A stretch of DNA of 64,000 nucleotides. Source: Halorubrum alkaliphilum. Lineage in GTDB: Archaea > Halobacteriota > Halobacteria > Halobacteriales > Haloferacaceae. The position numbers and the translations under genes are program-made. A model generated the notes under the pieces. The model saw only the letters and a list, made by a program, of their open reading frames with translations, was not told where the DNA came from and made no database searches. Of this stretch, positions 1 to 64,000 are shown piece after piece. The stretch covers positions 1 to 64,000 of the forward strand of contig NZ_JAGGKQ010000015.1 in NCBI RefSeq assembly GCF_017873815.1. Direction: 5' to 3'. Positions within the stretch are counted from its first letter, which is position 1. Each line of letters begins with the position of its first letter.

Positions 1-1
1 C

Positions 2-73
2 CAACTTCGGCGACGAATCCTTCGCAAACCCGGTCAAGAGGCATTGAAAGACATTGTCCGAGCAGTTCTCTGA
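2..73 (+). other. possible 3' tail of an upstream gene
   Basis: One frame is open from the left edge for 23 codons and ends at a TGA at 71-73. It reads as a basic peptide containing LRRRILRKPGQEALKDIV. The first 200 bases look less GC-rich than the rest of the window, which would suit imported DNA or the end of a transposase-like gene. I cannot name a family from so short a piece, and it may be chance. Confidence 0.25.
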
Positions 74-303
74 GTCACCAACAATGTACTTCACAAGAGC
101 GAACGAGCTATTGGAGTTGCTGGCGGCTGTTTATACGTAGATGATGCTGTGGTGAACGCTTCTACCCCTCCAGCTGTTCGTTTATAAGTGGTTGAGTACG
201 GATCGTCGGTGAACACTTCCAAAGCCCCAGCCGTGCGGGCGGCGTACGCTCGCTGCGCTCCTCACTCGGTCGCAGGCTCCCTCGTTGCGGTGCTTACATC
301 GTC

Positions 304-417
304 ATCAGAACGCTACGCGTTCTGATTGGCTCACGAGAGCTCTGCTCTCGTGAACGCCTACGCCGCCCGCACGGCAGCGAGGCGCTCCGCGCCTCGGGCA
401 GCCGGACGTAGTCCGGC
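304..417. repeat. array of four triloop hairpins
   Basis: Four perfect inverted repeats follow one another. 304-313 pairs with 317-326 (10 bp, loop tac). 331-340 pairs with 344-353 (10 bp, loop tct). 378-385 pairs with 389-396 (8 bp, loop tcc). 401-407 pairs with 411-417 (7 bp, loop gta). Every loop is three bases. The stems have unrelated sequences, so what is conserved is the shape. Confidence 0.85.
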
Positions 418-419
418 GA

Positions 420-606
420 CTGCCCCTTTGAGTCCCACCCCGCACCGCACAGCAACCGCACCTCACGCCTCCCCAGCCTCGCCGGAACGGCGCTCGCAAG
501 CGCCGTTCCGGGCTCCAGCGAGAATCGAAGATTCTCTGGCAGCCGGCGCGGAGCGCCGGCGACCTCGCGCCGTCGGTTCGCGCCCTTTCAAGGGCGCGAA
601 CCGGGG
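420..606. repeat. composite hairpin element, copy 1
   Basis: Stems are 482-494 with 499-511 (13 bp), 521-526 with 530-535 (6 bp), 542-549 with 553-560 (8 bp), and 575-587 with 590-602 (13 bp, 2-base loop). The outer flanks (gcctccccagcctc on the left, ggggcgcgccac on the right) recur in reverse complement at 16336-16560. The central block at about 518-563 recurs there in the same orientation, so the two copies differ by an internal inversion. Confidence 0.8.
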
Positions 607-772
607 CGCGCCACAGTATCGTCCGTTTATAAACGATCGTCGCTGTCGCTTACAGTCCGTTTAAATACGATCCTGCCACCACCGATGTGAGACACCCACT
701 CCCGGAATCGATCACAATCCCCGGCAGTCAGGAGAACCACGGAAACGGATCCGCGACGACAGGTGATCAGTT

Positions 773-1009
773 TTATCCGCTCTCGACGGTTTCCGCGGCG
801 GCGACACGCCACGCGTTCCCTCGTCGTCCGGTCCGTTCGAGTTCGAGTTGGACGACGGAACCGGCATCGAGGTCGGCCAGTGCCTCCTCGGCGTCGCTGT
901 CGCCGTACTCGACGACGTGGAACGTCCCGTTCCGCGGGTGGTCCCGCAGCGTTACCGCCCCGTGGTCGTTACACGATTTGACGACCGTGTATTTGCCGGT
1001 CCGGTTCAT
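773..1009 (-). CDS. small uncharacterised haloarchaeal protein
   Basis: A 78-residue acidic protein starting MNRTGKYTVV and ending RVAAAETVESG. The ATG at 1009 was preferred to longer upstream options because upstream residues are low-complexity and would run into the divergent gene at 1125. The internal stretch CNDHGAVTLRDHPRNGTFHV looks like a compact beta-rich domain. I recall similar small proteins (DUF7999-like) in other haloarchaea, but cannot verify this. No membrane segment or metal motif is visible. It is transcribed away from the phosphopantothenate synthetase gene, with about 115 bp between the two starts. Confidence 0.7.
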   Translation of the reverse strand: MNRTGKYTVVKSCNDHGAVTLRDHPRNGTFHVVEYGDSDAEEALADLDAGSVVQLELERTGRRGNAWRVAAAETVESG

Positions 1010-1124
1010 TACGACTTGGTCTACGCACTCCCATGACTTAGTTATTGGTCGCTTACAGGTTCGGTGGCCCCCCTCGGTCGCCGGACAACGCGGCACTTTA
1101 CTCGCCGCGTTCCGTGCTTCGAGT

Positions 1125-1883
1125 ATGACGGAGACGGACGTTCCGGAGGACCATCCCAGATACGCCTCGCTCGTCACTCGCCACCGGATCGAGGCGGGCG
1201 TCGACGCGGGGATCACCTCCCGACAGGGGCTCATCGCACAGGGCCGCGGCGAGGCGTTCGACTACCTGCTCGGCGAGCGGACCCTCCCGAGCGCGGACGC
1301 CGCCGAACGAGCCGCGGCCGCACGCCTCCTGCTCGCCGACCACCCCGTTATCTCCGTAAACGGAAACGTGGCGGCGCTCGTGCCCGAGGAAACTGTCGCA
1401 CTCGCGGAGGCGGTCGACGCCGACCTCGAAGTCAACCTGTTCAACCGAACTGAGGAACGAATGAAGGCGATCGCCGACCACCTTCGTGAACACGGCGCGG
1501 AGTCGGTGAAGGGGTTGACCGGCGACGGCGAGATCCCCGGGCTAGACCACGCCCGCGGCATCGTCGATGCTGACGGGATCGGCGCGGCCGATGTCGTGGT
1601 CGTTCCCTTGGAGGACGGCGACCGCGCGGAGGCACTCGCGGCGGCCGGCAAGACAGAGATCGTGATCGATCTCAACCCCGGAAGCCGGTCGCCGAGGGCC
1701 GCGGCGATCCCGATCATCGACAACGTGATCCGCGCAGTTCCGAGCGTCACGGCACACGCCCGCGACCTCGCGAACGCGTCGCCAGCGGAGTTGCGCTCCA
1801 TCGTCGACTCGTTTGACCCCGAGGCGGCGCTTTCGGCGGCCGAGGCCGCGATCCGCGAGGGCGAGTTCGGAACCGACGAGTGA
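1125..1883 (+). CDS. 4-phosphopantoate--beta-alanine ligase (archaeal phosphopantothenate synthetase)
   Basis: A 252-residue cytosolic enzyme of the archaeal phosphopantothenate synthetase family (DUF137). It joins 4-phosphopantoate to beta-alanine using ATP in the archaeal route to coenzyme A, replacing bacterial PanC/CoaA chemistry. The call rests on the N-terminal HPRYASLVTRHRIEAGV block, the central VNGNVAALVPEE and VNLFNRTEERM blocks, and the C-terminal ATP-site region (VIDLNPGSRSPRAA, then IIDNVIRAVP). Length matches the family. The ATG at 1125 gives the conserved N terminus; the frame is open further upstream but is not conserved-looking. A single-gene unit; an MFS gene converges from the right. 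Confidence 0.92.
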   Translation: MTETDVPEDHPRYASLVTRHRIEAGVDAGITSRQGLIAQGRGEAFDYLLGERTLPSADAAERAAAARLLLADHPVISVNGNVAALVPEETVALAEAVDADLEVNLFNRTEERMKAIADHLREHGAESVKGLTGDGEIPGLDHARGIVDADGIGAADVVVVPLEDGDRAEALAAAGKTEIVIDLNPGSRSPRAAAIPIIDNVIRAVPSVTAHARDLANASPAELRSIVDSFDPEAALSAAEAAIREGEFGTDE

Positions 1884-1904
1884 TGTCGTCGACGAGCAGT
1901 CGGA

Positions 1905-3242
1905 TCAGGTCACGTAGCCGACCAACGGGATCGGTCGTCGCGGCGCGTTTACCTCGGTGACCTGGGTGATAACGACGACGACGCCGACCGCGGCGAGTCC
2001 GGCCGCGAGCGCAAAGGGAACGACGAATCCCCACGCGACGAGCCATCCAGAAAGCAGCGGTCCGGCGGCGACTCCGAAGCCGAACGCCATCGTGAGAACG
2101 GAGAGCGTGGTGCCGGACTCTCCCTCCTTTGCGATATCGCCGGCGAGCGCCAGCGCCGGTGCGAACACCATCGCACCACCGACGCCCTGGAAGAACCGAG
2201 CAACGAACATGACCCACGAGTCCGAGATCAACCCGAACGCGAGCGAGTAGTCCGGTATCAGTCCCTGTGCGAGCGTCGTCGGTACGAGAAGAACCGTTCC
2301 GAGGAGAATGAACACTTTTCGGCCATAAAAATCGGTTGCGCGCCCGATCGGTGCCTGTAGAAAGATCTGTGCGAGCACGAACGCGGCAAACTGTAGTCCG
2401 AACATATCGGGGCCCTGATCGAGTTCGGCGTTCACGATGTCGCCGAGCGTGGCGAAGACCGCGATTCCGAGCGCCATAAAAAACGACACGACGGCGAGGG
2501 CAAACACCGGGTCGAGCAGCTGTGTGCCCGTCGGATCGCGGATCGCGAGCGAGTCGAGGAACGACTCCTCGCTCTCCGTCGGCTCGATATCGGGATCCCG
2601 AATGAGCGTCGCTACGAGCAGGAACGCGAGCACCGCGGTGCTGGCGGCGAAATAAAACGCGGCGTCGAAGCCGGTGATCGAGAGGGTCGTCGCCCCGACC
2701 GAGAACGAGAAGGGCCCGGCGGCAACGACGCCGCCAGCGGCGATCGGACCGACTCCGAATCCAACCAGCCGAAACGTGTTGTACGTTCCCATGTTTCCGC
2801 CGCGGTTCTCGTCGGTGGCAAGGTCGTTGACGAGCGCGACGGTAGTCGGGATAATAAACGCGCCGGCGATCCCCTGTAACACGCGTAGGCCGACGAGCTG
2901 CCAGTACGTCGTGGCGAACGCGTAGCCGACGCCGGCGACCGCGATAAGCGCCAACCCGAACAGCACGAACACCTTTCGGCGGGCGGTTCGATCCGAGAGT
3001 CGCCCGGTGAACGGCTGAAGCGGGCTGTTGACGAAGCCGAACACGGAGAGAATGAACCCGGTAATGAACACCTCCGTGAGTCCGAACGTTCCACCGCCGA
3101 CGAGATCAGACGCGATGAACAGCGGCAAGACGACGATGAGAAACGAGTTCCCGACGGACTCGGACATTCGAGCGAGCGCCAACGCCAGCACCTGCGGGTT
3201 CACGCCCAACCCGTCCGTCACTGCCGTGGTCGGGTTCCTCAT
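1905..3242 (-). CDS. MFS transporter
   Basis: A 445-residue polytopic membrane protein of the major facilitator superfamily with about 12 predicted helices. The loop after helix 2 carries the MFS signature GRLSDRTARRKVF, and its counterpart in the second half is GRATDFYGRKVF, showing the internal duplication. An acidic loop (DPDIEPTESEESFLDSL) separates the halves. It resembles drug or metabolite exporters, but the substrate cannot be told from sequence. It converges with the phosphopantothenate synthetase gene, leaving about 20 bp between stops, so the two probably share a termination region. Confidence 0.9.
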   Translation of the reverse strand: MRNPTTAVTDGLGVNPQVLALALARMSESVGNSFLIVVLPLFIASDLVGGGTFGLTEVFITGFILSVFGFVNSPLQPFTGRLSDRTARRKVFVLFGLALIAVAGVGYAFATTYWQLVGLRVLQGIAGAFIIPTTVALVNDLATDENRGGNMGTYNTFRLVGFGVGPIAAGGVVAAGPFSFSVGATTLSITGFDAAFYFAASTAVLAFLLVATLIRDPDIEPTESEESFLDSLAIRDPTGTQLLDPVFALAVVSFFMALGIAVFATLGDIVNAELDQGPDMFGLQFAAFVLAQIFLQAPIGRATDFYGRKVFILLGTVLLVPTTLAQGLIPDYSLAFGLISDSWVMFVARFFQGVGGAMVFAPALALAGDIAKEGESGTTLSVLTMAFGFGVAAGPLLSGWLVAWGFVVPFALAAGLAAVGVVVVITQVTEVNAPRRPIPLVGYVT

Positions 3243-3430
3243 CGGCTACCGTATCGTCCGGGTTCAAGCATTGGGACGTGCCTCGATTCGACTACTCGGT
3301 AGTTGATCGGTCGCCGATAATACCCTTGTGCTATCGGCGACTTCGGTGCGGTTCTCGGCTGTCACACGAACAGAGAAGGAATCAGAAGGGGAGGTAAAAA
3401 CCGAAGGCGAAGGGCCGGGTATCGGTTCGG

Positions 3431-4555
3431 CTACTCGTCGGCAGTGGTTTCGCTATCGTCGACGTCGTCACCGTCCTCCGCAGGCGGTTCGTCGTCCGGC
3501 TCCTCATCGGGAAGCTCCTCCTCGTCGCCGTCCTCGGGCGGGATCGGTTCACCACCCGGCGGGATCGGTTCGCCACCCGGCGGGATCGGCTCGCCACCCG
3601 GCGGAGTCGGGTCCACGTCCGGCTCCTCGCCGGTCACGAGGAAGTCCGCGACGTTGCCGATCAGGACGTCGTTGTCGGCGCGGTACGCGTTCTCCGGCGC
3701 GAGGAAGCTCGAATCACCGATCAGTGCGAGCTCGCCGGCCGTCACCGCGGCGTCATACGTGCCCGCCTCCCGCGTCGTCGAGAGCCGTGCGCCCTCTCCC
3801 GTCTCGAAGACGGCGTCGCCCTGTCTGTCCGTGACCCCCACGGGTGCGATCCCGCGGAAGACGGCTCGTTCGACGCCGTCGGTCAGCTCCGTATCCGCCG
3901 CGGGCGTCACGAACGGACTGAGATAGTTGGCATCGTTGTTCCCCATGTCGTACACGTAGCCCGGAGAGGCGTACGCTCCGAGCGGCCCGAGCAGTTCGGT
4001 CGTCGCCCCGGCGCTACCGGGATCGGCCGCGACCACCGTCCGGCCGTCGGCTTCGATGAACTCCTCGACTGCGTCGGCCTCGGCGGGCCCGAGCGCGGCC
4101 GGGTTCGTCGTCAGGAACGCGTCGGCATCGGCCAGCACTTGTGGCAGCGGGCCGTCCGCGAACTCGTCCTGATAGAAGACCACGTCGTGGCCGTTCGCCA
4201 CGAGCGTCGAGGCCAGCGGTCCGACGTCACGCTCCGCACCGCCGATCGTCCCGACGGACGCCTCAGTGGGGTCACGCTCCCCGTCGATCGGGATCGCGAG
4301 CGGCTCGCCGCCGCCTGCCGCCGCGACGCCGACGTGGATCACGACCGTGTTCCCCAGCTCGGCGCTCTCCATGTCGATCTCGCCACTGCTCTCGGCGGAC
4401 TCCGCGGCGACCTCGTCCAGTTCCCAGTGGTCCGTCTCGATCTCGGCGTTCGAGGGCGTCCCGTCGTCGAGGACGACGCCGCCGACCGCGACGACGCCGA
4501 GCGTCACGGCGAACACCAGCGCGAACACGCCGATCGCGGTTCGCAGCGTACTCAT
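3431..4555 (-). CDS. membrane-anchored DUF4350-like protein with PPGGEPI repeats
   Basis: A 374-residue secreted or membrane-tethered protein. Residues 7-29 form one hydrophobic segment. The body (about 70-310) looks like a DUF4350/glutamine-amidotransferase-like alpha/beta domain: GPLASTLVANGHDVVFYQDE, DADAFLTTNPAAL, EEFIEADGRTVVAADPGS and ELALIGDSSFL. It ends in three or four seven-residue PPGGEPI units and then a highly acidic tail. The ATG overlaps the stop of the S49 protease gene by 4 bases (ATGA), so translation is coupled. Related alpha/beta repeats occur in the giant nuclease protein at 30213-34097. The function is unknown; a role in handling cell-surface proteins beside the protease is inference. 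Confidence 0.72.
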   Translation of the reverse strand: MSTLRTAIGVFALVFAVTLGVVAVGGVVLDDGTPSNAEIETDHWELDEVAAESAESSGEIDMESAELGNTVVIHVGVAAAGGGEPLAIPIDGERDPTEASVGTIGGAERDVGPLASTLVANGHDVVFYQDEFADGPLPQVLADADAFLTTNPAALGPAEADAVEEFIEADGRTVVAADPGSAGATTELLGPLGAYASPGYVYDMGNNDANYLSPFVTPAADTELTDGVERAVFRGIAPVGVTDRQGDAVFETGEGARLSTTREAGTYDAAVTAGELALIGDSSFLAPENAYRADNDVLIGNVADFLVTGEEPDVDPTPPGGEPIPPGGEPIPPGGEPIPPEDGDEEELPDEEPDDEPPAEDGDDVDDSETTADE

Positions 4556-5499
4556 TCGTCATCACCTCCGGTGTCCTCGCCGTCGACCGGGTGGTCCCCG
4601 GAGTAGCTCCGGATCTCGACGTCCTCGCCGACGGTCTCGTCCCATACCTGCGGTGCGACCGCGAGGATCAGTCCGGCGTTCAGCGCCTCAGTGTCGTCCG
4701 CGACGACGATCTCGCCGTCGGCGTTCTCGATGAGGGGTATATCCAGCCCGCCCGGCGTCCCACTCCGGTGCGTTTCGATCTCGTACGATCCGAGGCCGGC
4801 CTCGCGGGCGGCGTCGTCGATCGCGTCGTCGACGAACCCGAACTCGTCGGCGAAGCCGTTGTCCACCGCCTGCGTGCCGAGATAGGCGTCGGCGTGGGCG
4901 ATCTCCTCACGGTCGAGGTCGATCTCGTCGCCACGCTGCTCGATCACGTTCTCGATGAAGAGGTTCGCGAGCACCTGTTGTCGCTCGCGCTGCTCCGAAG
5001 GACTCGCGGCGCTCTTGTCGGGGCCGGAGGTTCCCTCGTTCGGCCCGCTCGGTGCCGGCGCGGTGCCGGCGACGCCGACGCTTCCGACCGCCTGTGCGGA
5101 CGGAGCGACGTATATCTCGTCGGCGGGCGCGATCGCGAGGTACGCGCCGGACGCGCCGAGAGTGTCCACCGCGGCGATCACCGGCATCTCGTCGGCGGTT
5201 CGGTCGACGGCGGCGTACATCCGCTCGCTCTGTGCGGGAAGGCCACCGCCGCTCTCGACCTCGAGGACGACCGCGTCGACGCTGTCGTTCGCTCGCGCGT
5301 CCCGAAGTTGGTCCTCGACGTCCTGAGCCATCGGCGTGGAGATCGTACCGTCGATCTCCACGACCGCGACCGTTCCGTCGGAGTCGGTTACCGTGCTGTA
5401 CACCTGCGGTGCGAGGAGGGCACCGGCGGCAACGGCGAGGACCGCGACGACCACGAGGACCTGCCGCCTGCTCACGTTCGTTACGGGGCCGATTGGCAT
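4552..5499 (-). CDS. S49 family (SppA-like) signal peptide peptidase
   Basis: A 315-residue serine protease of family S49 with a single N-terminal membrane anchor (about residues 12-31), so the catalytic domain faces outside. The domain begins VAVVEIDGTIS. VLEVESGGGLPAQSERMY matches the conserved substrate loop, and Ser117 in LGASGAYLA is the expected nucleophile. K162 in SGPDKSA is the candidate general base. These enzymes degrade leftover signal peptides or membrane proteins. A TATA-like tttaagta at about 5521-5530 lies just upstream of the ATG at 5499, giving a very short leader. The gene is first in a two-gene operon with the DUF4350-like protein. Confidence 0.88.
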   Translation of the reverse strand: MPIGPVTNVSRRQVLVVVAVLAVAAGALLAPQVYSTVTDSDGTVAVVEIDGTISTPMAQDVEDQLRDARANDSVDAVVLEVESGGGLPAQSERMYAAVDRTADEMPVIAAVDTLGASGAYLAIAPADEIYVAPSAQAVGSVGVAGTAPAPSGPNEGTSGPDKSAASPSEQRERQQVLANLFIENVIEQRGDEIDLDREEIAHADAYLGTQAVDNGFADEFGFVDDAIDDAAREAGLGSYEIETHRSGTPGGLDIPLIENADGEIVVADDTEALNAGLILAVAPQVWDETVGEDVEIRSYSGDHPVDGEDTGGDDE

Positions 5500-5645
5500 G
5501 CGATCTTATCAGGAGAGTGCGGTTACTTAAATCATTATATCCAAATAGAGAAAAATATCGGATACGCGTGGCTACCGCGGGCGTTCGGACCCCGCACGGT
5601 CCCTCCCGAGCGACGGTCGGCCCTTCGGGCGACGCGGCGGCCCCC

Positions 5646-6668
5646 TCAGGCGACGTCGACGTCGCGGGTCGCGTCGACCGACTCGCCGACGAGGTCGGCA
5701 TGCGCGGCGAGGAGGGAGTCGTCGTCCGCGACCGCGTCGACGACGACGGTTCGGCCTCGGCGCGTTATCGTCGTCTCGTCGAGCGAGTCCGCACCCCGTT
5801 CCGCCTCGGCCGCGAGCCGCTCGACGCGGTCACGCGTGAGGCGTTTCGGGTCGGCGACGGCTCCGTAGCGGAGTCTCGCCGGCGCGTTCTGCCGGGCACG
5901 AAGCGCGATGCCGACGGCACCGGCGGCGGACACCGCCGTCGAGAGCGCGTCCGGAGCGTCCGCGAGCACCGGGCGCACGCGCTCGCGACCCGAACGACCG
6001 AGGTCGGCGTAGACGACGGCGTCGCCCTCGAGACCGGACGGTAGCGAGCCGTAGTTCGCGGAGGCCTCCTCGTGGCGTGTCCCCCGTTCGAGCGCCGCGT
6101 CGACGTGTTCGACGGCGCGATCCGCGTCGGGGCCGTATCCGACCACGACCTCGGAGTCGTCGACTGCGAGGGCGAACGGGTCATCGACCCCGACAACGCG
6201 TCGCAGCGACCCGTCCGCGTGTTCACGGACGGGACCGACACGCTCCGTGACTGCCGTGACGACCGCGTCCGTGTCGAAGGATCCACGGGCGACCGCGCCC
6301 CCTTCGACGGTCTCCTCGTCGATCACCGCGCTGCCGGTCAATCGCGTGACATCCGAGATCGAGACCCCGTCGGCACGCCGCTGAGCGTCGAGGAGGCGGT
6401 CCGCCCACGGGACCGGGAGTCCGGTCGTGGAGACGACGGACGGATCCACGGTCGCAGTGATCACGGTGTCACCGTCCGCGACGATGCTCGCGTCGTATGG
6501 CGTGTGTTTCAGAGAGCGGTCAGCCGACGACCGCGAACCCGTGGATCGTCGGTCGCTGCTCGTCGTTCGATCGTCCGCAGCGGTCGCGGTCCCGAGCGTC
6601 GATCCGAGAGCCGTTCCGCCGGTGGCGAGCGCAAGCACACGTCTCATCAGAGGGCGTCTGGAGGGCAT
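5646..6668 (-). CDS. hypothetical secreted or lipid-associated protein
   Basis: 340 residues starting MPSRRPLMRRVLALATGG. The N terminus has arginines and a hydrophobic stretch ending near GTATAADD, consistent with a signal peptide. The ATG at 6668 was chosen because a tttaagta TATA box sits about 26 bp upstream (6690-6698), giving a leaderless message; 6647 (MRRVLAL) is the alternative. The mature part has repeated blocks such as VVSTTGLPVPWADRLLD, ARGSFDTDAVVTAVTE and EVVVGYGPDADRAVEHVD, with no catalytic motif or transmembrane helix I can recognise. It is divergent from the Lrp-type gene. Function unknown. Confidence 0.7.
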   Translation of the reverse strand: MPSRRPLMRRVLALATGGTALGSTLGTATAADDRTTSSDRRSTGSRSSADRSLKHTPYDASIVADGDTVITATVDPSVVSTTGLPVPWADRLLDAQRRADGVSISDVTRLTGSAVIDEETVEGGAVARGSFDTDAVVTAVTERVGPVREHADGSLRRVVGVDDPFALAVDDSEVVVGYGPDADRAVEHVDAALERGTRHEEASANYGSLPSGLEGDAVVYADLGRSGRERVRPVLADAPDALSTAVSAAGAVGIALRARQNAPARLRYGAVADPKRLTRDRVERLAAEAERGADSLDETTITRRGRTVVVDAVADDDSLLAAHADLVGESVDATRDVDVA

Positions 6669-6787
6669 CGTTCCGGCGTTGGTTGGCAGATACTTAAATC
6701 TTCGAGTTCCGATCAGGTCGGCCGGGGACCCGGCTCGACCGGTGTTCGTAGCACAAACGCAAAGACCGGCGGCGACCACCATCCATT

Positions 6788-7237
6788 ATGAAACTCGATG
6801 ACACGGATCGGGAGATCCTTCGAATGCTCCAAGCGGACGCGAGAACCCCGTTTTCGGAGATCGCGAGGCGAATCGATATGTCCAGTGCGACCGTCCACGA
6901 TCGGGTCGGTCGGATGGAGGAGGCCGGAGTCATTGAGGGGTATCACGCCACGGTCGACCCCAAAGCGGTCGGCTACGGCGTCCGTGCGCTCGTGGGGCTC
7001 CGAGTCGAGCAGGGCCGCGAGGAGGACGCGCTCGGACGCCTCAGAGAGATCGAGGGCGTTCGGGCGATCCACCTGACGACCGGCGAGTGGGACGTGATCC
7101 TCCGGGTGGTCGCCGAGGACACCGATAGCCTTCGAGAGCTCATGTTTGAGGGGATCGCCGACATGGACGGGTTCTCGCGGTCACAGACGATGATCGTCCT
7201 CGGGACCGACTACGAGGCGGACGGGCCGCCGATCTGA
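6788..7237 (+). CDS. Lrp/AsnC family transcriptional regulator
   Basis: 149 residues with the usual two-domain plan. A winged helix-turn-helix covers residues 1-60 (LDDTDREILRMLQADARTPF, then EIARRIDMSSATVHDRVGRM) and an RAM ligand-sensing domain covers about 66-145 (RALVGLRVEQG, GVRAIHLTTGEWDVILRV). These regulators bind DNA as dimers or octamers and often sense amino acids. Length and motif order are normal for haloarchaeal Lrp proteins. The gene is divergent from the hypothetical secreted protein, about 120 bp between starts, so that gene is a plausible target. The ligand is unknown. Confidence 0.92.
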   Translation: MKLDDTDREILRMLQADARTPFSEIARRIDMSSATVHDRVGRMEEAGVIEGYHATVDPKAVGYGVRALVGLRVEQGREEDALGRLREIEGVRAIHLTTGEWDVILRVVAEDTDSLRELMFEGIADMDGFSRSQTMIVLGTDYEADGPPI

Positions 7238-7274
7238 GACGGTCCGCGGGCGAGACAGGCGGGGTCGGGACGGT

Positions 7275-7335
7275 CTGAGCCGGGACGGAAAACGATCTGA
7301 GCCGGGACGGAAAACGATCTGAGCCGGGACGGAGG
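7275..7335. repeat. 22-bp tandem repeat
   Basis: The unit ctgagccgggacggaaaacg plus at, 22 bp, occurs at 7275-7296 and 7297-7318, with a third partial copy from 7319. It fills the gap between the Lrp regulator and the DUF63 gene. The function is not evident; it may be replication slippage. Confidence 0.85.
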
Positions 7336-7393
7336 CGTAGTCCGCGCGCCCGGGACCGGAACGCTCAACTCGGGAAGCGCCCGAACCCTTGAT

Positions 7394-8551
7394 ATGAGTT
7401 CATGGGTTGCGGAGCGGCTCGGGCTCTCGCCGGAACGGGCCTGGGCCGCGGCGGTCACGCTCGTCACCGGGCTCCTCGTCGTCGGCTCGCTCGTCTTTCC
7501 ACGGGAGGTGTACGATCGGTTCCTCTGGCGGTACTTCTGGGGACCCGTCGCGGCGGACGGGCAGGGCGCACAGTGTGCCGTGCGGCCCGAGAGCGGCGGG
7601 ACCGAGCTCCTGACGAGCAACGCGGCCTGCGCGGAGGCGATCGCCGCCGGCCGGGTCGTCGCGGAGCCGGGATACACCACCGTTTCGACGGTGAGCTACG
7701 TGTTCATCCTGTTGGCGATGCTGATCGGTGTCGTCTTCCTGCTCCGCCGGCTGGAGATCGGCGACGAGTACCGGTTCTTCTACGCGCTGTTCCCGTTCAT
7801 GCTGTTCGGCGGAGCCCTCCGTACCGTCGAAGACGCGGGGATCGCAGCCCTGCGCAACGGAGCCGAGCCGCTGATCGCGTTCCCGTGGAGCGCGCTGATC
7901 ATCAGTCCGTTCATCTACTTCGTCGTCTTCGGGGTGACGCTCGGCTGTGTGCTCGCCGCGTACGCGCTCGCTGAACGCGGACTGACCGAAGACTACGCCC
8001 GCCCGCTGTTCGGGATGGGTACGGGTGCTCTCGTCGCGACCGTCGGGTATCTCGGCTATCTCTCGGTTGCCACCGACTACGTGACCATGTATCCGCAGGT
8101 GCTCGTCCTGACGCTCGTCCTCGCGACCGCCGCGACGGCCGGGACGTGGAAGGTGATCGGAGGGTGGAAGCCCTCGATCAACCAGTCGACTGGGTTCGCC
8201 GGCTTCGTAATCATCTGGGGACACGCGGTCGACGGGGTCGCGAACGTCATCGGGCTCAACTGGATGCCGGAGCTGACCGGGACCGCGAATCTCGTCCCCA
8301 AACACGTGGTGAACGAGCTGATCGTGAACTGGACCGGACGGCTGCTTCCCGAAGCCATCGTCGTCGTCACCAAGGACGCGTGGCCCTTCCTGCTCGTGAA
8401 ACTCGCCGCGGCCACGTTCGTCGTGTGGGTGTTCAACGGCGAACTGTTCGAGGAGTCGCCGCGGTACACGCTCTTGTTGTTGATCACTGTGTTAGCCGTC
8501 GGACTCGGTCCGGGAACGCGTGACATGCTACGTGCGACGTTCGGCATCTGA
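7394..8551 (+). CDS. DUF63 family membrane protein
   Basis: A 385-residue integral membrane protein with about nine or ten hydrophobic segments. It matches the archaeal DUF63 family: an N-terminal [16 protein letters not shown] block, then [15 protein letters not shown], the charged motif [11 protein letters not shown], and [20 protein letters not shown] in the second half. DUF63 proteins are widespread in archaea and have no established biochemical role. A 50-residue hydrophilic loop after the first helix contains two cysteines ([10 protein letters not shown] and NAACAEA). The ATG at 7394 gives the standard start. The 19-bp repeat array follows its stop within about 50 bp. Confidence 0.9.
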
Positions 8552-8601
8552 GTGCCGGACGGCCCTCCGCCGAGGCCGACGTCGACGGAACCGCCCCCGA
8601 G

Positions 8602-8690
8602 ACCGATTCGTCCTCACGAAACCGATTCGTCCTCACGAAACCGATTCGTCCTCACGAAACCGATTCGTCCTCACGAGACCGATTCGTCCC
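8602..8690. repeat. 19-bp tandem repeat, about 4.7 copies
   Basis: The unit accgattcgtcctcacgaa starts at 8602, 8621, 8640, 8659 and 8678 (last copy partial, ending cccc). The copies are nearly identical. The array lies between the DUF63 stop and the promoter of the small zinc protein. Each unit has a cgattcg palindromic core. Confidence 0.9.
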
Positions 8691-8746
8691 CGAGCGATCG
8701 TATCGCCCGGATCCGATCGTTCGTCCACCGGGGATCGGAGATCGAT

Positions 8747-8809
8747 TAAACAATACTACGTGTATTAGGACGACAGATATGTGGATGGCCATGATACACG
8801 GTATCATGA
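8747..8809 (+). promoter_or_regulatory. putative promoter and operator of the small zinc protein
   Basis: A TATA-like ttaaacaata at about 8748-8757 lies 26-30 bp before the first possible ATG (8779). A perfect 8-bp inverted repeat, catgatac at 8790-8797 and gtatcatg at 8801-8808, overlaps the candidate starts. It could be a regulator site or an mRNA hairpin covering the ATG at 8806. Confidence 0.45.
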
Positions 8810-8937
8810 GACCGAATTACACGACATCCGGCGAAGAACTGTACGAGTGTTTCGAATGCGGCGCGCGGTCCGAGGAGTCGGGACGCTGTGACTGCGGCGG
8901 AGAACTGCTCCATTTGGGTCGCTCCCGCGACCTATAA
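8779..8937 (+). CDS. small zinc-binding protein, rubrerythrin-like domain (DUF7129-like)
   Basis: A very small protein carrying ELYECFECGARSEESGRCDC, that is CxxC followed by CxC, a one-zinc ribbon like the short rubrerythrin-like domain proteins that are common in haloarchaea. Two starts are possible in frame: ATG 8779 (52 residues, beginning MWMAMIHGIM) fits the TATA spacing for a leaderless message, while ATG 8806 (43 residues, beginning MRPNYTTSGEE) fits the family's usual N terminus. No enzyme activity is expected; such proteins may act as adaptors. Flanked by the repeat array and convergent with proS. Confidence 0.7.
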   Translation: MWMAMIHGIMRPNYTTSGEELYECFECGARSEESGRCDCGGELLHLGRSRDL

Positions 8938-8994
8938 ACCGGGGCAGGTGTCGTCCGGGATCGCCCGCGCGGCGAGTCCCGCTCCCCGCGTGAG

Positions 8995-10473
8995 TCAGTA
9001 GGACTTCGCGAAGTACGCCGTCCGCTCGGCGTCGTCACCGCAGATCGCACACGTCTCGTCGCCGTCGCTCCCCACGAGCGGATCGTCGTCCTCGAAGGGG
9101 ACCATTACGATCTCCGCGGCCATCGGTTCCTTGATCGGCTCCTCGCATGCCTCGTCACCACACCACGGACTCGTCACGTAGCCGCCGTGCTGGCCGAGCG
9201 TGCCGAGGATCTCCGCGCGGTCGTCCGCTTCACGGACCTCGCCGTCGAGCGTCTCCTCGGCGGCCGCGTACAGCTTAGCATACACCTCATCAAGGTGATC
9301 ACGGATCGTGTCGGCCGCGTTCTCGCGGTCCACGACGCGCTCTTCGCCGTCCGGCCGGTGGTTCAGCGTCAGTTCGGCGTCGTCGACCTCGTAGGGGCCG
9401 ATCTCGATCCGGAGCGGGACGCCGTTGAGCTCGTGTTCGTTGAACTTGAATCCGGGATTCCGCTCGTCGCGGTCGTCGAGTTCGACGCGGACCCCGGCCG
9501 CTTCGAGATCGTCGGCGATGCCCTCGGCGTAGTCGAGCACGTCGTCTTTGGTGTCCTCCTGCCAGATGGGGACGATAACGACCTGCGTCGGCGCGACGGT
9601 CGGCGGCAGGACGAGTCCCTGCTCGTCGGAGTGGGTCATGATCAACGCGCCGAGCGCGCGCCACGAGAGCCCCCACGAGGTGGTGTGGGCGACGCGCTCC
9701 TCCTCGTCCTCGTCGGAGAAGGTGATGTCGAACGCCTCCGCGAACGACTGCCCGAGGTGGTGGGAGGTGCCGGCCTGAACCGACTTCCCGTCGGGCATCA
9801 GCGCCTCGACGGTCGTCGTCGTGTCCGCGCCCGGGAACGTGTCGTGGTCCGGCTTCTGTCCTTTTAAAACCGGGAGCGCCAAGAAGTCCTCGTACACCGA
9901 CTCGTACTGGTCGAGTCGCGTCATCGTCTCCTCCCACGCGTCCTCGCTTTTCGCGTGAGCGGTGTGACCCTCCTGCCAGAGGAACTCCTTCGTGCGGAAG
10001 AACGGCTTCGTCTCCGTCGCCTCCCATCGAACGACCGAACACCACTGGTTCACGCGCAACGGGAGGTCGCGGTGGCTCCGCACCCACTGGCTTATGTACG
10101 GGGTGATGATCGACTCGGAGGTCGGTCGGACCGCGAGTCGCTCCTCCAACTCCTTCGTTCCCGCCTCGGTCACCCACGCGACCTCTGGATCGAACCCCTC
10201 GACTATCTCTTTTTCCCGTTCGAGATACGACTCGGGAATGAAAAGCGGAAAGTAGGCGTTCTGGACGCCAGTCTGCTTGAACTTCGCGTCGAGAAACCCT
10301 TGGAGGCGCTCCCAGATGGCGTACGCTCGCGGACGCGTGACGATGAAGCCGCTCATCCCTTCGGGGCCGTAGTCGGCCAACCCCGCCTTCCGCACGACTT
10401 CGGCGTACCACTCGCCGGTGTTGTGTGATTTGGACTCGGTGATCCCGAGGTCCTGGTCGTCTCCCTCGCTCAT
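8995..10473 (-). CDS. proS: prolyl-tRNA synthetase
   Basis: A 492-residue class II aminoacyl-tRNA synthetase that charges tRNA-Pro. Class II motifs are visible: motif 1 region (YAIWERLQGFLDAKFKQTGV), motif 2 with NQWCSVVRWE and FFRTKEFLWQEGHTAH, and motif 3 near TTSWGLSWRALGALIMTH. An anticodon-binding domain follows (APTQVVIVPIW). The C terminus carries a cysteine-rich zinc domain (SPWCGDEACE and ETCAICGDDAE), so this is the archaeal/eukaryotic-type ProS. The ATG at 10473 gives MSEGDDQDLGITESKSHN. A ttaaaag TATA element lies about 30 bp upstream. Confidence 0.97.
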   Translation of the reverse strand: MSEGDDQDLGITESKSHNTGEWYAEVVRKAGLADYGPEGMSGFIVTRPRAYAIWERLQGFLDAKFKQTGVQNAYFPLFIPESYLEREKEIVEGFDPEVAWVTEAGTKELEERLAVRPTSESIITPYISQWVRSHRDLPLRVNQWCSVVRWEATETKPFFRTKEFLWQEGHTAHAKSEDAWEETMTRLDQYESVYEDFLALPVLKGQKPDHDTFPGADTTTTVEALMPDGKSVQAGTSHHLGQSFAEAFDITFSDEDEEERVAHTTSWGLSWRALGALIMTHSDEQGLVLPPTVAPTQVVIVPIWQEDTKDDVLDYAEGIADDLEAAGVRVELDDRDERNPGFKFNEHELNGVPLRIEIGPYEVDDAELTLNHRPDGEERVVDRENAADTIRDHLDEVYAKLYAAAEETLDGEVREADDRAEILGTLGQHGGYVTSPWCGDEACEEPIKEPMAAEIVMVPFEDDDPLVGSDGDETCAICGDDAERTAYFAKSY

Positions 10474-10550
10474 TGTCCTGTGAAGCGTCCGTCGCGGGCT
10501 TAAAAGGTCCGAAGCCGACCTCGGTGATGGCCTCGTGATCCGTCGATCGC

Positions 10551-12155
10551 TCAGTCGTGGCGGAAGCAGCGCGATCCGGTGAAGGCCATCGCCATGTCGT
10601 GGTCGTTCGCGGCCTCGATCACGTCCTCGTCGTTGACGGAGCCGCCCGGCTGGATCACGGCTTCGATGCCGGCCGCCGCGGCCTCCTCCACGGCGTCCGG
10701 GAACGGGAAGAACGCGTCGGAGGCCATCACCGCTCCCGCGGCAGACTTGCCCTCGGCGTCCTTTTCGGCTTTCATCGCTGCGAGCGTCACGGCGTCGACG
10801 CGGGACACCTGCCCCATCCCGACCCCGACCGTCTCGGTGCCGGTCGCGAAGAGGATGCCGTTGGATTTCACGTGTTTGAGCGTCTTCCACGCGAAGATCA
10901 TCGTCTCCAACTGCTCATCGGTCGGGTCGCGCTCGGTGACGATCTCGAGATCGTCGACGCTCGGCGACTGGAGGTCCCGCTCCTGCACGAGCCGTCCGCC
11001 GACGATCGACTTCTCGACGAACCGCTCGGAGAAGCGCTCGTCGCCCGCGCCGAGCGGCCCGACGTCGAGCACGCGGAGGTTCTTCTTCTCGCGAAGCACG
11101 TCGAGCGCACTCTCCGTGTAGCCGGGCGCGACGACAACCTCCTTGAACGACTCCACGATGGCCTCCGCGGTGTCGGCGTCACACTGACGGTTTAGGGCCA
11201 CGATCCCGCCGAACGCCGACTTCGCGTCGGTCCGGAGCGCGCGGTCGTACGCGCCGGCGAGCGTGTCCGCGGTCGCACAGCCCGCGGGATTGGTGTGTTT
11301 GATCACGGCGGCCGCGGGCGCGTCGAACTCCTTGACGAGCCCGAGGGCGGCGTCCGCGTCGTTGTAGTTGTTGTAGCCCATCCCCTTCGAGCCGGGATTC
11401 AGCGCGTCCGCACCGACGACGCTAGCCTCCTCGCAGGCGGGGTCGGCGTACAGCGCGGCGTCCTGATGCGGGTTCTCGCCGTACCGGAGGGATGCGGCCC
11501 GGTCCTCCGAGGCGAACCGTCGCGCCGGGAACGACCCTCCGGTGTCGCCGTCGACCGCGACCGACACCGGGGTTCCGTCGGCGTCCGCCTCGACGTCGAC
11601 CGATCCCTCCGCGAACCAGCGGACCGCCCGGGGGTACGCGGTGAACTCCGCCTCCTGTAACACGCGCCGTTTGAGCGTGTCCTCGTCGTCGTCCTCGTAG
11701 ACCGGAACGGGCTCTTGGGTGACGATCGGCCCGTCGTCGACCGCCTCCGTGACGACGTGGACGGTACAGCCGGTGGTCCGCACGCCCGCATCGAGCACCT
11801 GCTCGTGAGCGTCGGTGCCCGGGAACGCCGGCAGCAGCGAGGGGTGGACGTTCAGCGTCGTCGGCGCGGCGTCGAGGAACTCGTCCGTGAGCACGCGCAT
11901 GTAGCCGTCGAGACAGACGAGATCGAAGTCGTAGGCGGCGAGTCGGTCGAGGATCCGCTTCTCGTGGCTCTCGCGGGACTCGTCGTCCTCGCGGACCACG
12001 ACCTCGGTCGGGATCCGGCGCTCCGCGGCGGCCTCGATGACCGGCGCGCCCTCACGGTTCGTCAGAACGACCGACGGCTCCGCGCCCCCCGGCGCGACGT
12101 CGGCGATGTGTCGGAGGTTGCGTCCGCGATTGCTGGCGAGTCCGGCGATCTTCAT
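10551..12155 (-). CDS. PurN-PurH fusion: GAR transformylase plus AICAR transformylase domain
   Basis: 534 residues joining two folate-dependent purine steps. The N-terminal part (about 1-190) is PurN-like glycinamide ribonucleotide transformylase: MKIAGLASNRGRNLRHI, then NVHPSLLPAFPGTDAHE and AVDDGPIVTQEPVPVYED. The rest (about 215-534) is the AICAR transformylase domain of PurH, with YGENPHQDAALY, GYNNYNDADAALGLVKEF and KHTNPAGCA. The IMP cyclohydrolase domain of bacterial PurH is absent; haloarchaea are known to use PurO for that step. A TATA box at 12179-12186 is 25 bp from the ATG. Divergent from purB. Confidence 0.93.
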   Translation of the reverse strand: MKIAGLASNRGRNLRHIADVAPGGAEPSVVLTNREGAPVIEAAAERRIPTEVVVREDDESRESHEKRILDRLAAYDFDLVCLDGYMRVLTDEFLDAAPTTLNVHPSLLPAFPGTDAHEQVLDAGVRTTGCTVHVVTEAVDDGPIVTQEPVPVYEDDDEDTLKRRVLQEAEFTAYPRAVRWFAEGSVDVEADADGTPVSVAVDGDTGGSFPARRFASEDRAASLRYGENPHQDAALYADPACEEASVVGADALNPGSKGMGYNNYNDADAALGLVKEFDAPAAAVIKHTNPAGCATADTLAGAYDRALRTDAKSAFGGIVALNRQCDADTAEAIVESFKEVVVAPGYTESALDVLREKKNLRVLDVGPLGAGDERFSERFVEKSIVGGRLVQERDLQSPSVDDLEIVTERDPTDEQLETMIFAWKTLKHVKSNGILFATGTETVGVGMGQVSRVDAVTLAAMKAEKDAEGKSAAGAVMASDAFFPFPDAVEEAAAAGIEAVIQPGGSVNDEDVIEAANDHDMAMAFTGSRCFRHD

Positions 12156-12332
12156 GGTCGATCCGACCGACCGATCGCGTATATCGATTACGGTCGGTTC
12201 CGACAGGATATCCACGATCGTGGTTACATACTCCGTCCAAGGACCGCTCTCCGCGAACCAGTATACACTACCGTGTGTCGTGGCGGGCAGGTCATCGACA
12301 CGCTTTTGCGCGCTCCGGGGGCAGTCGCGAGC

Positions 12333-13925
12333 ATGACCGACGCCGCAGATCCAACCGACGCCGAGCCGGCAGACGGGGGGACAATCCCCGGGCTCTCCCG
12401 CGACGATCCGCTCGCGGCGGTATCGCCGATCGACGGCCGATACGCCGGCCGAACCGCGTCGCTCTCGCCGTACGCGAGCGAGGCCGCGCTCATGCGGGCC
12501 CGGACCCGCGTCGAGGTGGAGTATCTGATCCAACTCGCCGCGCTGGAGGCGACCCCGATCGATCTCGACACCCACGCGGTCGCCGCTCTCCGCGACCTCT
12601 ACGGGTCCTTTTCGGGTGATGACGCTCGGCTAATAAAACGACTGGAGACCGAGGGAGCGGCCGGCTACGCGGCGACGAACCACGACGTGAAGGCGGTCGA
12701 ATACTTCCTGCGCGTTCGACTGACGGAGATCGCGGAGGGTTCAGAGGGCGGCGAGGGCAGCGCGGACGACGATGCGGGCGGCGCGGACGGCGGAGGCGGC
12801 GCGGACCCGATCGCCCCCATCGACGACGCGGAGATGCTGTTCCCGTGGATCCACTTCGGGCTCACGAGCGAGGACGTCAACAATCTCGCACAGCGTCTAC
12901 TGATTGTCCCCGCGGTCAGCGAGGTTCTCGTCCCCGCGGTCCGGGAAGTGCGGGACGCGCTCGTCGAGCTGGCCCACGAGCATCGCGACACACCGATGCT
13001 CGCGCGGACCCACGGCCAGCCAGCGACGCCGACGACGTTCGGGAAGGAAATGGCCGTGTACGCCGCCCGACTCGGCCGGGCGCTCGGCCGCGTCGAGGCC
13101 GCGACTGACGATCTCTCCGGGAAGCTCGCGGGCGCGTCGGGGACGTACGCGGCTCACGTCGCCGCCTATCCCGAGGTCGACTGGGAGGGCGTTTCCCGGT
13201 CGGTCGTGGAGGGGCTCGGTCTCGACCACCAGCCGCTCGCGACGCAGGTAAACCCCTGTGACGATCTGGCCGCGCTGTTCGACGCGCTTCGAGGCGTCAA
13301 CAACGTGCTCCTCGATCTGGACGTCGACGCGTGGCTCTACGTCTCGGACCGCTATCTCGGTCAGCGGGCGGTCGAGGGCGAGACGGGGTCGTCGACGATG
13401 CCGCACAAGGTGAACCCGATCGACTTCGAGAACAGCGAGGGGAACCTCTCGAAGGCGAACAGCGATCTCACCTTCCTCGCGGACTACGTCACGACCTCGC
13501 GGCTCCAGCGTGACCTCTCGGACTCGACCGTGAAGCGGAACGTCGGAGCCGCGTTCGCTCACTGTCTGATCGGCTACTCGAAGACGACTGACGGGCTCTC
13601 GACGGTCGTTCCGAACGAGGTCGTGATGCGCGAGGAGTTGGAGGCGACCCCCGAGATCATCGGCGAAGCGGTCCAGACGATCCTCCGCCGTGAGGGAGAC
13701 ACGGCGGCGTACGAGCGCGTCAAGGAGCTCTCTCGTGGCTCGCGAGTTACCCTGGAAGACTTTCGGGCGCTGTTCGACGATCTCGACATCGACCCCGCCG
13801 TCCGGGAGGAGCTCCGCGCGCTGACCCCGGCCGGCTACACGGGGATCGCGGCCGCCCTCGCCGATGGGGTCGCCGTGGACGGAGCCGACGGAGCCGAGAG
13901 TGAGGCGACCGGGAGCGACGAGTAG
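12333..13925 (+). CDS. purB: adenylosuccinate lyase
   Basis: A 530-residue fumarase/aspartase-superfamily enzyme that cleaves SAICAR to AICAR and adenylosuccinate to AMP. Evidence is the N-terminal AAVSPIDGRYAGRTASLSPY, the HFGLTSEDVNNLAQRL loop, the catalytic-His region ARTHGQPATPTTFGKEMAVY, and the signature GSSTMPHKVNPIDFENSEGN. It is longer than usual because of an acidic Gly/Asp-rich insert at about residues 130-155 (EGSEGGEGSADDDAGGADGG), a common halophilic embellishment. It is divergent from the PurN-PurH fusion, whose product it supplies and consumes, with about 177 bp shared upstream DNA that probably carries both promoters. Confidence 0.96.
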   Translation: MTDAADPTDAEPADGGTIPGLSRDDPLAAVSPIDGRYAGRTASLSPYASEAALMRARTRVEVEYLIQLAALEATPIDLDTHAVAALRDLYGSFSGDDARLIKRLETEGAAGYAATNHDVKAVEYFLRVRLTEIAEGSEGGEGSADDDAGGADGGGGADPIAPIDDAEMLFPWIHFGLTSEDVNNLAQRLLIVPAVSEVLVPAVREVRDALVELAHEHRDTPMLARTHGQPATPTTFGKEMAVYAARLGRALGRVEAATDDLSGKLAGASGTYAAHVAAYPEVDWEGVSRSVVEGLGLDHQPLATQVNPCDDLAALFDALRGVNNVLLDLDVDAWLYVSDRYLGQRAVEGETGSSTMPHKVNPIDFENSEGNLSKANSDLTFLADYVTTSRLQRDLSDSTVKRNVGAAFAHCLIGYSKTTDGLSTVVPNEVVMREELEATPEIIGEAVQTILRREGDTAAYERVKELSRGSRVTLEDFRALFDDLDIDPAVREELRALTPAGYTGIAAALADGVAVDGADGAESEATGSDE

Positions 13926-14004
13926 CGCTCTCCGCGGTCTTCGGGGTTCACCGTCGACTTCCGGCTCCCGAACGTATTTGCGACGCCCGGCGTTCGGTGA
14001 GGAC

Positions 14005-16287
14005 ATGTCGGAGCTCCCCTTGGAGGCGTACTACGATCTCACACAGATCGGCGAGACTGCCGTCTCGCCCGCGGGCGACCGCGTCGCGTTCACGACCACC
14101 GAGTACGACGAGACCGATGATGAGTCGGTCGGATCGTTGTTCGTCGCCCCGGCCGACGGCTCGCGGGAGCCCCACCGGCTGACGCGGGTCGCCGGCGCGG
14201 GGAGCCCGTCGTGGGGGCCCGACGGCGACCGACTCGCCTTCATCGCCGCCCGCGAGGAGGACCCAGCGCGGCGTGTCGGGCGGGACGACGCAGAGAGCTC
14301 CGACGAGGACGACGGAGGGATCGACGAGGACGAACCCGAGGAAGGCGACGAGGAGTCGGACGTCGGCGACGACGAGGACGCGAACGGCGGCGACGACGAA
14401 GCCGACGAGAGCTCTGAGCCCGGCGGCGACGACCCGTCCCCGCAGGTCTGGCTGTTCGACCTCGCGCTAGGCGGCGACGCGCGGCAGGTCACCGACCGCG
14501 AGGACGGGGTCTCGGCGTTCGACTGGTCGCCGGAGGGCGACCAACTCGTCGTCGCCGCCGACGATCCGACCGACGAGCAGCGCGAGTACCGCGAATCACG
14601 GACCGAGGGGGGACCGGTCGAGACAACTCGGCTCCAGCACAAGATCAACGGGGTCGGGTGGACCGACGAGGTGCGGACGTACCTGTTCGTCGTCGACGTC
14701 GAGACGGGCGAGGAGCGCCGCCTCGACGACGCCTACGGCGGGGGCGCGTTCGCCGACCTCTCCGGGCTGAATCCGGACTGGGGCGAGGAGGGGTACGTCG
14801 CGTTCACGTCCTACCGACAGAAGAACCCGGACGACACGACCGTTCAGGACGTGTACGCGATCGACCCGGACGCGGATGATCCCGAGGCGACGAAGCTCAC
14901 CGGCAGCGATCTGGGCTGTTCGGCCCCGACGTGGCGCGGGGACGGGACCCTCGGCTTCGTCGCGGGATACCCGGAGAACGCCGCCCGTCCCTCGGAGCTG
15001 TTCGTCGGCGACGCGCTCGCCGGGGGCGACCTCGACCCGGACGCGACGTTCGAGTCGGTCACCGGCGGCCTCGACCGGACGGTCGCCCGCGGCGGGGGCG
15101 TTGCGTGGGTCGGCGACGCGGTGCTGACGACGATCGCCGACCACTCGCGGACGCGACTCGTTCGGGCCACCACCGACGGGGAGGTCGTCCGGCTGTTCGA
15201 CGCGCAGGGCGACGAGCGCGCGGTCGGGGGCGTCGACGTCTCCGCTGACGGGGAGACGGTGGGACTCGTGCTCTCGCATCCGGCGGACGGAAGCGACGCA
15301 TTCACCATCGACGCCGCGGACCTCGTCGATGTCGATCCGGCGACGGGCGAGCCCGCACCGTCGCCGGACCCCTATGACCCCGTCGCGGTCGCCAAGGACG
15401 AGGGAGTAGGATCGTTTCCCGACGAGCCGGCGTCGCTGGTGCGCGTCTCCGCCGTCAACGACGACCTGATCGAGTCGTATCCGATGCCGGAGGTCGAGCG
15501 GGTCGCGTGGGAGTCCGACGGGTGGACTCTCGACGGCGTGGTGTATCACGATCCCGACATCGATCCGGCCGACGGGTCACACCCCCTCGTGGTCGCGATC
15601 CACGGGGGACCGGTCTCCTATGACGAGCCCGTCTTCTCGTTTTCGCACGCAGCCTTGACCAGCCGGGGATACGTCGTCTTCCGGCCGAACTACCGCGGCG
15701 GGTCCTCGCGCGGCCGGGCCTTCGCCGAGGAGCTCCGGGGCGCGTGGGGCACCGCGGAGGTGACGGACATCGCTGCGGGGGTAGAGTCGCTCGTCGACCG
15801 CGGCTGGGCCGACCCCGATCGCGTCTTCGGACACGGGTTCTCCTACGGCGGGATCGCACAGGGGTTCCTCGTTACCCAGGAGCCCGACCTGTTCACGGCG
15901 GCCGCGCCGGAACACGGCATCTACGACCTGCGGTCGGCGTTCGGCACCGACGACACGCACATCTGGATCGAACACGAGTACGGGCTCCCGTGGGAGGAGC
16001 CGGAGGCGTTCGACGCCTCCTCGTCGATCCTCGACGCGGGGGCCATCGAGACGCCGCTGCTCGTCATGGCCGGCGGGGAGGACTGGCGGTGTCCGCCGAG
16101 CCAGTCCGAGCAGCTGTACGTCGCGGCGAAGAAGACCGGCGTCGACGCGAAACTCGTCGTCTACCCGGAAGAACATCACAACATCGGCGACCCCGACCGC
16201 GCGATCCACCGGCTGGAGTCGATCCTCGACTGGTACGAGACCCACGACCCGGCACGCGAGGACGGGAAGGACGACGGCGAGGACTGA
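14005..16287 (+). CDS. S9 family prolyl oligopeptidase / acylaminoacyl peptidase
   Basis: A 760-residue serine peptidase. The N-terminal part (1-500) is a beta-propeller made of repeated blades (AVSPAGDRVAFTT, SPSWGPDGDRLAFIA, AFDWSPEGDQLVVAA). The C-terminal alpha/beta-hydrolase domain has HGGP at the oxyanion hole, nucleophile Ser613 in GHGFSYGG, Asp693 in GGEDWRCP and His724/725 in EEHHNIG. The predicted substrates are short or N-acylated peptides, probably in the cytosol because no signal peptide is present. A block of almost pure acidic residues (about 92-148) interrupts an early blade. It begins about 80 bp after purB, and the ATG at 14005 matches the family start. Confidence 0.93.
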   Translation: MSELPLEAYYDLTQIGETAVSPAGDRVAFTTTEYDETDDESVGSLFVAPADGSREPHRLTRVAGAGSPSWGPDGDRLAFIAAREEDPARRVGRDDAESSDEDDGGIDEDEPEEGDEESDVGDDEDANGGDDEADESSEPGGDDPSPQVWLFDLALGGDARQVTDREDGVSAFDWSPEGDQLVVAADDPTDEQREYRESRTEGGPVETTRLQHKINGVGWTDEVRTYLFVVDVETGEERRLDDAYGGGAFADLSGLNPDWGEEGYVAFTSYRQKNPDDTTVQDVYAIDPDADDPEATKLTGSDLGCSAPTWRGDGTLGFVAGYPENAARPSELFVGDALAGGDLDPDATFESVTGGLDRTVARGGGVAWVGDAVLTTIADHSRTRLVRATTDGEVVRLFDAQGDERAVGGVDVSADGETVGLVLSHPADGSDAFTIDAADLVDVDPATGEPAPSPDPYDPVAVAKDEGVGSFPDEPASLVRVSAVNDDLIESYPMPEVERVAWESDGWTLDGVVYHDPDIDPADGSHPLVVAIHGGPVSYDEPVFSFSHAALTSRGYVVFRPNYRGGSSRGRAFAEELRGAWGTAEVTDIAAGVESLVDRGWADPDRVFGHGFSYGGIAQGFLVTQEPDLFTAAAPEHGIYDLRSAFGTDDTHIWIEHEYGLPWEEPEAFDASSSILDAGAIETPLLVMAGGEDWRCPPSQSEQLYVAAKKTGVDAKLVVYPEEHHNIGDPDRAIHRLESILDWYETHDPAREDGKDDGED

Positions 16288-16335
16288 GGCTCCGTCGACG
16301 ACGGATCCACCGACTGAGACGAACCGAATCAGATG

Positions 16336-16560
16336 CGGTGGCGCGCCCCGGTTCGCGCCCTTTTATGGGCGCGAACCGCGAGGGACCGAAGGTCCCTCTG
16401 GCAGCCGGCGCGTAGCGCCGGCGACGACGGCGCGAGGGAGACCGGCGGCGGCCGCACTGCGGTGCGGTTTCGCGGTCGCCGCCGGTCGAGGCTGGGGAGG
16501 CCTGAGGCGCGGTTGCGGTCGCGGTCGCGGTTGGGTGGGACTCGAAGGGGTCACCGCGCC
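16336..16560. repeat. composite hairpin element, copy 2
   Basis: Stems: 16350-16360 with 16367-16377 (11 bp), 16380-16387 with 16391-16398 (8 bp), 16404-16411 with 16415-16422 (8 bp), and an outer 16441-16450 with 16477-16486 (10 bp) enclosing 16452-16457 with 16462-16467. The flanks are the reverse complement of copy 1 at 420-606, with 25 identical bases across gtggcgcgccccggttcgcg. The middle block 16378-16425 is in the same orientation as in copy 1. No gene lies in 16288-16778. Confidence 0.8.
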
Positions 16561-16722
16561 AGCAATAATTTATAAATAATCGGCCTTGTTGAAATCCTCA
16601 GTGGTTGATAGTTTCACACCCTCGATCGCTCAGTACAGGGGACTCACGGATCGCTCAGTACGAGACAGGCAGTCGGTGAACAGAAAGTCGGTACAGGTAG
16701 AGACGGGACGGCAGACGTGAAG

Positions 16723-16760
16723 TCTATAAGAATCACGGGAAAGTTTTTGAATCTTCCCGT
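16723..16760 (+). promoter_or_regulatory. vapBC promoter and probable operator
   Basis: A TATA-like tctataag at 16723-16730 is followed by a perfect 7-bp inverted repeat, acgggaa at 16735-16741 and ttcccgt at 16754-16760, ending 18 bases before the vapB ATG. Its position between the TATA box and the expected start of transcription fits autorepression by the antitoxin or the VapBC complex. Confidence 0.6.
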
Positions 16761-16778
16761 ACAATAAGGCAGTACACC

Positions 16779-17045
16779 ATGTCGAAATCGACGGACGAAC
16801 GAGGGCGGATTTACCTCCCAAAAGACGTTCGAGAGAGGTTCGGTAACCAGTATCGCATCGTCGAACTCCCGAGTCATGTCGCCCTCTTCCCCGTCGACGA
16901 GAACCCGATAGCGGGGCTCCGAGCTGCCGTTGGCGATGCGTTCGTAGAGGCGGAAACTGCCGATCTGAAAACAGACGCGCGTGAGGCGATCTCTCGAGAG
17001 GTTCGAGAGGAAGCAGAAGCCAGGTCACAGGCCGGTGAGGAGTGA
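16779..17045 (+). CDS. vapB: AbrB/VapB-type antitoxin
   Basis: An 88-residue protein with an N-terminal swapped-hairpin AbrB domain: TDERGRIYLPKDVRERFGNQ and then IVELPSHVALFPVDENP. It is followed by an acidic, probably flexible helix rich in Glu, Ala and Arg that would wrap the toxin. It sits 3 bases upstream of the PIN-domain gene, the usual antitoxin-then-toxin order. The product should bind and neutralise VapC and repress its own promoter, where a 7-bp inverted repeat is found. The surrounding DNA is repeat-rich and less GC-rich, suggesting horizontal arrival. Confidence 0.88.
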   Translation: MSKSTDERGRIYLPKDVRERFGNQYRIVELPSHVALFPVDENPIAGLRAAVGDAFVEAETADLKTDAREAISREVREEAEARSQAGEE

Positions 17046-17048
17046 CCT

Positions 17049-17450
17049 GTGTACGTCGAGACTGACTTTCTCACAGCGTTGGTAAAGAATGATGACTGGC
17101 TTCAGGAGGCCGCAATCCGCGCCCTCGACGAGCGCGATGACATTCACACATCGATACTTGCATATGCCGAGATGCTGGTGTTGTTCTACGACCGTGAGAC
17201 TGCCGAGTATGAGATAGACGCACCGCGGGCAATCACTAACCTGCTCGAACTAGTTCCGATCGTACCGAAAGAACACGAGGACGCGGTTCTGGCCGCCGCA
17301 GCGTTCCTCGATGAGTACGAGCTCACACCATTCGACGCACTTCATGCCGGACTCGTCACAACCGGCGAGGAGCGCGTTCTTTCGACCGAGCAAGACTACG
17401 ACACTGTCGGCCTCGACCGCACACCCTTGGAATCCGCATTTTCGGAGTGA
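17049..17450 (+). CDS. vapC: PIN-domain toxin
   Basis: A 133-residue PIN-domain ribonuclease toxin. The four acidic positions expected for Mg2+ binding are visible: Asp6 (VYVETDFL), Glu41 (AYAEMLV), Asp96 (TPFDALHAG) and an acidic residue at 116 (STEQDYD). PIN toxins of VapBC systems cut specific tRNAs or rRNA and stall growth. The start is GTG at 17049, three bases after the vapB stop, so the two are translationally linked. Length is normal and no key residue is missing, so the toxin should be active. Confidence 0.9.
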   Translation: MYVETDFLTALVKNDDWLQEAAIRALDERDDIHTSILAYAEMLVLFYDRETAEYEIDAPRAITNLLELVPIVPKEHEDAVLAAAAFLDEYELTPFDALHAGLVTTGEERVLSTEQDYDTVGLDRTPLESAFSE

Positions 17451-17540
17451 CCCTGTCAATACGCAGTCTTCATCGACCAGCTGTTTCAGACAAGAACATG
17501 TCTGAATAATATTATTTCTACAGAGCTAAACAATCGCCTG

Positions 17541-17690
17541 GGGATTCTGCGGTACTTACCGCGCTAGCAACGATTTATAAGTGATCGGCTGGGGCTTCGG
17601 CGGTGTTCACCGCGCTAGCAACGATTTATAAGCGATCAACGATCCTCCAACAGCGAACTCCGTCACGACCACTTATAAATAAACGAACCG
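17541..17690. repeat. 51-bp repeats with tttataa core
   Basis: The segment accgcgctagcaacgattta (continuing taagYgatc) occurs at 17558-17585 and again at 17609-17637, 51 bp apart, each preceded by a ggcggt/gcggta-type stretch. Related sequence lies at 16555-16585. More tttataa or ttataaa cores follow to about 17690. The array fills the gap between vapC and the epimerase gene; no gene lies between 17451 and 17714. Confidence 0.75.
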
Positions 17691-17714
17691 GAACGGATAC
17701 ACGACTCCCACGTA

Positions 17715-18098
17715 TCAGTGCTCCACGAACTCGACGAGCACGCCGCCGGTCGAGCGCGGGTGACAGAAGGCGACGTCGTGGCCCCACGCGCCGGGCCGTG
17801 GCTCCTCGTCGACGAGGTCGACGCCGCACTCGCGAGCGCGGTCGAGCGCCGCCGACAGATCGTCGGTCGCGAACGCGACGTGGTGGATCCCCGGCCCGTC
17901 CCGGGTCAAGTAGTCCGCGATGGGGCCACCCTCGGTTGGTTCTAAGAGTTCGATGTACCCGCCGCCGAGTTCGAGGAAGACGACGCGCATGCCGTCGAAC
18001 GTCTCCTCGTGAGCGACCGGCGCGTCGAGCAGGTCGGCGAACAGCTCGGCGAGGTCGGCGGCGTCCCGTGTGGCGACGCCGGCGTGATCGAAGCGCAT
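17715..18098 (-). CDS. mce: methylmalonyl-CoA epimerase
   Basis: A 127-residue vicinal-oxygen-chelate protein that interconverts (S)- and (R)-methylmalonyl-CoA, linking propionyl-CoA carboxylation to the mutase. The two beta-alpha-beta modules are clear. Candidate metal ligands are His5 (RFDHAGVAT), an acidic residue in ELGGGYIELLEP, His in GIHHVAFATDD, and the C-terminal Glu in VLVEFVEH. Length and layout fit the family closely. The mutase large subunit lies about 1 kb away on the same strand, separated by two plus-strand genes, so they are neighbours in pathway though not in one transcript. Confidence 0.9.
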   Translation of the reverse strand: MRFDHAGVATRDAADLAELFADLLDAPVAHEETFDGMRVVFLELGGGYIELLEPTEGGPIADYLTRDGPGIHHVAFATDDLSAALDRARECGVDLVDEEPRPGAWGHDVAFCHPRSTGGVLVEFVEH

Positions 18099-18286
18099 GC
18101 GGAACCGTTCGGCCGTCGCCGACTTATAAGCGATACCCGGCGGTCGCCGGCGTGAGTCACGCGAACGATCCCACGGTCGTCCCTACCCGATCACGGCGGG
18201 GGTCGACAGGACATGAATAATAATTCGGTTTCGAGTAAACTATTCGAGAGCCTTATCCGTCCACGACGAGTACGGGAGGTATGAGC

Positions 18287-18739
18287 ATGGACACGATACT
18301 GGTCGCCGTCGGCGACGGCGACGAGGGGCGGTTGGAGACGTTCGCGCGGACGACGACGGACCTGAGCACGGCCGGGGACGCGACCGTTGCGCTCGCTCAC
18401 GTCTTCGGGTCGGAGGAGTACGAGCGGGCGAAACGGGAGTTGGACTTCGACCCGGACGGCGAGGTGACGCCGGACGCCGTCGCGAAACGATACGTCACGA
18501 TCCGCCGCCTCGGTGATGCGCTGACCGAGTCCGGCGTGAGCTTCGAGCGATACGGCCGGATCGTGAACGACGAGACGAAGGGCGAACGGGTCGTGAGCCT
18601 CGCGAACGAGATCGATGCGGACCTCGTGGTCGTCGGCGGCCGCAAGCGGTCGCCGACCGGGAAGGCCGTCTTCGGATCGACCGCACAGGAAGTGATGTTG
18701 AACGCCCCTTGCCCGGTCACGTTCGTCCGCGGCGACTAG
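18287..18739 (+). CDS. universal stress protein (UspA family)
   Basis: A 150-residue cytosolic UspA-domain protein. It starts MDTILVAVGDGDEG, and the C-terminal nucleotide-binding loop reads VVVGGRKRSPTGKAVFGSTAQ, close to the G-2x-G-9x-G(S/T) pattern of ATP-binding Usp proteins. The ATG at 18287 was preferred to 18281 because a ggaggt ribosome-binding site ends directly before 18281, giving a normal 6-base spacing only to 18287. Such proteins accumulate during stress; the specific trigger is unknown. Monocistronic between mce (opposite strand) and the YbjQ gene. Confidence 0.88.
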   Translation: MDTILVAVGDGDEGRLETFARTTTDLSTAGDATVALAHVFGSEEYERAKRELDFDPDGEVTPDAVAKRYVTIRRLGDALTESGVSFERYGRIVNDETKGERVVSLANEIDADLVVVGGRKRSPTGKAVFGSTAQEVMLNAPCPVTFVRGD

Positions 18740-18828
18740 ACCGCTACCGGCGGATCCGGGGCAGTGAGACGCCCGGAATCGGCCGTATCCACGACGGTTT
18801 TTAAATACTTCCTCCGCGATCGTCGCCC

Positions 18829-19143
18829 ATGGAGCTCTCCAACACTGACGGGATCGCCGGTCGCGAGGTCGTCGAGACGCTCGGCGTCGTCCGCGGAAAC
18901 ACGGTCCGCGCGCGCAACGTGGGCCGCGACTTCACACAGGGTCTCCGCAACCTCGCGGGCGGCGAGCTGAAGGGGTACACGGAGCTGATGACCGACGCCC
19001 GCGACGAGGCACAGGCGCGGATGGTCGAGGAGGCGGAGGCACTCGACGCCGACGCGGTCGTCAACGTCCGGTTCACGACCTCCTCCATCGCCGACAGCGG
19101 CGCGGAGATACTGGCATACGGGACGGCGGTTCGGCTGCGGTAG
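18829..19143 (+). CDS. YbjQ / UPF0145 family protein
   Basis: A 104-residue protein of the UPF0145 (YbjQ) heavy-metal-binding-domain-like family, which forms pentamers. Family landmarks are GVVRGNTVRARNVGRDF, GGELKGYTELMTDARDEA and DADAVVNVRFTTSSIADSGAEILAYGTAV. The role is not established. A tttttaaata TATA box at 18798-18808 lies about 25 bp before the ATG, so the message is leaderless and separate from the Usp gene. No odd features. Confidence 0.9.
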   Translation: MELSNTDGIAGREVVETLGVVRGNTVRARNVGRDFTQGLRNLAGGELKGYTELMTDARDEAQARMVEEAEALDADAVVNVRFTTSSIADSGAEILAYGTAVRLR

Positions 19144-19173
19144 GCGGAACGCGTCGACGGTTTCAATCCGGTT

Positions 19174-20850
19174 TCACCGTCCGGGCTGGTACTCCCCGAA
19201 CTCGTCGCGGAACACGTCGCTGATCTCCTGGACCGTCGCGTACGCCTTCACCGCGTCGACGACGTGGGGCATGACGTTCTCGTCGCCGCGGGCGGCCTCT
19301 CGGAGCCCGGCGAGCGCCGCCTCGACCGCCTCGTCGTCGCGGTCGGCTTTGACTTCCTCCAGGCGCGCGCGCTGTTCGGCCTCCTGCTCGGGGTCGACCT
19401 CCTCGAGGTCCATCTCCGGCTCCTCGTCGACTTGGAACTCGTTGACGCCGACGATGACGCGCTCGCCCTCTTCGATCTCCCGCTGTCGCTCGAAGGCGAC
19501 GTCCTGGATCTGCCGTTGGACCCACTGGCTCTCGACCGCCGGCAACATCCCGCCCCGCTCGTCGACCTCCTCGATGATCTCGAAGGCGTCCGCCTCGATT
19601 CCGTCGGTGAGACTCTCGACGTAATAGCTCCCCGCGAGCGGGTCGATCGTGTCTGCCGCGCCCGACTCGTGGGCGAGGATCTGCTGGGTCCGGAGCGCGG
19701 TCCGGACGGACTTCTCGGTCGGGAGCGCGAGCGCCTCGTCCTTCCCGTTGGTGTGGAGGCTCTGGGTGCCGCCGAGCACCGCGGCGAGTGCCTGATACGC
19801 CACGCGCACGACGTTGTTCTCGATCTGTTGGGCCGTCAGCGTGGAGCCGCCGGTCTGTGTGTGGAACTTGAGCTGTTTGGATTTCGGGTTCTCGGCACCG
19901 AACCGCTCTTCCATGATCTGTGCCCACATCCGACGAGCCGCGCGGAACTTCGCCGCCTCCTCGAAGACGTTGTTGTGGGCGTTAAAAAAGAAGGAGAGCT
20001 GCGGGGCGAAGTCGTCGACGTCGAGTCCGGCGTCGACGGCCGCCTGAACGTACTCGATTCCGTTACCGAGCGTGAACGCGACCTCTTGGGCCGCCGTCGA
20101 CCCGGCCTCGCGGATGTGGTACCCGGAGATGGAGATGGTGTTGAAGTTGGGTACTTCCGCGGCACAGTACTCGAAGATGTCGGTGACCAGCCGCATCGAG
20201 GGCTCCGGCGGGTAGATGTAGAGGTTTCGCGCGACGTACTCCTTCATCACATCGTTCTGGATCGTGCCCCGAAGCGCCGTCCGGTCGACACCCTGCTGGT
20301 CGCCCATCGCGACGTACATCGCGAGCAGCACCGCGGCGGGGGCGTTGATCGTCATCGACGTCGACACCTCGTCGAGCGGGATCGAATCGAACACCGTCTC
20401 GAGGTCGTCCAAGGTGTCGATGGCGACGCCCGAGCGCCCCACCTCGCCCTCGGCCATCGCGGCGTCGGAGTCGTAGCCCATCTGTGTCGGAAGGTCGAAC
20501 GCCATCGAGAGCCCGGAGGAGCCCTCGTCGATCAGGTAGTTGAATCGCTCGTTGGTCTCGGCGGCGGTGCCCATCCCCGCGTACTGCCGCATCGTCCAGA
20601 GTCGCCCGCGGTGCATGGTCGAATAGACGCCGCGGGTGTACGGCTCCTCGCCGGGAAAACCGGCGTCCTCGCGGTAGTCGTGGTCGGCCACGTCCGCGGG
20701 CGTATATAAGGGATCGACGGACTGGCCGCCGGTGTCGGTCGTGAACTCCGCCTCGCGCTCCCCGAACCGATCGACGGTCTCGCCGTAGGTTCTCTCCTCC
20801 CACGACTCCTTGGCCTCGCGGATCGCCTCCAGTTCCTCGGGGTCGAACAT
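19174..20850 (-). CDS. methylmalonyl-CoA mutase, large (catalytic) subunit
   Basis: 558 residues covering the substrate-binding TIM-barrel part of B12-dependent methylmalonyl-CoA mutase, which converts (R)-methylmalonyl-CoA to succinyl-CoA. Motifs include [81 protein letters not shown] and [15 protein letters not shown]. The C-terminal B12-binding domain (DxHxxG) is absent; archaea encode it as a separate small subunit, which is not in this window. The ATG at 20850 follows ttaag at about 20875, a leaderless arrangement. The frame is open upstream but not conserved. Confidence 0.95.
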
Positions 20851-20925
20851 TATAAAGACGGTCGGCCGACGGCGACTTAATCGTTGTCGACCACGTTCAA
20901 GTGTTGGGGCCGCGACGCCGTCGAC

Positions 20926-21591
20926 ATGGACGTACTCTCGGCGACGGGACGACGGTTCCTGACCGCGACGGCACCCGACCACACCTCGGTTCAGGCCGAG
21001 ATGGCCGAGCTCGCAGACGAGTGGGAGTTCCCGATCATCGGCCCCGACGCGGGGGCGGTCCTCCGGCTGCTTGCCCGCCTGACCGATGCGGAGCGGGTGT
21101 TCGAGTTCGGCTCCGGCTTCGGCTACTCCGCGACGTGGTTCCTGCGCGGCGGTGCCGACGCGGTCGTCTGTACAGAGTTCGACGCCGAGGAGGCCGAGCG
21201 CGGCCGCGCGTTCGCGGACGCGCACGGCTACGCCGACGCCGTGACCTTCGAGGTCGGCGACGCGATGGAGACGATCGATCGACACGACGGCCCTTTCGAC
21301 ATCGTTCTGATCGACCACCAGAAGTCTCGATACCTCGACGCGTATCGGACGGTCCTCCCGAAGCTTCGAACCGGCGGTGTCGTCGTCGCCGACAACGTGA
21401 CGAGCGGCCCGATCGATTTCGAACGACTGGTCGATCACGCCGCCGACGGAGAACCGCTCCCCGAGGCGGAGGCAGACGCTGAAACCCGTGGAATCGGCGC
21501 GTACCTCGACGCGGTTCGCGAGGACGACGCGGTCGAGACGGCGATACTGCCGGTCGGGTCGGGCATCGCCGTCTCATACAGGGTCGAGTAG
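20926..21591 (+). CDS. O-methyltransferase, class I SAM-dependent
   Basis: A 221-residue methyltransferase of the cation-dependent O-methyltransferase type (COG4122-like). The SAM-binding motif I is [15 protein letters not shown]. An acidic residue ends the next strand ([13 protein letters not shown]), and motif IV is [18 protein letters not shown], followed by [12 protein letters not shown]. The substrate cannot be predicted. The ATG at 20926 was chosen over the open upstream frame because [12 protein letters not shown] looks like a natural start and 75 bp then separates it from the divergent mutase start. Confidence 0.88.
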
Positions 21592-21626
21592 GTGCGGCTT
21601 CCGAGCGCCGACGCGTGACCGTCGGG

Positions 21627-22376
21627 TCAGTACGCCGCGTCCCAGCGCGTCGGCTTCCGCCGGTTCTCGCAGTTCAGACACTGGACGGCGTCCATCGTGT
21701 CGATGGCGACATCGGTGCTCTCACAGTAGCCACAGAAGTATCCGTACCGCTCCTCGTGGGCCTCGTCCGCATAGGCGGCGTAGAGGGGCGCGATCGATCC
21801 GCGGTCGCTCTCGTCGAAGTCGACGTACACCGTCTCGCCGTCGCCGGTCTCGTAGACCGCCGCCCGGAGCGCCGCGTCCCGACCGATCCGCTTCCGATAG
21901 ATCCGCTCCCGGAAGGACTCGCCACCGACGTCGACGACGCGCTCCCCGGACACGTCGTATCCCTCGCGCTCGTAGAACTCCGTGCCGGCCTCGTTGTCGA
22001 CGAGGACTCGCCCCTCGATGCTGTCGACGTCGCGCTTGCGGAGTTCGGCCTCGACCCGTTCGAGGAGCGCGGACCCGATTCCCGACTCCCGGTGGTCCGG
22101 GTGGACGTGGAGCCAGTCGATCTCGCCGACCCGCTCGCGGCGGTCGACGACGTAGCTCTCCGCGAAGGCGACGACGCTCCCGTCGACGACGGCGACCGGA
22201 CAGACGGTGTCGGGGTCGGCGACGTCGTCACCCACGTCGCTCGCGCCGTACCACTTCTCGACGGCGGCCGACAGCAGATCGGACTCGACCGCGTGGCCGT
22301 ACGAGGCAGTCAGCGACGCCAACGCTACCTCGCGGATCGATTCGACGTCGTCGTCGGTCGCGGTTCGTAGGTTCAT
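21627..22376 (-). CDS. GNAT acetyltransferase with C-terminal zinc ribbon
   Basis: 249 residues in two parts. Residues 1-150 are a GNAT N-acetyltransferase domain with the acetyl-CoA-binding pattern in IDWLHVHPDHRESGIGSALL and the later EFYEREGYDVSGE. Residues 165-249 form a second region ending in a zinc-ribbon-like CxxC...CxxC (YFCGYCES and VQCLNCENRRKPTRWDAAY). The zinc part may bind nucleic acid or a partner protein, which is unusual for simple small-molecule GNATs. It converges with the methyltransferase gene. Substrate unknown. Confidence 0.85.
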   Translation of the reverse strand: MNLRTATDDDVESIREVALASLTASYGHAVESDLLSAAVEKWYGASDVGDDVADPDTVCPVAVVDGSVVAFAESYVVDRRERVGEIDWLHVHPDHRESGIGSALLERVEAELRKRDVDSIEGRVLVDNEAGTEFYEREGYDVSGERVVDVGGESFRERIYRKRIGRDAALRAAVYETGDGETVYVDFDESDRGSIAPLYAAYADEAHEERYGYFCGYCESTDVAIDTMDAVQCLNCENRRKPTRWDAAY

Positions 22377-22463
22377 ACGATCCGATCCACGCGAGAGTAC
22401 AAAAAGTTCTGCGCCGGGTCGGAGGGGGAGGACCGCGTCGGAGGGGGAGGATCGCCCCGCGAG

Positions 22464-22736
22464 CTACGAGATGGAGTACGTCGCGGCGGCCATCAACAGC
22501 ATCGCCAGCCCCAACGCGAGCAGCATCAGGTACGTGAGCGAGCGGTTCTCCCACCGGAGGTGCTGGAAGTACGCGACGATGAGGACGGACTTGATCGCGC
22601 CCGCGATCATCGTCCCGGCGAACGCCTGCCCGTAAGTGAAGAACTGGTCGAACTCGAAGAAGATGAACTTCGAGGCCGCCAACCCCAGCAGAGCGACGTA
22701 TATTGCCGTGTACAGTTTCACGGAGTGGGACGCCAT
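22464..22736 (-). CDS. cytochrome c oxidase subunit IV-like membrane protein
   Basis: A 90-residue protein with three hydrophobic segments (YTAIYVALLGLAASKFIFF, FAGTMIAGAIKSVLIVAYF, LTYLMLLALGLAMLLMAAA). The layout and the AYFQHLRWE motif in the second helix match the prokaryotic subunit IV (CoxD/CyoD-like) family, which assists haem-copper oxidase assembly. The ATG at 22736 is supported by a cttaaag TATA-like element at 22762-22768. No other oxidase subunit is nearby, so which oxidase it serves is unknown. Confidence 0.82.
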   Translation of the reverse strand: MASHSVKLYTAIYVALLGLAASKFIFFEFDQFFTYGQAFAGTMIAGAIKSVLIVAYFQHLRWENRSLTYLMLLALGLAMLLMAAATYSIS

Positions 22737-22897
22737 TGTTGAATGGGGGTTGGTTCGTGTGCTTAAAGAAGTATCCATCCGAGCGTGACGCCCGTCCGGT
22801 GGGCGCTCGGCTCAGTCGAGCGCGACGACGAAACGCCTATGCCCGCGGCTCGTCGACCGTCTACCGGTTACGGACGCGTCCGGGACCGGGGATCCAC

Positions 22898-23416
22898 GTG
22901 GAACCGATCGAACCCGACGACGACCTGCTCGAATCGCTGTACGTCACTAACAAGGTTGCCAAACAGCTCGCCGACGAGGCCACGGAGGCCTACGACCGCG
23001 GAGACGCGACCCGGAGCAACGTCTGCTCGGCCCGAAAGAACGCGCTGTATCGGACAAAGACGACGGTTCTGAACCGGATCGTCGCTCACGACCCCTCGCT
23101 CGTCGCCGGCGAGTATCACGCGATCAACGGCGACGTCTGGCTTCTGGTCACCGTGAACGGGTGGGAGTTCCACCAGCCGCCGTACGCGTTCGGAAGCGAC
23201 CTCACCGACCGGATCGCGACCGCGAACTCGCCCGACGAACCGATGGACGTGCCCTACGTCCGTGAGGCGGGCATCGAGCGTTCGGACCGCTCGCTGGAGG
23301 AGGCGCTCGTCGCGCTCGCGGAGCACGGCGTGAACGCGAACGACTACCTCGCGAGGTCGACGGTACAGGGAAAACGCGATCAGATAGTCGACGTTCGCTG
23401 GTCGTGCCTGCGCTGA
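22898..23416 (+). CDS. hypothetical haloarchaeal protein
   Basis: 172 residues if GTG 22898 (VEPIEPDDDLLESLYVTNKV) is the start; no ATG suits the N terminus, and upstream residues in this frame look non-coding. The first part is helical with regularly spaced charges (AKQLADEATEAYDRGD, CSARKNALYRTKTTVLNRI). A beta-rich middle follows (GEYHAINGDVWLLVTVNGWE), then an acidic helical tail. Codon composition is like its neighbours. I recognise no family. It lies between the subunit IV-like gene and the dioxygenase, transcribed towards the latter. Confidence 0.65.
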   Translation: MEPIEPDDDLLESLYVTNKVAKQLADEATEAYDRGDATRSNVCSARKNALYRTKTTVLNRIVAHDPSLVAGEYHAINGDVWLLVTVNGWEFHQPPYAFGSDLTDRIATANSPDEPMDVPYVREAGIERSDRSLEEALVALAEHGVNANDYLARSTVQGKRDQIVDVRWSCLR

Positions 23417-23452
23417 AAAGGCCCCGACACGGGACCGTCGCTCGTGGCGGGA

Positions 23453-24403
23453 TCACTCCGGCGTCGCCGCGGCGTCGAGGTCGGGAAGCCCGCTCTCGAT
23501 CTCTTCACGGCGGTCCTCCAGCCACTCGGGCAGGACGAGCGACTCGCCGAGCGAGGACTGCGGCTCGTCGACGTCGTAGCCGGGTTCCTTCGTGGCGAAC
23601 TCGAAGAGCACGCCGCCCTGAGTCCGGGCGTACACCGAGCGGAACCACTTGCGGTCGATGACCTGACTGGGTCGGAGCCCGTGCTCCTGGAGCAGCCCCC
23701 GCCACGACTCCTGTTCCGCGTCGGTCACGCGGTACGCGACGTGATGGACGGTGCCCGCACCGGGGCTGCCGGACGGGGTCGCGGGATCGGTCACGACGTC
23801 GACGACGAAGCCGACCTCGCCGTCCGTCTCGAAGCGTCGGCGGTGGTCAGCCGCGTCGCTCTCGGTCTCCTCGTACCCCATCGCTGCCAGCAACTCGACG
23901 GTGGCGTCGGCGTCGGACAGAGAGAGCTCGACCGCGAAGAAGCCGCGGATCGCGTGGGCCTCCGGGACCGGACCCGCGGGCGGATCGCCGGCCGGGGCGT
24001 CCGCGCGGGCGACGAGTTCGAGGGGAAGCCCGTCGGGATCCTCGAAGGCGACGACGGTGTCGCCGAAGCGGTCGAACGTCTCCGGGTCGAGCCCGCGTTC
24101 GTCGAGCCGGTCGACCCAGTAGTCGACGGAGGCTGCGGGGATCGTGAACGACACGGTCGAAGCCTGTCCGGCCCCGATACGACCGGATCTCGCGCCGACG
24201 TACGGGAAGAAGGTCATGCTCGTTCCCGGACTCCCCGTGTCGTCGGCGTAAAACAGGTGGTAGACGCCGACGTCGTCTTGGTTGACGCTGCGCTTGACGA
24301 GCCGGAGTCCGAGGGTTTCCGTGTAGAACGCGTGGTTGGCGCTCGGGTCGCTCGCGATGGCGGTCACGTGGTGGATGCCGGGCGTTTCGAGTGTCTCGCT
24401 CAT
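23453..24403 (-). CDS. VOC-family ring-cleaving dioxygenase
   Basis: 316 residues of two vicinal-oxygen-chelate modules: 1-150 begins ETPGIHHVTAIASDPSANHA and 155-290 begins AIRGFFAVELSLSDADATVE. Metal ligands are probably His11/12 in IHHVTA, His in TVHHVAYRVTD and Glu in GGVLFEFATKEPG. Proteins of this layout (MhqO-type) cleave hydroquinones or related aromatics in an Fe2+-dependent way, often as protection against quinones. The ATG at 24403 gives MSETLETPG. The upstream ORF extension is not family-like. The halocyanin gene on the same strand starts a separate unit 107 bp upstream. Confidence 0.87.
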   Translation of the reverse strand: MSETLETPGIHHVTAIASDPSANHAFYTETLGLRLVKRSVNQDDVGVYHLFYADDTGSPGTSMTFFPYVGARSGRIGAGQASTVSFTIPAASVDYWVDRLDERGLDPETFDRFGDTVVAFEDPDGLPLELVARADAPAGDPPAGPVPEAHAIRGFFAVELSLSDADATVELLAAMGYEETESDAADHRRRFETDGEVGFVVDVVTDPATPSGSPGAGTVHHVAYRVTDAEQESWRGLLQEHGLRPSQVIDRKWFRSVYARTQGGVLFEFATKEPGYDVDEPQSSLGESLVLPEWLEDRREEIESGLPDLDAAATPE

Positions 24404-24509
24404 GGTATGGGCTACGCTCCGCGGGTACTTGTATGCGCGCGAACAGGAACCGAACCAGCTGACACCGGTGTTACCGGGAAACCGTCTCCAACGGGGTGAA
24501 CCGAGGGTC

Positions 24510-25070
24510 TCAGTCGATGACGTCGATGCCGCCGAGCATGCCGCTACCGATGTGTGGCACACACTGGTACAGCTGGATGCCGTCGTCGTCGAAGGAGTAC
24601 TCGAAGACCTCGCCGTCGTCGTCTACGGTGTCGCCGCTGTCGAAGTCGGAGCTCGACTCCTCCGTGGAGACGACGTTGTGTGCTCCCCCCTCGCCAGTCC
24701 ACTCCCAGCGGACCGTGGTTCCGGAGTCGATCCGGATCGCCGGTGGGTCGAAGGCGAGCCCGTTTCCGCCCCCGACTTCGACCACTACCTCGTCCTCGCC
24801 GGTGTGGTCCTCGATGGTTCCGTCGTACAGCTGTGCGTCAGCGAGGAAGTCGTCGATGGCTCCCGGGACGTCGTCGCCACCGTTTCCGCCGTTGTCGTCG
24901 CTGCCGGTATCGTCCCCGTTGTCGCCACCGTTTCCGTCGTCGCCGCCGTTCCCCCCGTCATCGGGGTCTTCGGGGTCCTCGTCGTCGGCGCACCCGGCCA
25001 GCGCGCCGACCGTGAGGGCCGCACCAGTGCCAGCGACGTACCGCCGTCTGGACAGTTCTTTCGTCATCAT
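24510..25070 (-). CDS. halocyanin-type blue copper protein (lipoprotein)
   Basis: A 186-residue type I copper protein for electron transfer at the outer membrane face. It has a twin-arginine signal with a lipobox (SRRRYVAGTGAALTVGALAGC), so the cysteine near residue 27 is probably lipid-modified and anchors the protein. A Gly/Asp/Asn-rich flexible tether (about 30-68) follows. The cupredoxin domain has the four expected ligands: His in GEGGAHNVVS, and Cys, His and Met in YQCVPHIGSGM. ATG 25070 or 25067 may be used. It is divergent from the nuclease-fold-like protein. Confidence 0.92.
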   Translation of the reverse strand: MMTKELSRRRYVAGTGAALTVGALAGCADDEDPEDPDDGGNGGDDGNGGDNGDDTGSDDNGGNGGDDVPGAIDDFLADAQLYDGTIEDHTGEDEVVVEVGGGNGLAFDPPAIRIDSGTTVRWEWTGEGGAHNVVSTEESSSDFDSGDTVDDDGEVFEYSFDDDGIQLYQCVPHIGSGMLGGIDVID

Positions 25071-25220
25071 CTAATGTATGCTTCGAAGACTTACAAACCT
25101 CATGATAGCGGACGCGTTAGACACACAATGGCACGGATGGCGTTCTGTACGCCCGTCGACCGAAACGGCGGGACGAACGGGGAAGGAGGGCTTAACCGCC
25201 GCCGTCGCGTCCGCCGAGAC

Positions 25221-25814
25221 ATGCGGGAGGACGATCTGGCGACGCGCGTCGTCGACCACTACGCGGCCGCACACGACGACCCTGCGGTCCGTCTCGAAGA
25301 GCCGTACGACGCCGAGGGTCGCCGTGGGGTCGTCGACGTGTACGTCCGTCGTCGAACGCCCGAGCCGGTCGACGCCGTCATCGAACTCAAATCCGACACC
25401 GCCGTGCGCCGCGCGACCGGCGCGAACGAAGTGCTCCGGCAGTTCCGCCGGATGGAGCGATACTTCCACGCGGACGACGCGCATCGGCTGGAGCCGAAGC
25501 TCGGTCGCGACGGTCCGGCCGCCCGCTATCTCCTGTTGTTCGCGCCGACGCCGACCTGCGTTCACCACGTGGCGACGAACCGAACCCTGTATGGCTCCGT
25601 CGACACGGCCGGCAGCGCCGGGAGCGTGACGACGGAGAGCGTCGTCGCGTTCCTCACCGGACTCGACGGCGACCCCGAAGATCTGGGGGTCCTCTCGATG
25701 AACGGGGACGCCGCGTTCGGGTCCCGGGCGTTCCTCGATGCCGTCCCCGACGACTCGCGACTCGCCGAGAGCCTTCGACGGGTCGACGACGACGTGATCG
25801 ACCCGGAGCAGTGA
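25221..25814 (+). CDS. uncharacterised protein with possible PD-(D/E)xK nuclease-like core
   Basis: A 197-residue protein. The N-terminal half reads DAEGRRGVVDVYVRRRTPEP and then VDAVIELKSDTAVRRATG. An Asp in one strand followed by E-x-K in the next is the pattern of restriction-endonuclease-like folds, and an Arg/Gln-rich helix (NEVLRQFRRMERYFH) follows as in many such proteins. The rest includes YLLLFAPTPTCVHHVA. The start at 25221 is chosen because ggcttaacc at about 25188-25196 gives a 26-30 bp TATA spacing. The nuclease idea is my inference from the pattern; no methyltransferase partner is nearby. Confidence 0.6.
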   Translation: MREDDLATRVVDHYAAAHDDPAVRLEEPYDAEGRRGVVDVYVRRRTPEPVDAVIELKSDTAVRRATGANEVLRQFRRMERYFHADDAHRLEPKLGRDGPAARYLLLFAPTPTCVHHVATNRTLYGSVDTAGSAGSVTTESVVAFLTGLDGDPEDLGVLSMNGDAAFGSRAFLDAVPDDSRLAESLRRVDDDVIDPEQ

Positions 25815-25887
25815 CCCGGTTGCGTTCAGTCCGGAACGGGCGGCGAACGATATCGGGAGTCGGCCACTCGGGTCGATGGTGGCGAGG

Positions 25888-26117
25888 CCGTATATAAATG
25901 GCTGTGAGCGACGGCGACGATCGCTTATAAATACCGACTGGGGGTTTCGGAGGTCTCCACCGTCGATCCGCGGTCTCTCACTTATAAACAAACGGCTGGT
26001 GGTTTGAGCACGTTCACCGTCCCGTCGAACAGTTATAAACGGCCGCCAGCAACACCACTCGTACAGTTATAAACGGCCGCCAGCAACACCACTCGTACGG
26101 TTATAAACGGCCGCTCC
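25888..26117. repeat. cluster of ttataaa-cored repeats including a 34-bp tandem
   Basis: At least six ttataaa or tataaat cores occur here. A 34-bp unit beginning agttataaacggccgccagc is perfectly repeated at 26031-26064 and 26065-26098, with a third partial copy to about 26117. The rest has diverged copies of the motif seen at 17541-17690 (ggctgggg/ggcggtgttcacc elements). The whole stretch 25815-26196 is gene-free. Confidence 0.85.
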
Positions 26118-26196
26118 AAGACCGGACGAGATCCACGTCCGGCATCGATCGAGGCATCGTTGTCATCGACCGGTCGATCCGCCCGCCGGGAGCGGA

Positions 26197-26649
26197 TCAG
26201 TACTCGCCGCTCTCGGGATCGTACCGGTCGCCGTACTCCCGCATCGGATCGACGGGAGTTCCCTCGTCGGTCTCCGGTGCGACATAGTCGATGAACGACT
26301 CCACGTCGGGCTCGCGCACGCGGACCTCGACGGTTATTTCGCCGAGTTCGTCCGGCTCGCCGACGGCGAAGTTGACGATCCCCTCGAACGCCGCCTGCTT
26401 TTTCAACGCGAACTCGAACCCGTCCGCCGTCGAGTTCCGCAGGAACACCCGTCGAGCGGTGTCGAGTATCTCCTGTTCGTGGAGGACGTCTGAAAAGGCG
26501 TCGAGGGCGTGTGCTTCCGCGACCAGCCGCCCCTCCTCGTGGACGGGCTCCGCGTCGGGGAACACGTTGCGGATCGCGTCCTCGACTCGGTCGGTGACCT
26601 CGGTGTCGTTGACCGGTGCGACGATCCTGACGTCAACGCTGTAGATCAC
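26197..26649 (-). CDS. UPF0201 family protein
   Basis: A 150-residue archaeal protein of the UPF0201 (DUF54) family, thought to have an RNA-binding-like alpha/beta fold. Landmarks are IYSVDVRIVAPVNDTEVTDR, DAIRNVFPDAEP, the central EQEILDTARRVFLRNSTADG and FALKKQAAFEGIVNFAVGE. It starts with GTG that overlaps the stop of the upstream kinase gene by 4 bases (GTGA), so the two are translationally coupled, as is common in archaea. The tail is acidic. Biochemical function not established. Confidence 0.88.
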   Translation of the reverse strand: MIYSVDVRIVAPVNDTEVTDRVEDAIRNVFPDAEPVHEEGRLVAEAHALDAFSDVLHEQEILDTARRVFLRNSTADGFEFALKKQAAFEGIVNFAVGEPDELGEITVEVRVREPDVESFIDYVAPETDEGTPVDPMREYGDRYDPESGEY

Positions 26650-27221
26650 TGGTGACCACCGCCGTCGACGGGCTCGCTCACGCCGAGTATCCCGCGGATA
26701 CGCTCTTGAAACGCCGACAGCGACCCGGTGTTGTCGATCTCGACATCGGCACGTTCGAGGGTCGCTCCGAGCCCCAGATCGAGTTCGCGATCGTCGCGCT
26801 CGCGAAGCGCCTTCAGGTCGGAGTCGGAGTCGTCACGACCGCGCTCTCCCAACCGCTCGGCGCGGAGTTCGAAGGGCGCGCGGACGGCGACGAGGGTGAA
26901 CTCGTCGCCGAACGCCTCGCGGAAGCGCTCCAACTCGACGGTCGAGCGGAGGCCGTCGACGAGCACCGTGTCCGCGTCGTGGGCCGCGGCAGCCTCGCGG
27001 ATCCGCGGCAGCGACCGTTCGGCGATCGCGTCGTCGCCCTCCTCCTCTCGGAGGAGGCCGGCCATTCGACCGTGATGTTCGGCCGGGTCGAGTCCGCGCT
27101 CGCGACACTCCTCGCGGATCACGTCGCCCATCACGACGACCGGGACGCCGGCGGCCTCGGCGACGTTGGCCGCCTCGCCCTTGCCGCTGCCCGGCAAGCC
27201 GACGGTACCGATGACGTTCAT
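26646..27221 (-). CDS. UPF0200 nucleotide/dephospho-CoA kinase-like protein
   Basis: A 191-residue P-loop kinase. The Walker A loop is GLPGSGKGEAANVAEAAG at the N terminus. MGDVIREECRERGLDP follows as the substrate/lid region, and LVDGLRSTVELERFREAFG and RLGERGRDDSDSDLKALRERD as later landmarks of UPF0200. The family is related to dephospho-CoA kinase and adenylate kinase, and an archaeal member has been proposed to make CoA, but I cannot assign the substrate here. It is the first gene of the two-gene operon with UPF0201. Confidence 0.85.
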   Translation of the reverse strand: MNVIGTVGLPGSGKGEAANVAEAAGVPVVVMGDVIREECRERGLDPAEHHGRMAGLLREEEGDDAIAERSLPRIREAAAAHDADTVLVDGLRSTVELERFREAFGDEFTLVAVRAPFELRAERLGERGRDDSDSDLKALRERDDRELDLGLGATLERADVEIDNTGSLSAFQERIRGILGVSEPVDGGGHQ

Positions 27222-27321
27222 TACCGACGGCTACTGCCGTGCCGGACTTAGGTCTGCTGTTGGACGCCCGTGAAAAAAGCGCGGGCCAGCCGTCGACCGG
27301 GCCGTAAACGACTCGGACCGG

Positions 27322-30216
27322 CTACAGTCCGCCGGTAAGCGCTGGCGGTCCGTTACCGTTGCCGGGCGGCCCGTTACCGTTGCCGGGCGGCCCGTCTCCG
27401 TTGCCGGGCGGCCCGTTACCGTTGCCGGGCGGCCCGTTACCGTTGCCGGGCGGCCCGTCTCCGTTGCCGGCTCCGTCACCCGGTCCGTTGCCGGGCGTGT
27501 CATCGGAACCGTCCGCCGGCCGCTCCTCGATCAGGATCTCGCCGTCGACGAGGCGGTCGGGGACATCGAGCGTCTCCCGGACCTCGTCAGCGACGAGGTC
27601 GCCGGCAACTGTGACGCCGCCCGACAGACGGAGCGTGTCGACGGTCGCCAGCGTCACGTCCCCGTCTACCGTCGCGCCGCCACGAGCCTCGAAGGCGTCG
27701 AGGTCGCCCGCGACGGACACCGCGCCAACGGAGGACCCACCGACCAGTTCGGCGTCGGCTCCGGTACCGATCTCGAGGGCACCGACCGACCCCGATCCGA
27801 CGACGGAGACGTCGCCGACCGACTCGACGGCGAGCGTCCCCGCGACCGCCGCGTTTCCGCGAACAGCGACCTCGTCGGCGGATTCCGCCGTCAGGTCGCC
27901 ACTGACGGTGCCGCTGCCGAGCAGACGCACGTCGCCCGCCACGTCACCCTCCACAGCGACATCCTCGACGGTGGCTGCGCCGCGGACGATTACGTCGCCC
28001 GCGACATCGCCGACCACGCGGACCTCGCCGTCGACGGTCGTGTCACCGCCGAGAACGACGTCGCCGTCGACCGGTCCGACGACCACGTCGCCGTCGACAT
28101 CCTCGCTGTTCAGTCGCACCTCGTCGACGCCGTCCGGCGTCTCGTCGTAGGTGAACGTCGTCGTCGTTGTTTCGTCAGCGGTGACGGAGAAGCTGACCGG
28201 CTCGGTGGTGCCGAAGTCCAGCGTCTCGGCGACGACGTCGAGCGATCCGGGCGGCACGTCCGTCAATGCGAACGTCCCGTCGTCACTCACCTGTACGGTG
28301 CGATCCGGTCCGAACGCGTCGGAATCAGCGGAGAACGTCACCCACGTTCCGGCGGCGAGCGACTCGCCGTCGGCGTCCGTCACCGTCCCCTCCAGCGTGC
28401 CGGTTTCGGGCGCTGTCAGCGTCACATCGGCCGTCTCGTCGGAACCGAGATCGACCGTGACCGGGTCGCTCTCGCCGCTGTCCTGCGAGGTGACCGTGAC
28501 CTCGTAGGTACCGAGCGCGACGCGGTCGACCGCGAAGCCGCCGTCGGCGTCGGTCTCGACCACGGTCGCGCCGTCGGACGCGTCCCCATCGAGCGCGTCG
28601 TAAGCGACGACGACCGTCTCGTCGGCGACCGGCTCGCCGTCGGCGTCGGTCACCGTGCCGGAGAGCGTCGCGGTCGTCGGTGCCTCTCCGTAGGTGAACT
28701 CCGTCGTCGCCGTCTCACCGGGGTCGACGCTCACCGAGACCGGGTCGGTCCCGCCGTCTGCGACGGTCTCGGCGGTCACGTCGTACTCGCCGGGCGCGAC
28801 GCCCTCGATCGAGAGGACGCCGTCGGCGTCGACCTGTCCCGTCAGCGGAGCCGCGAAGTCGTCGGCCGAGAGCGTCACCCACGTCCCCTCCGTGAGGGGG
28901 TCGCCGTCGGCGTCGGTGACGAGCGCGTCAAGCGCGCCGGTTTCGCCCGCGATCACCGCGAACGTCGCTGTCGTCTCGCCGTCGACCTCGACCGTCTCGG
29001 ACGCCTCGCCGGCCTCCTGCGTGGTGACGGTTGCGTCGTACGCGCCCGCGACCGGTGCCTCGACGGTGATCGCGCCGTCCGCGTCGGTCGTCGCGAACTC
29101 GACGACCTCCTCGCCGTCGGTGGCGTCGTCCGCGCCGTCGAGCGTCACGACGACATCGGTGTCAGCGAGCGGGTCGCCGTCCCCGTCGGTGATCGTGGCC
29201 GCGAGTTCGTCGCCGGGTTCGGGGTCGTCCTCGCCGACGACGAGATCACCGGCGACGGTCACCTCGTCCTCCTCGCCGACGAACGTTAGCGTCGGCTCGT
29301 ACTCGCCGGCGTCGGGGTTCTCGACCCCCTCGACGACGACGGATCCCTCGCCGGCGATGTCAGTCGTCGCGACGCCACTGAGATCGAACGTCGCCGCGCT
29401 GCCGTCGTAGCTGCCCTGGTTGACGCTGATCTCGGAGGTGTCCTCGCCGCTCGACAGCGTCCGCGTGAGCGTGACGGTCACGTCGTCGTTCGTCAGTCCG
29501 TCGAAGCTCGCCGCGTCCGGATAGTCGGCGACGATCTCGTCAACCTGGCCCTCGAAGTCGACGTCGTCGAACGCCCACGTGTGCGTGGAGTCGGCGTTCG
29601 CCGCCGCCGGATCCGCAGTCAACGACAGTCCCGTCGCGGGACCGTCGTCGTCATCCGCATCGTTGCCGTCATCCGCGTCGTCTCCGGAGTCAACGGTGAC
29701 GTCGGCGGTGACCGTCACCTCGTCCTCGTCACCGGTGAGGGTGATCGTCGGCTCGTACTCGCCGGCGTCGGGGTTCACGACCCCGTCGATGACGACCGAT
29801 CCCTCGCCGGCGATGTCCGTCGTGGCGAGGCCGCTGAGATCGAACGTCGCCGCGTTGCCGGCGTAGCTGTCTTGGTTGACGCTGATCTCGGATGTATCCT
29901 CGCCGCTCGACAGCGTCCGCGTGAGCGTGACGGTCACGTCATCGTCGGTGAGTCCGTCGAGACTCGTTTCGTCGGGATACGAGACGCTGATCGTGTCGAC
30001 CTCGCCCTCGAAGTCGACATCGTCGAACGCCCACGTGTGTGTGGAGTCGGCGTTCGCCGTCGCCGGATCGGCGTCGAGCGTCAGGCTCTCCGCGGGACCG
30101 TCGCTCGCGGCACCGAAGCCCACGGGAGCCATCGCGACGACGGCGAGGAGCATGACCGCGGCCAGCGCGACCGCACGAAGCCGGTCGCGGCCGCCGCCCG
30201 TTTCGCGAGTGCTCAC
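27322..30216 (-). CDS. large secreted surface protein with bactofilin-like repeats and GPPGNGN tail
   Basis: 964 residues. A Sec-type signal peptide (1-36) is followed by two copies of a 130-residue acidic beta domain (about 45-175 and 195-325, each starting near DADPATANADSTHTWAFDDV). Four or five carboxypeptidase-regulatory/CNA-B-like domains follow (about 330-690, each with VTDADGxPL). Then comes a regular Val/Gly/Asp-rich right-handed-coil-like block (about 700-880: GDVVVGPVDGDVVLGG, GDVAGDVRLLGSG), resembling bactofilin or polymer-forming domains. The end is six seven-residue GPPGNGN/D units. GTG start overlapping the upstream gene's stop. No C-terminal membrane anchor or PGF-CTERM is seen. 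Confidence 0.78.
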   Translation of the reverse strand: MSTRETGGGRDRLRAVALAAVMLLAVVAMAPVGFGAASDGPAESLTLDADPATANADSTHTWAFDDVDFEGEVDTISVSYPDETSLDGLTDDDVTVTLTRTLSSGEDTSEISVNQDSYAGNAATFDLSGLATTDIAGEGSVVIDGVVNPDAGEYEPTITLTGDEDEVTVTADVTVDSGDDADDGNDADDDDGPATGLSLTADPAAANADSTHTWAFDDVDFEGQVDEIVADYPDAASFDGLTNDDVTVTLTRTLSSGEDTSEISVNQGSYDGSAATFDLSGVATTDIAGEGSVVVEGVENPDAGEYEPTLTFVGEEDEVTVAGDLVVGEDDPEPGDELAATITDGDGDPLADTDVVVTLDGADDATDGEEVVEFATTDADGAITVEAPVAGAYDATVTTQEAGEASETVEVDGETTATFAVIAGETGALDALVTDADGDPLTEGTWVTLSADDFAAPLTGQVDADGVLSIEGVAPGEYDVTAETVADGGTDPVSVSVDPGETATTEFTYGEAPTTATLSGTVTDADGEPVADETVVVAYDALDGDASDGATVVETDADGGFAVDRVALGTYEVTVTSQDSGESDPVTVDLGSDETADVTLTAPETGTLEGTVTDADGESLAAGTWVTFSADSDAFGPDRTVQVSDDGTFALTDVPPGSLDVVAETLDFGTTEPVSFSVTADETTTTTFTYDETPDGVDEVRLNSEDVDGDVVVGPVDGDVVLGGDTTVDGEVRVVGDVAGDVIVRGAATVEDVAVEGDVAGDVRLLGSGTVSGDLTAESADEVAVRGNAAVAGTLAVESVGDVSVVGSGSVGALEIGTGADAELVGGSSVGAVSVAGDLDAFEARGGATVDGDVTLATVDTLRLSGGVTVAGDLVADEVRETLDVPDRLVDGEILIEERPADGSDDTPGNGPGDGAGNGDGPPGNGNGPPGNGNGPPGNGDGPPGNGNGPPGNGNGPPALTGGL
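27346..27470. repeat. 21-bp tandem repeat coding the GPPGNGN tail
   Basis: The unit ccgttgccgggcggcccgtt plus a, 21 bp, repeats about six times in frame at the 3' end of the large surface-protein gene. It encodes seven-residue GPPGNGN or GPPGNGD units, so its copy number can change without a frameshift. Confidence 0.85.
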
Positions 30217-33200
30217 GGCGCCACCACCGTCGTGCCCTCGGTGTACGCCTCAACGACCACGTCGAGCGTGTCGCGGTCGATGCGCCCAGCGGCCCAGTCG
30301 GCGGTCGCGCCGTCGAGCGCGTCGCGGTCGATCTCGCCGTCGTCGTTCGCGATCAGTTCGAGATACGCCTGCGTCTCGGGATCGAGGCCGGCGATCGGTC
30401 CCTCACCGACCGGATCGAACAGCGGGAAGTCGGCGTCAAACCGCGTCGTGACCGGAACAGCTGCGTCGCCGTCGAGATTCTCGGCGGCGTCGACGACTCG
30501 GTCGTCGTTCAGTCGGAGGTCGGAGCCAAGCCCCGCGGCGACCGCGTCGAGGTTCGAGCGGTTCTCGGCCGAGGCCGCGGTCGAGCCGAGGAGAACGACG
30601 GCACCGCCCGAGTCGCGGTAGTCGGCCAAGGCGTCGAGCTCGTCGTCTGTGTACGCGCGGCCGGGTGAGGTAAGGAACACCGCCGTCGGCTCGTCCTGTG
30701 CCGGGAGGGTGTTCACTACGTCGTTGAACTGACGGAGACGATTGCCGATCCCCTCCACGAACCGGAGGAACGTCTCGACGCGCTCCAAGGAGAGCGAGCC
30801 GTCCACGTCGAACTGGGCGTGACCCCCCTCGATGAGCACGTCGCCGTCGTTGTTCGAGAGGTACGTCGCGAGGTTGTAGAGGAACGGGAAGTTGCCGAAC
30901 TCCTCGACTCCCTCGATCCCCTCGTACGCCTCGTTGAACAGCATGCCGCCAACCATCGCCACGCGACGATCCTCGTCGACGCCGACGAGCGGCGCGTCCT
31001 CGTAGGCGTCGAACCCGTCTCCGCCGCTGTCGCCGCCCTCGAACGTCTCCTGCTCGGCCTCCTCACCGGCGTACACCGGGACGCGGTCGGCGGTGAGCGG
31101 CCCGTCCGCCGTCGTGATCGAGGAGGTCCGCGGGACGAACACCTCCTCGACGGGGTCGTTACGAACCGGCTCCAGCGCGTCGAAGTCGGCGGCCGACCAG
31201 ACGCCGCGTCCGTCCGCCAGCGCCGCCTCCTCGGCGGCCGCGAACTCGTCGTGTCGCGAGAAGCCGGACGAGTAGACGCGGGAGTAACCCTCCTCGACCG
31301 TTTCGAGGTTGTAGTCCACGTCGTAGTCGCCCTCGTAGGTGGCGTCCGGATCGTCGGCGTTGCCGGCGTCCGCGTCGAAGTCGTCCGAGTCGTAGTACAT
31401 GTACGAGAGGAGCCGCCCGAAGTTGCCGCGGATCGGCTCCACCTCGTCGAACTCCATCTTCACGCGGCGACCCTCGACGTTCGTCTCGCCGGCGTCGGCG
31501 TCGGGTGCCATCAACTCAAGCGCGAAGTCGGTCGCCAACCCACCCCACTCGTCGAGGTGGTCGAGGTCCTCGATCCCGAACCACTCTTCGGGATCGTTGG
31601 TCGCCGGCGCGGTCTCCGCCGTGTCGAACCCGAGGTGTCGGATCACGTCACGGTAGTCGTACTCGGAGTCGAACTCCACCTCGAAGGTGTCCCCGTCGAA
31701 CACGCGCACGACGCGGCCGTAGTACGCCTCGTCGCGCTGGAACTCGATCCCGATCGAGTCGTCACGCGCGCCGAAGTAGTCGAACGCGGTGTTGAAGTTC
31801 GAAGTCGCCACGTCGAAGTCGCCGGTCGGGTCGTTGACCTGATCCGAGTTGAACCGGAAGGCCAGGTCGAGCGCGTCGGCGATGGCGTTCAGGTTCTCCG
31901 TCTCGTCGAAGCCGAACGCGGTGTTGCCCTGCCCGCCAAAGTCGGACTCGTCGAACAAAAAGAGGCTCCCGCCGTCCGCGAGGAAGTCGTCGATCGCGTC
32001 GAGCTCGGCCCCCGAGAACGCCTCGCCCGGCGAGGGGACGACGAGCCCGTCGGCCTCGTCGAGTCCGGGCGACTCCAGCCCGGTGAACACGTCGAACCCC
32101 TCGTTGAAGTTCGTCGTCGTCGGGAGGAACGACTGGCCGGCGTTGTTCTCGAAGTCCTGTACCTGATCCGCGTTGAACCGGAAGGACAGGTCGAGCGCGT
32201 CGGCGATGGCGTTCAGGTTCGCCGTCTCCTCGTTGGTGAACTCTGACTCGTCGAGCAGGAACAGACTCCCGCCGTCCGCGACGAAGTCGACGAGCGCGTC
32301 GAGCTCAGCGTCGGTGTAGGCGTCGGCCGGCGAGGGGACGAACAGCGCGTCGCCCGGGATCTCGGTTTCTCCGTCGCCGCCGTCGCCCGCAGTGAAGAAG
32401 TCGAACTCGTCGTTGAAGTTGCTCGTTCGGGGAACGAACGGCGCAAAGCCGTTGTTCTCCTCGTCGACGACTTGGTCCGTGTTGAACCGGAAGCCGGCGT
32501 CAACCGCCGCCGCGATGTCGTTGAGCGTGTCCGTCGAATCCCCCTCGAAGTCCGCGGTGTCGTGGAGGAAGAGGACGCCGCCGTCCGCGACGAAGTCGGC
32601 GATGACATCGAGGTCGTCGCCGGGGAAACCGTCAGCGAGGTCGTCGTCCTCCGTGGCGATCATCAGCAGATCGACGTCGTCGACCGCGGCGGCAAAGGCG
32701 GCGTCGTCCGCGACCGACTCCACGTCGAATCCGCGGTCCTCAGCCTCGGACGCGAGTCCGGAGAAGTCGTCGAGCGACAGCGACTGCCCGTGGCTCTCGT
32801 CGAACAGCACCGTGCCCGTCCCGTCGAGCCGATCCTCCCACGCGTTGACGAGGAACGTCCGGTTGTCGTCCTCGTCGCTCGCGTCCGGAGCGAGCTCGGA
32901 GCCGACGCCGACCACGCCGTCGTCGACCGCAACGAGCGGGATGTCGGCGTCGATGTCCGCGTAGTCGACGAAGCCGGTTCCCGCCTCGTCGACGTTCTCG
33001 GCGGTCGATTCCGCCCACGCCGCGATCAGGCTCTCGTCAGTGAGCGGCTCCTCGTTCTCGTCGAGCAGGCTCGCCGTCGAGAAGAACTCCAACTCGTCGA
33101 CGCCGCCCGATTCCACTGCTCCATCGAGCAGGTCGGCGGCCGCCTCGAAGGTGTACCCCTCGCTCTCGACCGTGTCGGCGAACGCGCCGAACGTCGAGGA

Positions 33201-34097
33201 GTCGTAGAAGCTGTCGTGGGCGTCGTCCCACACCAGCGTCCCCTCCGAGCCGACCGTGTCAGCGAGCAGGTTGAGCGCGAACTGCTCGTTCGCCGTGGTG
33301 AAATCGCCGTCCTCGATCAGCTCCGGCGTGCCGAGCCCGACCACGTCGCCGTCGCGAGAGACGAGCGGGATCTCCTCGTCGTCGCCGTAGACGTGTGCGG
33401 CCTCGTCCCCGTCGTCGTCGACGTTCTCCGCGGTCGACTCCGCCCACACCATCACGTGTTCGGGGTTCGTCAGCGGCCCGCCGTTCGGGTCGACCTGACT
33501 CGCCGTCGACGGGAACAGAAGCGAGGACGTTCCGAGTATCTCGACGGTCGACTGGATATCGTACCCCGCGTTGGCCGCGTACTGGTCGAAGGAGTTGTAG
33601 TTCGAGAGCGCGAGCCCGCCGAACTGGTCGTGGCCCTCGTCCCAGAGCACGGTCCCCTCGCCGCCAAGCTTCTCGTCGAAGACGTTCAGCAGGAACTCCT
33701 CGTTGTCCAGATCGAAGCCGCCCTGATCGTCGCTCACGAGGTCGACGGAGCCGAACCCGACCACCGGCCCGTCCTCGGAGACGAGCGGGATCGGCTCGTC
33801 CTCGTAGACGACGGTCTCCGGCCCGTCGTCCGTCGTTTCGAAGTTCTCCGATCCCGGTGGTGCCCACATCACCACGTGCTCGGGATCCGCCAGTTCGCTC
33901 TCGCCGTCGGACGCTATCTGGCTCGCCGGCGAGTAAAAGGAGACCGCATCGAGATCGACTTCGGTGTTCGTCAGTGCCGATACCGGGGAAAACGACGAGC
34001 CGGACGCGACCGCCGCCGTACCGAGCGTAGCGCCGGCCAAGCCCAAGAACCCGCGTCTTCCGATTCCGCCACCGCCGTCCGATGGGTCATAACCCAT
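30213..34097 (-). CDS. Tat-exported multidomain protein with staphylococcal-nuclease domain
   Basis: 1294 residues. A twin-arginine signal (GRRGFLGLAGATLGTAAVA, about 12-31) marks it for export in folded form. Residues about 50-480 hold three repeats of a VVMWAP...VYEDEPIPLVS...LVWDEGHD type. Residues 480-775 hold three DUF4350-like repeats ending in DFVADGGSLFLLDESEF. Residues 791-975 are an SNase domain with Asp801 (VFDGDTFEVEF), Arg820 and Glu828 (IRHLGFDTAET) and Arg895 (GRLLSYMYY), matching the four catalytic positions of staphylococcal nuclease. More DUF4350-like sequence follows to 1230, then an EF-hand-like NDDGEIDRDAL segment. It is coupled by GTGA to the surface-protein gene. Confidence 0.85.
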   Translation of the reverse strand: MGYDPSDGGGGIGRRGFLGLAGATLGTAAVASGSSFSPVSALTNTEVDLDAVSFYSPASQIASDGESELADPEHVVMWAPPGSENFETTDDGPETVVYEDEPIPLVSEDGPVVGFGSVDLVSDDQGGFDLDNEEFLLNVFDEKLGGEGTVLWDEGHDQFGGLALSNYNSFDQYAANAGYDIQSTVEILGTSSLLFPSTASQVDPNGGPLTNPEHVMVWAESTAENVDDDGDEAAHVYGDDEEIPLVSRDGDVVGLGTPELIEDGDFTTANEQFALNLLADTVGSEGTLVWDDAHDSFYDSSTFGAFADTVESEGYTFEAAADLLDGAVESGGVDELEFFSTASLLDENEEPLTDESLIAAWAESTAENVDEAGTGFVDYADIDADIPLVAVDDGVVGVGSELAPDASDEDDNRTFLVNAWEDRLDGTGTVLFDESHGQSLSLDDFSGLASEAEDRGFDVESVADDAAFAAAVDDVDLLMIATEDDDLADGFPGDDLDVIADFVADGGVLFLHDTADFEGDSTDTLNDIAAAVDAGFRFNTDQVVDEENNGFAPFVPRTSNFNDEFDFFTAGDGGDGETEIPGDALFVPSPADAYTDAELDALVDFVADGGSLFLLDESEFTNEETANLNAIADALDLSFRFNADQVQDFENNAGQSFLPTTTNFNEGFDVFTGLESPGLDEADGLVVPSPGEAFSGAELDAIDDFLADGGSLFLFDESDFGGQGNTAFGFDETENLNAIADALDLAFRFNSDQVNDPTGDFDVATSNFNTAFDYFGARDDSIGIEFQRDEAYYGRVVRVFDGDTFEVEFDSEYDYRDVIRHLGFDTAETAPATNDPEEWFGIEDLDHLDEWGGLATDFALELMAPDADAGETNVEGRRVKMEFDEVEPIRGNFGRLLSYMYYDSDDFDADAGNADDPDATYEGDYDVDYNLETVEEGYSRVYSSGFSRHDEFAAAEEAALADGRGVWSAADFDALEPVRNDPVEEVFVPRTSSITTADGPLTADRVPVYAGEEAEQETFEGGDSGGDGFDAYEDAPLVGVDEDRRVAMVGGMLFNEAYEGIEGVEEFGNFPFLYNLATYLSNNDGDVLIEGGHAQFDVDGSLSLERVETFLRFVEGIGNRLRQFNDVVNTLPAQDEPTAVFLTSPGRAYTDDELDALADYRDSGGAVVLLGSTAASAENRSNLDAVAAGLGSDLRLNDDRVVDAAENLDGDAAVPVTTRFDADFPLFDPVGEGPIAGLDPETQAYLELIANDDGEIDRDALDGATADWAAGRIDRDTLDVVVEAYTEGTTVVAP

Positions 34098-34200
34098 GAC
34101 AGTTACTCACGAGATTCGTTTGAAAAACTTGCTATGTTCGGTCCGTCGACACCGAACGGGTACGTTGACTCCGGAGCTCTCCGGAGTCGGATCACGACCG

Positions 34201-34208
34201 TTTTTAAT
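34201..34208 (+). promoter_or_regulatory. TATA box of tRNA-Arg
   Basis: The run tttttaat lies 25-32 bases upstream of the first base of the tRNA, the standard spacing for an archaeal promoter. Confidence 0.6.
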
Positions 34209-34232
34209 CGGTGCCGCCGACGGGTGACGTGA

Positions 34233-34307
34233 GGGCACGTAGCTCAGCCAGGATAGAGCGTCGGACTTCTAATCCGATGGTCATGGGTTCGAATCCCATC
34301 GTGCTCG
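34233..34307 (+). tRNA. tRNA-Arg (anticodon UCU)
   Basis: A 75-base cloverleaf without intron. The acceptor stem pairs gggcacg (34233-34239) with cgtgctc (34300-34306), with one G-U pair, and the discriminator base is G at 34307. The anticodon stem cggac/atccg encloses the loop cttctaa, so the anticodon is TCT, reading AGA/AGG arginine codons. The T arm is tgggttcgaatccca. The CCA end is not encoded. Sequences downstream repeat its 3' end. Confidence 0.95.
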
Positions 34308-34328
34308 TTCGCTCCCTCCGGTTACTCA

Positions 34329-34500
34329 CGAGCACGATGAATCCCCGTTCGCTCCGCTCACGGCGATCCCATCGTGCTCGCTCTCTGCGAGCGAAGCGAG
34401 TGAGCACGTCTGATTTTGGTTCGAATCCCATCGTGCTCGGCTCTTCCGTTCGCGGGCACGATGAACTCCCGTTCGCTACACTCACGGGGGTCCCATCGTG
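34329..34500. repeat. degenerate copies of the tRNA-Arg 3' end
   Basis: The last 22 bases of the tRNA (34286-34307) recur exactly at 34418-34439. Shorter copies are atcccatcgtgctcg at 34366-34380 and tcccatcgtg at 34491-34500. Inverted partial copies are cgagcacgatga at 34329-34340 and gggcacgatga at 34454-34464. This is the pattern left when elements integrate into a tRNA 3' end and recreate it. The region 34308-34563 has no gene. Confidence 0.8.
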
Positions 34501-34563
34501 TCCGTCCGGAAACCGTCGGTTATCGGGGTGTTTCCGGGGCCCTCAACGGCGGTTAAGATCCCT

Positions 34564-35586
34564 TCAGTCCGCCACTTTCGGCGTCCCGAGGTACTTCTCG
34601 TTGATCTCGTACTCGCCGTCGTCGTTCTCGATCAGGTACTCGCCGTAGTAGGGAACGCGGTTCGCCACCACCGCCTCGAACGTTTCGGCGATCTCCGCGC
34701 GTGTCATCTCGCCCATCGAGCGAAGGTCGTCGTTTCGGTTGAGACACCCTTTTAAATATCCCTCGTGGGTGACGCGGACGCGGCCGCAGTTGGCACAGAA
34801 CTCCTCGTTCTCGACGGGGTCGACGATCTCGACCATGCCGCTCCCCTCCCCGTCGGCGTCAGCGTCGCTATCACCCTCCTCGCCCACGAAGTATCGCTTG
34901 CGGTCGTGCATCGCGCGGTGCTCGACACGGTGGGCGATGTCAGCGAGCCAATCGTGGACGCGTCCGATGTCGACGTTCCACTCGGGTTTGCCGGTGAGCT
35001 CCGGCATGTACTGGATGAGCTGGAGCTGGAGTCCCTCGTTGTCGGCGACGTGTTCGACCATTTCCTCGACGTAGCCCGCGGTGTGGGTGAACACGACCAT
35101 GTTGAGTTTCACGGGGTCGAGCCCGGCGTCGACGGCGGCTTTCACGCCCTCCAAGACCTGCTCGTACGCGCCCGACTTCGTCACCTCCGCGAAGTCGTCC
35201 GGATCGAGCGCGTCCTGTGAGACGTTGACGCGGTCGAGCCCGGCAGCCCTCAGGTCCTCTGCGCGCCCGGGGAGGAAGGTCCCGTTCGTCGTCATCGAGA
35301 CCTCCATCGAGTCGGGCGTGCGCTCGATGATCTCCTCAAGATCCTGTCGAAGCATCGGCTCTCCACCGGTGAACTTCACGGAGTCGACGCCGTACTCCTC
35401 GACGACCTCTAGGAACCGAACGACGTCGTCGGCGCTCATCTCGTCCTCGCTCGGCTCCATGGGACCGCGCGTGTCGCCGAGCCCCTCGTTGTGGCAGTAG
35501 ATACAGTCGAAGTTACAGCGGTCGGTGAGCGAGATCCGTACCCCCGTCACCTCCCGCCCGAAGTCGTCGGCGAGCGGCTCGGTCAT
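34564..35586 (-). CDS. moaA: GTP 3',8-cyclase
   Basis: A 340-residue radical-SAM enzyme that starts molybdopterin synthesis by converting GTP to 3',8-cyclo-GTP. The N-terminal cluster binding motif is Cys24-Cys28-Cys31 in [14 protein letters not shown], followed by the SAM-binding FTGGEPMLR. The C-terminal second cluster motif is [20 protein letters not shown] and then CLNRND, as in MoaA. An Asp-rich insert ([13 protein letters not shown]) sits before it. The final GG typical of bacterial MoaA is not seen; the protein ends GTPKVAD. No other moa gene is in this window. Confidence 0.94.
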
Positions 35587-35654
35587 ACCGGATGGAAGCG
35601 ACTACGAGCGCTTAAGAGTCCGGGTCGTGGTCCGGTCGACGTAACCCTCAACAG

Positions 35655-36431
35655 TTACTCGGTGGGGATGTCGACGCGCAGCCCGTCCTCGGCGACCCGG
35701 ACATCACCGTCGAAGCCCGCCGTTCGGACGCTCTCGACCATCTCCGCTTCTCGGCCGCCGGTGTGTGGATAGAGGTGCGAGAGCAACAGCGTCTTGACAT
35801 CGGTGCCCGCGAGCGACTCGCCGAGTTCGGTGGGTGTCGGATGGTTCGACACGTCGATCCCGTCGGGGAACGCACAGTCGTGAACGAGAACGTCGCTTCC
35901 GTCTGCGAAACTCGCGAGGCCCGCGAACGCCTCCGTGTCACCTGACAGCGTCAGCGGCCCGTCCGCGGGGTCCACACCGCTGCTCGGTGGGGAAAACCGG
36001 TAGGCAAAACACTCCATCGAGTGGCGCGTCTCGCGGGCGGCGACATCGAACCCACCTGCCGAGAACGATCGCGCCGGCGACACCTCACGAACTGCGAGGT
36101 CGATCCGGCCGTCGAGATACGCGTGAACGTCGAGGAGGCCGTCGACGAGCGCTTTCGTTCCGGACGGGCCGACAACCTCGAGATGCTCCTCGCCGGCGAG
36201 CCAGCGCGCCTTGATAAGTGGCATGAGCGCTGCGACGTGGTCGAGGTGGTGATGGGTGAGCAGAACGGTCGAGACACCTTCATAGCCCGTTTCGGTTCCG
36301 GCGAGTCGCTGGAGGACGCCGCTTCCGCAGTCGACGAGCAACGACCGATCGTCGTCGTCGAGGAGGTACCCGGCCTGGACGCGCTCCGGAACCGGCATCG
36401 CACTGCCGGTACCGAGAACCGTGAGTTCCAT
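35655..36431 (-). CDS. MBL-fold metal-dependent hydrolase (RNase Z-like)
   Basis: 258 residues of the metallo-beta-lactamase fold. The N-terminal GTGSAMPVPERVQAGYLL and SLLVDCGSG resemble RNase Z/ElaC relatives, the metal motif is LLTHHHLDHVAAL, and further ligands are His in ARETRHSMECFAY, Asp in LTLSGDTEAF and His in LLSHLYPHTGG. The long exosite of true tRNA-processing RNase Z is not evident, so I call it an RNase Z-like hydrolase rather than RNase Z. Same strand as moaA but separated by about 70 bp; monocistronic or loosely linked. Confidence 0.88.
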   Translation of the reverse strand: MELTVLGTGSAMPVPERVQAGYLLDDDDRSLLVDCGSGVLQRLAGTETGYEGVSTVLLTHHHLDHVAALMPLIKARWLAGEEHLEVVGPSGTKALVDGLLDVHAYLDGRIDLAVREVSPARSFSAGGFDVAARETRHSMECFAYRFSPPSSGVDPADGPLTLSGDTEAFAGLASFADGSDVLVHDCAFPDGIDVSNHPTPTELGESLAGTDVKTLLLSHLYPHTGGREAEMVESVRTAGFDGDVRVAEDGLRVDIPTE

Positions 36432-36497
36432 ACGCCACGCTACGCCCGCAGCTACATATAATCTGGTCGAGTGTTCAGGGATCGATCCTGCTGCGGT

Positions 36498-36923
36498 TCA
36501 TTTTATCAGAAACACCGGAACGGTCGCGTCGTCCGTGACGCGGTCCGAGACGCTGCCGAGAGAGCGGATCCGCTCTCTCGGAGACTTCCCTTCGGGGCTC
36601 ATCACGATGACATCGATACCGGCCTCATCGGCGTACGCGACGATCTCCGTGTCAGGCGTGCCAGTTCTGACGACCGTCTCGACATCGACGCTGGCCTCGC
36701 GGGCCCGGTCCGCGACCGCTGAGACCGCCGTCTCGCCTTGACTCTCCAGATCGGCTATCACCTCGTCGTGGAGCTCGCTGGATCCCGCGGTCGCCACCCT
36801 CCGATCGACGACGTACAGCGCGTGAAGCGTCGCGTCGTGGTCGACCGCGAGCGGGATCGCGTGATCGAGTGCGCGTTCGACCGCCTCGCTTCCGTCGGTC
36901 GGCACCAGCAGGTCGTCGTACAT
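36498..36923 (-). CDS. universal stress protein (UspA family)
   Basis: A 141-residue UspA-fold protein beginning MYDDLLVPTDGSEAVERALD, a textbook Usp N terminus. It has HALYVVDRRVAT and, near the end, VIVMSPEGKSPRERIRSLGS followed by DRVTDDATVPVFLIK. The nucleotide loop is not the classic G-2x-G-9x-G(S/T): the position normally GxxGxxR reads SPEGKSPRERIRS, so ATP binding is uncertain. Cytosolic. Next to the c-di-AMP synthase gene on the same strand, but a repeat array separates them. Confidence 0.88.
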   Translation of the reverse strand: MYDDLLVPTDGSEAVERALDHAIPLAVDHDATLHALYVVDRRVATAGSSELHDEVIADLESQGETAVSAVADRAREASVDVETVVRTGTPDTEIVAYADEAGIDVIVMSPEGKSPRERIRSLGSVSDRVTDDATVPVFLIK

Positions 36924-36991
36924 ACGCGGTCATTCGTCGGGTGGACTCATAACGATTGGCGGTCCGAGTTATTGATCCACAGGTGAACCGA

Positions 36992-37095
36992 GCCGCCGAT
37001 CAGTCGCCACGCTAGAGGCCGACAGTCAGTCGCCACGCCAGAGGCCGCCGATCAGTCGCCACGCCAGAGGCCGCCGATCAGTCGCCGCGCCAGGG
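36992..37095. repeat. 26-bp tandem repeat overlapping the 3' end of dacZ
   Basis: Four 26-bp units start at 36992, 37018, 37044 and 37070 with the pattern gccgccgatcagtcgccacg plus ccagag. The unit at 37070-37095 contains the dacZ stop codon and the codons for its last residues (PWRGD); the other three lie downstream of the stop. They look like tandem copies of the gene's own end. Confidence 0.85.
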
Positions 37096-37644
37096 GCCGC
37101 CGATCTCTCCGCGGGGTGTAGAGTCTGCCTCGCCGTCGCGGAAGACGCTTACACGACCGGTCTCCTCGCTGAGGGTAATCGTCGCGATCACCTCGGGTCG
37201 GACAGAGGTCTCGATTGCGCTCATGTGCCGCGACCCCATCCACGGCTCGTAGGCGACGTCGTCGACGAGCTCGGTCTCGTCGCTTCTCGTTCCCAGATCG
37301 CGGAACCGAACCATCTGGCCCTCCAACTCGCCGTCGACGGCGACGACGATGCCGCCGTCCGCTCGAACGCTCACGCGTTCCGCGGCCTCGACGAACGCAT
37401 CCTCCTCAAAAACGGACGCACATCGGTCCCGAGGCCACTGGTTGTCCCCCATCGGGTCCGCGTATGAGCCGTAGTCGCGGTCGGCGACGACTGCGAAGTA
37501 CAGTCCCGGCCCTTTTACGTGAGGCTCATCCCAGCCGTCGAAATCGACGCTGACGTGTTCCGCACAAAACCGAAGCCGGTCGACTATCTCCCGAACCCGC
37601 TCGTGGGTTCCGTACTCGATCGCCAGACTACTCATCGACTCCAC
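37078..37644 (-). CDS. dacZ: diadenylate cyclase (c-di-AMP synthase)
   Basis: A 188-residue protein with a DisA_N/DAC domain that makes cyclic di-AMP from ATP. Motifs are RADGGIVVAVDGELEG (the DGA motif, with Gly in place of Ala but the metal-binding Asp kept) and GSRHMSAIETSV (the RHR motif, here RHMSA), then TLSEETGRVSVFRDGE. Length suits archaeal DacZ, which lacks DisA's DNA-binding part. The start is taken as GTG 37644 because a ggaggag site lies 9 bases upstream; ATG 37635 is possible. A ttatata TATA box is at about 37698-37705. c-di-AMP controls osmotic balance in haloarchaea. Confidence 0.87.
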   Translation of the reverse strand: MESMSSLAIEYGTHERVREIVDRLRFCAEHVSVDFDGWDEPHVKGPGLYFAVVADRDYGSYADPMGDNQWPRDRCASVFEEDAFVEAAERVSVRADGGIVVAVDGELEGQMVRFRDLGTRSDETELVDDVAYEPWMGSRHMSAIETSVRPEVIATITLSEETGRVSVFRDGEADSTPRGEIGGPWRGD

Positions 37645-37831
37645 GTAGTCGGTCTCCTCCGCTCGACATCCGTTCCATACAGAAGACAGGAGCGGGAGGT
37701 ATATAAGGGATTTCGAGTCGGCGGCAGGGATCGACAGTCGAAAAAACGATTCCGCCGACCCGTTTCCGGTTTGGAGCGTCGAACGTCGCTGCCGTCAACT
37801 GTGACGGGCTTTATAAACCGATCTGCTCCCG

Positions 37832-38716
37832 CTATCCCCACGGCCGCAACAGCTGTGAGTCGAATCGGTCGGTGCGGACCAGTCCGATCCCGAACGCGGC
37901 CGCGAGCGCTGCCGGGACGTAGTTACCGTAAAAGAGGTTGATCCCACCCCAGAGGATCACGAAGCTCACCATATCGTCGAGCATGAACTCACAGTTCGTT
38001 AGCCGGTCGCGGATCGCAGCCATGTCGAACGCGCGGTCGAGCGTGATCACCGCGACCGTCGCCGACAACACCCAGCCGGCGTAGTTCGAGAGCGGAACTC
38101 CGTAAAAGGCCCCGCCGCCGAAGTCCCAGAAGCCGACCGCGACCGCGCCGGGATCCAACACCACGTCCATCGCCACCACGGTCGGGATGACGGCAAACAG
38201 CCGAACCCACCCGCTCGACGCCCGTCCGCCCAACAACAACAGACACAGCAGGTAGGCGTTCATCACAAGCGGGATGAAGAAGATCGGTAGCGCGAGCGGG
38301 ACCCCGCCGAGCATCGGGCCGAGACTGATGGTGTACTCGAACGTGCCGTAGGGCCAGCCGGTTCTAACGCCGAGATGCTCGATGAAGTACGTGTACGCGA
38401 TCAACACGCCGATCCAGCCGACCGCCCGCCGGTCGAGCGTCGGAAGCACACCGACCACGAGCGGAGACCGCATCACCGCGACGCCGAACAGCACGAACCA
38501 CGGGTTGAACGCGAGCGGGTCGGGCATCCACCCCTCCGCACTCCCGACGAGCGTGATCGCGCCGATAGCGGGGAAGAGCACGGCAATCGTGAACCGATTC
38601 TCACGGACGATCCGGTCGAGGGCGGCCTCAACCCCCTCGCGAGTGTCCGGTATCCGGCTTCGAATCGATCCGGCCGCACTCGTCGAGGCCGCCGTCGGCG
38701 AGTCGTCGCGGCTCAT
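37832..38716 (-). CDS. cruF: bisanhydrobacterioruberin hydratase
   Basis: A 294-residue integral membrane protein of the CruF carotenoid hydratase family, which adds water to the ends of bisanhydrobacterioruberin to make bacterioruberin. It has about eight hydrophobic segments and family landmarks: IAYTYFIEHLGVRTGWPYG, FEYTISLGPMLGGVPLALP, AMDVVLDPGAVAVGFWDF and GVPLSNYAGW. The ATG at 38716 overlaps the lyeJ stop by 4 bases. It is the last gene of the crtD-lyeJ-cruF operon, the order known from Haloarcula japonica. Confidence 0.93.
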   Translation of the reverse strand: MSRDDSPTAASTSAAGSIRSRIPDTREGVEAALDRIVRENRFTIAVLFPAIGAITLVGSAEGWMPDPLAFNPWFVLFGVAVMRSPLVVGVLPTLDRRAVGWIGVLIAYTYFIEHLGVRTGWPYGTFEYTISLGPMLGGVPLALPIFFIPLVMNAYLLCLLLLGGRASSGWVRLFAVIPTVVAMDVVLDPGAVAVGFWDFGGGAFYGVPLSNYAGWVLSATVAVITLDRAFDMAAIRDRLTNCEFMLDDMVSFVILWGGINLFYGNYVPAALAAAFGIGLVRTDRFDSQLLRPWG

Positions 38717-39621
38717 CCGACCACCTCCCACAGCGGGTAGACCCGCCAGAGCCCGCCCATCGCGAGCAGCGTCCCGACGACAGTGTTGACCGCAGGGAAC
38801 CACCAGTACGCGCGAGCGACGTCGACACCGGACCCGGCGACCCATGCCACGAACACGGGGTAGACGCCGAGCAGCGCCCCGAGTCGGACGTCGACAGCGG
38901 CAAAAGCGATCGCCGCCGCGGTCCAGACCGCAACACAGTAGCCGTACGTCCGGAACTCGCCGAGCACCGTCGCCGTCGTCCGGATACCCGCCTCACGGTC
39001 CGGCTCGATGTCCGGAATCGCGGAGAACGTGTGCATTCCCATCGTCCAGAGCCACGCGCCGACGAGCGCGGCGAGTGGCGGGTGCGCGCCCGCGACGGTC
39101 GCGTACGCCGCCGCGCCCGGAAGGACGTATAGCCCGTTCGAGAGCGAGTCGAGGAACGGGGTCGTTTTGAACCGGACTGGCGGCGCGCTGTAGCCGACGG
39201 CCAACAGCAGGAACCCCGCGAGATACGGCCACGCGACGGTCGGCGTAATGAAAAACGTCCCGAGCCCGAGCAGCGCCGAGAGGAGCACGGCCGCGACGAC
39301 GAGCCGGTCCCCCTGCCAGCGCGCCTCCCGATCCGTCTTCTTCGGATTGAGTTCGTCGATGTCGGCGTCGAACACGTCGTTGACGCCGTAGAGAAAGACG
39401 TTGGCCGGCACGAGGAAGTACGCGGCGAGCGCGACCGTTACGGGCGTGAACAGCTCGCTCACGTCACCGATACCGTAGGTGACGCCGACCGCGACGGGGC
39501 CGGCGAGGTACAGCCAGAACCGCGGCCGGGATAACACGAGCAGGTAACGGAGGTGACCGAGTACGCCGTCACCGGCCTTCGAGGGGCTCGCATCCGTTCC
39601 GTTCGGATCCGTCGTTTTCAC
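38713..39621 (-). CDS. lyeJ: lycopene elongase / hydratase (UbiA-type prenyltransferase)
   Basis: A 302-residue polytopic UbiA-superfamily enzyme that adds C5 units to lycopene and hydrates it on the way to bacterioruberin. The first Asp-rich motif is YGVNDVFDADIDELNPKK and the second is SAIPDIEPDREAGI. About nine hydrophobic segments. No ATG suits the N terminus. The GTG at 39621, four bases after the crtD stop, was preferred; a TTG at 39642 overlapping crtD by 17 bases would give 309 residues. Middle gene of the bacterioruberin operon. Confidence 0.92.
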   Translation of the reverse strand: MKTTDPNGTDASPSKAGDGVLGHLRYLLVLSRPRFWLYLAGPVAVGVTYGIGDVSELFTPVTVALAAYFLVPANVFLYGVNDVFDADIDELNPKKTDREARWQGDRLVVAAVLLSALLGLGTFFITPTVAWPYLAGFLLLAVGYSAPPVRFKTTPFLDSLSNGLYVLPGAAAYATVAGAHPPLAALVGAWLWTMGMHTFSAIPDIEPDREAGIRTTATVLGEFRTYGYCVAVWTAAAIAFAAVDVRLGALLGVYPVFVAWVAGSGVDVARAYWWFPAVNTVVGTLLAMGGLWRVYPLWEVVG

Positions 39622-39625
39622 GCGT

Positions 39626-41143
39626 TCAGATCGTGTCCGCAACTCGTTCGGCCGTGATGCCGCCGCTTATCAGACACATCGGGACACCGATACCGGGCGT
39701 CGTCGTCGACCCGGTGAAGTAGAGTCCGTCCACCGTCTCCGACTGATGTGGCGGGCGGAACAGCGACGTCTGACGGAGGGTGTGGGCCAACCCGAGCGCG
39801 CTCCCGTCGTAGCTGTTGTAGCGGTCGGCGAAGTCCGCGACGCAGAACGTCTCCTCAAAGACGATCCGGTCGTGGAGCTCTTCGCCCGTGTTCTCGGCGA
39901 TGTCGTCGAGGACGACCTCGCGATACTCCTCGCGCAGCTCAGGCGTGTCCTCCAACCCGGGCGCGATGGGAACCAGCGCGAACAGGTTGCTGTGGCCCTC
40001 CGGGGCGACCGTGTCGTCCGTCTTCGAGGGCACACAGAGGTAGTACGCCGGGTCGTCTGGCCACGCGGGCTCCTCGAATATCTGATCGAAGTGTTGGTTC
40101 CACTCGGTCGGCAACACCAACGTGTGATGTTCGAGGTTCGGCACGTCGCCCTCGACGCCGAGGTACAGCAGGAACGCCGAGGGAGCAAAGGTTCGTGACT
40201 CCCAATACTCCTCTGTGTACTGACGTTTCTTCTCCGGCAGCAGTTCCTGCTCGGTGTGGGCGTAGTCGGCGTTGGAGACGACGATGTCGGCGAGGTAGCG
40301 GTCCCCGTCTGAGCCGTCCCCGTTCCCGGCCGTGTCGACCGCGAACGCACCGTACCGCCCCTCGATAGCCGTCACCTCGGCGTCGGTGACGTACTCTACG
40401 CCCAGCTCGTCGCCGAGTTCGACGATGCCGTCGACGACCGCACCGATCCCGCCGTCCGGGTAGTAGACGCCCATGTTGAAGTCGACGTGACTCATCAGGT
40501 TGTACAGCGCGGGCGTGTTCGTGGGCGACCCGCCGAGGAAGACGAGGGTGTACTGCATCAGCTGTTGGAGCTTCGGATGGTCGAAGTAGCCCTCCACGTG
40601 GCCCTGCATCTTGCCCAGAAGCGAGAGTCCCCACGAGTAGCGGAGCACGTCCGTGTCGACGTAGTCACGCAGGTTCGGGCGGTCCTCGTACACGAAGTGT
40701 TCCATGCCGATCTCGTAGGTCCGCTTCGACTCCGCCAGATACTCGTCGAGCGTGTCGCCCGCACCGGGCTCGTATGACTCGAAGAGGTCGCGATTGTGCT
40801 CCATATCGGGGAGCACGTCGACCTGATCGCCGTCCTTCCAGAACACCCGGTAGTGGGGGTCGAGATGCGAGAGCGTGTAGTACTCCTCGGGCGAGCGATC
40901 GAAGTGGCCGAAGAAGCGCTCGAACACGTCGGGCATGAGGTACCACGAGGGGCCCATGTCGAATCGGAACCCGTCCGCTTCGAGGCGGCTCGCGCGTCCG
41001 CCGAGCTGTTCGTTCTTCTCGAGAAGCGTGACGTCCGCGCCGGCGTCGGCGAGGTAACAGGCTGTCGAGAGACCACCGAACCCGCCGCCAATAACGACGA
41101 TGGATTCGCCAGCTACGGAGTCGATGTCCGGGGCCGCGTCCAT
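39626..41143 (-). CDS. crtD: carotenoid 3,4-desaturase (CrtI-type)
   Basis: A 505-residue FAD-dependent desaturase of the phytoene desaturase family. The N-terminal dinucleotide-binding motif is SIVVIGGGFGGLSTACYLAD followed by LLEKNEQLGGRASR. The C-terminal flavin-contact motif is GLYFTGSTTTPGIGVPMCLI. By position in the crtD-lyeJ-cruF cluster it is the 3,4-desaturase that works with LyeJ, rather than the phytoene-to-lycopene CrtI. A tatttata TATA box at about 41169-41177 lies 27-34 bp upstream of the ATG at 41143, so the operon message is nearly leaderless. Confidence 0.92.
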   Translation of the reverse strand: MDAAPDIDSVAGESIVVIGGGFGGLSTACYLADAGADVTLLEKNEQLGGRASRLEADGFRFDMGPSWYLMPDVFERFFGHFDRSPEEYYTLSHLDPHYRVFWKDGDQVDVLPDMEHNRDLFESYEPGAGDTLDEYLAESKRTYEIGMEHFVYEDRPNLRDYVDTDVLRYSWGLSLLGKMQGHVEGYFDHPKLQQLMQYTLVFLGGSPTNTPALYNLMSHVDFNMGVYYPDGGIGAVVDGIVELGDELGVEYVTDAEVTAIEGRYGAFAVDTAGNGDGSDGDRYLADIVVSNADYAHTEQELLPEKKRQYTEEYWESRTFAPSAFLLYLGVEGDVPNLEHHTLVLPTEWNQHFDQIFEEPAWPDDPAYYLCVPSKTDDTVAPEGHSNLFALVPIAPGLEDTPELREEYREVVLDDIAENTGEELHDRIVFEETFCVADFADRYNSYDGSALGLAHTLRQTSLFRPPHQSETVDGLYFTGSTTTPGIGVPMCLISGGITAERVADTI

Positions 41144-41167
41144 ATCCGATCGTAGGGCGGGAACGGT

Positions 41168-41179
41168 ATAAATACCACA
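41168..41179 (-). promoter_or_regulatory. TATA box of the bacterioruberin operon
   Basis: The sequence ggtatttatacc, read on the minus strand, ends about 25 bp upstream of the crtD ATG. It is nearly palindromic. The divergent SDR gene starts only 89 bp from the crtD start, so its own promoter must lie in the same short stretch. Confidence 0.6.
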
Positions 41180-41232
41180 CAGACGCCTCAAGTGGGTACG
41201 ACTAAGTCGACCACGGCCGTACTTCGTGACAC

Positions 41233-41964
41233 ATGGATCTCACGGTCGCGATCACCGGAGCAACGAGCGGGATCGGGCGGGCGGCCGCCGCGGCGTTCGT
41301 CGAGGCGGGCGCGTTCGTGGCCGTCTCCGGCCGCGACGGAGACGCGGTCGATCGAACCGTCGAGAAGCTGAACGAGCCCGGTGATGACGAGGCCACCACG
41401 GGAGGTCCGGATTCCGCGTCCGGCACCGCATGGGGTGCCCGCGTCGACGTGCGTGACGAGTTCGACCTCGAGCGGTTCTTCGAGCGTGTCGCCCGCGAGG
41501 CCGGCCCCATCGATGTCGTCCTCGCTAACGCGGCAGTCCTTCACGGCGCACCCGGCGAGAATCCGACCGATGAGACGAGCTACGCCGACTATGACGACAC
41601 GATGCGGACGAACGCCCGGGGCGTCTTCGCGACGCTCGCCGAAGCCGTCCCGCACCTCGCGGACGACGCCCGGCTGATCGTGCCGTCCGGTTCGGTCGCT
41701 CACGAGTCGAAGGCGGGGATGGGCGCGTACGCCGTCTCGAAGGCCGCTGCCGAGGCGGTCGCCCGCGGCTTTGCGGCCGACCTCGACGCGACCGTCGGCG
41801 TCGTCGACCCCGGGCTCGTCGCGACCGACCTCACGGGCATGGAGCGTGCCCGAGACCCCGAGAGCGTCGCCCCGCTGTTCGTCTGGGCGGCGACCGAAGC
41901 ACCCGCCGAGGAACTCGACGGCGACCGGCTCGGCCTGCGCGAGTGGAAGCAGGCGACACGATAG
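41233..41964 (+). CDS. short-chain dehydrogenase/reductase
   Basis: A 243-residue SDR with the cofactor motif TGATSGIGRAAAAAF at residues 9-23 and VDVRDEFD after it. The NNAG motif appears as LANAAVLHG, and the catalytic Ser and Tyr-x3-Lys are in VPSGSVAHES and YAVSKAAAEA. Arg in SGRDGDAV after strand 2 suggests NADP(H). An acidic insert (NEPGDDEATTGGPDSASG) extends the second helix region. The substrate is unknown. It is divergent from the carotenoid operon by 89 bp and may share regulation. Confidence 0.9.
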   Translation: MDLTVAITGATSGIGRAAAAAFVEAGAFVAVSGRDGDAVDRTVEKLNEPGDDEATTGGPDSASGTAWGARVDVRDEFDLERFFERVAREAGPIDVVLANAAVLHGAPGENPTDETSYADYDDTMRTNARGVFATLAEAVPHLADDARLIVPSGSVAHESKAGMGAYAVSKAAAEAVARGFAADLDATVGVVDPGLVATDLTGMERARDPESVAPLFVWAATEAPAEELDGDRLGLREWKQATR

Positions 41965-42078
41965 CCGGGACCGAGCGGCCCGACTGTTTTTACCCGATAC
42001 CGAGGCCAGACGCCCCGTGTCCGACCTCCTCGCCGCGCGGGGGAACGCGGGTGTGCGGTGCGGTCCCGCGCGGAGCCG

Positions 42079-42116
42079 CCGGCGGAACCGGAAGCCGGCT
42101 CGTGCGGTTCCGCCGG
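42079..42116. terminator. perfect 12-bp inverted repeat between convergent genes
   Basis: ccggcggaaccg at 42079-42090 pairs with cggttccgccgg at 42105-42116 around a 14-base loop. It lies between the stops of the SDR gene (41964) and thiM (42140), which converge. It could end both transcripts or stabilise their 3' ends. No T-run follows, so a classic terminator is not proven. A tttttac stretch at about 41987-41993 may be the SDR termination site. Confidence 0.5.
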
Positions 42117-42139
42117 TCACGCGCACCGCCTGTTCGCCC

Positions 42140-43024
42140 CTATAGCTTCGACAGCCGATCGCCGAGAGCGGCGTCGACACCCGAAGGATCCGCCGCCATC
42201 GCCGCGATCGCGTCCATGAACGCCGTTCGATAGCTCGCCGGCCCGGGAGGCTCCGTCGCCGCTGCCTGCTCGCCTGCCAGCCCGTACGCCGCGGTCGCGA
42301 CCAGCGCTGCCTCCGTCGCCGTCGATATCGTCGCGTCCGGCTCGCGAGTCAGCGCTGCCACGGTCCCGAGCGTGCTCGCGAGCATACAGCCCGACCCGAC
42401 GAACGAGCCCATCCGCTCGTGACCGACCGCGAGCTCGTACGCCGTCCCGTCCGCGTCGGTGACGACATCCCTCGAACCGGACGCGACGACGGTAGCGCCG
42501 CTTTCGGCCGCGAGCGCACGCGCGGCGTCGACGACGCCCGAGCCGTCGACGGCGTCGTCGACGGACTCGACGCCCTTGACGGTCGCTTCTTCGCCCGCAA
42601 GCCCGCGTATTTCCCCGACGTTCCCCTTGATGACGTCGAACGCGACGGCGTCGAGCAGCCGGCCGACCGACTCGACGCGGTGCGGCGTCGCGCCGTAGCC
42701 GACCGGGTCGAGAACGACCGGCACGTCGGTCTCGTTGGCTCGTTGCCCGGCGTCGATCATCGCGTCCACGTCGACGCTTGACGCCGTCCCAGTGTTGATC
42801 ACGACCGCGTCCGCCCCGGTAGCCATGTCGCCGGCCTCCGCGGGCGCGTCGGCCATCACGGGGAGCCCGCCCCAGTGGAGCGTGACGTTCGCCGTCTCGC
42901 TCGTCGTCACGTCGTTCGTGAGGTGGTGAACCAGCGGAGCCGTCTCGTCGATCGCCGTCAGCGCGTCCGCGAGGCCGTCGTCGCCGAGGGCTTCCGAAGC
43001 CGTCGACGCCGGCTCCTCAGACAT
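42140..43024 (-). CDS. thiM: hydroxyethylthiazole kinase
   Basis: A 294-residue ribokinase-like enzyme that phosphorylates 4-methyl-5-hydroxyethylthiazole to salvage the thiazole half of thiamine. Landmarks: APLVHHLTNDVTTSETANVT, GGLPVMADAPAEAGDMA, VLDPVGYGATPHR and VIKGNVGEIRGLAG, and an ATP/anion-hole GSGCMLASTLGTVAALT near the C-terminal end, with the catalytic Cys in the GCML position. It overlaps thiE by 8 bases, forming a thiE-thiM salvage operon. Length slightly above average from acidic extensions. Confidence 0.95.
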   Translation of the reverse strand: MSEEPASTASEALGDDGLADALTAIDETAPLVHHLTNDVTTSETANVTLHWGGLPVMADAPAEAGDMATGADAVVINTGTASSVDVDAMIDAGQRANETDVPVVLDPVGYGATPHRVESVGRLLDAVAFDVIKGNVGEIRGLAGEEATVKGVESVDDAVDGSGVVDAARALAAESGATVVASGSRDVVTDADGTAYELAVGHERMGSFVGSGCMLASTLGTVAALTREPDATISTATEAALVATAAYGLAGEQAAATEPPGPASYRTAFMDAIAAMAADPSGVDAALGDRLSKL

Positions 43025-43652
43025 CGGAGACCACCTCCCGAAGCGCCGCGGTCGCGGCCTGCGGATCGTCTGCCGCCGTGATCGCGGAGATGACTGCCAC
43101 TCCGGTCGCCCCCGCCTCGACGACGCTACCCGCGTTGGTCGCGTCGATCCCGCCGATCCCGATGACGGGGATGTCGACTGCGTCCGCGATCGCCTTGACC
43201 CGCTCCGTGTCGATCCCGTTCTCCTCGTCCGGGACGTCCTTCGACGTGGTTCCGAACACGGCTCCGACGCCGAGGTAGTCCGCGCCGGCGGCCTCGGCCG
43301 TCGTCGCCTCGGCGACCGTGGACGCGGAAACGCCCACGATCGCGGACTGTCCGAGCTGGTCGCGAGCGACCTCGGCGGGCAGGTCCGACTGTCCGAGGTG
43401 GACGCCGTCGGCGTCGATCGCCCGCGCGAGGTCGATCCGGTCGTTAACGACGAGCGGAACGCCCGCCGCCTCCGTCAGTTCTCGAAGTCGCTGGCCGGTG
43501 TGGTACCGCTGGCGAGCGGTGGCCTCCTTGTCCCGGAGTTGGACGGCGTCGATCCCGCCGTCGAGCGCGTCGGCGACGACGCTCGGAGTGTCACGACCGG
43601 CCGAGTGAGCCGCTCCCGTCACGAGGTACGTTCGCCACGTCGTTGGATCCAT
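43017..43652 (-). CDS. thiE: thiamine-phosphate synthase
   Basis: A 211-residue TIM-barrel enzyme joining HMP pyrophosphate to thiazole phosphate to make thiamine monophosphate. Motifs: GGIDAVQLRDKEATARQR, VVNDRIDLARAIDADGVHLG, the phosphate loop DYLGVGAVFGTTSKD and PVIGIGGIDATNAGSVVEAG. The ATG at 43652 gives MDPTTWRTYLVTG; the upstream open frame is unlike the family. It overlaps the start of thiM by 8 bases, so both salvage products are made together. I see no TPP riboswitch upstream, though none was expected to be obvious by eye. Confidence 0.95.
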   Translation of the reverse strand: MDPTTWRTYLVTGAAHSAGRDTPSVVADALDGGIDAVQLRDKEATARQRYHTGQRLRELTEAAGVPLVVNDRIDLARAIDADGVHLGQSDLPAEVARDQLGQSAIVGVSASTVAEATTAEAAGADYLGVGAVFGTTSKDVPDEENGIDTERVKAIADAVDIPVIGIGGIDATNAGSVVEAGATGVAVISAITAADDPQAATAALREVVSDV

Positions 43653-43750
43653 CGGTGGTATGGTTCGGTGGTAATCGCAAAACGGTTGCGCTCTCGTTCC
43701 TCGTGCGGACGAAAGAGAACTGCTATCGAGGGTTGATCGCGACGAGACGC

Positions 43751-44614
43751 CTACTCGTCGGCGACCGATTCGATGACCTCGACGCTCCCGGTGAGTTGGC
43801 GGTGGACGTATGGGATGTCGATCCCCGCCTCGTCGAACGCCTCTTTCACGTCCGTCACGTACTCGGAACGGACCTTCACGAAGTCGCCGCGGTCGGGGTC
43901 TTCGATCCACCAGCGCGCCTGGAGTCCGACATCCGAGTCGCCGAGGTCGACGAGTCGGACCGACGGACCGGGATCCTCCAGGATCGCCTCGTGGGCCTCG
44001 GCCCTTTCGACGATGATGTCTGTCGCCCGTGCGATATCGTCGTCGTAGCCGATACCGAAGACAAATTTCTGCCGGAGCGTCTCGTAGGCGACCGGGTTCG
44101 TGACCGCGTTGTTCGCGAGATCACCGTTCGGGACCGTGATCCGCTCGTTATCGAAGGTCCGGATCCGCGAAACGCGGAGATCGATGTCCTCGACGCGACC
44201 CGAGTTGCCGTCCCACTCGATCCAATCGCCGACCTCGAAGGGCTTGTCTTTCAGGATGAAGATTCCGGCAACGAAGTTGCCCAGGAGGTCCTGTGCGGCG
44301 AAGCCAACCGCGAGCGCGATGGCACCGCCGAAGACCGCGAACGCCGAGAGGAACGCGCCGTACCCGGCGATCGTGAATCCGATCGCGACCGCGGCGACCC
44401 AGATCACCGCGTTCGTGACGCTGGTTCCGAGACTCTTGACGGCGTCGTCGAACTCCTTCGAGCCCAGCGCGCGCTGGATCGACGGAAGCACGAGGAGCTT
44501 ACCGATCAGTAGCACGCCGACGAACCCGACCGTGAACAGGAGAAGCGCGAGCAGGAAATCGACGAGCGTTCCGACCAGAGCGTCCACGTCGAACTGGAGC
44601 GGTAGCGGTACCAT
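43751..44614 (-). CDS. small-conductance mechanosensitive channel (MscS family)
   Basis: A 287-residue membrane channel that releases solutes on hypo-osmotic shock. Three N-terminal helices (about 12-45, 63-82 and 86-125) include the pore-lining TM3 region AVFGGAIALAVGFAAQDLLG with spaced Gly/Ala packing, followed by FVAGIFILKDKPFEVGDWIE and the beta domain (GRVEDIDLRVSRIRTFDNER, ITVPNGDLANNAVTN), hallmarks of MscS. A ttaaata TATA box at 44636-44645 makes a leaderless start at 44614. About 6 kb from the c-di-AMP synthase gene, which may be functionally related through osmoadaptation. Confidence 0.92.
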   Translation of the reverse strand: MVPLPLQFDVDALVGTLVDFLLALLLFTVGFVGVLLIGKLLVLPSIQRALGSKEFDDAVKSLGTSVTNAVIWVAAVAIGFTIAGYGAFLSAFAVFGGAIALAVGFAAQDLLGNFVAGIFILKDKPFEVGDWIEWDGNSGRVEDIDLRVSRIRTFDNERITVPNGDLANNAVTNPVAYETLRQKFVFGIGYDDDIARATDIIVERAEAHEAILEDPGPSVRLVDLGDSDVGLQARWWIEDPDRGDFVKVRSEYVTDVKEAFDEAGIDIPYVHRQLTGSVEVIESVADE

Positions 44615-44646
44615 TGCCCGCCTGTTTCGGACCGTATTTAAAATAA

Positions 44647-45849
44647 CTACTGGCGGCGTCGATTCCGAGCCCCATCGGCGGTTTTTTGTCGCGCGTCGGG
44701 TCGAAGCGGCCCGTCCCCGCGTGCGACCGCCCGTAGCCGACGACCGTGAACGTCGTCCTCGCGGATCCGATCCGTGACGGCGTCCGGGAGCCATGCCTCG
44801 CGGTTCGTCGGTGTCGGCGCGGCGTCGACGCTGGCGGGACGGATATCAGTCGGTAGGAACCGAGCGTACGTCGGGAGCCGCTCGCGGAGAGGCATCCCGC
44901 CGGCGTTGGCGACCGCACGGAGCCCGTCGAGATCGGGCCATGCGTACTCCGGGTTAATGTAATCGTCCGTGACCGGTGAGACGCCGCCGAGGTCGTCGAT
45001 CCCGCAGTCAACGAGCTCCGCGGCCGGCGAGAGGTTCGGCGGAACCTGTACCGACACCTCCGGCGGAAGCGCGACTCGCGCCATCGCCACGACTCGGCGC
45101 ATCGTTTCGAGATCCGGCTTCGGGAAGTCCGAGCGCTTGTTCGGGACGACGTTCTGGACGATCACCTCTTGGACGTGGCCGTGACGCTCGTGGAGGTCGC
45201 GGATCGCGAGCAGGCTCTCGGCTCGATCCCGCCACCCCTCGCCGATACCGACGAGGATCCCGGTCGTGAACGGGACGCCCTGTCGACCCGCGGCGCGGAT
45301 CGTGTTGAGTCGCTGTCCGGGAGTCTTGCGCCGGCCCCCACTGTGGGCGTCGACATCGGCGGTCGTCTCCAGCATGACGCCCATCGAGGCGTTCACCTCA
45401 CGGAGATCGGCGAACCGGGATTCGGTGAGGTCGCCGGGATTCGAGTGCGGGAGCAGCCCCTCCTCCAACGCGATCTCACAGGCACGATAGAGGTAGTCAT
45501 GGATCGAGTCGAACCCCCACTCGTCGAGGGTTTCGTGGATCGCTGTGTAGCGATCGTCCGGCTCGTCACCGAAGGTAAAAAGCGCCTCTGTACATCCCGC
45601 GTCGGCACCCACGCGACATCGCTGACGGACCTCTTCGGGCGACAGTAGCGACGCCTCCCCGGGGACATCGTAGTACGTACAGTAGGTACAGGTGTATCGA
45701 CAGGCGGTCGTCAACGGGATAAACACGTTCCTTGCGAACGACAGCCGATCCGGCGTCTCTGCGTCCGCGGGCGTCACGGAAAGCAGTCGCTCCACCTCAC
45801 GGTCGTCGATGTCGATCCGGATCCCGTACTCGTCGGCCGCCGTGAACAC
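44647..45849 (-). CDS. cofG: F0 synthase subunit CofG (7,8-didemethyl-8-hydroxy-5-deazariboflavin synthase)
   Basis: A 400-residue radical-SAM enzyme of coenzyme F420 synthesis. The cluster motif is TACRYTCTYCTYYD (Cys50, Cys54, Cys57), preceded by LSFARNVFIPLT. Later blocks QGVPFTTGILVGIGEGWRDR, VQNVVPNKRSDFP and GVSPVTDDYINPEYAWP are typical of CofG. No ATG is available near the start: GTG 45849 is favoured because ggag sits 8 bases upstream, while TTG 45876 would add nine residues. It follows cofC on the same strand; its partner CofH is not in this window. The basic C-terminal tail (RQKTADGARNRRRQ) is unusual. Confidence 0.92.
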   Translation of the reverse strand: MFTAADEYGIRIDIDDREVERLLSVTPADAETPDRLSFARNVFIPLTTACRYTCTYCTYYDVPGEASLLSPEEVRQRCRVGADAGCTEALFTFGDEPDDRYTAIHETLDEWGFDSIHDYLYRACEIALEEGLLPHSNPGDLTESRFADLREVNASMGVMLETTADVDAHSGGRRKTPGQRLNTIRAAGRQGVPFTTGILVGIGEGWRDRAESLLAIRDLHERHGHVQEVIVQNVVPNKRSDFPKPDLETMRRVVAMARVALPPEVSVQVPPNLSPAAELVDCGIDDLGGVSPVTDDYINPEYAWPDLDGLRAVANAGGMPLRERLPTYARFLPTDIRPASVDAAPTPTNREAWLPDAVTDRIREDDVHGRRLRAVARGDGPLRPDARQKTADGARNRRRQ

Positions 45850-45908
45850 GAGAGCCTCTCCGCGATGCGGTCTCAAAAGCGATGTGGTCCCGGATCCGGG
45901 TCGGCCTC

Positions 45909-46544
45909 TCAGTTGTCGCTACGGCCCACGCCGACACGTCCCTCGTCGATATCGAGCGTGACGCCGGCCTCTCGAAGCCAGTCCGTGGCCGCCCCGTCGC
46001 CGTGTATCAGTAGTTCGACGAGGTCCGCCCGCTCGTCGATGTCGGTCGCAAGTCGGTGAGAGTCGAAAACGGTGACCGCGGCGTCAACCGCCGCGGCCGA
46101 CTCGCGGTGATCGAGGTAGGACAACCCATGGTAATCGACGCGGAACGAGGGAGTGCGGACGACGAGCGCGTTGGTTCCGCCACCCCGACCGGGGACTATC
46201 ACCACGTCGCCATCGGCATCGAACAGCCGACCGAGTACCGGAGGCGTCGCCAGCGCAAGGTCGGCCATCACGACCGCGAGCGGATCGCTCTCGGTGGGCT
46301 CGCGCTCCGCAAGAACCGCGTTTACCGCCGCAGTGAGTGGCCGCGAGTCGACCGTAACCGGGTGATCAACCGGCGGGTCCAGCTGCTCGGTGCTGAGTAG
46401 CCGTGGGTCGCCGCCGGCACCGGTTACCGCACGGAGCACGTCATCAAGCATCGACCGGGCGAGCGACTCACGCTCGTCCGGCGAAAAGAACTCTGCAAGC
46501 CGTGATTTCGGACGGTCAGCGGAGAAGGGGACCAGAACCTCCAT
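45909..46544 (-). CDS. cofC: 2-phospho-L-lactate guanylyltransferase
   Basis: A 211-residue nucleotidyltransferase that activates 2-phospholactate (or phosphoenolpyruvate) with GTP for F420 synthesis. Features are the N-terminal MEVLVPFSADRPKSRLAEFF, the acidic VVMADLALATPPVLGRLF, and GDVVIVPGRGGGTNALVVRT, which is the nucleotide-binding core of CofC. It begins 8 bases after the cetZ1 stop and ends about 60 bp before cofG, so all three are probably one transcript with a tubulin-like gene at its head. Confidence 0.92.
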   Translation of the reverse strand: MEVLVPFSADRPKSRLAEFFSPDERESLARSMLDDVLRAVTGAGGDPRLLSTEQLDPPVDHPVTVDSRPLTAAVNAVLAEREPTESDPLAVVMADLALATPPVLGRLFDADGDVVIVPGRGGGTNALVVRTPSFRVDYHGLSYLDHRESAAAVDAAVTVFDSHRLATDIDERADLVELLIHGDGAATDWLREAGVTLDIDEGRVGVGRSDN

Positions 46545-46552
46545 TCGACCCG

Positions 46553-47731
46553 TTAGAAGAGGGATTCGAGCTCGTCGCCGTCGTCGCTGACGAGGTCGTC
46601 GAGGTTCTCCTCGCTCTCGTCGCGGATCTCGTCGAGGTTGTCCTGTGCCTCGATGGCGACCTGCTGGAGCTCCTTGATCCGCGGGACGTTCGTGACGCCC
46701 GCGAGCAGGATAACGGTCGCGACGAAGCCGGCACCGCGGTACGGGTAGTCGCCGCCCCGAACCTCCATCGAGCCGGTCTGCTCTTCGAGCCACTTGCGGC
46801 CGCGCTCGATACCCTTCCGGTTGAGGTACTCCGGCGGTCCGGCGAGTACGAGCAGCGCGCGCTCCGCGCCCTCGATCTCACACGGGAGCGTCAGGCGACC
46901 GAGTGCCGCCTTGCGCACGAGACTCGTGATCCGGTTGGTCGTGTGCGCGCTGTCGAGTTCGTCGCCGTCGTCGTCGTTCCGGAGCCGCGAGAGCAGTCCG
47001 CCCGACGTACGTTCCTCGACCTCTTCTTCCGCATAGCCGACGGTGGAGACGCCACCGCCGGAGAGCGTGTTGATAATCTCCGAGGAGTCGACGACGCTCT
47101 CCGCAACCTCCTGTCCCTGCTGGATCTCGCCCGCGCCGAAGAGGATCCCGAACCGTCGAACGATCTCCTCGTTGATCTCCTCGTAGCCGCCCTGAACGGA
47201 CTCGCCCGTCTTCCGCCAGGCGTCGTTGTCGAACACCATCAGGTTGTCCACCTCGCGGACGAACGTCTGGAACGACCGGGCCGCGTTGAGGGTGTAGATG
47301 CCGCCCTCGTCGCTGCCCGGCAGGACGCCCAGCCCGTAGACGGGCTCGGTGTAGATCCGCTTGAGGTGTTTCGCCAGCACCGGCGCGCCGCCGGAGCCGG
47401 TTCCACCGCCGAGCCCGGCGACAACGAGGAACGCGTCCACCTCGTGGACGGGGATCGAGTCGATCGCCCCCTGTACCTCGTCGATGTCCTCCTCGGCGAT
47501 CTCCGCGCCGAGTTCGTTGTCCGCGCCGACCCCGTGTCCCTTGACTCGGGACTGTCCGATGAGCACCCGCTGGTCCTCGGCGATGTGCTCGAGTCCCATC
47601 AGGTCCGCCTTGGCCGTGTTCACGGCCGCGGCCGCTCGCACGATCTCGGAGCCCGTCCGTTTGTCGTACTCCAAGAACTTGTCGACGACTTTCCCACCCG
47701 CCTGTCCGAATCCGATCATTGCCAGTTTCAT
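46553..47731 (-). CDS. cetZ1: CetZ tubulin-like cytoskeletal GTPase
   Basis: A 392-residue tubulin/FtsZ-superfamily protein of the archaeal CetZ family, which in Haloferax controls cell shape and motility. The GTP-binding loops are IGFGQAGGKVVDKFLEYD, the signature VAGLGGGTGSGGAPVLAKHL, and NLMVFDNDAW. The catalytic T7 loop is at VTNVPRIKEL. The C-terminal tail is strongly acidic (ENLDDLVSDDGDELESLF), as in tubulins and CetZ1. A cttatatc TATA box at 47773-47781 gives a leader of about 20-25 bases with a gaggga ribosome-binding site near 47738. Confidence 0.93.
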   Translation of the reverse strand: MKLAMIGFGQAGGKVVDKFLEYDKRTGSEIVRAAAAVNTAKADLMGLEHIAEDQRVLIGQSRVKGHGVGADNELGAEIAEEDIDEVQGAIDSIPVHEVDAFLVVAGLGGGTGSGGAPVLAKHLKRIYTEPVYGLGVLPGSDEGGIYTLNAARSFQTFVREVDNLMVFDNDAWRKTGESVQGGYEEINEEIVRRFGILFGAGEIQQGQEVAESVVDSSEIINTLSGGGVSTVGYAEEEVEERTSGGLLSRLRNDDDGDELDSAHTTNRITSLVRKAALGRLTLPCEIEGAERALLVLAGPPEYLNRKGIERGRKWLEEQTGSMEVRGGDYPYRGAGFVATVILLAGVTNVPRIKELQQVAIEAQDNLDEIRDESEENLDDLVSDDGDELESLF

Positions 47732-47770
47732 CGTGAACTCCCTCGGCCTTTGAAATTATGAGAGTGGTAT

Positions 47771-47783
47771 CTCGGATATAAGG
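47771..47783 (-). promoter_or_regulatory. TATA box of the cetZ1-cofC-cofG group
   Basis: On the minus strand, gccttatatcc lies about 42-50 bases upstream of the cetZ1 ATG, so transcription would begin near 47755. The short leader includes gccgagggagttcacg just before the start, a ribosome-binding site, in contrast to the leaderless genes elsewhere in the window. Confidence 0.6.
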
Positions 47784-47897
47784 CTTCTGGTGACGTTACC
47801 AGAGTTGAGATCCACGCCCCCACAGTTTCGCACTCTACCTCGCTTCAGTCCGGCGATTCGAGGACGATCGCTCGGCGGTTCGCCGACGATCCCGCGC

Positions 47898-47949
47898 GAC
47901 TCGGTGACCTCGCCCGGCGACTCGGTGACCTCGCCCGGCGACTCGGTGG
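47898..47949. repeat. 21-bp tandem repeat
   Basis: gactcggtgacctcgcccgg plus c is found at 47898-47918 and 47919-47939, with a third partial copy from 47940. It lies between the epimerase-like gene's stop (47983) and the cetZ1 promoter. A short open frame crosses it but was not accepted as a gene. Confidence 0.85.
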
Positions 47950-47982
47950 CCCGGTAGGACGCCGAGGGATCGTGCGCCGTCG

Positions 47983-48879
47983 TCATTCGAGGCCGAGGTG
48001 CTCCCCGAGCGTCGTCATCCCCGAAGCGTCGACGCCGAACGCGCCAATATCGCTGTCGGCGGTGGTGTTGTCGAACTTCAGCGAGCGGTACTGATCGGGC
48101 CCCATCGGGAAGCCGGGGACGGCCCCGAGAACCGTGAGTCCGAGCCTCGCGAGCGGCATCGGCAGGGGAACGATCGTCACGCCCTTCCGCTCCGCCTCGT
48201 ACACGAGGTTCGTCACCTCGCGGAGCGTCAGCACCTCCGGACCGCCGATCTCGTAGGTCTCGCCGACGTGCTCATCGTCCTCCAAGGCGGCGACGAGCAT
48301 CGGGACGAGATCCTCGACGTGGATCGGCTGGAACCGCGTTGTTCCGCCGCCCGGAAGCGGGTACAGCGGGACGAGCGGGGCGAACATCCCCTTCAGTCGC
48401 TTGGTGAACGAGACGAACTCGCCGCCCTCACCGAAGACGACGGAGGGACGGAATGTCGTCCAGTCGAGGTCGCTTCCCGCGACGATCTCCTCGGCTTGGC
48501 CCTTCGAGCGAATGTACGCCGTGTCGCCGTCAGGATCAGCTCCGAGCGCGCTCATCTGGAGGAACCGGTCGGCACCGGCCTCCTCGGCCGCCCGGACGAG
48601 GTTCTCGGTCCCCGCCCGGTGGATGCGGTCGTGCATGACGTTCCCGCCCTTCGGCTCAAACAGCGGCGAGAGCGCGACGAGGTTTACCACGGCATCGTGG
48701 CCGTCGACGGCCGGCGCGATCGAGTCGTACGCCGTGACATCGCCGACGGCGGAGTCGACGCCCTCGGGCGTCTCCGACGGCGACCGCGACAGCGCGGTCA
48801 CCTCGTGGCCTCCGTCCGCGAGCGCCCGACACAGGTACGATCCGATGAATCCCGTCCCGCCGGCAACCAGTACTCTCAT
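47983..48879 (-). CDS. NAD(P)-binding epimerase-like protein (NDUFA9-type)
   Basis: A 298-residue atypical short-chain dehydrogenase. The Rossmann motif is VLVAGGTGFIGSYLCRAL at residues 3-20, then VGDVTAYDSI and VNLVALSPLFEP. The catalytic-Tyr position reads YIRSKGQAEEIV, close to Y-x3-K. The C-terminal part (EIGGPEVLTLREVTNLVYEA) is like proteins annotated as complex I NDUFA9 subunit-like or nucleoside-diphosphate-sugar epimerases. The substrate is unknown. ATG 48879. Same strand as cetZ1, but the repeats and a TATA box lie between them. Confidence 0.88.
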   Translation of the reverse strand: MRVLVAGGTGFIGSYLCRALADGGHEVTALSRSPSETPEGVDSAVGDVTAYDSIAPAVDGHDAVVNLVALSPLFEPKGGNVMHDRIHRAGTENLVRAAEEAGADRFLQMSALGADPDGDTAYIRSKGQAEEIVAGSDLDWTTFRPSVVFGEGGEFVSFTKRLKGMFAPLVPLYPLPGGGTTRFQPIHVEDLVPMLVAALEDDEHVGETYEIGGPEVLTLREVTNLVYEAERKGVTIVPLPMPLARLGLTVLGAVPGFPMGPDQYRSLKFDNTTADSDIGAFGVDASGMTTLGEHLGLE

Positions 48880-48951
48880 GCTCGATTACTCATGCGGAAT
48901 CACCGTAAACCTACCGCGACGACAACGCGGGCGAGCGGACCGTCGGTTCGC

Positions 48952-49929
48952 CTATGTCCAGCGGTCGAGGCCCGCCTGAACCTGCGACTCGCGGATGCGC
49001 TCGAACCCGCGGTCGACCTCCTCGGGGTCGACGCCCCACTCGTCCACGACGTAGGCGCGCGCGGCCTCGACGTCCGGTTCGATCGCCGTGTCGAACGATT
49101 CGTCCGAGGTGGGCGGATCGAGGAAGAACTGCCGGACCGCCGCCGCGTTCGGAATCTCCGCGTCGCGTGCGTCGAGCACGCCCCAGAGGTCGCCGTGTTC
49201 TTTCACCGCCGAGACCGCGGTCTTCGGGCCGACGCCGTGGACGCCCTCGTTGAAATCGGTGCCACACAGCATCGCTACGTCGATCAGTCCCTCGCGGTCG
49301 AGCTCCAGATCCGCGAGCGTCGCCTCCAGGTCCATCAGCTCCGGGTCGCCCTTGCTCGTCAGCTGACGGAGCGTCGTCGGCGCGCCGAACAACAGCGTGT
49401 CGTAGTCCTCGCTGCCCGCGTGGTCGACGGTCCCGGTCGCGGCCATGTGCGCGCACTGTGCCTCCCCCTCCGCGGGTGCCTCGACCACGGGAACGTCGAG
49501 CAACGCGAACAGCTCCCGAGTCGTCTCCTGGATGGTGTCCGTGAGCCGCTGCGTTTGTGCGGAGAGGCGGGCGGCCTCGACGGCGTCGCCGCGCTCCTCG
49601 GCCGCGGCCTGCCGCTCTTCCGCGGCCTCGCGTTTCTCCCGTCGCTCCGCCACCTCATCGGCCTTGAGGTCGGTGACGTCGCCGTCGAACACCATCACCG
49701 GGATCAGGTCGTGCTCGAAGAACTTCGGGAGCCCCTGAACGATCCCGATCAGGTTCGCGACCTCGGTGCCGTCCGCGGTGGTATACGCTCCGTCGTTCGT
49801 CCACTTGACCGTCGTCGTCAGATAGCGGTACAGCCAGTTGTGCGCGTCGATGGCCACGACGCTTCCGTCCAGCTCCTCGAAAGCCACCTCCCGTATCGAC
49901 GCGAGGTCACGAAGATCCGCGTTTCCCAT
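48952..49929 (-). CDS. fen: flap endonuclease 1
   Basis: A 325-residue structure-specific 5' nuclease that removes flaps during Okazaki-fragment maturation and repair. The N-terminal region MGNADLRDL and the acidic metal-binding [14 protein letters not shown] and [14 protein letters not shown] match the N domain. The I domain follows with [24 protein letters not shown] and [18 protein letters not shown] (helix-hairpin-helix). It ends with [10 protein letters not shown], a PCNA-interacting PIP box. The Ala/Glu helical arch ([20 protein letters not shown]) is complete. Divergent from the ferredoxin gene. Confidence 0.96.
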
Positions 49930-50086
49930 TACCGGTTTATCGGGTCGCCGGTTCTTAAACCATCACATCGGCGAGCGACGCCGGCGTCAATGCGGATATA
50001 CCAGTGATCTCGCCGCGAGGACACCGGCAGCCGCGGTGCGTTGTGGGACGTTTATGTGTGTCCCACGGCAAGGATCGGACAGCCAA

Positions 50087-50749
50087 ATGGTGTCGCCGTT
50101 CGACGTGTTGAATATCGACGACGACGCCGACGAGGACGCGATCGAACGGGCCTACCGCGAGCGAGTGAAACGAGCGCATCCGGACCAAGGCGGCAGCCTC
50201 GAAGAGTTCCAGCTGGTCAGGCGCGCTTATCGGACACTCACGGAGGAGCGACCGGCCGACGGGTCGAACGGCGACCGGGCCGACGTGGGGGACGTCGATC
50301 TGACCGACGACGATGCGACGGCCGTCGGGCCGGCTCGCGTCGAGTTCCTCGACTACGAGGTCCTCGTCGACCGCGGCTGGGCGCTCGACGACGACGACCT
50401 GTTTGTGAAGGCGTCGGACGCGGATCTGAGGGCGACCGACTACGGTCGCCTGCTGGTCGATCCCGACGAGAGCCTGCTTGAGGCGGCAGAGAGCCGGGGG
50501 TTCACGTGGCCGTTCTCGTGTCGCGGTGGCGCGTGCGCGAACTGCGCGGTCTACCTCGCCGAGGGCGAGCTCTCCCAGCCCGTCAACACCATCCTCTCCG
50601 AGGACCACACGGAGCAGGGGTTCCGGCTCTCGTGTAACGGCTATCCCGTCTCCGACGAGTTGAAGATCGTGTTCAACGTGAAACACGTCCCCGAGCTCGA
50701 CGAGCTCCGCCTCCCGCCGGGACCGTTCCGACGAGCGCACTCGAAGTGA
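50087..50749 (+). CDS. DnaJ-domain [2Fe-2S] ferredoxin fusion
   Basis: 220 residues. The N-terminal 55 are a J domain: SPFDVLNIDDDADEDAIERA, the HPD motif in KRAHPDQGGSLEEF, and LVRRAYRTL. Residues about 90-210 are a plant-type ferredoxin with the halophilic acidic insert: TWPFSCRGGACANCAVYL gives three cluster cysteines (CX4CX2C) and RLSCNGYPV the fourth. The J domain would recruit Hsp70 (DnaK), possibly for cluster handling. This fusion is known from haloarchaeal genomes. The ATG at 50087 was chosen; the frame extends upstream without conserved sequence. Confidence 0.92.
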   Translation: MVSPFDVLNIDDDADEDAIERAYRERVKRAHPDQGGSLEEFQLVRRAYRTLTEERPADGSNGDRADVGDVDLTDDDATAVGPARVEFLDYEVLVDRGWALDDDDLFVKASDADLRATDYGRLLVDPDESLLEAAESRGFTWPFSCRGGACANCAVYLAEGELSQPVNTILSEDHTEQGFRLSCNGYPVSDELKIVFNVKHVPELDELRLPPGPFRRAHSK

Positions 50750-50770
50750 GATCCGAACCGCCTCGGCGGC

Positions 50771-50938
50771 CTAAAACAGACCGACGATCCACAGCGCGGA
50801 CGAGACGACGAATCCACTTATAAATACTACTAACAGGAAGAGAGCGACCCATCGTCGTCCGGTATCCGGGAGCGACGGGGCCTCGCTCGGATAGATCGGT
50901 GCGAGCGTTCCCTTGTCGTCCGATCCGCGTCCGTCCAT
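50771..50938 (-). CDS. 55-residue single-helix membrane protein
   Basis: Reading the minus strand from ATG 50938 to TAG 50771 gives 55 residues. A soluble acidic start (MDGRGSDDKGTLAPIYPSEA, PSLPDTGRRW) is followed by a strong hydrophobic segment (VALFLLVVFISGFVVSSALW, IVGLF) reaching the C terminus. The arginines before the helix suggest an N-in, C-out orientation by the positive-inside rule. Similar short proteins are common and uncharacterised in haloarchaea. It converges with the ferredoxin gene, whose stop is 21 bases away, and sits downstream of the RND gene's far end. Confidence 0.65.
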   Translation of the reverse strand: MDGRGSDDKGTLAPIYPSEAPSLPDTGRRWVALFLLVVFISGFVVSSALWIVGLF

Positions 50939-50990
50939 GTCGTCAAAAGCGGAGGCGACATAGTTAGTCGTTCTGCTACGTGGGTTTCGA

Positions 50991-53498
50991 TCAGCGACCG
51001 CCGTCGGTCCGAACCTCCTCCTCGGAGCGGAGGTTCGCCTCCAGCCCGAGTCCGACGACCGAGCCGAAGCGGTCCCACACGACCACCAGCGACGGGACCA
51101 ACACGATCGAACAGAGGTAGGCGTAGAACACGCCGAGCGCGAGCAACGCGCCGAAGTCCTGGATCAGCGGGATCACGGCGAGCCAGAGCACGCCGAGCCC
51201 GGTCACCGTAGTGAGCATGCTCCCGGTGAGCGCGCCCGCGGTACCGCCCATCGTGACCTCCAGCGCTTCGTGGATCGGCTTGCCGCCCTTGTACTCGTCG
51301 ACGAACCGGTGGACGAAGTGGACGGTGTAGTCGACGCCCAGCCCGATCGACACCGAGAGGATCGGCGCGTTGATCGGCGTCAGCGGAATGTCGAGCAGCC
51401 GCATCGATCCCACGAGCAGCCCGACGGTGGTCAACACGGGGATGAGATTGATCAGTCCGTACACCGCCTTTCCCTCCAGATACCGGTACGAGAGGGTCAA
51501 GAAGAGCGCGGTGAGGACGAACGCTGCGATCAGGCTCCGAACGGCGGAGTCGAGCAGCAGTTCGATCACCTCCTCGTCCACGACGAGCTGGCCGGTCGCC
51601 ACCGCATCGAGGGGAGTTCGGTCGGCGAGCGCCTGTACGTCGGCGACAGCCTCCCCGCCGTCGACGCCCGGCCGGATCGTGTAGTCGATCCGAGCGCTCC
51701 CTCGATCCGCGGCGAGGTAGCCGCGCGCCTGCCCCTCCGCGGGCGAGGCCAGTATCTCGTCGTACACCTCGTCGACGTTGCGGTCGGGAACGCCCGTCCC
51801 CAACCGATCGTTGCGCTCGACGGTCTCCCGGAACGCGGGGTCCGCCTCCGCGTGATCGTCGATGACGGTCACGATGCTTGTCGACTCGGCCCGCCGGTCG
51901 TCCGTCGTCTCGAAGGTGTCCGGCGGATTACGAGTGGTGCGATCGATGAGCTCGAGGCTGTCGTCGTCACGAACCGACTGGTCGACGTACAGGGTTACGG
52001 AGCCGATGAAGTCCTGCTCAAACTCCTCCTCGAACAGCGTCAACACCTGGAGGAACGTGTACTGGGTCGGCGCAAACGGCTCCGGCAACTGCGTGTACGC
52101 GTCCAGTCGGTCCTGGTCCGGGAAGAACGCCTCCTCGGAGAACTCGGTGTCGACGCCGGTTCCGTAGACGCCACCGGCGGCCCCGCCGACGAGCACGAGG
52201 AGGACGACCGCGACCGGGGCGATCCGCGAGAGGTCGACGCCCACGTGGAGCACGCTACCGAGCCGCGATCCGCCTGACCCGAGCGGCGTGGTTCCGAATT
52301 CCGGGATCGGGAGTCGCGTCCGCCCGCGATCCACGAGCACCTTCGCTGCGGGAAGGTAAATCCCGAACACCAGCAGGGTGAACACCATCCCGACGGCGGC
52401 GACGATCCCGAAGTCGCGGTTCGGTTCGAACGGGCTCACGACGTTCGCGAGCAGACTCATCACCGTCGTGATCGTCACGAGGATGAAGGCGATCAGCAGC
52501 TGATCGGTCGTTATCCGCATCGAATCTCCGATCTCACCCCCGTCCAGTCGCTCCTCGCGATACCGGTTGATGATGTGGATCCCGAAATCGATCCCGACCG
52601 CCAGAAGCAGCGGGAACACGGTGATGAGCGAGTCGGAGAAGGGGATCCCCGCGTATCCCATGAACCCGAACGTCCACAGCACGGACATCCCGAGCGCGGT
52701 GAGCCCGAGCGTCATGTCGATCGGGTCCCGGTAGGCGAACAGTAGGAAAAGCAGGATAAAGAGGAGTGCGGCGGGGAACACGATGATCGCGGTGTCGGTC
52801 AGCAGCGCGGCGATCTCGTTTTGAAGTATCCCGTCGCCGAAGAGAATGACGTTGTCGCCCGCCTCCGAACCCGGAACCGAGTCGACGACGCCGACGCTGC
52901 GCGTCTGTAGCTCCTCGACGCGCACGCTCGTGGCCGATTCCGGCAGGTCGTAGGTGACGCCGACGATCGCGGTCCCGGCGCGCTGGGCGGTCGGGTTGTA
53001 GTCGGCGGACACCTGTGCGCCCACCGCGCCCGCGGCGTCCGCCTCCTCGATAGCGGCCGCGAGCTCGCGCGGCGTCGCCTCCTCGACGGCGTCACGCTGT
53101 TCGGCGGCGGTCTCCGCCGTGGGATCGAGTCGGGTCGCGATCGCGTTCGCGTGGCTCGATGTCGATCCCACGCGGAGCGTCGATCGCGTCTCCAGTCTGT
53201 GTTGTGTCTCCAAGATCCGCACCAAGGCGGGCCGGGAGAGCACGTTGTCGTCGGAGACGATCAACTGGGCCGAGGTGGCCGCACCGCCGATCGACGACTC
53301 GAACTCCTCGTCGATGTCGTCGAGGGCCTCTTGAGCGGGGATGTCCTGCGTGAACTGGTCCGCGCCGGCCGCGGTCGTGACCGCGACCACTCCCCCGATG
53401 GCGACGAGGCTCACGACGACGAAGAGCGCGACGACGACGGCCGGCCGGTCGGTGACGGCCGCGTCGACGCGCTCGACGAACCGATCGGCGGCGGTCAC
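50991..53498 (-). CDS. RND superfamily (MMPL/HAE3-type) exporter
   Basis: An 835-residue membrane transporter with the RND plan: a first helix (residues about 20-42), a large extracellular loop, a block of helices 2-6 (about 200-385: AALLTDTAIIVFPAALLFIL, GVGYTV-like GIDFGIHIINRYREERL), then the duplicated second half with another loop and GLGVDYTVHFVHRFVDEYKG. The paired G-x-D-(F/Y)-x-(I/V)-H motifs carry the proton-relay aspartates. It starts with GTG 53498. It lies downstream of the NEW3-like protein gene and shares the TetR-controlled promoter region; it probably exports lipids or hydrophobic compounds. Confidence 0.9.
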   Translation of the reverse strand: MTAADRFVERVDAAVTDRPAVVVALFVVVSLVAIGGVVAVTTAAGADQFTQDIPAQEALDDIDEEFESSIGGAATSAQLIVSDDNVLSRPALVRILETQHRLETRSTLRVGSTSSHANAIATRLDPTAETAAEQRDAVEEATPRELAAAIEEADAAGAVGAQVSADYNPTAQRAGTAIVGVTYDLPESATSVRVEELQTRSVGVVDSVPGSEAGDNVILFGDGILQNEIAALLTDTAIIVFPAALLFILLFLLFAYRDPIDMTLGLTALGMSVLWTFGFMGYAGIPFSDSLITVFPLLLAVGIDFGIHIINRYREERLDGGEIGDSMRITTDQLLIAFILVTITTVMSLLANVVSPFEPNRDFGIVAAVGMVFTLLVFGIYLPAAKVLVDRGRTRLPIPEFGTTPLGSGGSRLGSVLHVGVDLSRIAPVAVVLLVLVGGAAGGVYGTGVDTEFSEEAFFPDQDRLDAYTQLPEPFAPTQYTFLQVLTLFEEEFEQDFIGSVTLYVDQSVRDDDSLELIDRTTRNPPDTFETTDDRRAESTSIVTVIDDHAEADPAFRETVERNDRLGTGVPDRNVDEVYDEILASPAEGQARGYLAADRGSARIDYTIRPGVDGGEAVADVQALADRTPLDAVATGQLVVDEEVIELLLDSAVRSLIAAFVLTALFLTLSYRYLEGKAVYGLINLIPVLTTVGLLVGSMRLLDIPLTPINAPILSVSIGLGVDYTVHFVHRFVDEYKGGKPIHEALEVTMGGTAGALTGSMLTTVTGLGVLWLAVIPLIQDFGALLALGVFYAYLCSIVLVPSLVVVWDRFGSVVGLGLEANLRSEEEVRTDGGR

Positions 53499-53579
53499 GG
53501 TCGCCCCTGTCGACCGTTACCCCGCCGTTGCTCACGACCGGGGTGATCGATCGGATCCCTGACGGGTCTAGTCATCGGG

Positions 53580-55307
53580 TTACGACTCTCGACCGCGGTA
53601 CCAGACCGCCCCGCCGCCGACGGCAACGAGGACCAGAACCCCGATAACGATCGGAACGATCGGGAGTCCATCGTCGTCATCGACCGGTTCGGTCACGTCG
53701 ATCGGGTACTGTGTCACGTCGGAGATCCGGTCGTTCCCACGCTCGTCGTCGTACCGGAAGTCCAGCTCGACCGGATACGTTCGCTCGTTCGCGCCCCTGG
53801 CCGCCGCGACTTCGAACCAGATCTCCGTCGACTCTCCCGGTGCGAGCTCGTCGACGAACGCGTCGTCCTCGACGGCCGTCAGCGGGCTATCGGCGTACAG
53901 TCCCGCGTTTATCGACGAGAGAGATTCCGGCCGCTGGTTCGTTATCTCGAAGGTGACCCGTCGGGTCTCGCCCGCCGGGATCGACGTTCCGTCGGAAGAG
54001 ACGTCGAACTCGGGCCGACGCGGATCGACCTGAACGCGATCGCTCGACGAGGCGGTCATCGTCGCGTCGCCGGCGGTGTACTCCACCGTGAACCGGACCT
54101 GTCGCGGTCCGGGGTCGGCCTGGCCGCTCACGTCCGCGTCGAACGAGAAGTCGACCGACTCGCCGTCCGCCAGATCGGGAAGGGCGTATCGGTCCTCGCC
54201 GAGGCTGACCCGAGCGCTCTGCGGTTCGGCGACCAACACGGCGTCCTCGACCGCGAGCGGTCCGTCGTTGGATATCGTCCCCGAGACGGTCCCGGAGTAG
54301 CCGACTTCGAGTGTCCCCTCGACGTCAGCGACGTCGAACGATTGTTCCGGGATCGGCGTCACACCGACGCGGGAGGCCGGCGACGTCGTCTCGGTACCGT
54401 CGCGGTTCCGGTACTCGACGGTCGACCGGAGCACGTAACGCTCGCTCGCGAAGTCGGGACCGACCGTCGAGTCGAACGTCACGGTCCGGTTCTCGCCCGG
54501 TTCCCAGTCGCCGACGAACACGTCCGAACCGGCCCCCTCGACGCCTAGTTGTACGCCGCTGCCCGAGGCGGTTCCGGAGACGACCGCGTCGCGAGCGGTC
54601 TCCTCGCCCACGTTCTCCAGCGTCGCTCGAACGTCGCCGTCCCCGCCGACCTGCGCGTCGGTTTCGGCGTCGACGAACGCGAACCGAGCGCCGTCGTCGA
54701 CGACGACGGTGACGTCGAACCGGTCGGTTCCTCGTCGGTCGTTGTGGTTGGTGGACTCCGGAAGCACCTGCGCGGTGAACCGGTACCGTGCGGTCACCTC
54801 GACGTCGTACTCGCCGTCGGGCGTGTCGTCGGGAACGGCGATGTCGATCGGAACCGACGTCGGCGCGCCCGTGGCGACGTCGCCGACGGCGATCGTCCCG
54901 GATTCGACCTCGATCGGATCGTCATCGTCCGCCTCGGCCTCCAGCCGGAGCCCCCGGGCGGTCGTCACGCGTGGGTCAAGCTCGTTGCCGAAACGCATCT
55001 CGCCGGTGTTGAGCACGTCGACGGTGACCTGCGAGGTCCCGCCCGTCGGGACGGTCGGCTGGGAGAGGAAGAGATCCAACGCGGGCGATCCGCGGACCTG
55101 ACCGCCACTGCCGCCGGCCTGTGCGATCGGACCGTCATCGTCCGCGAGCGCCATCGTCGTACCGGCGTCGCCGTCGGCAGCCGGGTCCGCGTCGGCGATC
55201 GGGTCCGCAGCGACTCCCGCGAACGCCATGCCGGCGGCGAGAGCGAGGAGACAGCCGGCGGCGAGCACCACCAACACCGATCCTCGTCGCCGAGTTCGCT
55301 CCGTCAT
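53580..55307 (-). CDS. exported NEW3/CARDB-like protein with C-terminal anchor
   Basis: 575 residues: a signal peptide (about 8-31), an acidic linker, then four or five Ig-like beta-sandwich domains of the NPCBM-associated NEW3/COG1361 type (VTVDVLNTGEMRFG, VRATLENVGEETARDAVVSG, GYSGTVSGTISNDGPLAVED, RRVTFEITNQRPESLSSI), and a C-terminal membrane helix (LPIVPIVIGVLVLVAVGGGA) ending in basic residues. It is anchored on the cell exterior. Its 3' end lies 82 bp before the RND exporter, so the two form an operon; the protein may gather or pass substrate to the exporter. Confidence 0.87.
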   Translation of the reverse strand: MTERTRRRGSVLVVLAAGCLLALAAGMAFAGVAADPIADADPAADGDAGTTMALADDDGPIAQAGGSGGQVRGSPALDLFLSQPTVPTGGTSQVTVDVLNTGEMRFGNELDPRVTTARGLRLEAEADDDDPIEVESGTIAVGDVATGAPTSVPIDIAVPDDTPDGEYDVEVTARYRFTAQVLPESTNHNDRRGTDRFDVTVVVDDGARFAFVDAETDAQVGGDGDVRATLENVGEETARDAVVSGTASGSGVQLGVEGAGSDVFVGDWEPGENRTVTFDSTVGPDFASERYVLRSTVEYRNRDGTETTSPASRVGVTPIPEQSFDVADVEGTLEVGYSGTVSGTISNDGPLAVEDAVLVAEPQSARVSLGEDRYALPDLADGESVDFSFDADVSGQADPGPRQVRFTVEYTAGDATMTASSSDRVQVDPRRPEFDVSSDGTSIPAGETRRVTFEITNQRPESLSSINAGLYADSPLTAVEDDAFVDELAPGESTEIWFEVAAARGANERTYPVELDFRYDDERGNDRISDVTQYPIDVTEPVDDDDGLPIVPIVIGVLVLVAVGGGAVWYRGRES

Positions 55308-55427
55308 GGGTGGCCCCCGAACGCGATCCGTCCGAAGGGGCGGTCCGCAGACGAACCGGAGGATCCCCGCGATCCCGACCCCCCGGTTCCGCAGAATCGA
55401 GTCATACGGTCGTCTCGGCTTCCCGAC

Positions 55428-55460
55428 TCATAAGCATGTTGAATGAACGTTCAATCAAGA
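55428..55460. promoter_or_regulatory. divergent promoter and TetR-type operator
   Basis: Between the NEW3/RND operon (minus strand, starts 55307) and the TetR gene (plus strand, 55468) lies ttgaatgaacgttcaa at 55439-55454, with the perfect 10-bp palindrome tgaacgttca at 55444-55453. A TATA-like tcataagc lies at 55428-55435. The site is well placed to let the regulator repress its own gene and probably the exporter operon. Confidence 0.65.
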
Positions 55461-55467
55461 GCGATAT

Positions 55468-56175
55468 ATGCCCCGGCGTAGTACGTCGGGCATGGAGGAT
55501 CCGTTCGCGGAGCCGACGGACACGCGCGAGGCCATCCTCGGGGCCGCGTTCCGGGCGCTCTGCGAGCACGGCTACGCCGACCTCACGATCAAACGGATCG
55601 GCGAGGAGTTCGAGAAGAGCCCCTCGCTCGTCTATCACCACTACGATGGAAAAGACGAGTTGCTGGTGGACCTCCTAGAGTACCTGCTCGACGGTTTCGA
55701 GTCGGCACTCGCCGCTGACGCCTTCGATCTCTCCCCACGGGCACGTCTCGACGCGTACGTCGCGGCGATGACCGACCCGACCTCCGTCGACGCGGAGCAC
55801 GCGCCGGACGCTCGGTTTCTCACCGCCGTCGTCGAACTGCGCGCACAGGCGGCGACCGATGCGGCCTACCGAGCGCACTTCGATCGCAGCGACCGAGTGT
55901 TCCACCGGTTCCTCGAACGATCGGTCCGCGAGGCGGCAGTCGCCGTCCGCACGGACGACCCCGCTGACCCGCGTGACGGTGATGACTCCGCTGACCCGCG
56001 TGAGGGGGACGAGTCGGTCACGCCCGCCGAGGTCGCCGCCACCCTCCAGGCCCTCTCCTCCGGTGCGATGCTCCGGTGGGCGACGACGAACGACCGGGAC
56101 TGGGTCGACGACGTCGGGCGGGGGATCGATCGCTACCTCTCGACGACGCTCCCGAGCGTCGACGCCGACGCTTGA
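55468..56175 (+). CDS. TetR/AcrR family transcriptional repressor
   Basis: 235 residues from ATG 55468 (ATG 55492 is an alternative giving MEDPFAEP). The N-terminal helix-turn-helix is REAILGAAFRALCEHGYADL and TIKRIGEEFEKSPSLVYHHY, with DGKDELLVDLLEYLLDGF, classic for TetR. The rest is the helical ligand domain, interrupted by a repeated Asp-Pro-Arg linker (TDDPADPRDGDDSADPREGD). It is divergent from the exporter operon and has a palindromic site in its promoter, the usual layout for a repressor of an efflux system. The stop codon lies inside the first unit of a tandem repeat. Confidence 0.9.
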   Translation: MPRRSTSGMEDPFAEPTDTREAILGAAFRALCEHGYADLTIKRIGEEFEKSPSLVYHHYDGKDELLVDLLEYLLDGFESALAADAFDLSPRARLDAYVAAMTDPTSVDAEHAPDARFLTAVVELRAQAATDAAYRAHFDRSDRVFHRFLERSVREAAVAVRTDDPADPRDGDDSADPREGDESVTPAEVAATLQALSSGAMLRWATTNDRDWVDDVGRGIDRYLSTTLPSVDADA

Positions 56176-56251
56176 CGGCCCCTGACGCTTGACGGCCCCT
56201 GACGCTTGACGGCCCCTGACGCTTGACGGGTCCCGACGCTTGACGGTGGCT
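56167..56251. repeat. 17-bp tandem repeat overlapping the TetR gene end
   Basis: Five 17-bp units gacgcttgacggcccct start at 56167, 56184, 56201, 56218 and 56235 (the last two varied). The TetR stop codon is in the first unit (tga at 56173-56175) and the remaining four lie between that stop and the end of the convergent HD-domain gene at 56253. Confidence 0.9.
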
Positions 56252-56252
56252 C

Positions 56253-56954
56253 CTACCGTTCGGTGACGCCGTCCGAGTCCATCCGGCTCACCTCCTCTTC
56301 GAGCCACTCGCGGAGCCACCGCACGCGTTTGATCCGCTGGTGGGCGATGCTCTCGGCAGTGTCGGAGACGACGCGATCGGTGTGATCGTGTCCTCGGTCG
56401 AGGACCCGGTCCACCATCTTCGCCGAGTCCATGTGGGTCCGCGACTCGTAGCCCATGCGTAACAGCATCAGGACGGCTCCGTTCGCACCGACCTTGTCGA
56501 GCACGTCGGCTTCGATCAGACAGCGGCTTTCCAGTGGCACGTCCGCGAGGTCGCCGGTGTACGAGTGGTCGACGACCGCGCTACACACCTCCTCGATGAA
56601 CGACTCGGGGTAGTTCCCGCGACTCCGGAGGTACTCGCGGGCGACGCGCGCGCCGGCCTCGGCGTGGACGTCCTGTTCCGCCTCCAACTTGGCGACGTCG
56701 TGAAACAGCGCGGCCACGCGGACCACGTCGACGTCGGCACCCTCGGCCTCGGCGATCTCCGCCGCGAGGTCGACGACGTTGAGGATGTGGTTGAACCGGT
56801 AGTCGGCCGAGTGCCAAGGGTACCACCGCATCCGGCCGCCGTCCTCTTCGCTTTCGACGCTAGCGGCGAGGTAGTCCCTGACGAACCCCTTCATCTCCTC
56901 GAAATCCTCGTCCGCCACCTCCGTCTCCTTAATTTCGACGCCCACGGGGACCAC
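56253..56954 (-). CDS. HD domain phosphohydrolase
   Basis: A 233-residue metal-dependent HD-superfamily protein. The motif order is YRFNHILNVVDLAAEIAEAE (first His), VRVAALFHDVAKLEAE (the HD pair), VHAEAGARVAREYL and VVDHSYTGDLADVPLESRCL with a late Asp in EADVLDKVGANGAVL. Substrates of such proteins are nucleotides or phosphate esters; which one is unknown. The start is probably a GTG (56954 or 56945), as no ATG is suitable. It converges with the TetR gene across the 17-bp repeat. Confidence 0.88.
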   Translation of the reverse strand: MVPVGVEIKETEVADEDFEEMKGFVRDYLAASVESEEDGGRMRWYPWHSADYRFNHILNVVDLAAEIAEAEGADVDVVRVAALFHDVAKLEAEQDVHAEAGARVAREYLRSRGNYPESFIEEVCSAVVDHSYTGDLADVPLESRCLIEADVLDKVGANGAVLMLLRMGYESRTHMDSAKMVDRVLDRGHDHTDRVVSDTAESIAHQRIKRVRWLREWLEEEVSRMDSDGVTER

Positions 56955-57159
56955 CTCGGGCGAAAAACTCGTGATTCATTACCGTAACCGAGGAGCGTTT
57001 CGTTCTTAGTCGTTACGACGACCCGTGACGGAGGATCGAGCGCCGACAGGCGGCCGGAGCGCGTTCCGGATCGATCGACTCCGCATGGGCCACACACGGG
57101 GGATCGGGGACACCGTCGAACCGGGGGTTTTTCCATCGTCCCGCGCGGACCCTCCGGAT

Positions 57160-57948
57160 ATGGGAGAGCCGACGTCCCGCGTTGCCGTGATCGGAAACGG
57201 GGGGCCGGCGTGCCGTGTCCGTCGAGCGATCGAGGAGGTGGGAGCCCAGCTCGTCGACCGAGCGACCGCCAATGCGATCGTTGCGGTCGGCGACGACGCG
57301 ATCCGTGACGCGCTCGTCGGCGAGTCGGAGTCGTCCGCACGGTCGAGCGACCGTCCGGTCGTTCCCCTCCGAAGCGGGACGGGATCAGCGGGTACCGGCC
57401 ACGTCACGGACAGGATCCGAGGGCTCCTCGACGGGACGGACCGACGAGTTCCGTATCCGGTGTTGGCCGTCGAGACTGACGGAGAGATCGTCGACAGAGC
57501 CGCCTTCGACGTCGCGTTCGTGACCGACGAGCCCGCCCGGATCTCGGAGTACGCGGTCGAGATCGACTCGAACCGGTGCGAGTCCTTTCGAGCCGACGGG
57601 GTCGCCATCGCGACGCCGCTGGGGAGCGAGGGATACGCGAACGCCGCCGGCGGACCGGTGATCACTCCGGACGGGGGACTCGCGGTCGTCCCGATCGCGC
57701 CGTTCACGACGCGGAGCGACACGTGGGTCGTTCCGGAGGGCGTGACGCTGTCGGTGGAACGCGAGTCCGAGGCGGTGTCGCTCGTCGTCGACGGCTCGCG
57801 GCGCGATATCGTGGTACCTGGACGGTCGGTTCGGGTGGCTATCACGGACCGAGTCGACGTCGTTCCGGACCGGACCGCGGTCGCTTCCCAACCCTCGGGT
57901 TCGAGTCGAGCGGGCGCTACCGATCGGAAAGGTTCTAATAACTCGTGA
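57160..57948 (+). CDS. NAD kinase-like protein
   Basis: A 262-residue relative of ATP-NAD kinases. The C-terminal beta domain is recognisable: CESFRADGVAIATPLGSEGY, GGPVITPDGGLAVVPIAPFT, and later VVPEGVTLSVERESEAVSLVVDG. The N-terminal half is divergent: where NAD kinase has GGDGT, this one has AIVAVGDDAIRDALVG, so the key catalytic loop is altered. It may be an inactive or specialised paralogue, perhaps a regulator or binder of NAD(P). The ATG at 57160 was chosen. Directly upstream of the small membrane protein at 57965 (16-base gap), likely co-transcribed. Confidence 0.8.
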   Translation: MGEPTSRVAVIGNGGPACRVRRAIEEVGAQLVDRATANAIVAVGDDAIRDALVGESESSARSSDRPVVPLRSGTGSAGTGHVTDRIRGLLDGTDRRVPYPVLAVETDGEIVDRAAFDVAFVTDEPARISEYAVEIDSNRCESFRADGVAIATPLGSEGYANAAGGPVITPDGGLAVVPIAPFTTRSDTWVVPEGVTLSVERESEAVSLVVDGSRRDIVVPGRSVRVAITDRVDVVPDRTAVASQPSGSSRAGATDRKGSNNS

Positions 57949-57964
57949 CCGGAAGTGTGGACAT

Positions 57965-58408
57965 ATGGATCCACTGCAGTTCCTCGTTCCCCTGGACTGG
58001 CTGTCGGTCGTCGGGCCGATGTTGCCGTTCGCGATCCTCGTGATGGCGATCGCGAACCTCGCAACCCGACACGTCGCTCATAAACGGCACGTCGAGCAGG
58101 GGCAAAACGGGGACAGCGTCGACTCGTACCGACCACACGCGTTCACGAACGTCGGGCTCCTGTTGTTGAGCGCTCTCTTCGCGATCCACGCGCCGACCGG
58201 GGGAACGATCCTCTCCATCGTCGTCGTGACGATGCTGGTCGCGGACCTCTTCGAACTGGAATCACGAAACGTCGAGGCTCGAAACGACATGCCGATCGAA
58301 GCACCCAAAAGTTCGATCGTCGCCTCCGCGCTCGTCCTGTTGTACGCGGCCTACTACGCGCTGTTCTTCGTCGTCGCCGACGTGTGGAGCGGCTCCGTGG
58401 TCGCGTAG
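57965..58408 (+). CDS. membrane protein, DUF7313-like
   Basis: 147 residues with three or four hydrophobic segments (LSVVGPMLPFAILVMAIANL, FTNVGLLLLSALFAIHAP, GTILSIVVVTMLVADLFELE, SIVASALVLLYAAYYALFFV). Histidines in ATRHVAHKRHVEQG might be exposed to the cytosol. I recall it as one of several uncharacterised haloarchaeal families (DUF7313 series) next to cytochrome bc genes; this is unverified. It is the first of three such proteins in the region, convergent with the bc operon. Confidence 0.78.
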   Translation: MDPLQFLVPLDWLSVVGPMLPFAILVMAIANLATRHVAHKRHVEQGQNGDSVDSYRPHAFTNVGLLLLSALFAIHAPTGGTILSIVVVTMLVADLFELESRNVEARNDMPIEAPKSSIVASALVLLYAAYYALFFVVADVWSGSVVA

Positions 58409-58705
58409 CGCTTTCGACCCCCCGGACGTAATGTTCGGGGCGCTAACGGCCCTGAATACGTCGTTGCTGACGGCTGTTTATAAACGGTTGCCGGCGTAGC
58501 AGGGACTCACCCGTCCGCACATACGCCGTTGCCGGCGGAACACCAGGAACGCTGTCAAAGCCGGAATCACAGGGTGCCAGCTGCCGGAGAACAGTACTCG
58601 CCGTACGTCCGCGTCCGTACCGGAGCACCCGGACGTGTTACCACTGGCAGTATAAAACAGTACCCCGTCAGAAACGGACGGAACCCGCAGTCAACTCGGA
58701 GGAAC
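58409..58705. other. intergenic region with a tttataaac element
   Basis: No gene is seen. One copy of the TATA-cored element occurs at about 58475-58500 (gctgtttataaacggttgcc), matching those at 25888-26117. Convergent stops flank the region. Confidence 0.6.
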
Positions 58706-58978
58706 TCAGTTCGCGGCGTCCTCGGCCATCGATTCGCGGAGCTGTCTCCCGGCCGGGAGCAGGACCCAGAACACGGCCGGGCCGATGAACATCAGCCAGA
58801 AGAACGCGTCGCCGGCGAAGACCCCGACGCTATCGTACACGGACTCGACACCCTGTGTGGGGCCGAACAGCTGAGATATCTCGTAGTACGAGGGCGTCCG
58901 GTACCACCCGCCGAAGGTGATCCACCCAAGCCCCCCGAGGGCGAACAGGGCCAGCCCTTTCATGAACTCGTCTGCCAT
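58706..58978 (-). CDS. small membrane protein of the bc operon (DUF7314-like)
   Basis: 90 residues with two hydrophobic segments: FMKGLALFALGGLGWITFGG and DAFFWLMFIGPAVFWVLLPA. A short hydrophilic loop between them contains YRTPSYYEISQLFGPTQG. The gene is last in the cytochrome bc operon and lies 3 bases after the stop of the preceding small protein gene. Proteins of this series occur with haloarchaeal bc genes and may be accessory subunits of the complex; that is inference. Confidence 0.8.
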   Translation of the reverse strand: MADEFMKGLALFALGGLGWITFGGWYRTPSYYEISQLFGPTQGVESVYDSVGVFAGDAFFWLMFIGPAVFWVLLPAGRQLRESMAEDAAN

Positions 58979-58981
58979 ACG

Positions 58982-59413
58982 TTATCCTTCGCTGGTGTCC
59001 TCTTGAGCCTTTCCCATTCCCTGAGCTCTGAACCGCGTTCCGAGGACGTACACCGCCGTTCCGAGCAGTATCAAACCGATCCCCACGATCGCGAGCAACG
59101 CGGTCAACACGCCCTCCTCGATCCCGAGACCGATCGTTTCGAGAACGTACACGATCGTCGTCCGGATGAAACTCACCTGTAGCGTCGCGGCGTCGACGAG
59201 CGTGAAGCCGATGAAGTACGCGACCACCGCAGCGAGCGTCGAGAAGGTGGTAACGGTTTTGTACAGACGAAGCGGCACGACGATCTCGCGGCCGTCCGGG
59301 CCGACCCGTGGGCCGACGGGTTCGTTCCGAGGGTCGTCACGGTCATCCGTCGCTATCGGATCCCCGGTCTCGTCGGTCGCCTGAAACCGCTCCTCGTTGC
59401 CGGTATCGGACAT
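58982..59413 (-). CDS. membrane protein of the bc operon (DUF7315-like)
   Basis: 143 residues. An acidic cytosolic N-terminus (MSDTGNEERFQATDETGDPI) is followed by two hydrophobic segments (VTTFSTLAAVVAYFIGFTLV, GVLTALLAIVGIGLILLGTA) with an amphipathic part between, and a basic/acidic tail. No cofactor-binding residues are obvious, so a structural or assembly role is more likely than electron transfer. Its start is 45 bases after the cytochrome b C-terminal subunit gene. Confidence 0.8.
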   Translation of the reverse strand: MSDTGNEERFQATDETGDPIATDDRDDPRNEPVGPRVGPDGREIVVPLRLYKTVTTFSTLAAVVAYFIGFTLVDAATLQVSFIRTTIVYVLETIGLGIEEGVLTALLAIVGIGLILLGTAVYVLGTRFRAQGMGKAQEDTSEG

Positions 59414-59458
59414 GGAAGTGGTATGTGGATGGTGTGGTGTGGAACCGAGAGGTGCCTG

Positions 59459-60277
59459 CTACTTCGGCGGGCGGAGCATGTAGTACCGACGGTTAAGGTC
59501 GTACATGTACCCCTCACGCAGCGTCTTCAACACCGCGTAGGTGATGACCGCGCCGATGACCGGCAGCAGGAACACGAGGTTCAACAGCAGGTCGAGCTCG
59601 ATGGGCACGAGGTTCTGGATGGCGAGCACGCCGAGCGTGACCGAGAAGATCACGCCCGAGACGCCGACGGCCGCCCAGAACGGCTCCTCGACCGGACGGC
59701 GGGCGCTCCCCTTGTTGAGGAACGGAACGAGCGTGATGACCCCGAAGATCACGCCGTGAGCGACGAGCCCGTACAGCTCGTCGGACATGACCTTCTCGCC
59801 GCCGAGAATCGCGAGCTCGGGGTTGATCGGGTCGAGGTGGAGCAGCCCGAACGACCAGTAGAGATACCAGTCGGGCAGGATGATCGCCGGGGTTGAACCG
59901 GGATTCGCCGGGTCACCGAAGTGCGGCGGGAGAATCGCCGACACGAGCAGCATGATCCCGACGAAGAAACTCGTAATGGCGAGGTTTCGGATCGTCTCGT
60001 GGGGCCATGCCGGAAAGCCCAACACGTCGCGTTCGACGTAGGTGGATTCCGCGCGCAGGTCCTCGTCCTCGCGGCGTGAGCGCTCGAAGTACTGATACGT
60101 GAGCCTTGAGAGCCCCTGTGACCGTTCCTTGCGGTCGGTCCACGTCGGGGTCTCGTCGTCCGGCGGCACCGTGGCCGGCGGGCCACCGTCCGTCCGTGCT
60201 TCCTCGTCGGTTCCGCCGTCAGTGACCGCCCGATCGGCGTCCGCCGCGTCGGTCGGTGTGGTTGTGTCGTCGGTCAT
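59459..60277 (-). CDS. cytochrome bc complex, cytochrome b C-terminal (subunit IV-like) protein
   Basis: A 272-residue membrane protein with an acidic 60-residue N-terminal extension (TTTPTDAADADRAVTDGGTD) followed by sequence resembling the C-terminal half of cytochrome b or plastoquinol-reductase subunit IV: FPAWPHETIRNLAITSFFVG, AILPPHFGDPANPGSTPAII, PDWYLYWSFGLLHLDP. The PDWY (PEWY-like) motif is the quinol-oxidation site signature, and four or so helices follow. It lies 4 bases after the cytochrome b gene, so both subunits are made in equal amounts. Confidence 0.9.
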   Translation of the reverse strand: MTDDTTTPTDAADADRAVTDGGTDEEARTDGGPPATVPPDDETPTWTDRKERSQGLSRLTYQYFERSRREDEDLRAESTYVERDVLGFPAWPHETIRNLAITSFFVGIMLLVSAILPPHFGDPANPGSTPAIILPDWYLYWSFGLLHLDPINPELAILGGEKVMSDELYGLVAHGVIFGVITLVPFLNKGSARRPVEEPFWAAVGVSGVIFSVTLGVLAIQNLVPIELDLLLNLVFLLPVIGAVITYAVLKTLREGYMYDLNRRYYMLRPPK

Positions 60278-60281
60278 TGTA

Positions 60282-61091
60282 TTAGTGCGGCTCCGCGATG
60301 CCCTGCACCCAGACGATGCCGACGTGGAGCGCGATGAGCGCCGTCACCACGAACGGCAGAACGAACACGTGCAGGATGTACATTCTCACGAGCGTCGCCT
60401 GTCCGAGAGTGAACCCCCCGAACATGAGCTGTGCCGCCCACTCGCCCACGAGGGGCGTCGCGAGCGCCATCTCGACGCCGATCTGTGCCGCCCAGAAGGA
60501 CAGCTGCTTCCACGGGAGGACGTATCCGGAGAACCCGAACAGAAGCGTCAGGCCAATGAGCACGATGCCGAGGATCCAGTTGACCTCACGAGGTTCCTTG
60601 TAGGAGCCGGTGAAGTAGACGCGCAGCATGTGGAGGAACACCGCCGCCACCATGAACTGGGCAGACCAGCGGTGGATGGAACGGAGCATGTGGCCGAACT
60701 GGACATCCTGTATGATCGCCACGATGGAGTTGTACGCCGCGGTCGGGTCGCCCTGCGCGACCGCGCCGGCAGTCGACGGGGAGTAGTAGAACCCGAGCAG
60801 CGCACCCGACACCGCCGCGACAAGATACGCGATGATCGACAGCGACCCGAGCGAGTACAGGGGGTACCAGTACCAGAACTTGTTGTCGAGGTCGTACTGT
60901 TCGGTGTGGCTTTTCGGCATCTGGAGGTTCGCACGGTAGTACATCGTCTCCAGTAGTTCGAGGTAGTCGACGATGCGTAGCCGCTTATCCAGCCAGATGA
61001 GCGTGGTCAGGAAGGCGGTCTCGATGACCGTCAGGTCCTGCGTTTTGAGCCACGCGTTGTGGTCCATCTCGTCGTTCTTTTTAAGGCTCAT
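60282..61091 (-). CDS. petB: cytochrome b (N-terminal, haem-binding) subunit
   Basis: A 269-residue b6-type cytochrome with four main helices. The two His pairs that bind haem are in FGHMLRSIHRWSAQFMVAAVFLHMLRVYF (spaced as in cytochrome b helix B) and in the later VLPFVVTALIALHVGIVWVQ. The quinone-site region GYVLPWKQLSFWAAQIG and TLLFGFSGYVLPW is conserved. It belongs to a quinol:halocyanin oxidoreductase. The upstream gene (61099-61488) and the halocyanin gene are in the same operon. Confidence 0.93.
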   Translation of the reverse strand: MSLKKNDEMDHNAWLKTQDLTVIETAFLTTLIWLDKRLRIVDYLELLETMYYRANLQMPKSHTEQYDLDNKFWYWYPLYSLGSLSIIAYLVAAVSGALLGFYYSPSTAGAVAQGDPTAAYNSIVAIIQDVQFGHMLRSIHRWSAQFMVAAVFLHMLRVYFTGSYKEPREVNWILGIVLIGLTLLFGFSGYVLPWKQLSFWAAQIGVEMALATPLVGEWAAQLMFGGFTLGQATLVRMYILHVFVLPFVVTALIALHVGIVWVQGIAEPH

Positions 61092-61098
61092 TGAATGA

Positions 61099-61488
61099 TC
61101 ACTTCTTGTAGTACGGGTAGACCGCCCGCTTGACGGTCTCGAGCGCGTCGGTCGTGTCGACGCCGACGCCGTCTTTGTCTTCCTCGCGGACGTACAGGTC
61201 TTCCCACTTCCGACGACGTTTCTTGACGATCATCACGTCGGGAAGGAACTCCTTCCGATACAACAGGAGGATGAACGCCAGATCGACGAATATCAGCGCC
61301 AGCAATGCGCCCATATACATGTTCCCGAACTCGGTCGACGCCCACCCGAACATCAGGCCGTAGACGAACAGGAACACGAACACGACCTCGATGATCGTGA
61401 GGAGCACGATGGCGATGGCCGCAGCGGTGCTCTCGCGAGCCGGCTCGTATCGGTGGATGTCGCCGTACGAGGATCCGCTCGAACTCAT
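61099..61488 (-). CDS. membrane protein of the bc operon (DUF7318-like)
   Basis: 129 residues with two hydrophobic segments (AAAIAIVLLTIIEVVFVFLF and MYMGALLALIFVDLAFILLL) joined by a short loop, a basic patch (MIVKKRRRKWEDLYVREE) and a C-terminal helix ending YPYYKK. The ATG at 61488 overlaps the halocyanin stop by 4 bases. It starts 7 bases before the cytochrome b start on the other side, so it is an integral part of the operon. Family assignment (DUF7318) is from memory and unverified. Confidence 0.85.
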   Translation of the reverse strand: MSSSGSSYGDIHRYEPARESTAAAIAIVLLTIIEVVFVFLFVYGLMFGWASTEFGNMYMGALLALIFVDLAFILLLYRKEFLPDVMIVKKRRRKWEDLYVREEDKDGVGVDTTDALETVKRAVYPYYKK

Positions 61489-62141
61489 CTCCCACCCCCG
61501 TGGCCCGTATGTGCGGACTCGCCGTATTTCAACATGTAGAACGTGAACACGAACGTGAGGACGATCCCGAACATCGAGGCGATACCGACCCAGTGTGCGT
61601 GGATCGGGATGCCGGAGTCCGCGAGGTCCTCGGGCCATCCGGTGTTCGGACTGTCATCGATGAGGGCGACGTCATCGCCGACAGCGATCGCGCCGAACAT
61701 GTCCACGCCACGGTGAGGAGTACAGACGTAGCCGGTCCGACCGCCCTCTTCGAACGTGTGCTCGTACTCGTGGCCGGCCTCGTCGACCGGGCTCCCACTG
61801 TCGAGGTCGTGGGTGTTCTCGAAGTCGGTGTTCTCCTCGTCGGTGACGACGTTGTGGCCGCCGCCCTCGCCGGTCCACTCCCAGACCACCGTCGTTCCCT
61901 CGTCTATCCAGATGCCGGCCGGGCCGAACGCGAGGTTACCGCCGTTTCCGCTCGCGCCGACCTCGACCCGTACCTCGTCCTCGCCGCGAAGGTCCTGAAA
62001 CCCTCCGTCGACGCCGCCGAGGTACCCCTCGAAGTCGGGCTCTCCCGCCCCCTGTCCGGCGACCGATCCGGCCGCCGCACTTGAGGCGGCGAGGGCGGCG
62101 GTGGCACCGCCGGCCGTTCGCACGAAGTCCCGCCGTTTCAT
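61485..62141 (-). CDS. halocyanin with Tat signal and C-terminal membrane helix
   Basis: A 218-residue blue copper protein heading the bc operon. The twin-arginine signal is MKRRDFVRTAGGATAALAA. The cupredoxin domain has His in EGGGHNVVTDEE and Cys, His and Met in GYVCTPHRGVDMFGAIAVGD as copper ligands. Near the C terminus, HAHWVGIASMFGIVLTFVF and TFYMLKYGESAHTGHGGGR form a membrane helix with flanking histidines, so it is a membrane-bound halocyanin (HcpG-type). It is the likely electron acceptor of the complex whose b subunits follow. Confidence 0.9.
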   Translation of the reverse strand: MKRRDFVRTAGGATAALAASSAAAGSVAGQGAGEPDFEGYLGGVDGGFQDLRGEDEVRVEVGASGNGGNLAFGPAGIWIDEGTTVVWEWTGEGGGHNVVTDEENTDFENTHDLDSGSPVDEAGHEYEHTFEEGGRTGYVCTPHRGVDMFGAIAVGDDVALIDDSPNTGWPEDLADSGIPIHAHWVGIASMFGIVLTFVFTFYMLKYGESAHTGHGGGR

Positions 62142-62237
62142 ACAGTCTCACTCAGGACGGGGCGCGCTTAAACCCACCGACTATAACCGTTCGCGTGGAG
62201 TCACGTAGGCAGCCTGAAACACCTGAATTCGACTGTT

Positions 62238-63086
62238 TCAATCCGTGTCGGTATCGTCCGTTACGACCTCTCCATCGACCGGGACGAAGTCGGGTCGCTC
62301 TTCCGCCTCGCGGAGGGCGCGAAGCCGGTTTCGATACTCCTCCGAGCGGAAGCGATCGGAGAGTCGCGCGTTCGCCACCATCGCGAACAGGAACACCCCG
62401 ACGAACAGGAACAACAGCCCGATAGCGGGAGCGATGATCCCGCCCAGACCGAACAGCACGCGTGCCCCGATGAGAACGACTCCGGCGATCAGCTGTATTG
62501 CGGCGACGACCTGGATCATCAGGTTGCCGAACTCGCCGGTTCCCTCCGGAACGGTATCCGGATGCGGAAGCGACCAGTCCTCGGGGGGTTCGGGGACCTC
62601 GTACGACTCCATGGCCGCCAGCGCGACGATCGGCTCGACGTCCCGGAGAACGGTCCCTCGCCCGCTCACCTCGCCGCTCGGGCGGATGATGGCGTACCCC
62701 TCGTCGGAGTAGACGACGATCCGCTCCTCGCCGTCCTCGCGCACGCGTTCGAGCAGTCCGAACACTTCTCGTCTAGCGATCCGCGACTTCAGCTCCGCCT
62801 CGACGCGTTCGAGCAGTCGAGCGCCGGTGATCCACGTGTCCGGGTCGAACGCGGCATCCCACTCCTCGGCGCTCATCCGCGCCATGTCTTCCGGCCCGAA
62901 GTCGTCGAAGTCGTACTCGGAGTCCACCCGCTCGCGGAGCGCGTCGAGCTCGGTTCCGTCGCCGTCGGTTGCTCCCGCGTCGGAACCGACCGCTCCTCCA
63001 TCCGAGCCGTCGCTCTCGGGACCGCTTGACTCGGCCCGGTCGTCGCCACCCTCGTCGGGGTCCGATCGAGTCGGAGTGTCCTCCAT
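62238..63086 (-). CDS. membrane protein with acidic N terminus (DUF7319-like)
   Basis: A 282-residue protein. Residues 1-50 are Asp/Gly/Ser-rich and probably disordered. A soluble helical region follows (FGPEDMARMSAEEWDAAFDP, ARLLERVEAELKSRIARREV), then strands (VYSDEGYAIIRPSGEVSG, ERGTVLRDVEPIVAL), two hydrophobic segments (NLMIQVVAAIQLIAGVVLIG, GGIIAPAIGLLFLFVGVFLF) and a basic-acidic tail. It ends about 96 bp before the halocyanin start; a shared transcript is possible. The function is unknown. Confidence 0.78.
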   Translation of the reverse strand: MEDTPTRSDPDEGGDDRAESSGPESDGSDGGAVGSDAGATDGDGTELDALRERVDSEYDFDDFGPEDMARMSAEEWDAAFDPDTWITGARLLERVEAELKSRIARREVFGLLERVREDGEERIVVYSDEGYAIIRPSGEVSGRGTVLRDVEPIVALAAMESYEVPEPPEDWSLPHPDTVPEGTGEFGNLMIQVVAAIQLIAGVVLIGARVLFGLGGIIAPAIGLLFLFVGVFLFAMVANARLSDRFRSEEYRNRLRALREAEERPDFVPVDGEVVTDDTDTD

Positions 63087-63213
63087 CGAATGGCGGTACG
63101 TACTCCGGACGCTAACTGTTTTCGTCCGCCGTCGAGGTGTGGGAATCGACGACTGGAGTCAGGATGCGCGCTCGGATCGGGGGGCTTTACGCGCTCCGGG
63201 CCTACCGTCCGAT

Positions 63214-63699
63214 ATGGTCGACGAGTCGGTGATCGCGGCGGTGGCCGGGCTCTCGGTAACGGCGAGTCTTCCGTTTCTCCTGTACGGGGCGTGGATCATG
63301 ATCGACGCGGAAACCGTCACGTGGAACGTGTTGACTCACCATCTCAAGTACATCACCGTCGGACTCCTCCTGACGACCGTTCCGATACTCACGTGGATGC
63401 TTCCGCGGATCCTCGGACAGTTGACCGGCGACGCCGTGATCCACGCGTTCTTCGGGCTTCAGGCGTACGCGCTGCTCGTCTTCGCGCTCACCGGTATCGT
63501 CCGAATCCTTCAGGCGAAGCGAAACGCCGACGCGTACAACGACCCGGACGTCGACATCGACGAGATCCACGAGAACATGGGCCACTGGCGGAGTCGCCTT
63601 CGCGTCGGCGTCGCCGGGTTCATGATCCTCTGGATCTGCGCGTGGCTAACGGGTCTCTACCGGTTTTACGTCCTCCATCTGGTTCCGCTTCTGTCCTGA
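63214..63699 (+). CDS. four-helix membrane protein (DUF7321-like)
   Basis: 161 residues with four hydrophobic segments: AAVAGLSVTASLPFLLYGAW, HLKYITVGLLLTTVPILTWM, AVIHAFFGLQAYALLVFALT and VGVAGFMILWICAWLTGLYR. Histidines recur near the helices (LTHHLKYITV, GDAVIHAFFGLQ, ENMGHWRSRLR, YVLHLVPLLS), which could bind haem b, as in cytochrome b561-like proteins, but that is a guess. It is divergent from the gene at 62238-63086 and next to the bc operon. Confidence 0.78.
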   Translation: MVDESVIAAVAGLSVTASLPFLLYGAWIMIDAETVTWNVLTHHLKYITVGLLLTTVPILTWMLPRILGQLTGDAVIHAFFGLQAYALLVFALTGIVRILQAKRNADAYNDPDVDIDEIHENMGHWRSRLRVGVAGFMILWICAWLTGLYRFYVLHLVPLLS

Positions 63700-63784
63700 C
63701 GGACACCGGCTTCTCGATCGACTCGGTTTCGACCGTTTCTCCGACCGACAGGTTCAATCCGGGTTTGCCCTTACGGACGGTATC

Positions 63785-64000
63785 GTGGCAGTAACGTTCG
63801 ACCTCTTCGGTACGCTCGTGGACGCCGACTATCCGGCCGACCCGGCCGAGGTCGTCGCACGCGAACTGGAGTCCCGCGGCGTCGTCGTCCCGGACGACTG
63901 GCACGTCGCGTACGGCGAGCGGCACGTCGACGCCCCCGAGGGGGCGGAAACGCCGCTTCCGGCACACGTCGCACACGCGCTCGGCTCCCGCGGCGTCGAC
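63785..64000 (+). CDS. HAD-superfamily hydrolase (truncated by the window edge)
   Basis: 72 residues are visible; the rest lies outside the window. The N terminus VAVTFDLFGTLVDADYPADP carries the HAD motif I as D-x-F-G-T, with the nucleophilic Asp at position 6, in the style of 2-haloacid dehalogenase-like or phosphoglycolate phosphatase-like HAD proteins. The start is taken as GTG 63785, with no better ATG. The substrate cannot be predicted from the fragment. Confidence 0.8.
   Translation, partial: MAVTFDLFGTLVDADYPADPAEVVARELESRGVVVPDDWHVAYGERHVDAPEGAETPLPAHVAHALGSRGVD

Follow-up and report, generated by a model that had tools for sequence, protein, structure and literature searches.

The 64,000-nucleotide stretch of Halorubrum alkaliphilum DNA analysed here (the window) contains, between a kinase-like gene (26646–27221) and moaA (34564–35586), a gene for a giant protein in which a staphylococcal nuclease-like (SNase) domain lies among DUF4350-like units. 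The initial annotation described it as a Tat-exported enzyme with an intact active site in a scaffold of amidotransferase-like repeats, an architecture not known to have been described. The locus raises the questions of how such a scaffold was assembled and what the protein does outside the cell.

The gene is read in one frame, with no internal stop, on the minus strand from 30213 to 34097 (Table 1). Relatives of its 1294-residue product in other genera are 62–69% identical over nearly the full length, and the long plus-strand ORFs opposite the gene are shadows in high-GC DNA. With 23.6% Asp plus Glu, 3.3% Lys plus Arg and no cysteine, the protein is strongly acidic, which matches expectation for a haloarchaeal protein. 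Its N-terminus, GRRGFLGLAGATLG, is by inspection a Tat motif, as annotated initially, and RR-x-F is kept at the same N-terminal place in relatives with a clear start. The signal is followed by units of the DUF4350/GIFT type, the SNase domain (residues 788–975) and one further unit. DUF4350 (PF14258) scored 53.7 bits against a cut-off of 30.4 in three stretches, ABC_transp_aux (PF09822) 81.7 bits against 34.7 in four, and the IFT52 GIFT domain (PF23355) was also above its Pfam cut-off. Self-BLAST at the settings used found no internal repeats; profile HMMs were required for the half-units described below, which lie on both sides of the nuclease, as had been claimed. The only match by phmmer (whole protein against the PDB), a doubtful one to BLIP repeats at 1171–1218, was rejected as an effect of composition, no single stretch falling below E 0.2.

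Table 1. Features of the giant nuclease locus, in window coordinates.
Feature	Position	Strand	Basis
Giant nuclease gene, 1294 aa	30213..34097	-	ORF and full-length relatives
Tat signal peptide, about residues 1-45, RRGFLGL, no lipobox	33963..34097	-	sequence; motif kept in relatives
Half-unit A1, residues 50-187	33537..33950	-	own HMM
Half-unit A2, residues 192-324	33126..33524	-	own HMM
Half-unit A3, residues 334-465, first half of contiguous inner unit	32703..33098	-	own HMM, pairing scores, fold match
Half-unit B1, residues 476-569, second half of inner unit A3-B1	32391..32672	-	own HMM, pairing scores, fold match
Half-unit B2, residues 583-672	32082..32351	-	own HMM
Half-unit B3, residues 682-776	31770..32054	-	own HMM
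SNase domain, residues 788-975, with D801, D803, R820, D825, T826, E828, R895	31173..31736	-	profile matches, alignment, model
Half-unit A4, divergent, residues 981-1119	30741..31157	-	own HMM
Half-unit B4, divergent, residues 1120-1232	30402..30740	-	own HMM
GTGA overlap of 4 bases, nuclease stop TGA and partner start GTG	30213..30216	-	sequence
Partner gene, 964 aa	27322..30216	-	profile matches; adjacent in relatives, fused in others

In a full-length scan, the SNase Pfam model (PF00565) scored 17.5 bits, under its cut-off of 21; scanned alone, the domain passes with 23.1 bits, and all 26 family members match. The best curated nuclease model, that of the calcium-activated nuclease EcnA (NCBIfam NF047969), covers the whole domain (residues 789–968, E 1.1e-20), although its 74.2 bits stay below the equivalog cut-off of 180, so that the protein is not filed as an EcnA orthologue. 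Conversely, a profile from the 26 family SNase domains matched S. aureus nuclease (Nuc) at E 2.4e-14. In the alignment to Nuc, the DGDT motif corresponds to Asp19–Thr22, R820 to Arg35, D825-T826-x-E828 to Asp40-Thr41-x-Glu43, and R895 to Arg87. The four residues initially named as catalytic (D801, R820, E828 and R895) are thus all in place and align with the nuclease site, but the calcium ligand, Asp21 of Nuc, is D803, D801 being the equivalent of Asp19. The full set of D803, R820, D825, T826, E828 and R895 is present, and D801, D803, R820, D825, E828 and R895 are identical in 65/65 family SNase domains compared.

The protein was modelled in full with AlphaFold2 (residues 46–1240, pLDDT 72), and the N-terminal part was also modelled alone (pLDDT 83, pTM 0.47), from shallow alignments of 14 and 17 rows. 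Modelled residues 788–968 superpose on S. aureus nuclease with a Z score of 16.3 (2.1 Å over 132 residues), in agreement with the OB-fold anticipated for this region, and the structural matches to the full model (VIA rows) were filled by nuclease entries. A predicted OB-fold nuclease with a complete site in the giant protein is well supported by the alignment and this model. It shares fold, DGDT motif and the Arg35, Asp40, Thr41, Glu43 and Arg87 equivalents with staphylococcal nuclease (PF00565); unlike the latter, it has a longer loop between E828 and R895 and is embedded in a much larger protein.

Our own HMMs divided each scaffold unit into an N-terminal half A, with a beta-rich part followed by strand-helix-strand, and a C-terminal half B of strand-helix-strand-helix-strand. 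The order in the giant nuclease is A1 A2 A3 B1 B2 B3, SNase, A4 B4. We compared it with 69 distinct proteins from Natrialbaceae, Halorubrum (the genus of the window) and other haloarchaea, in which the orders (S denoting SNase) include AB-S-AB (n=19), AABB-S-AB (n=13) and AB-S(AB)S-AB (n=8). The order of the giant nuclease itself, AAABBB-S-AB, recurs in six relatives and in versions with an internal Ig-like domain. One protein has two units within its SNase domain; further arrangements are S-AB accompanied by Ig domains and a handful more, in part from fragments. Whole A-B units have been gained or lost among these proteins, and the A and B halves are balanced like brackets in 66 of the 69. 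Two of the three unbalanced proteins (L035 and L043) come from frameshifted genes and the third (L065) has an in-frame deletion. The Natrialba asiatica copy (L035:8001-11901) is frameshifted between A and B halves, through a sequencing error or as a pseudogene. In L065:6016-9057, from a genome close to L060, about 260 residues are gone in frame from mid-A2 to mid-B1, perhaps by a recent deletion or by assembly collapse of the repeats. The giant SNase and DUF4350 architecture is therefore a widespread haloarchaeal family and no one-off; its description as new holds insofar as no paper on it was found in the open-licence literature.

How the three A halves and three B halves of the N-terminal scaffold belong together is best seen at the innermost pair. 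In the model, A3-B1 (residues 330–566) is one domain, similar to residues 90–298 of IMPa (Z 13.1) and to the IFT52 GIFT domain (Z 7.9); the VIA rows for the N-terminal model were filled by matches to this inner unit, and Foldseek gave no match to that model below 0.001. A3-B1 also occurs as a free contiguous unit in the same-genus protein L043, scoring 176 vs 94 as A3 and 114 vs 69 as B1, and likewise in L045 and L047, so the partner of A3 is B1 and not B3. A Saliphagus protein (L036) has the order A1 A2 B2 B3, so that precisely A3 and B1 are missing; the two B halves present score as B2 (147 vs 101) and B3 (165 vs 82). In addition, A1 and A2 stop at the same place, past the second strand (GYDIQST and GYTFEAA), which is where contiguous units continue into B. 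The pair A3-B1 is well supported, and we infer the outer pairs A1-B3 and A2-B2 from topology and balance, as the similarity scores leave a choice between A1-B3 and A1-B2.

The loss of A3 together with B1 in L036, the free A3-B1 units and the common break point of A1 and A2 support recursive insertion, in which the scaffold would have grown by insertion of a complete A-B unit in the A/B loop of an existing unit to give A1(A2(A3 B1)B2)B3. We regard it as fairly probable that this is a family of secreted archaeal nucleases in which a GIFT-type domain was repeatedly inserted into its own same loop and, in certain lineages, also into the loop at the nuclease active site, with a three-deep nesting that may be traced step by step in living species. 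Alternatively, half-domains may have been duplicated separately, with no nesting, and would fold alone or pair in the order A1-B1, A2-B2, A3-B3. The low pTM of the N-terminal model and the pairing scores, which leave the outer pairs undecided, agree with this, but in-order pairing is at odds with the free A3-B1 units and with the joint absence of A3 and B1 in L036, and un-nested halves with the bracket-like balance; we consider separate duplication unlikely. Recursive insertion has a precedent in cyanobacterial RNA polymerase, where modules of one kind are nested within each other up to six levels deep (PMC13114784). The fold is a different one there, whereas here the proteins are exported nucleases and the growth steps are visible among living relatives.

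The second kind of insertion is found in nine proteins (L039, L040, L053 and L092–L097), in which an A-B unit, or two units in L095, interrupts the SNase domain between its PEEWEGL and PYL..W motifs. The equivalents of D801 to E828 precede the insert and that of R895 follows it, and the catalytic residues are complete in these proteins. By alignment, the insertion spot corresponds to residues 51/52 of S. aureus nuclease, where the loop flanking the active site ends. This loop is mobile in S. aureus nuclease.

The stop codon of the nuclease gene overlaps the start of a second gene, whose product combines a hydrophobic, signal-like N-terminal stretch with two Ig-like and four carboxypeptidase-regulatory-like domains; it also has a bactofilin-like region and a tail rich in Gly, Pro and Asn. 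In three-level relatives, among them those of Natrialba and Halopiger, this partner lies directly downstream of the nuclease. No separate partner follows those nucleases into which its Ig-like domain has been fused; the fusions of L034 and L036 also include bactofilin-like sequence. The two-level group has neither partner nor fusion, L036 excepted. Adjacency in some relatives and fusion in others are good evidence that nuclease and partner act together. Within the partner gene, a 300-nt direct repeat of 85% identity (29237–29992) encodes the pair of Ig-like domains, and the Gly/Pro/Asn tail comes from a 21-nt tandem repeat (27323–27490); the L054 nuclease also has such a tail at its end.

In a tree of the SNase domain and the unit following it, the window gene groups with the three-level proteins of Natrialbaceae (100/99), apart from six proteins of its own genus (100/100); it was probably acquired from another lineage. 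Halorubrum genomes often hold another two-gene version at this locus, a one-unit protein followed by AB-SNase-AB. In L042:7308-11554 and in L043–L047 the one-unit protein of this pair is DUF1102-like and the two genes overlap by 4 bases; the AB-SNase-AB protein of L042 ends in a lamin tail domain (LTD), a link to the architecture of HVO_1477 discussed below. Other genomes of the genus have unrelated cargo or little at the locus, the stretch from the kinase-like gene to moaA measuring <1 kb to ~8 kb and carrying different genes, among them DNA-methyltransferase-like ORFs (L115, L120). A tRNA-Arg gene (TCT anticodon) lies at 34233–34307, with two further copies of its 3' end at 34366 and 34425, as left by integrations. 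The tRNA separates these copies from the nuclease gene, and the idea that the latter is cargo of a tRNA-integrated element is unsupported. The giant nuclease is the sole SNase found in the window genome (97.7% complete). At the search threshold no SNase was found in 27 of 52 same-genus genomes, so its function is dispensable there.

The nearest experimentally studied protein by function is HVO_1477 of Haloferax volcanii, a haloarchaeal, exported lipoprotein with SNase and lamin tail domains and an expected role in the use of extracellular DNA (PMC3929857). Its deletion makes H. volcanii grow less on DNA, complementation restores growth, and DNA serves this organism mainly as a phosphorus source (PMC3929857). 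HVO_1477 has 327 residues, a lipobox and a lamin tail domain, with no DUF4350 units listed; the giant nuclease, in contrast, has no cysteine and hence no lipobox, no match to the lamin tail domain at E values up to 1, and eight half-units around the enzyme. The lack of cysteine excludes both a lipid anchor and Cys-dependent amidotransferase catalysis. The likeness of the scaffold units to amidotransferases thus extends to fold class only: they contain no Cys-dependent glutaminase, an amidotransferase activity is ruled out by the missing nucleophile, and the closest solved folds are the IMPa domain and IFT52 GIFT. Relative to the known DUF4350, ABC_transp_aux and GIFT families, the units of the window protein are split in halves, apparently nested, and attached to a nuclease.

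By analogy with HVO_1477, the giant nuclease is probably an extracellular enzyme for feeding on environmental DNA, which a scaffold that binds sugars or proteins would keep at the surface. Tat would export an SNase-fold nuclease, probably calcium-dependent, and the SNase domain would cut DNA outside the cell. The DUF4350/GIFT units may be non-catalytic binding or spacing modules that keep the enzyme on the matrix or on the glycosylated surface of the cell, and the secreted partner from the same operon may help to hold it. Uptake of the products (nucleotides, phosphate) would follow, in line with the proposal made for HVO_1477. That GIFT domains bind sugars is a proposal only (PMC7226087); together with the fact that IMPa is an O-glycopeptidase, it makes surface-glycan binding by the units a reasonable guess. 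DNase activity, surface retention and a nutritional role are what we infer for the giant nuclease, and the analogy makes plausible the initial proposal that extracellular DNA is digested for phosphate.

Outside the cell, the enzyme might instead remodel biofilm DNA or attack DNA from competitors or viruses. Its position in a variable spot beside tRNA-Arg, with different cargo, including methyltransferase-like genes, in other Halorubrum genomes, would suit such a role, as would a weak match (E 7e-4) to the PADLOC SNase+LTD model. However, this match spans only residues 795–841 and reflects the shared SNase core, and the locus has no immunity or toxin-delivery features, which makes a role of this kind improbable. 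Slightly less probable is that the nuclease processes DNA for gene uptake, as a surface step of natural transformation, and not as food: PMC3929857 leaves open whether HVO_1477 is part of an uptake complex, and a large scaffold with a partner could belong to a surface machine, but the nuclease is not coupled to genes for uptake or pili, the coupled gene encoding a secreted Ig-like/carboxypeptidase-regulatory-like protein. The score of the SNase domain near the Pfam cut-off might suggest a relic that binds nucleic acids without catalysis, but this is very hard to reconcile with catalytic residues that are invariant in all 65 family domains.

SNase domains, DUF4350/GIFT domains and nested insertion are each already known; the new point here is the scaffold of apparently nested units. 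In the open-licence literature we found no paper in which DUF4350 is joined to a nuclease, which is weak evidence of absence, and none on DUF4350 with haloarchaea.

Beside the one exported nuclease studied experimentally in haloarchaea, the family places a class of probable exported nucleases that is both large and common, with the partner protein as a new candidate to test alongside. The growth of deeply nested proteins is usually inferred from a single end product. In this family, versions with one, two and three levels exist side by side among related haloarchaea, which makes recursive insertion directly testable, together with its preferred loop and its effect on folding and Tat export.
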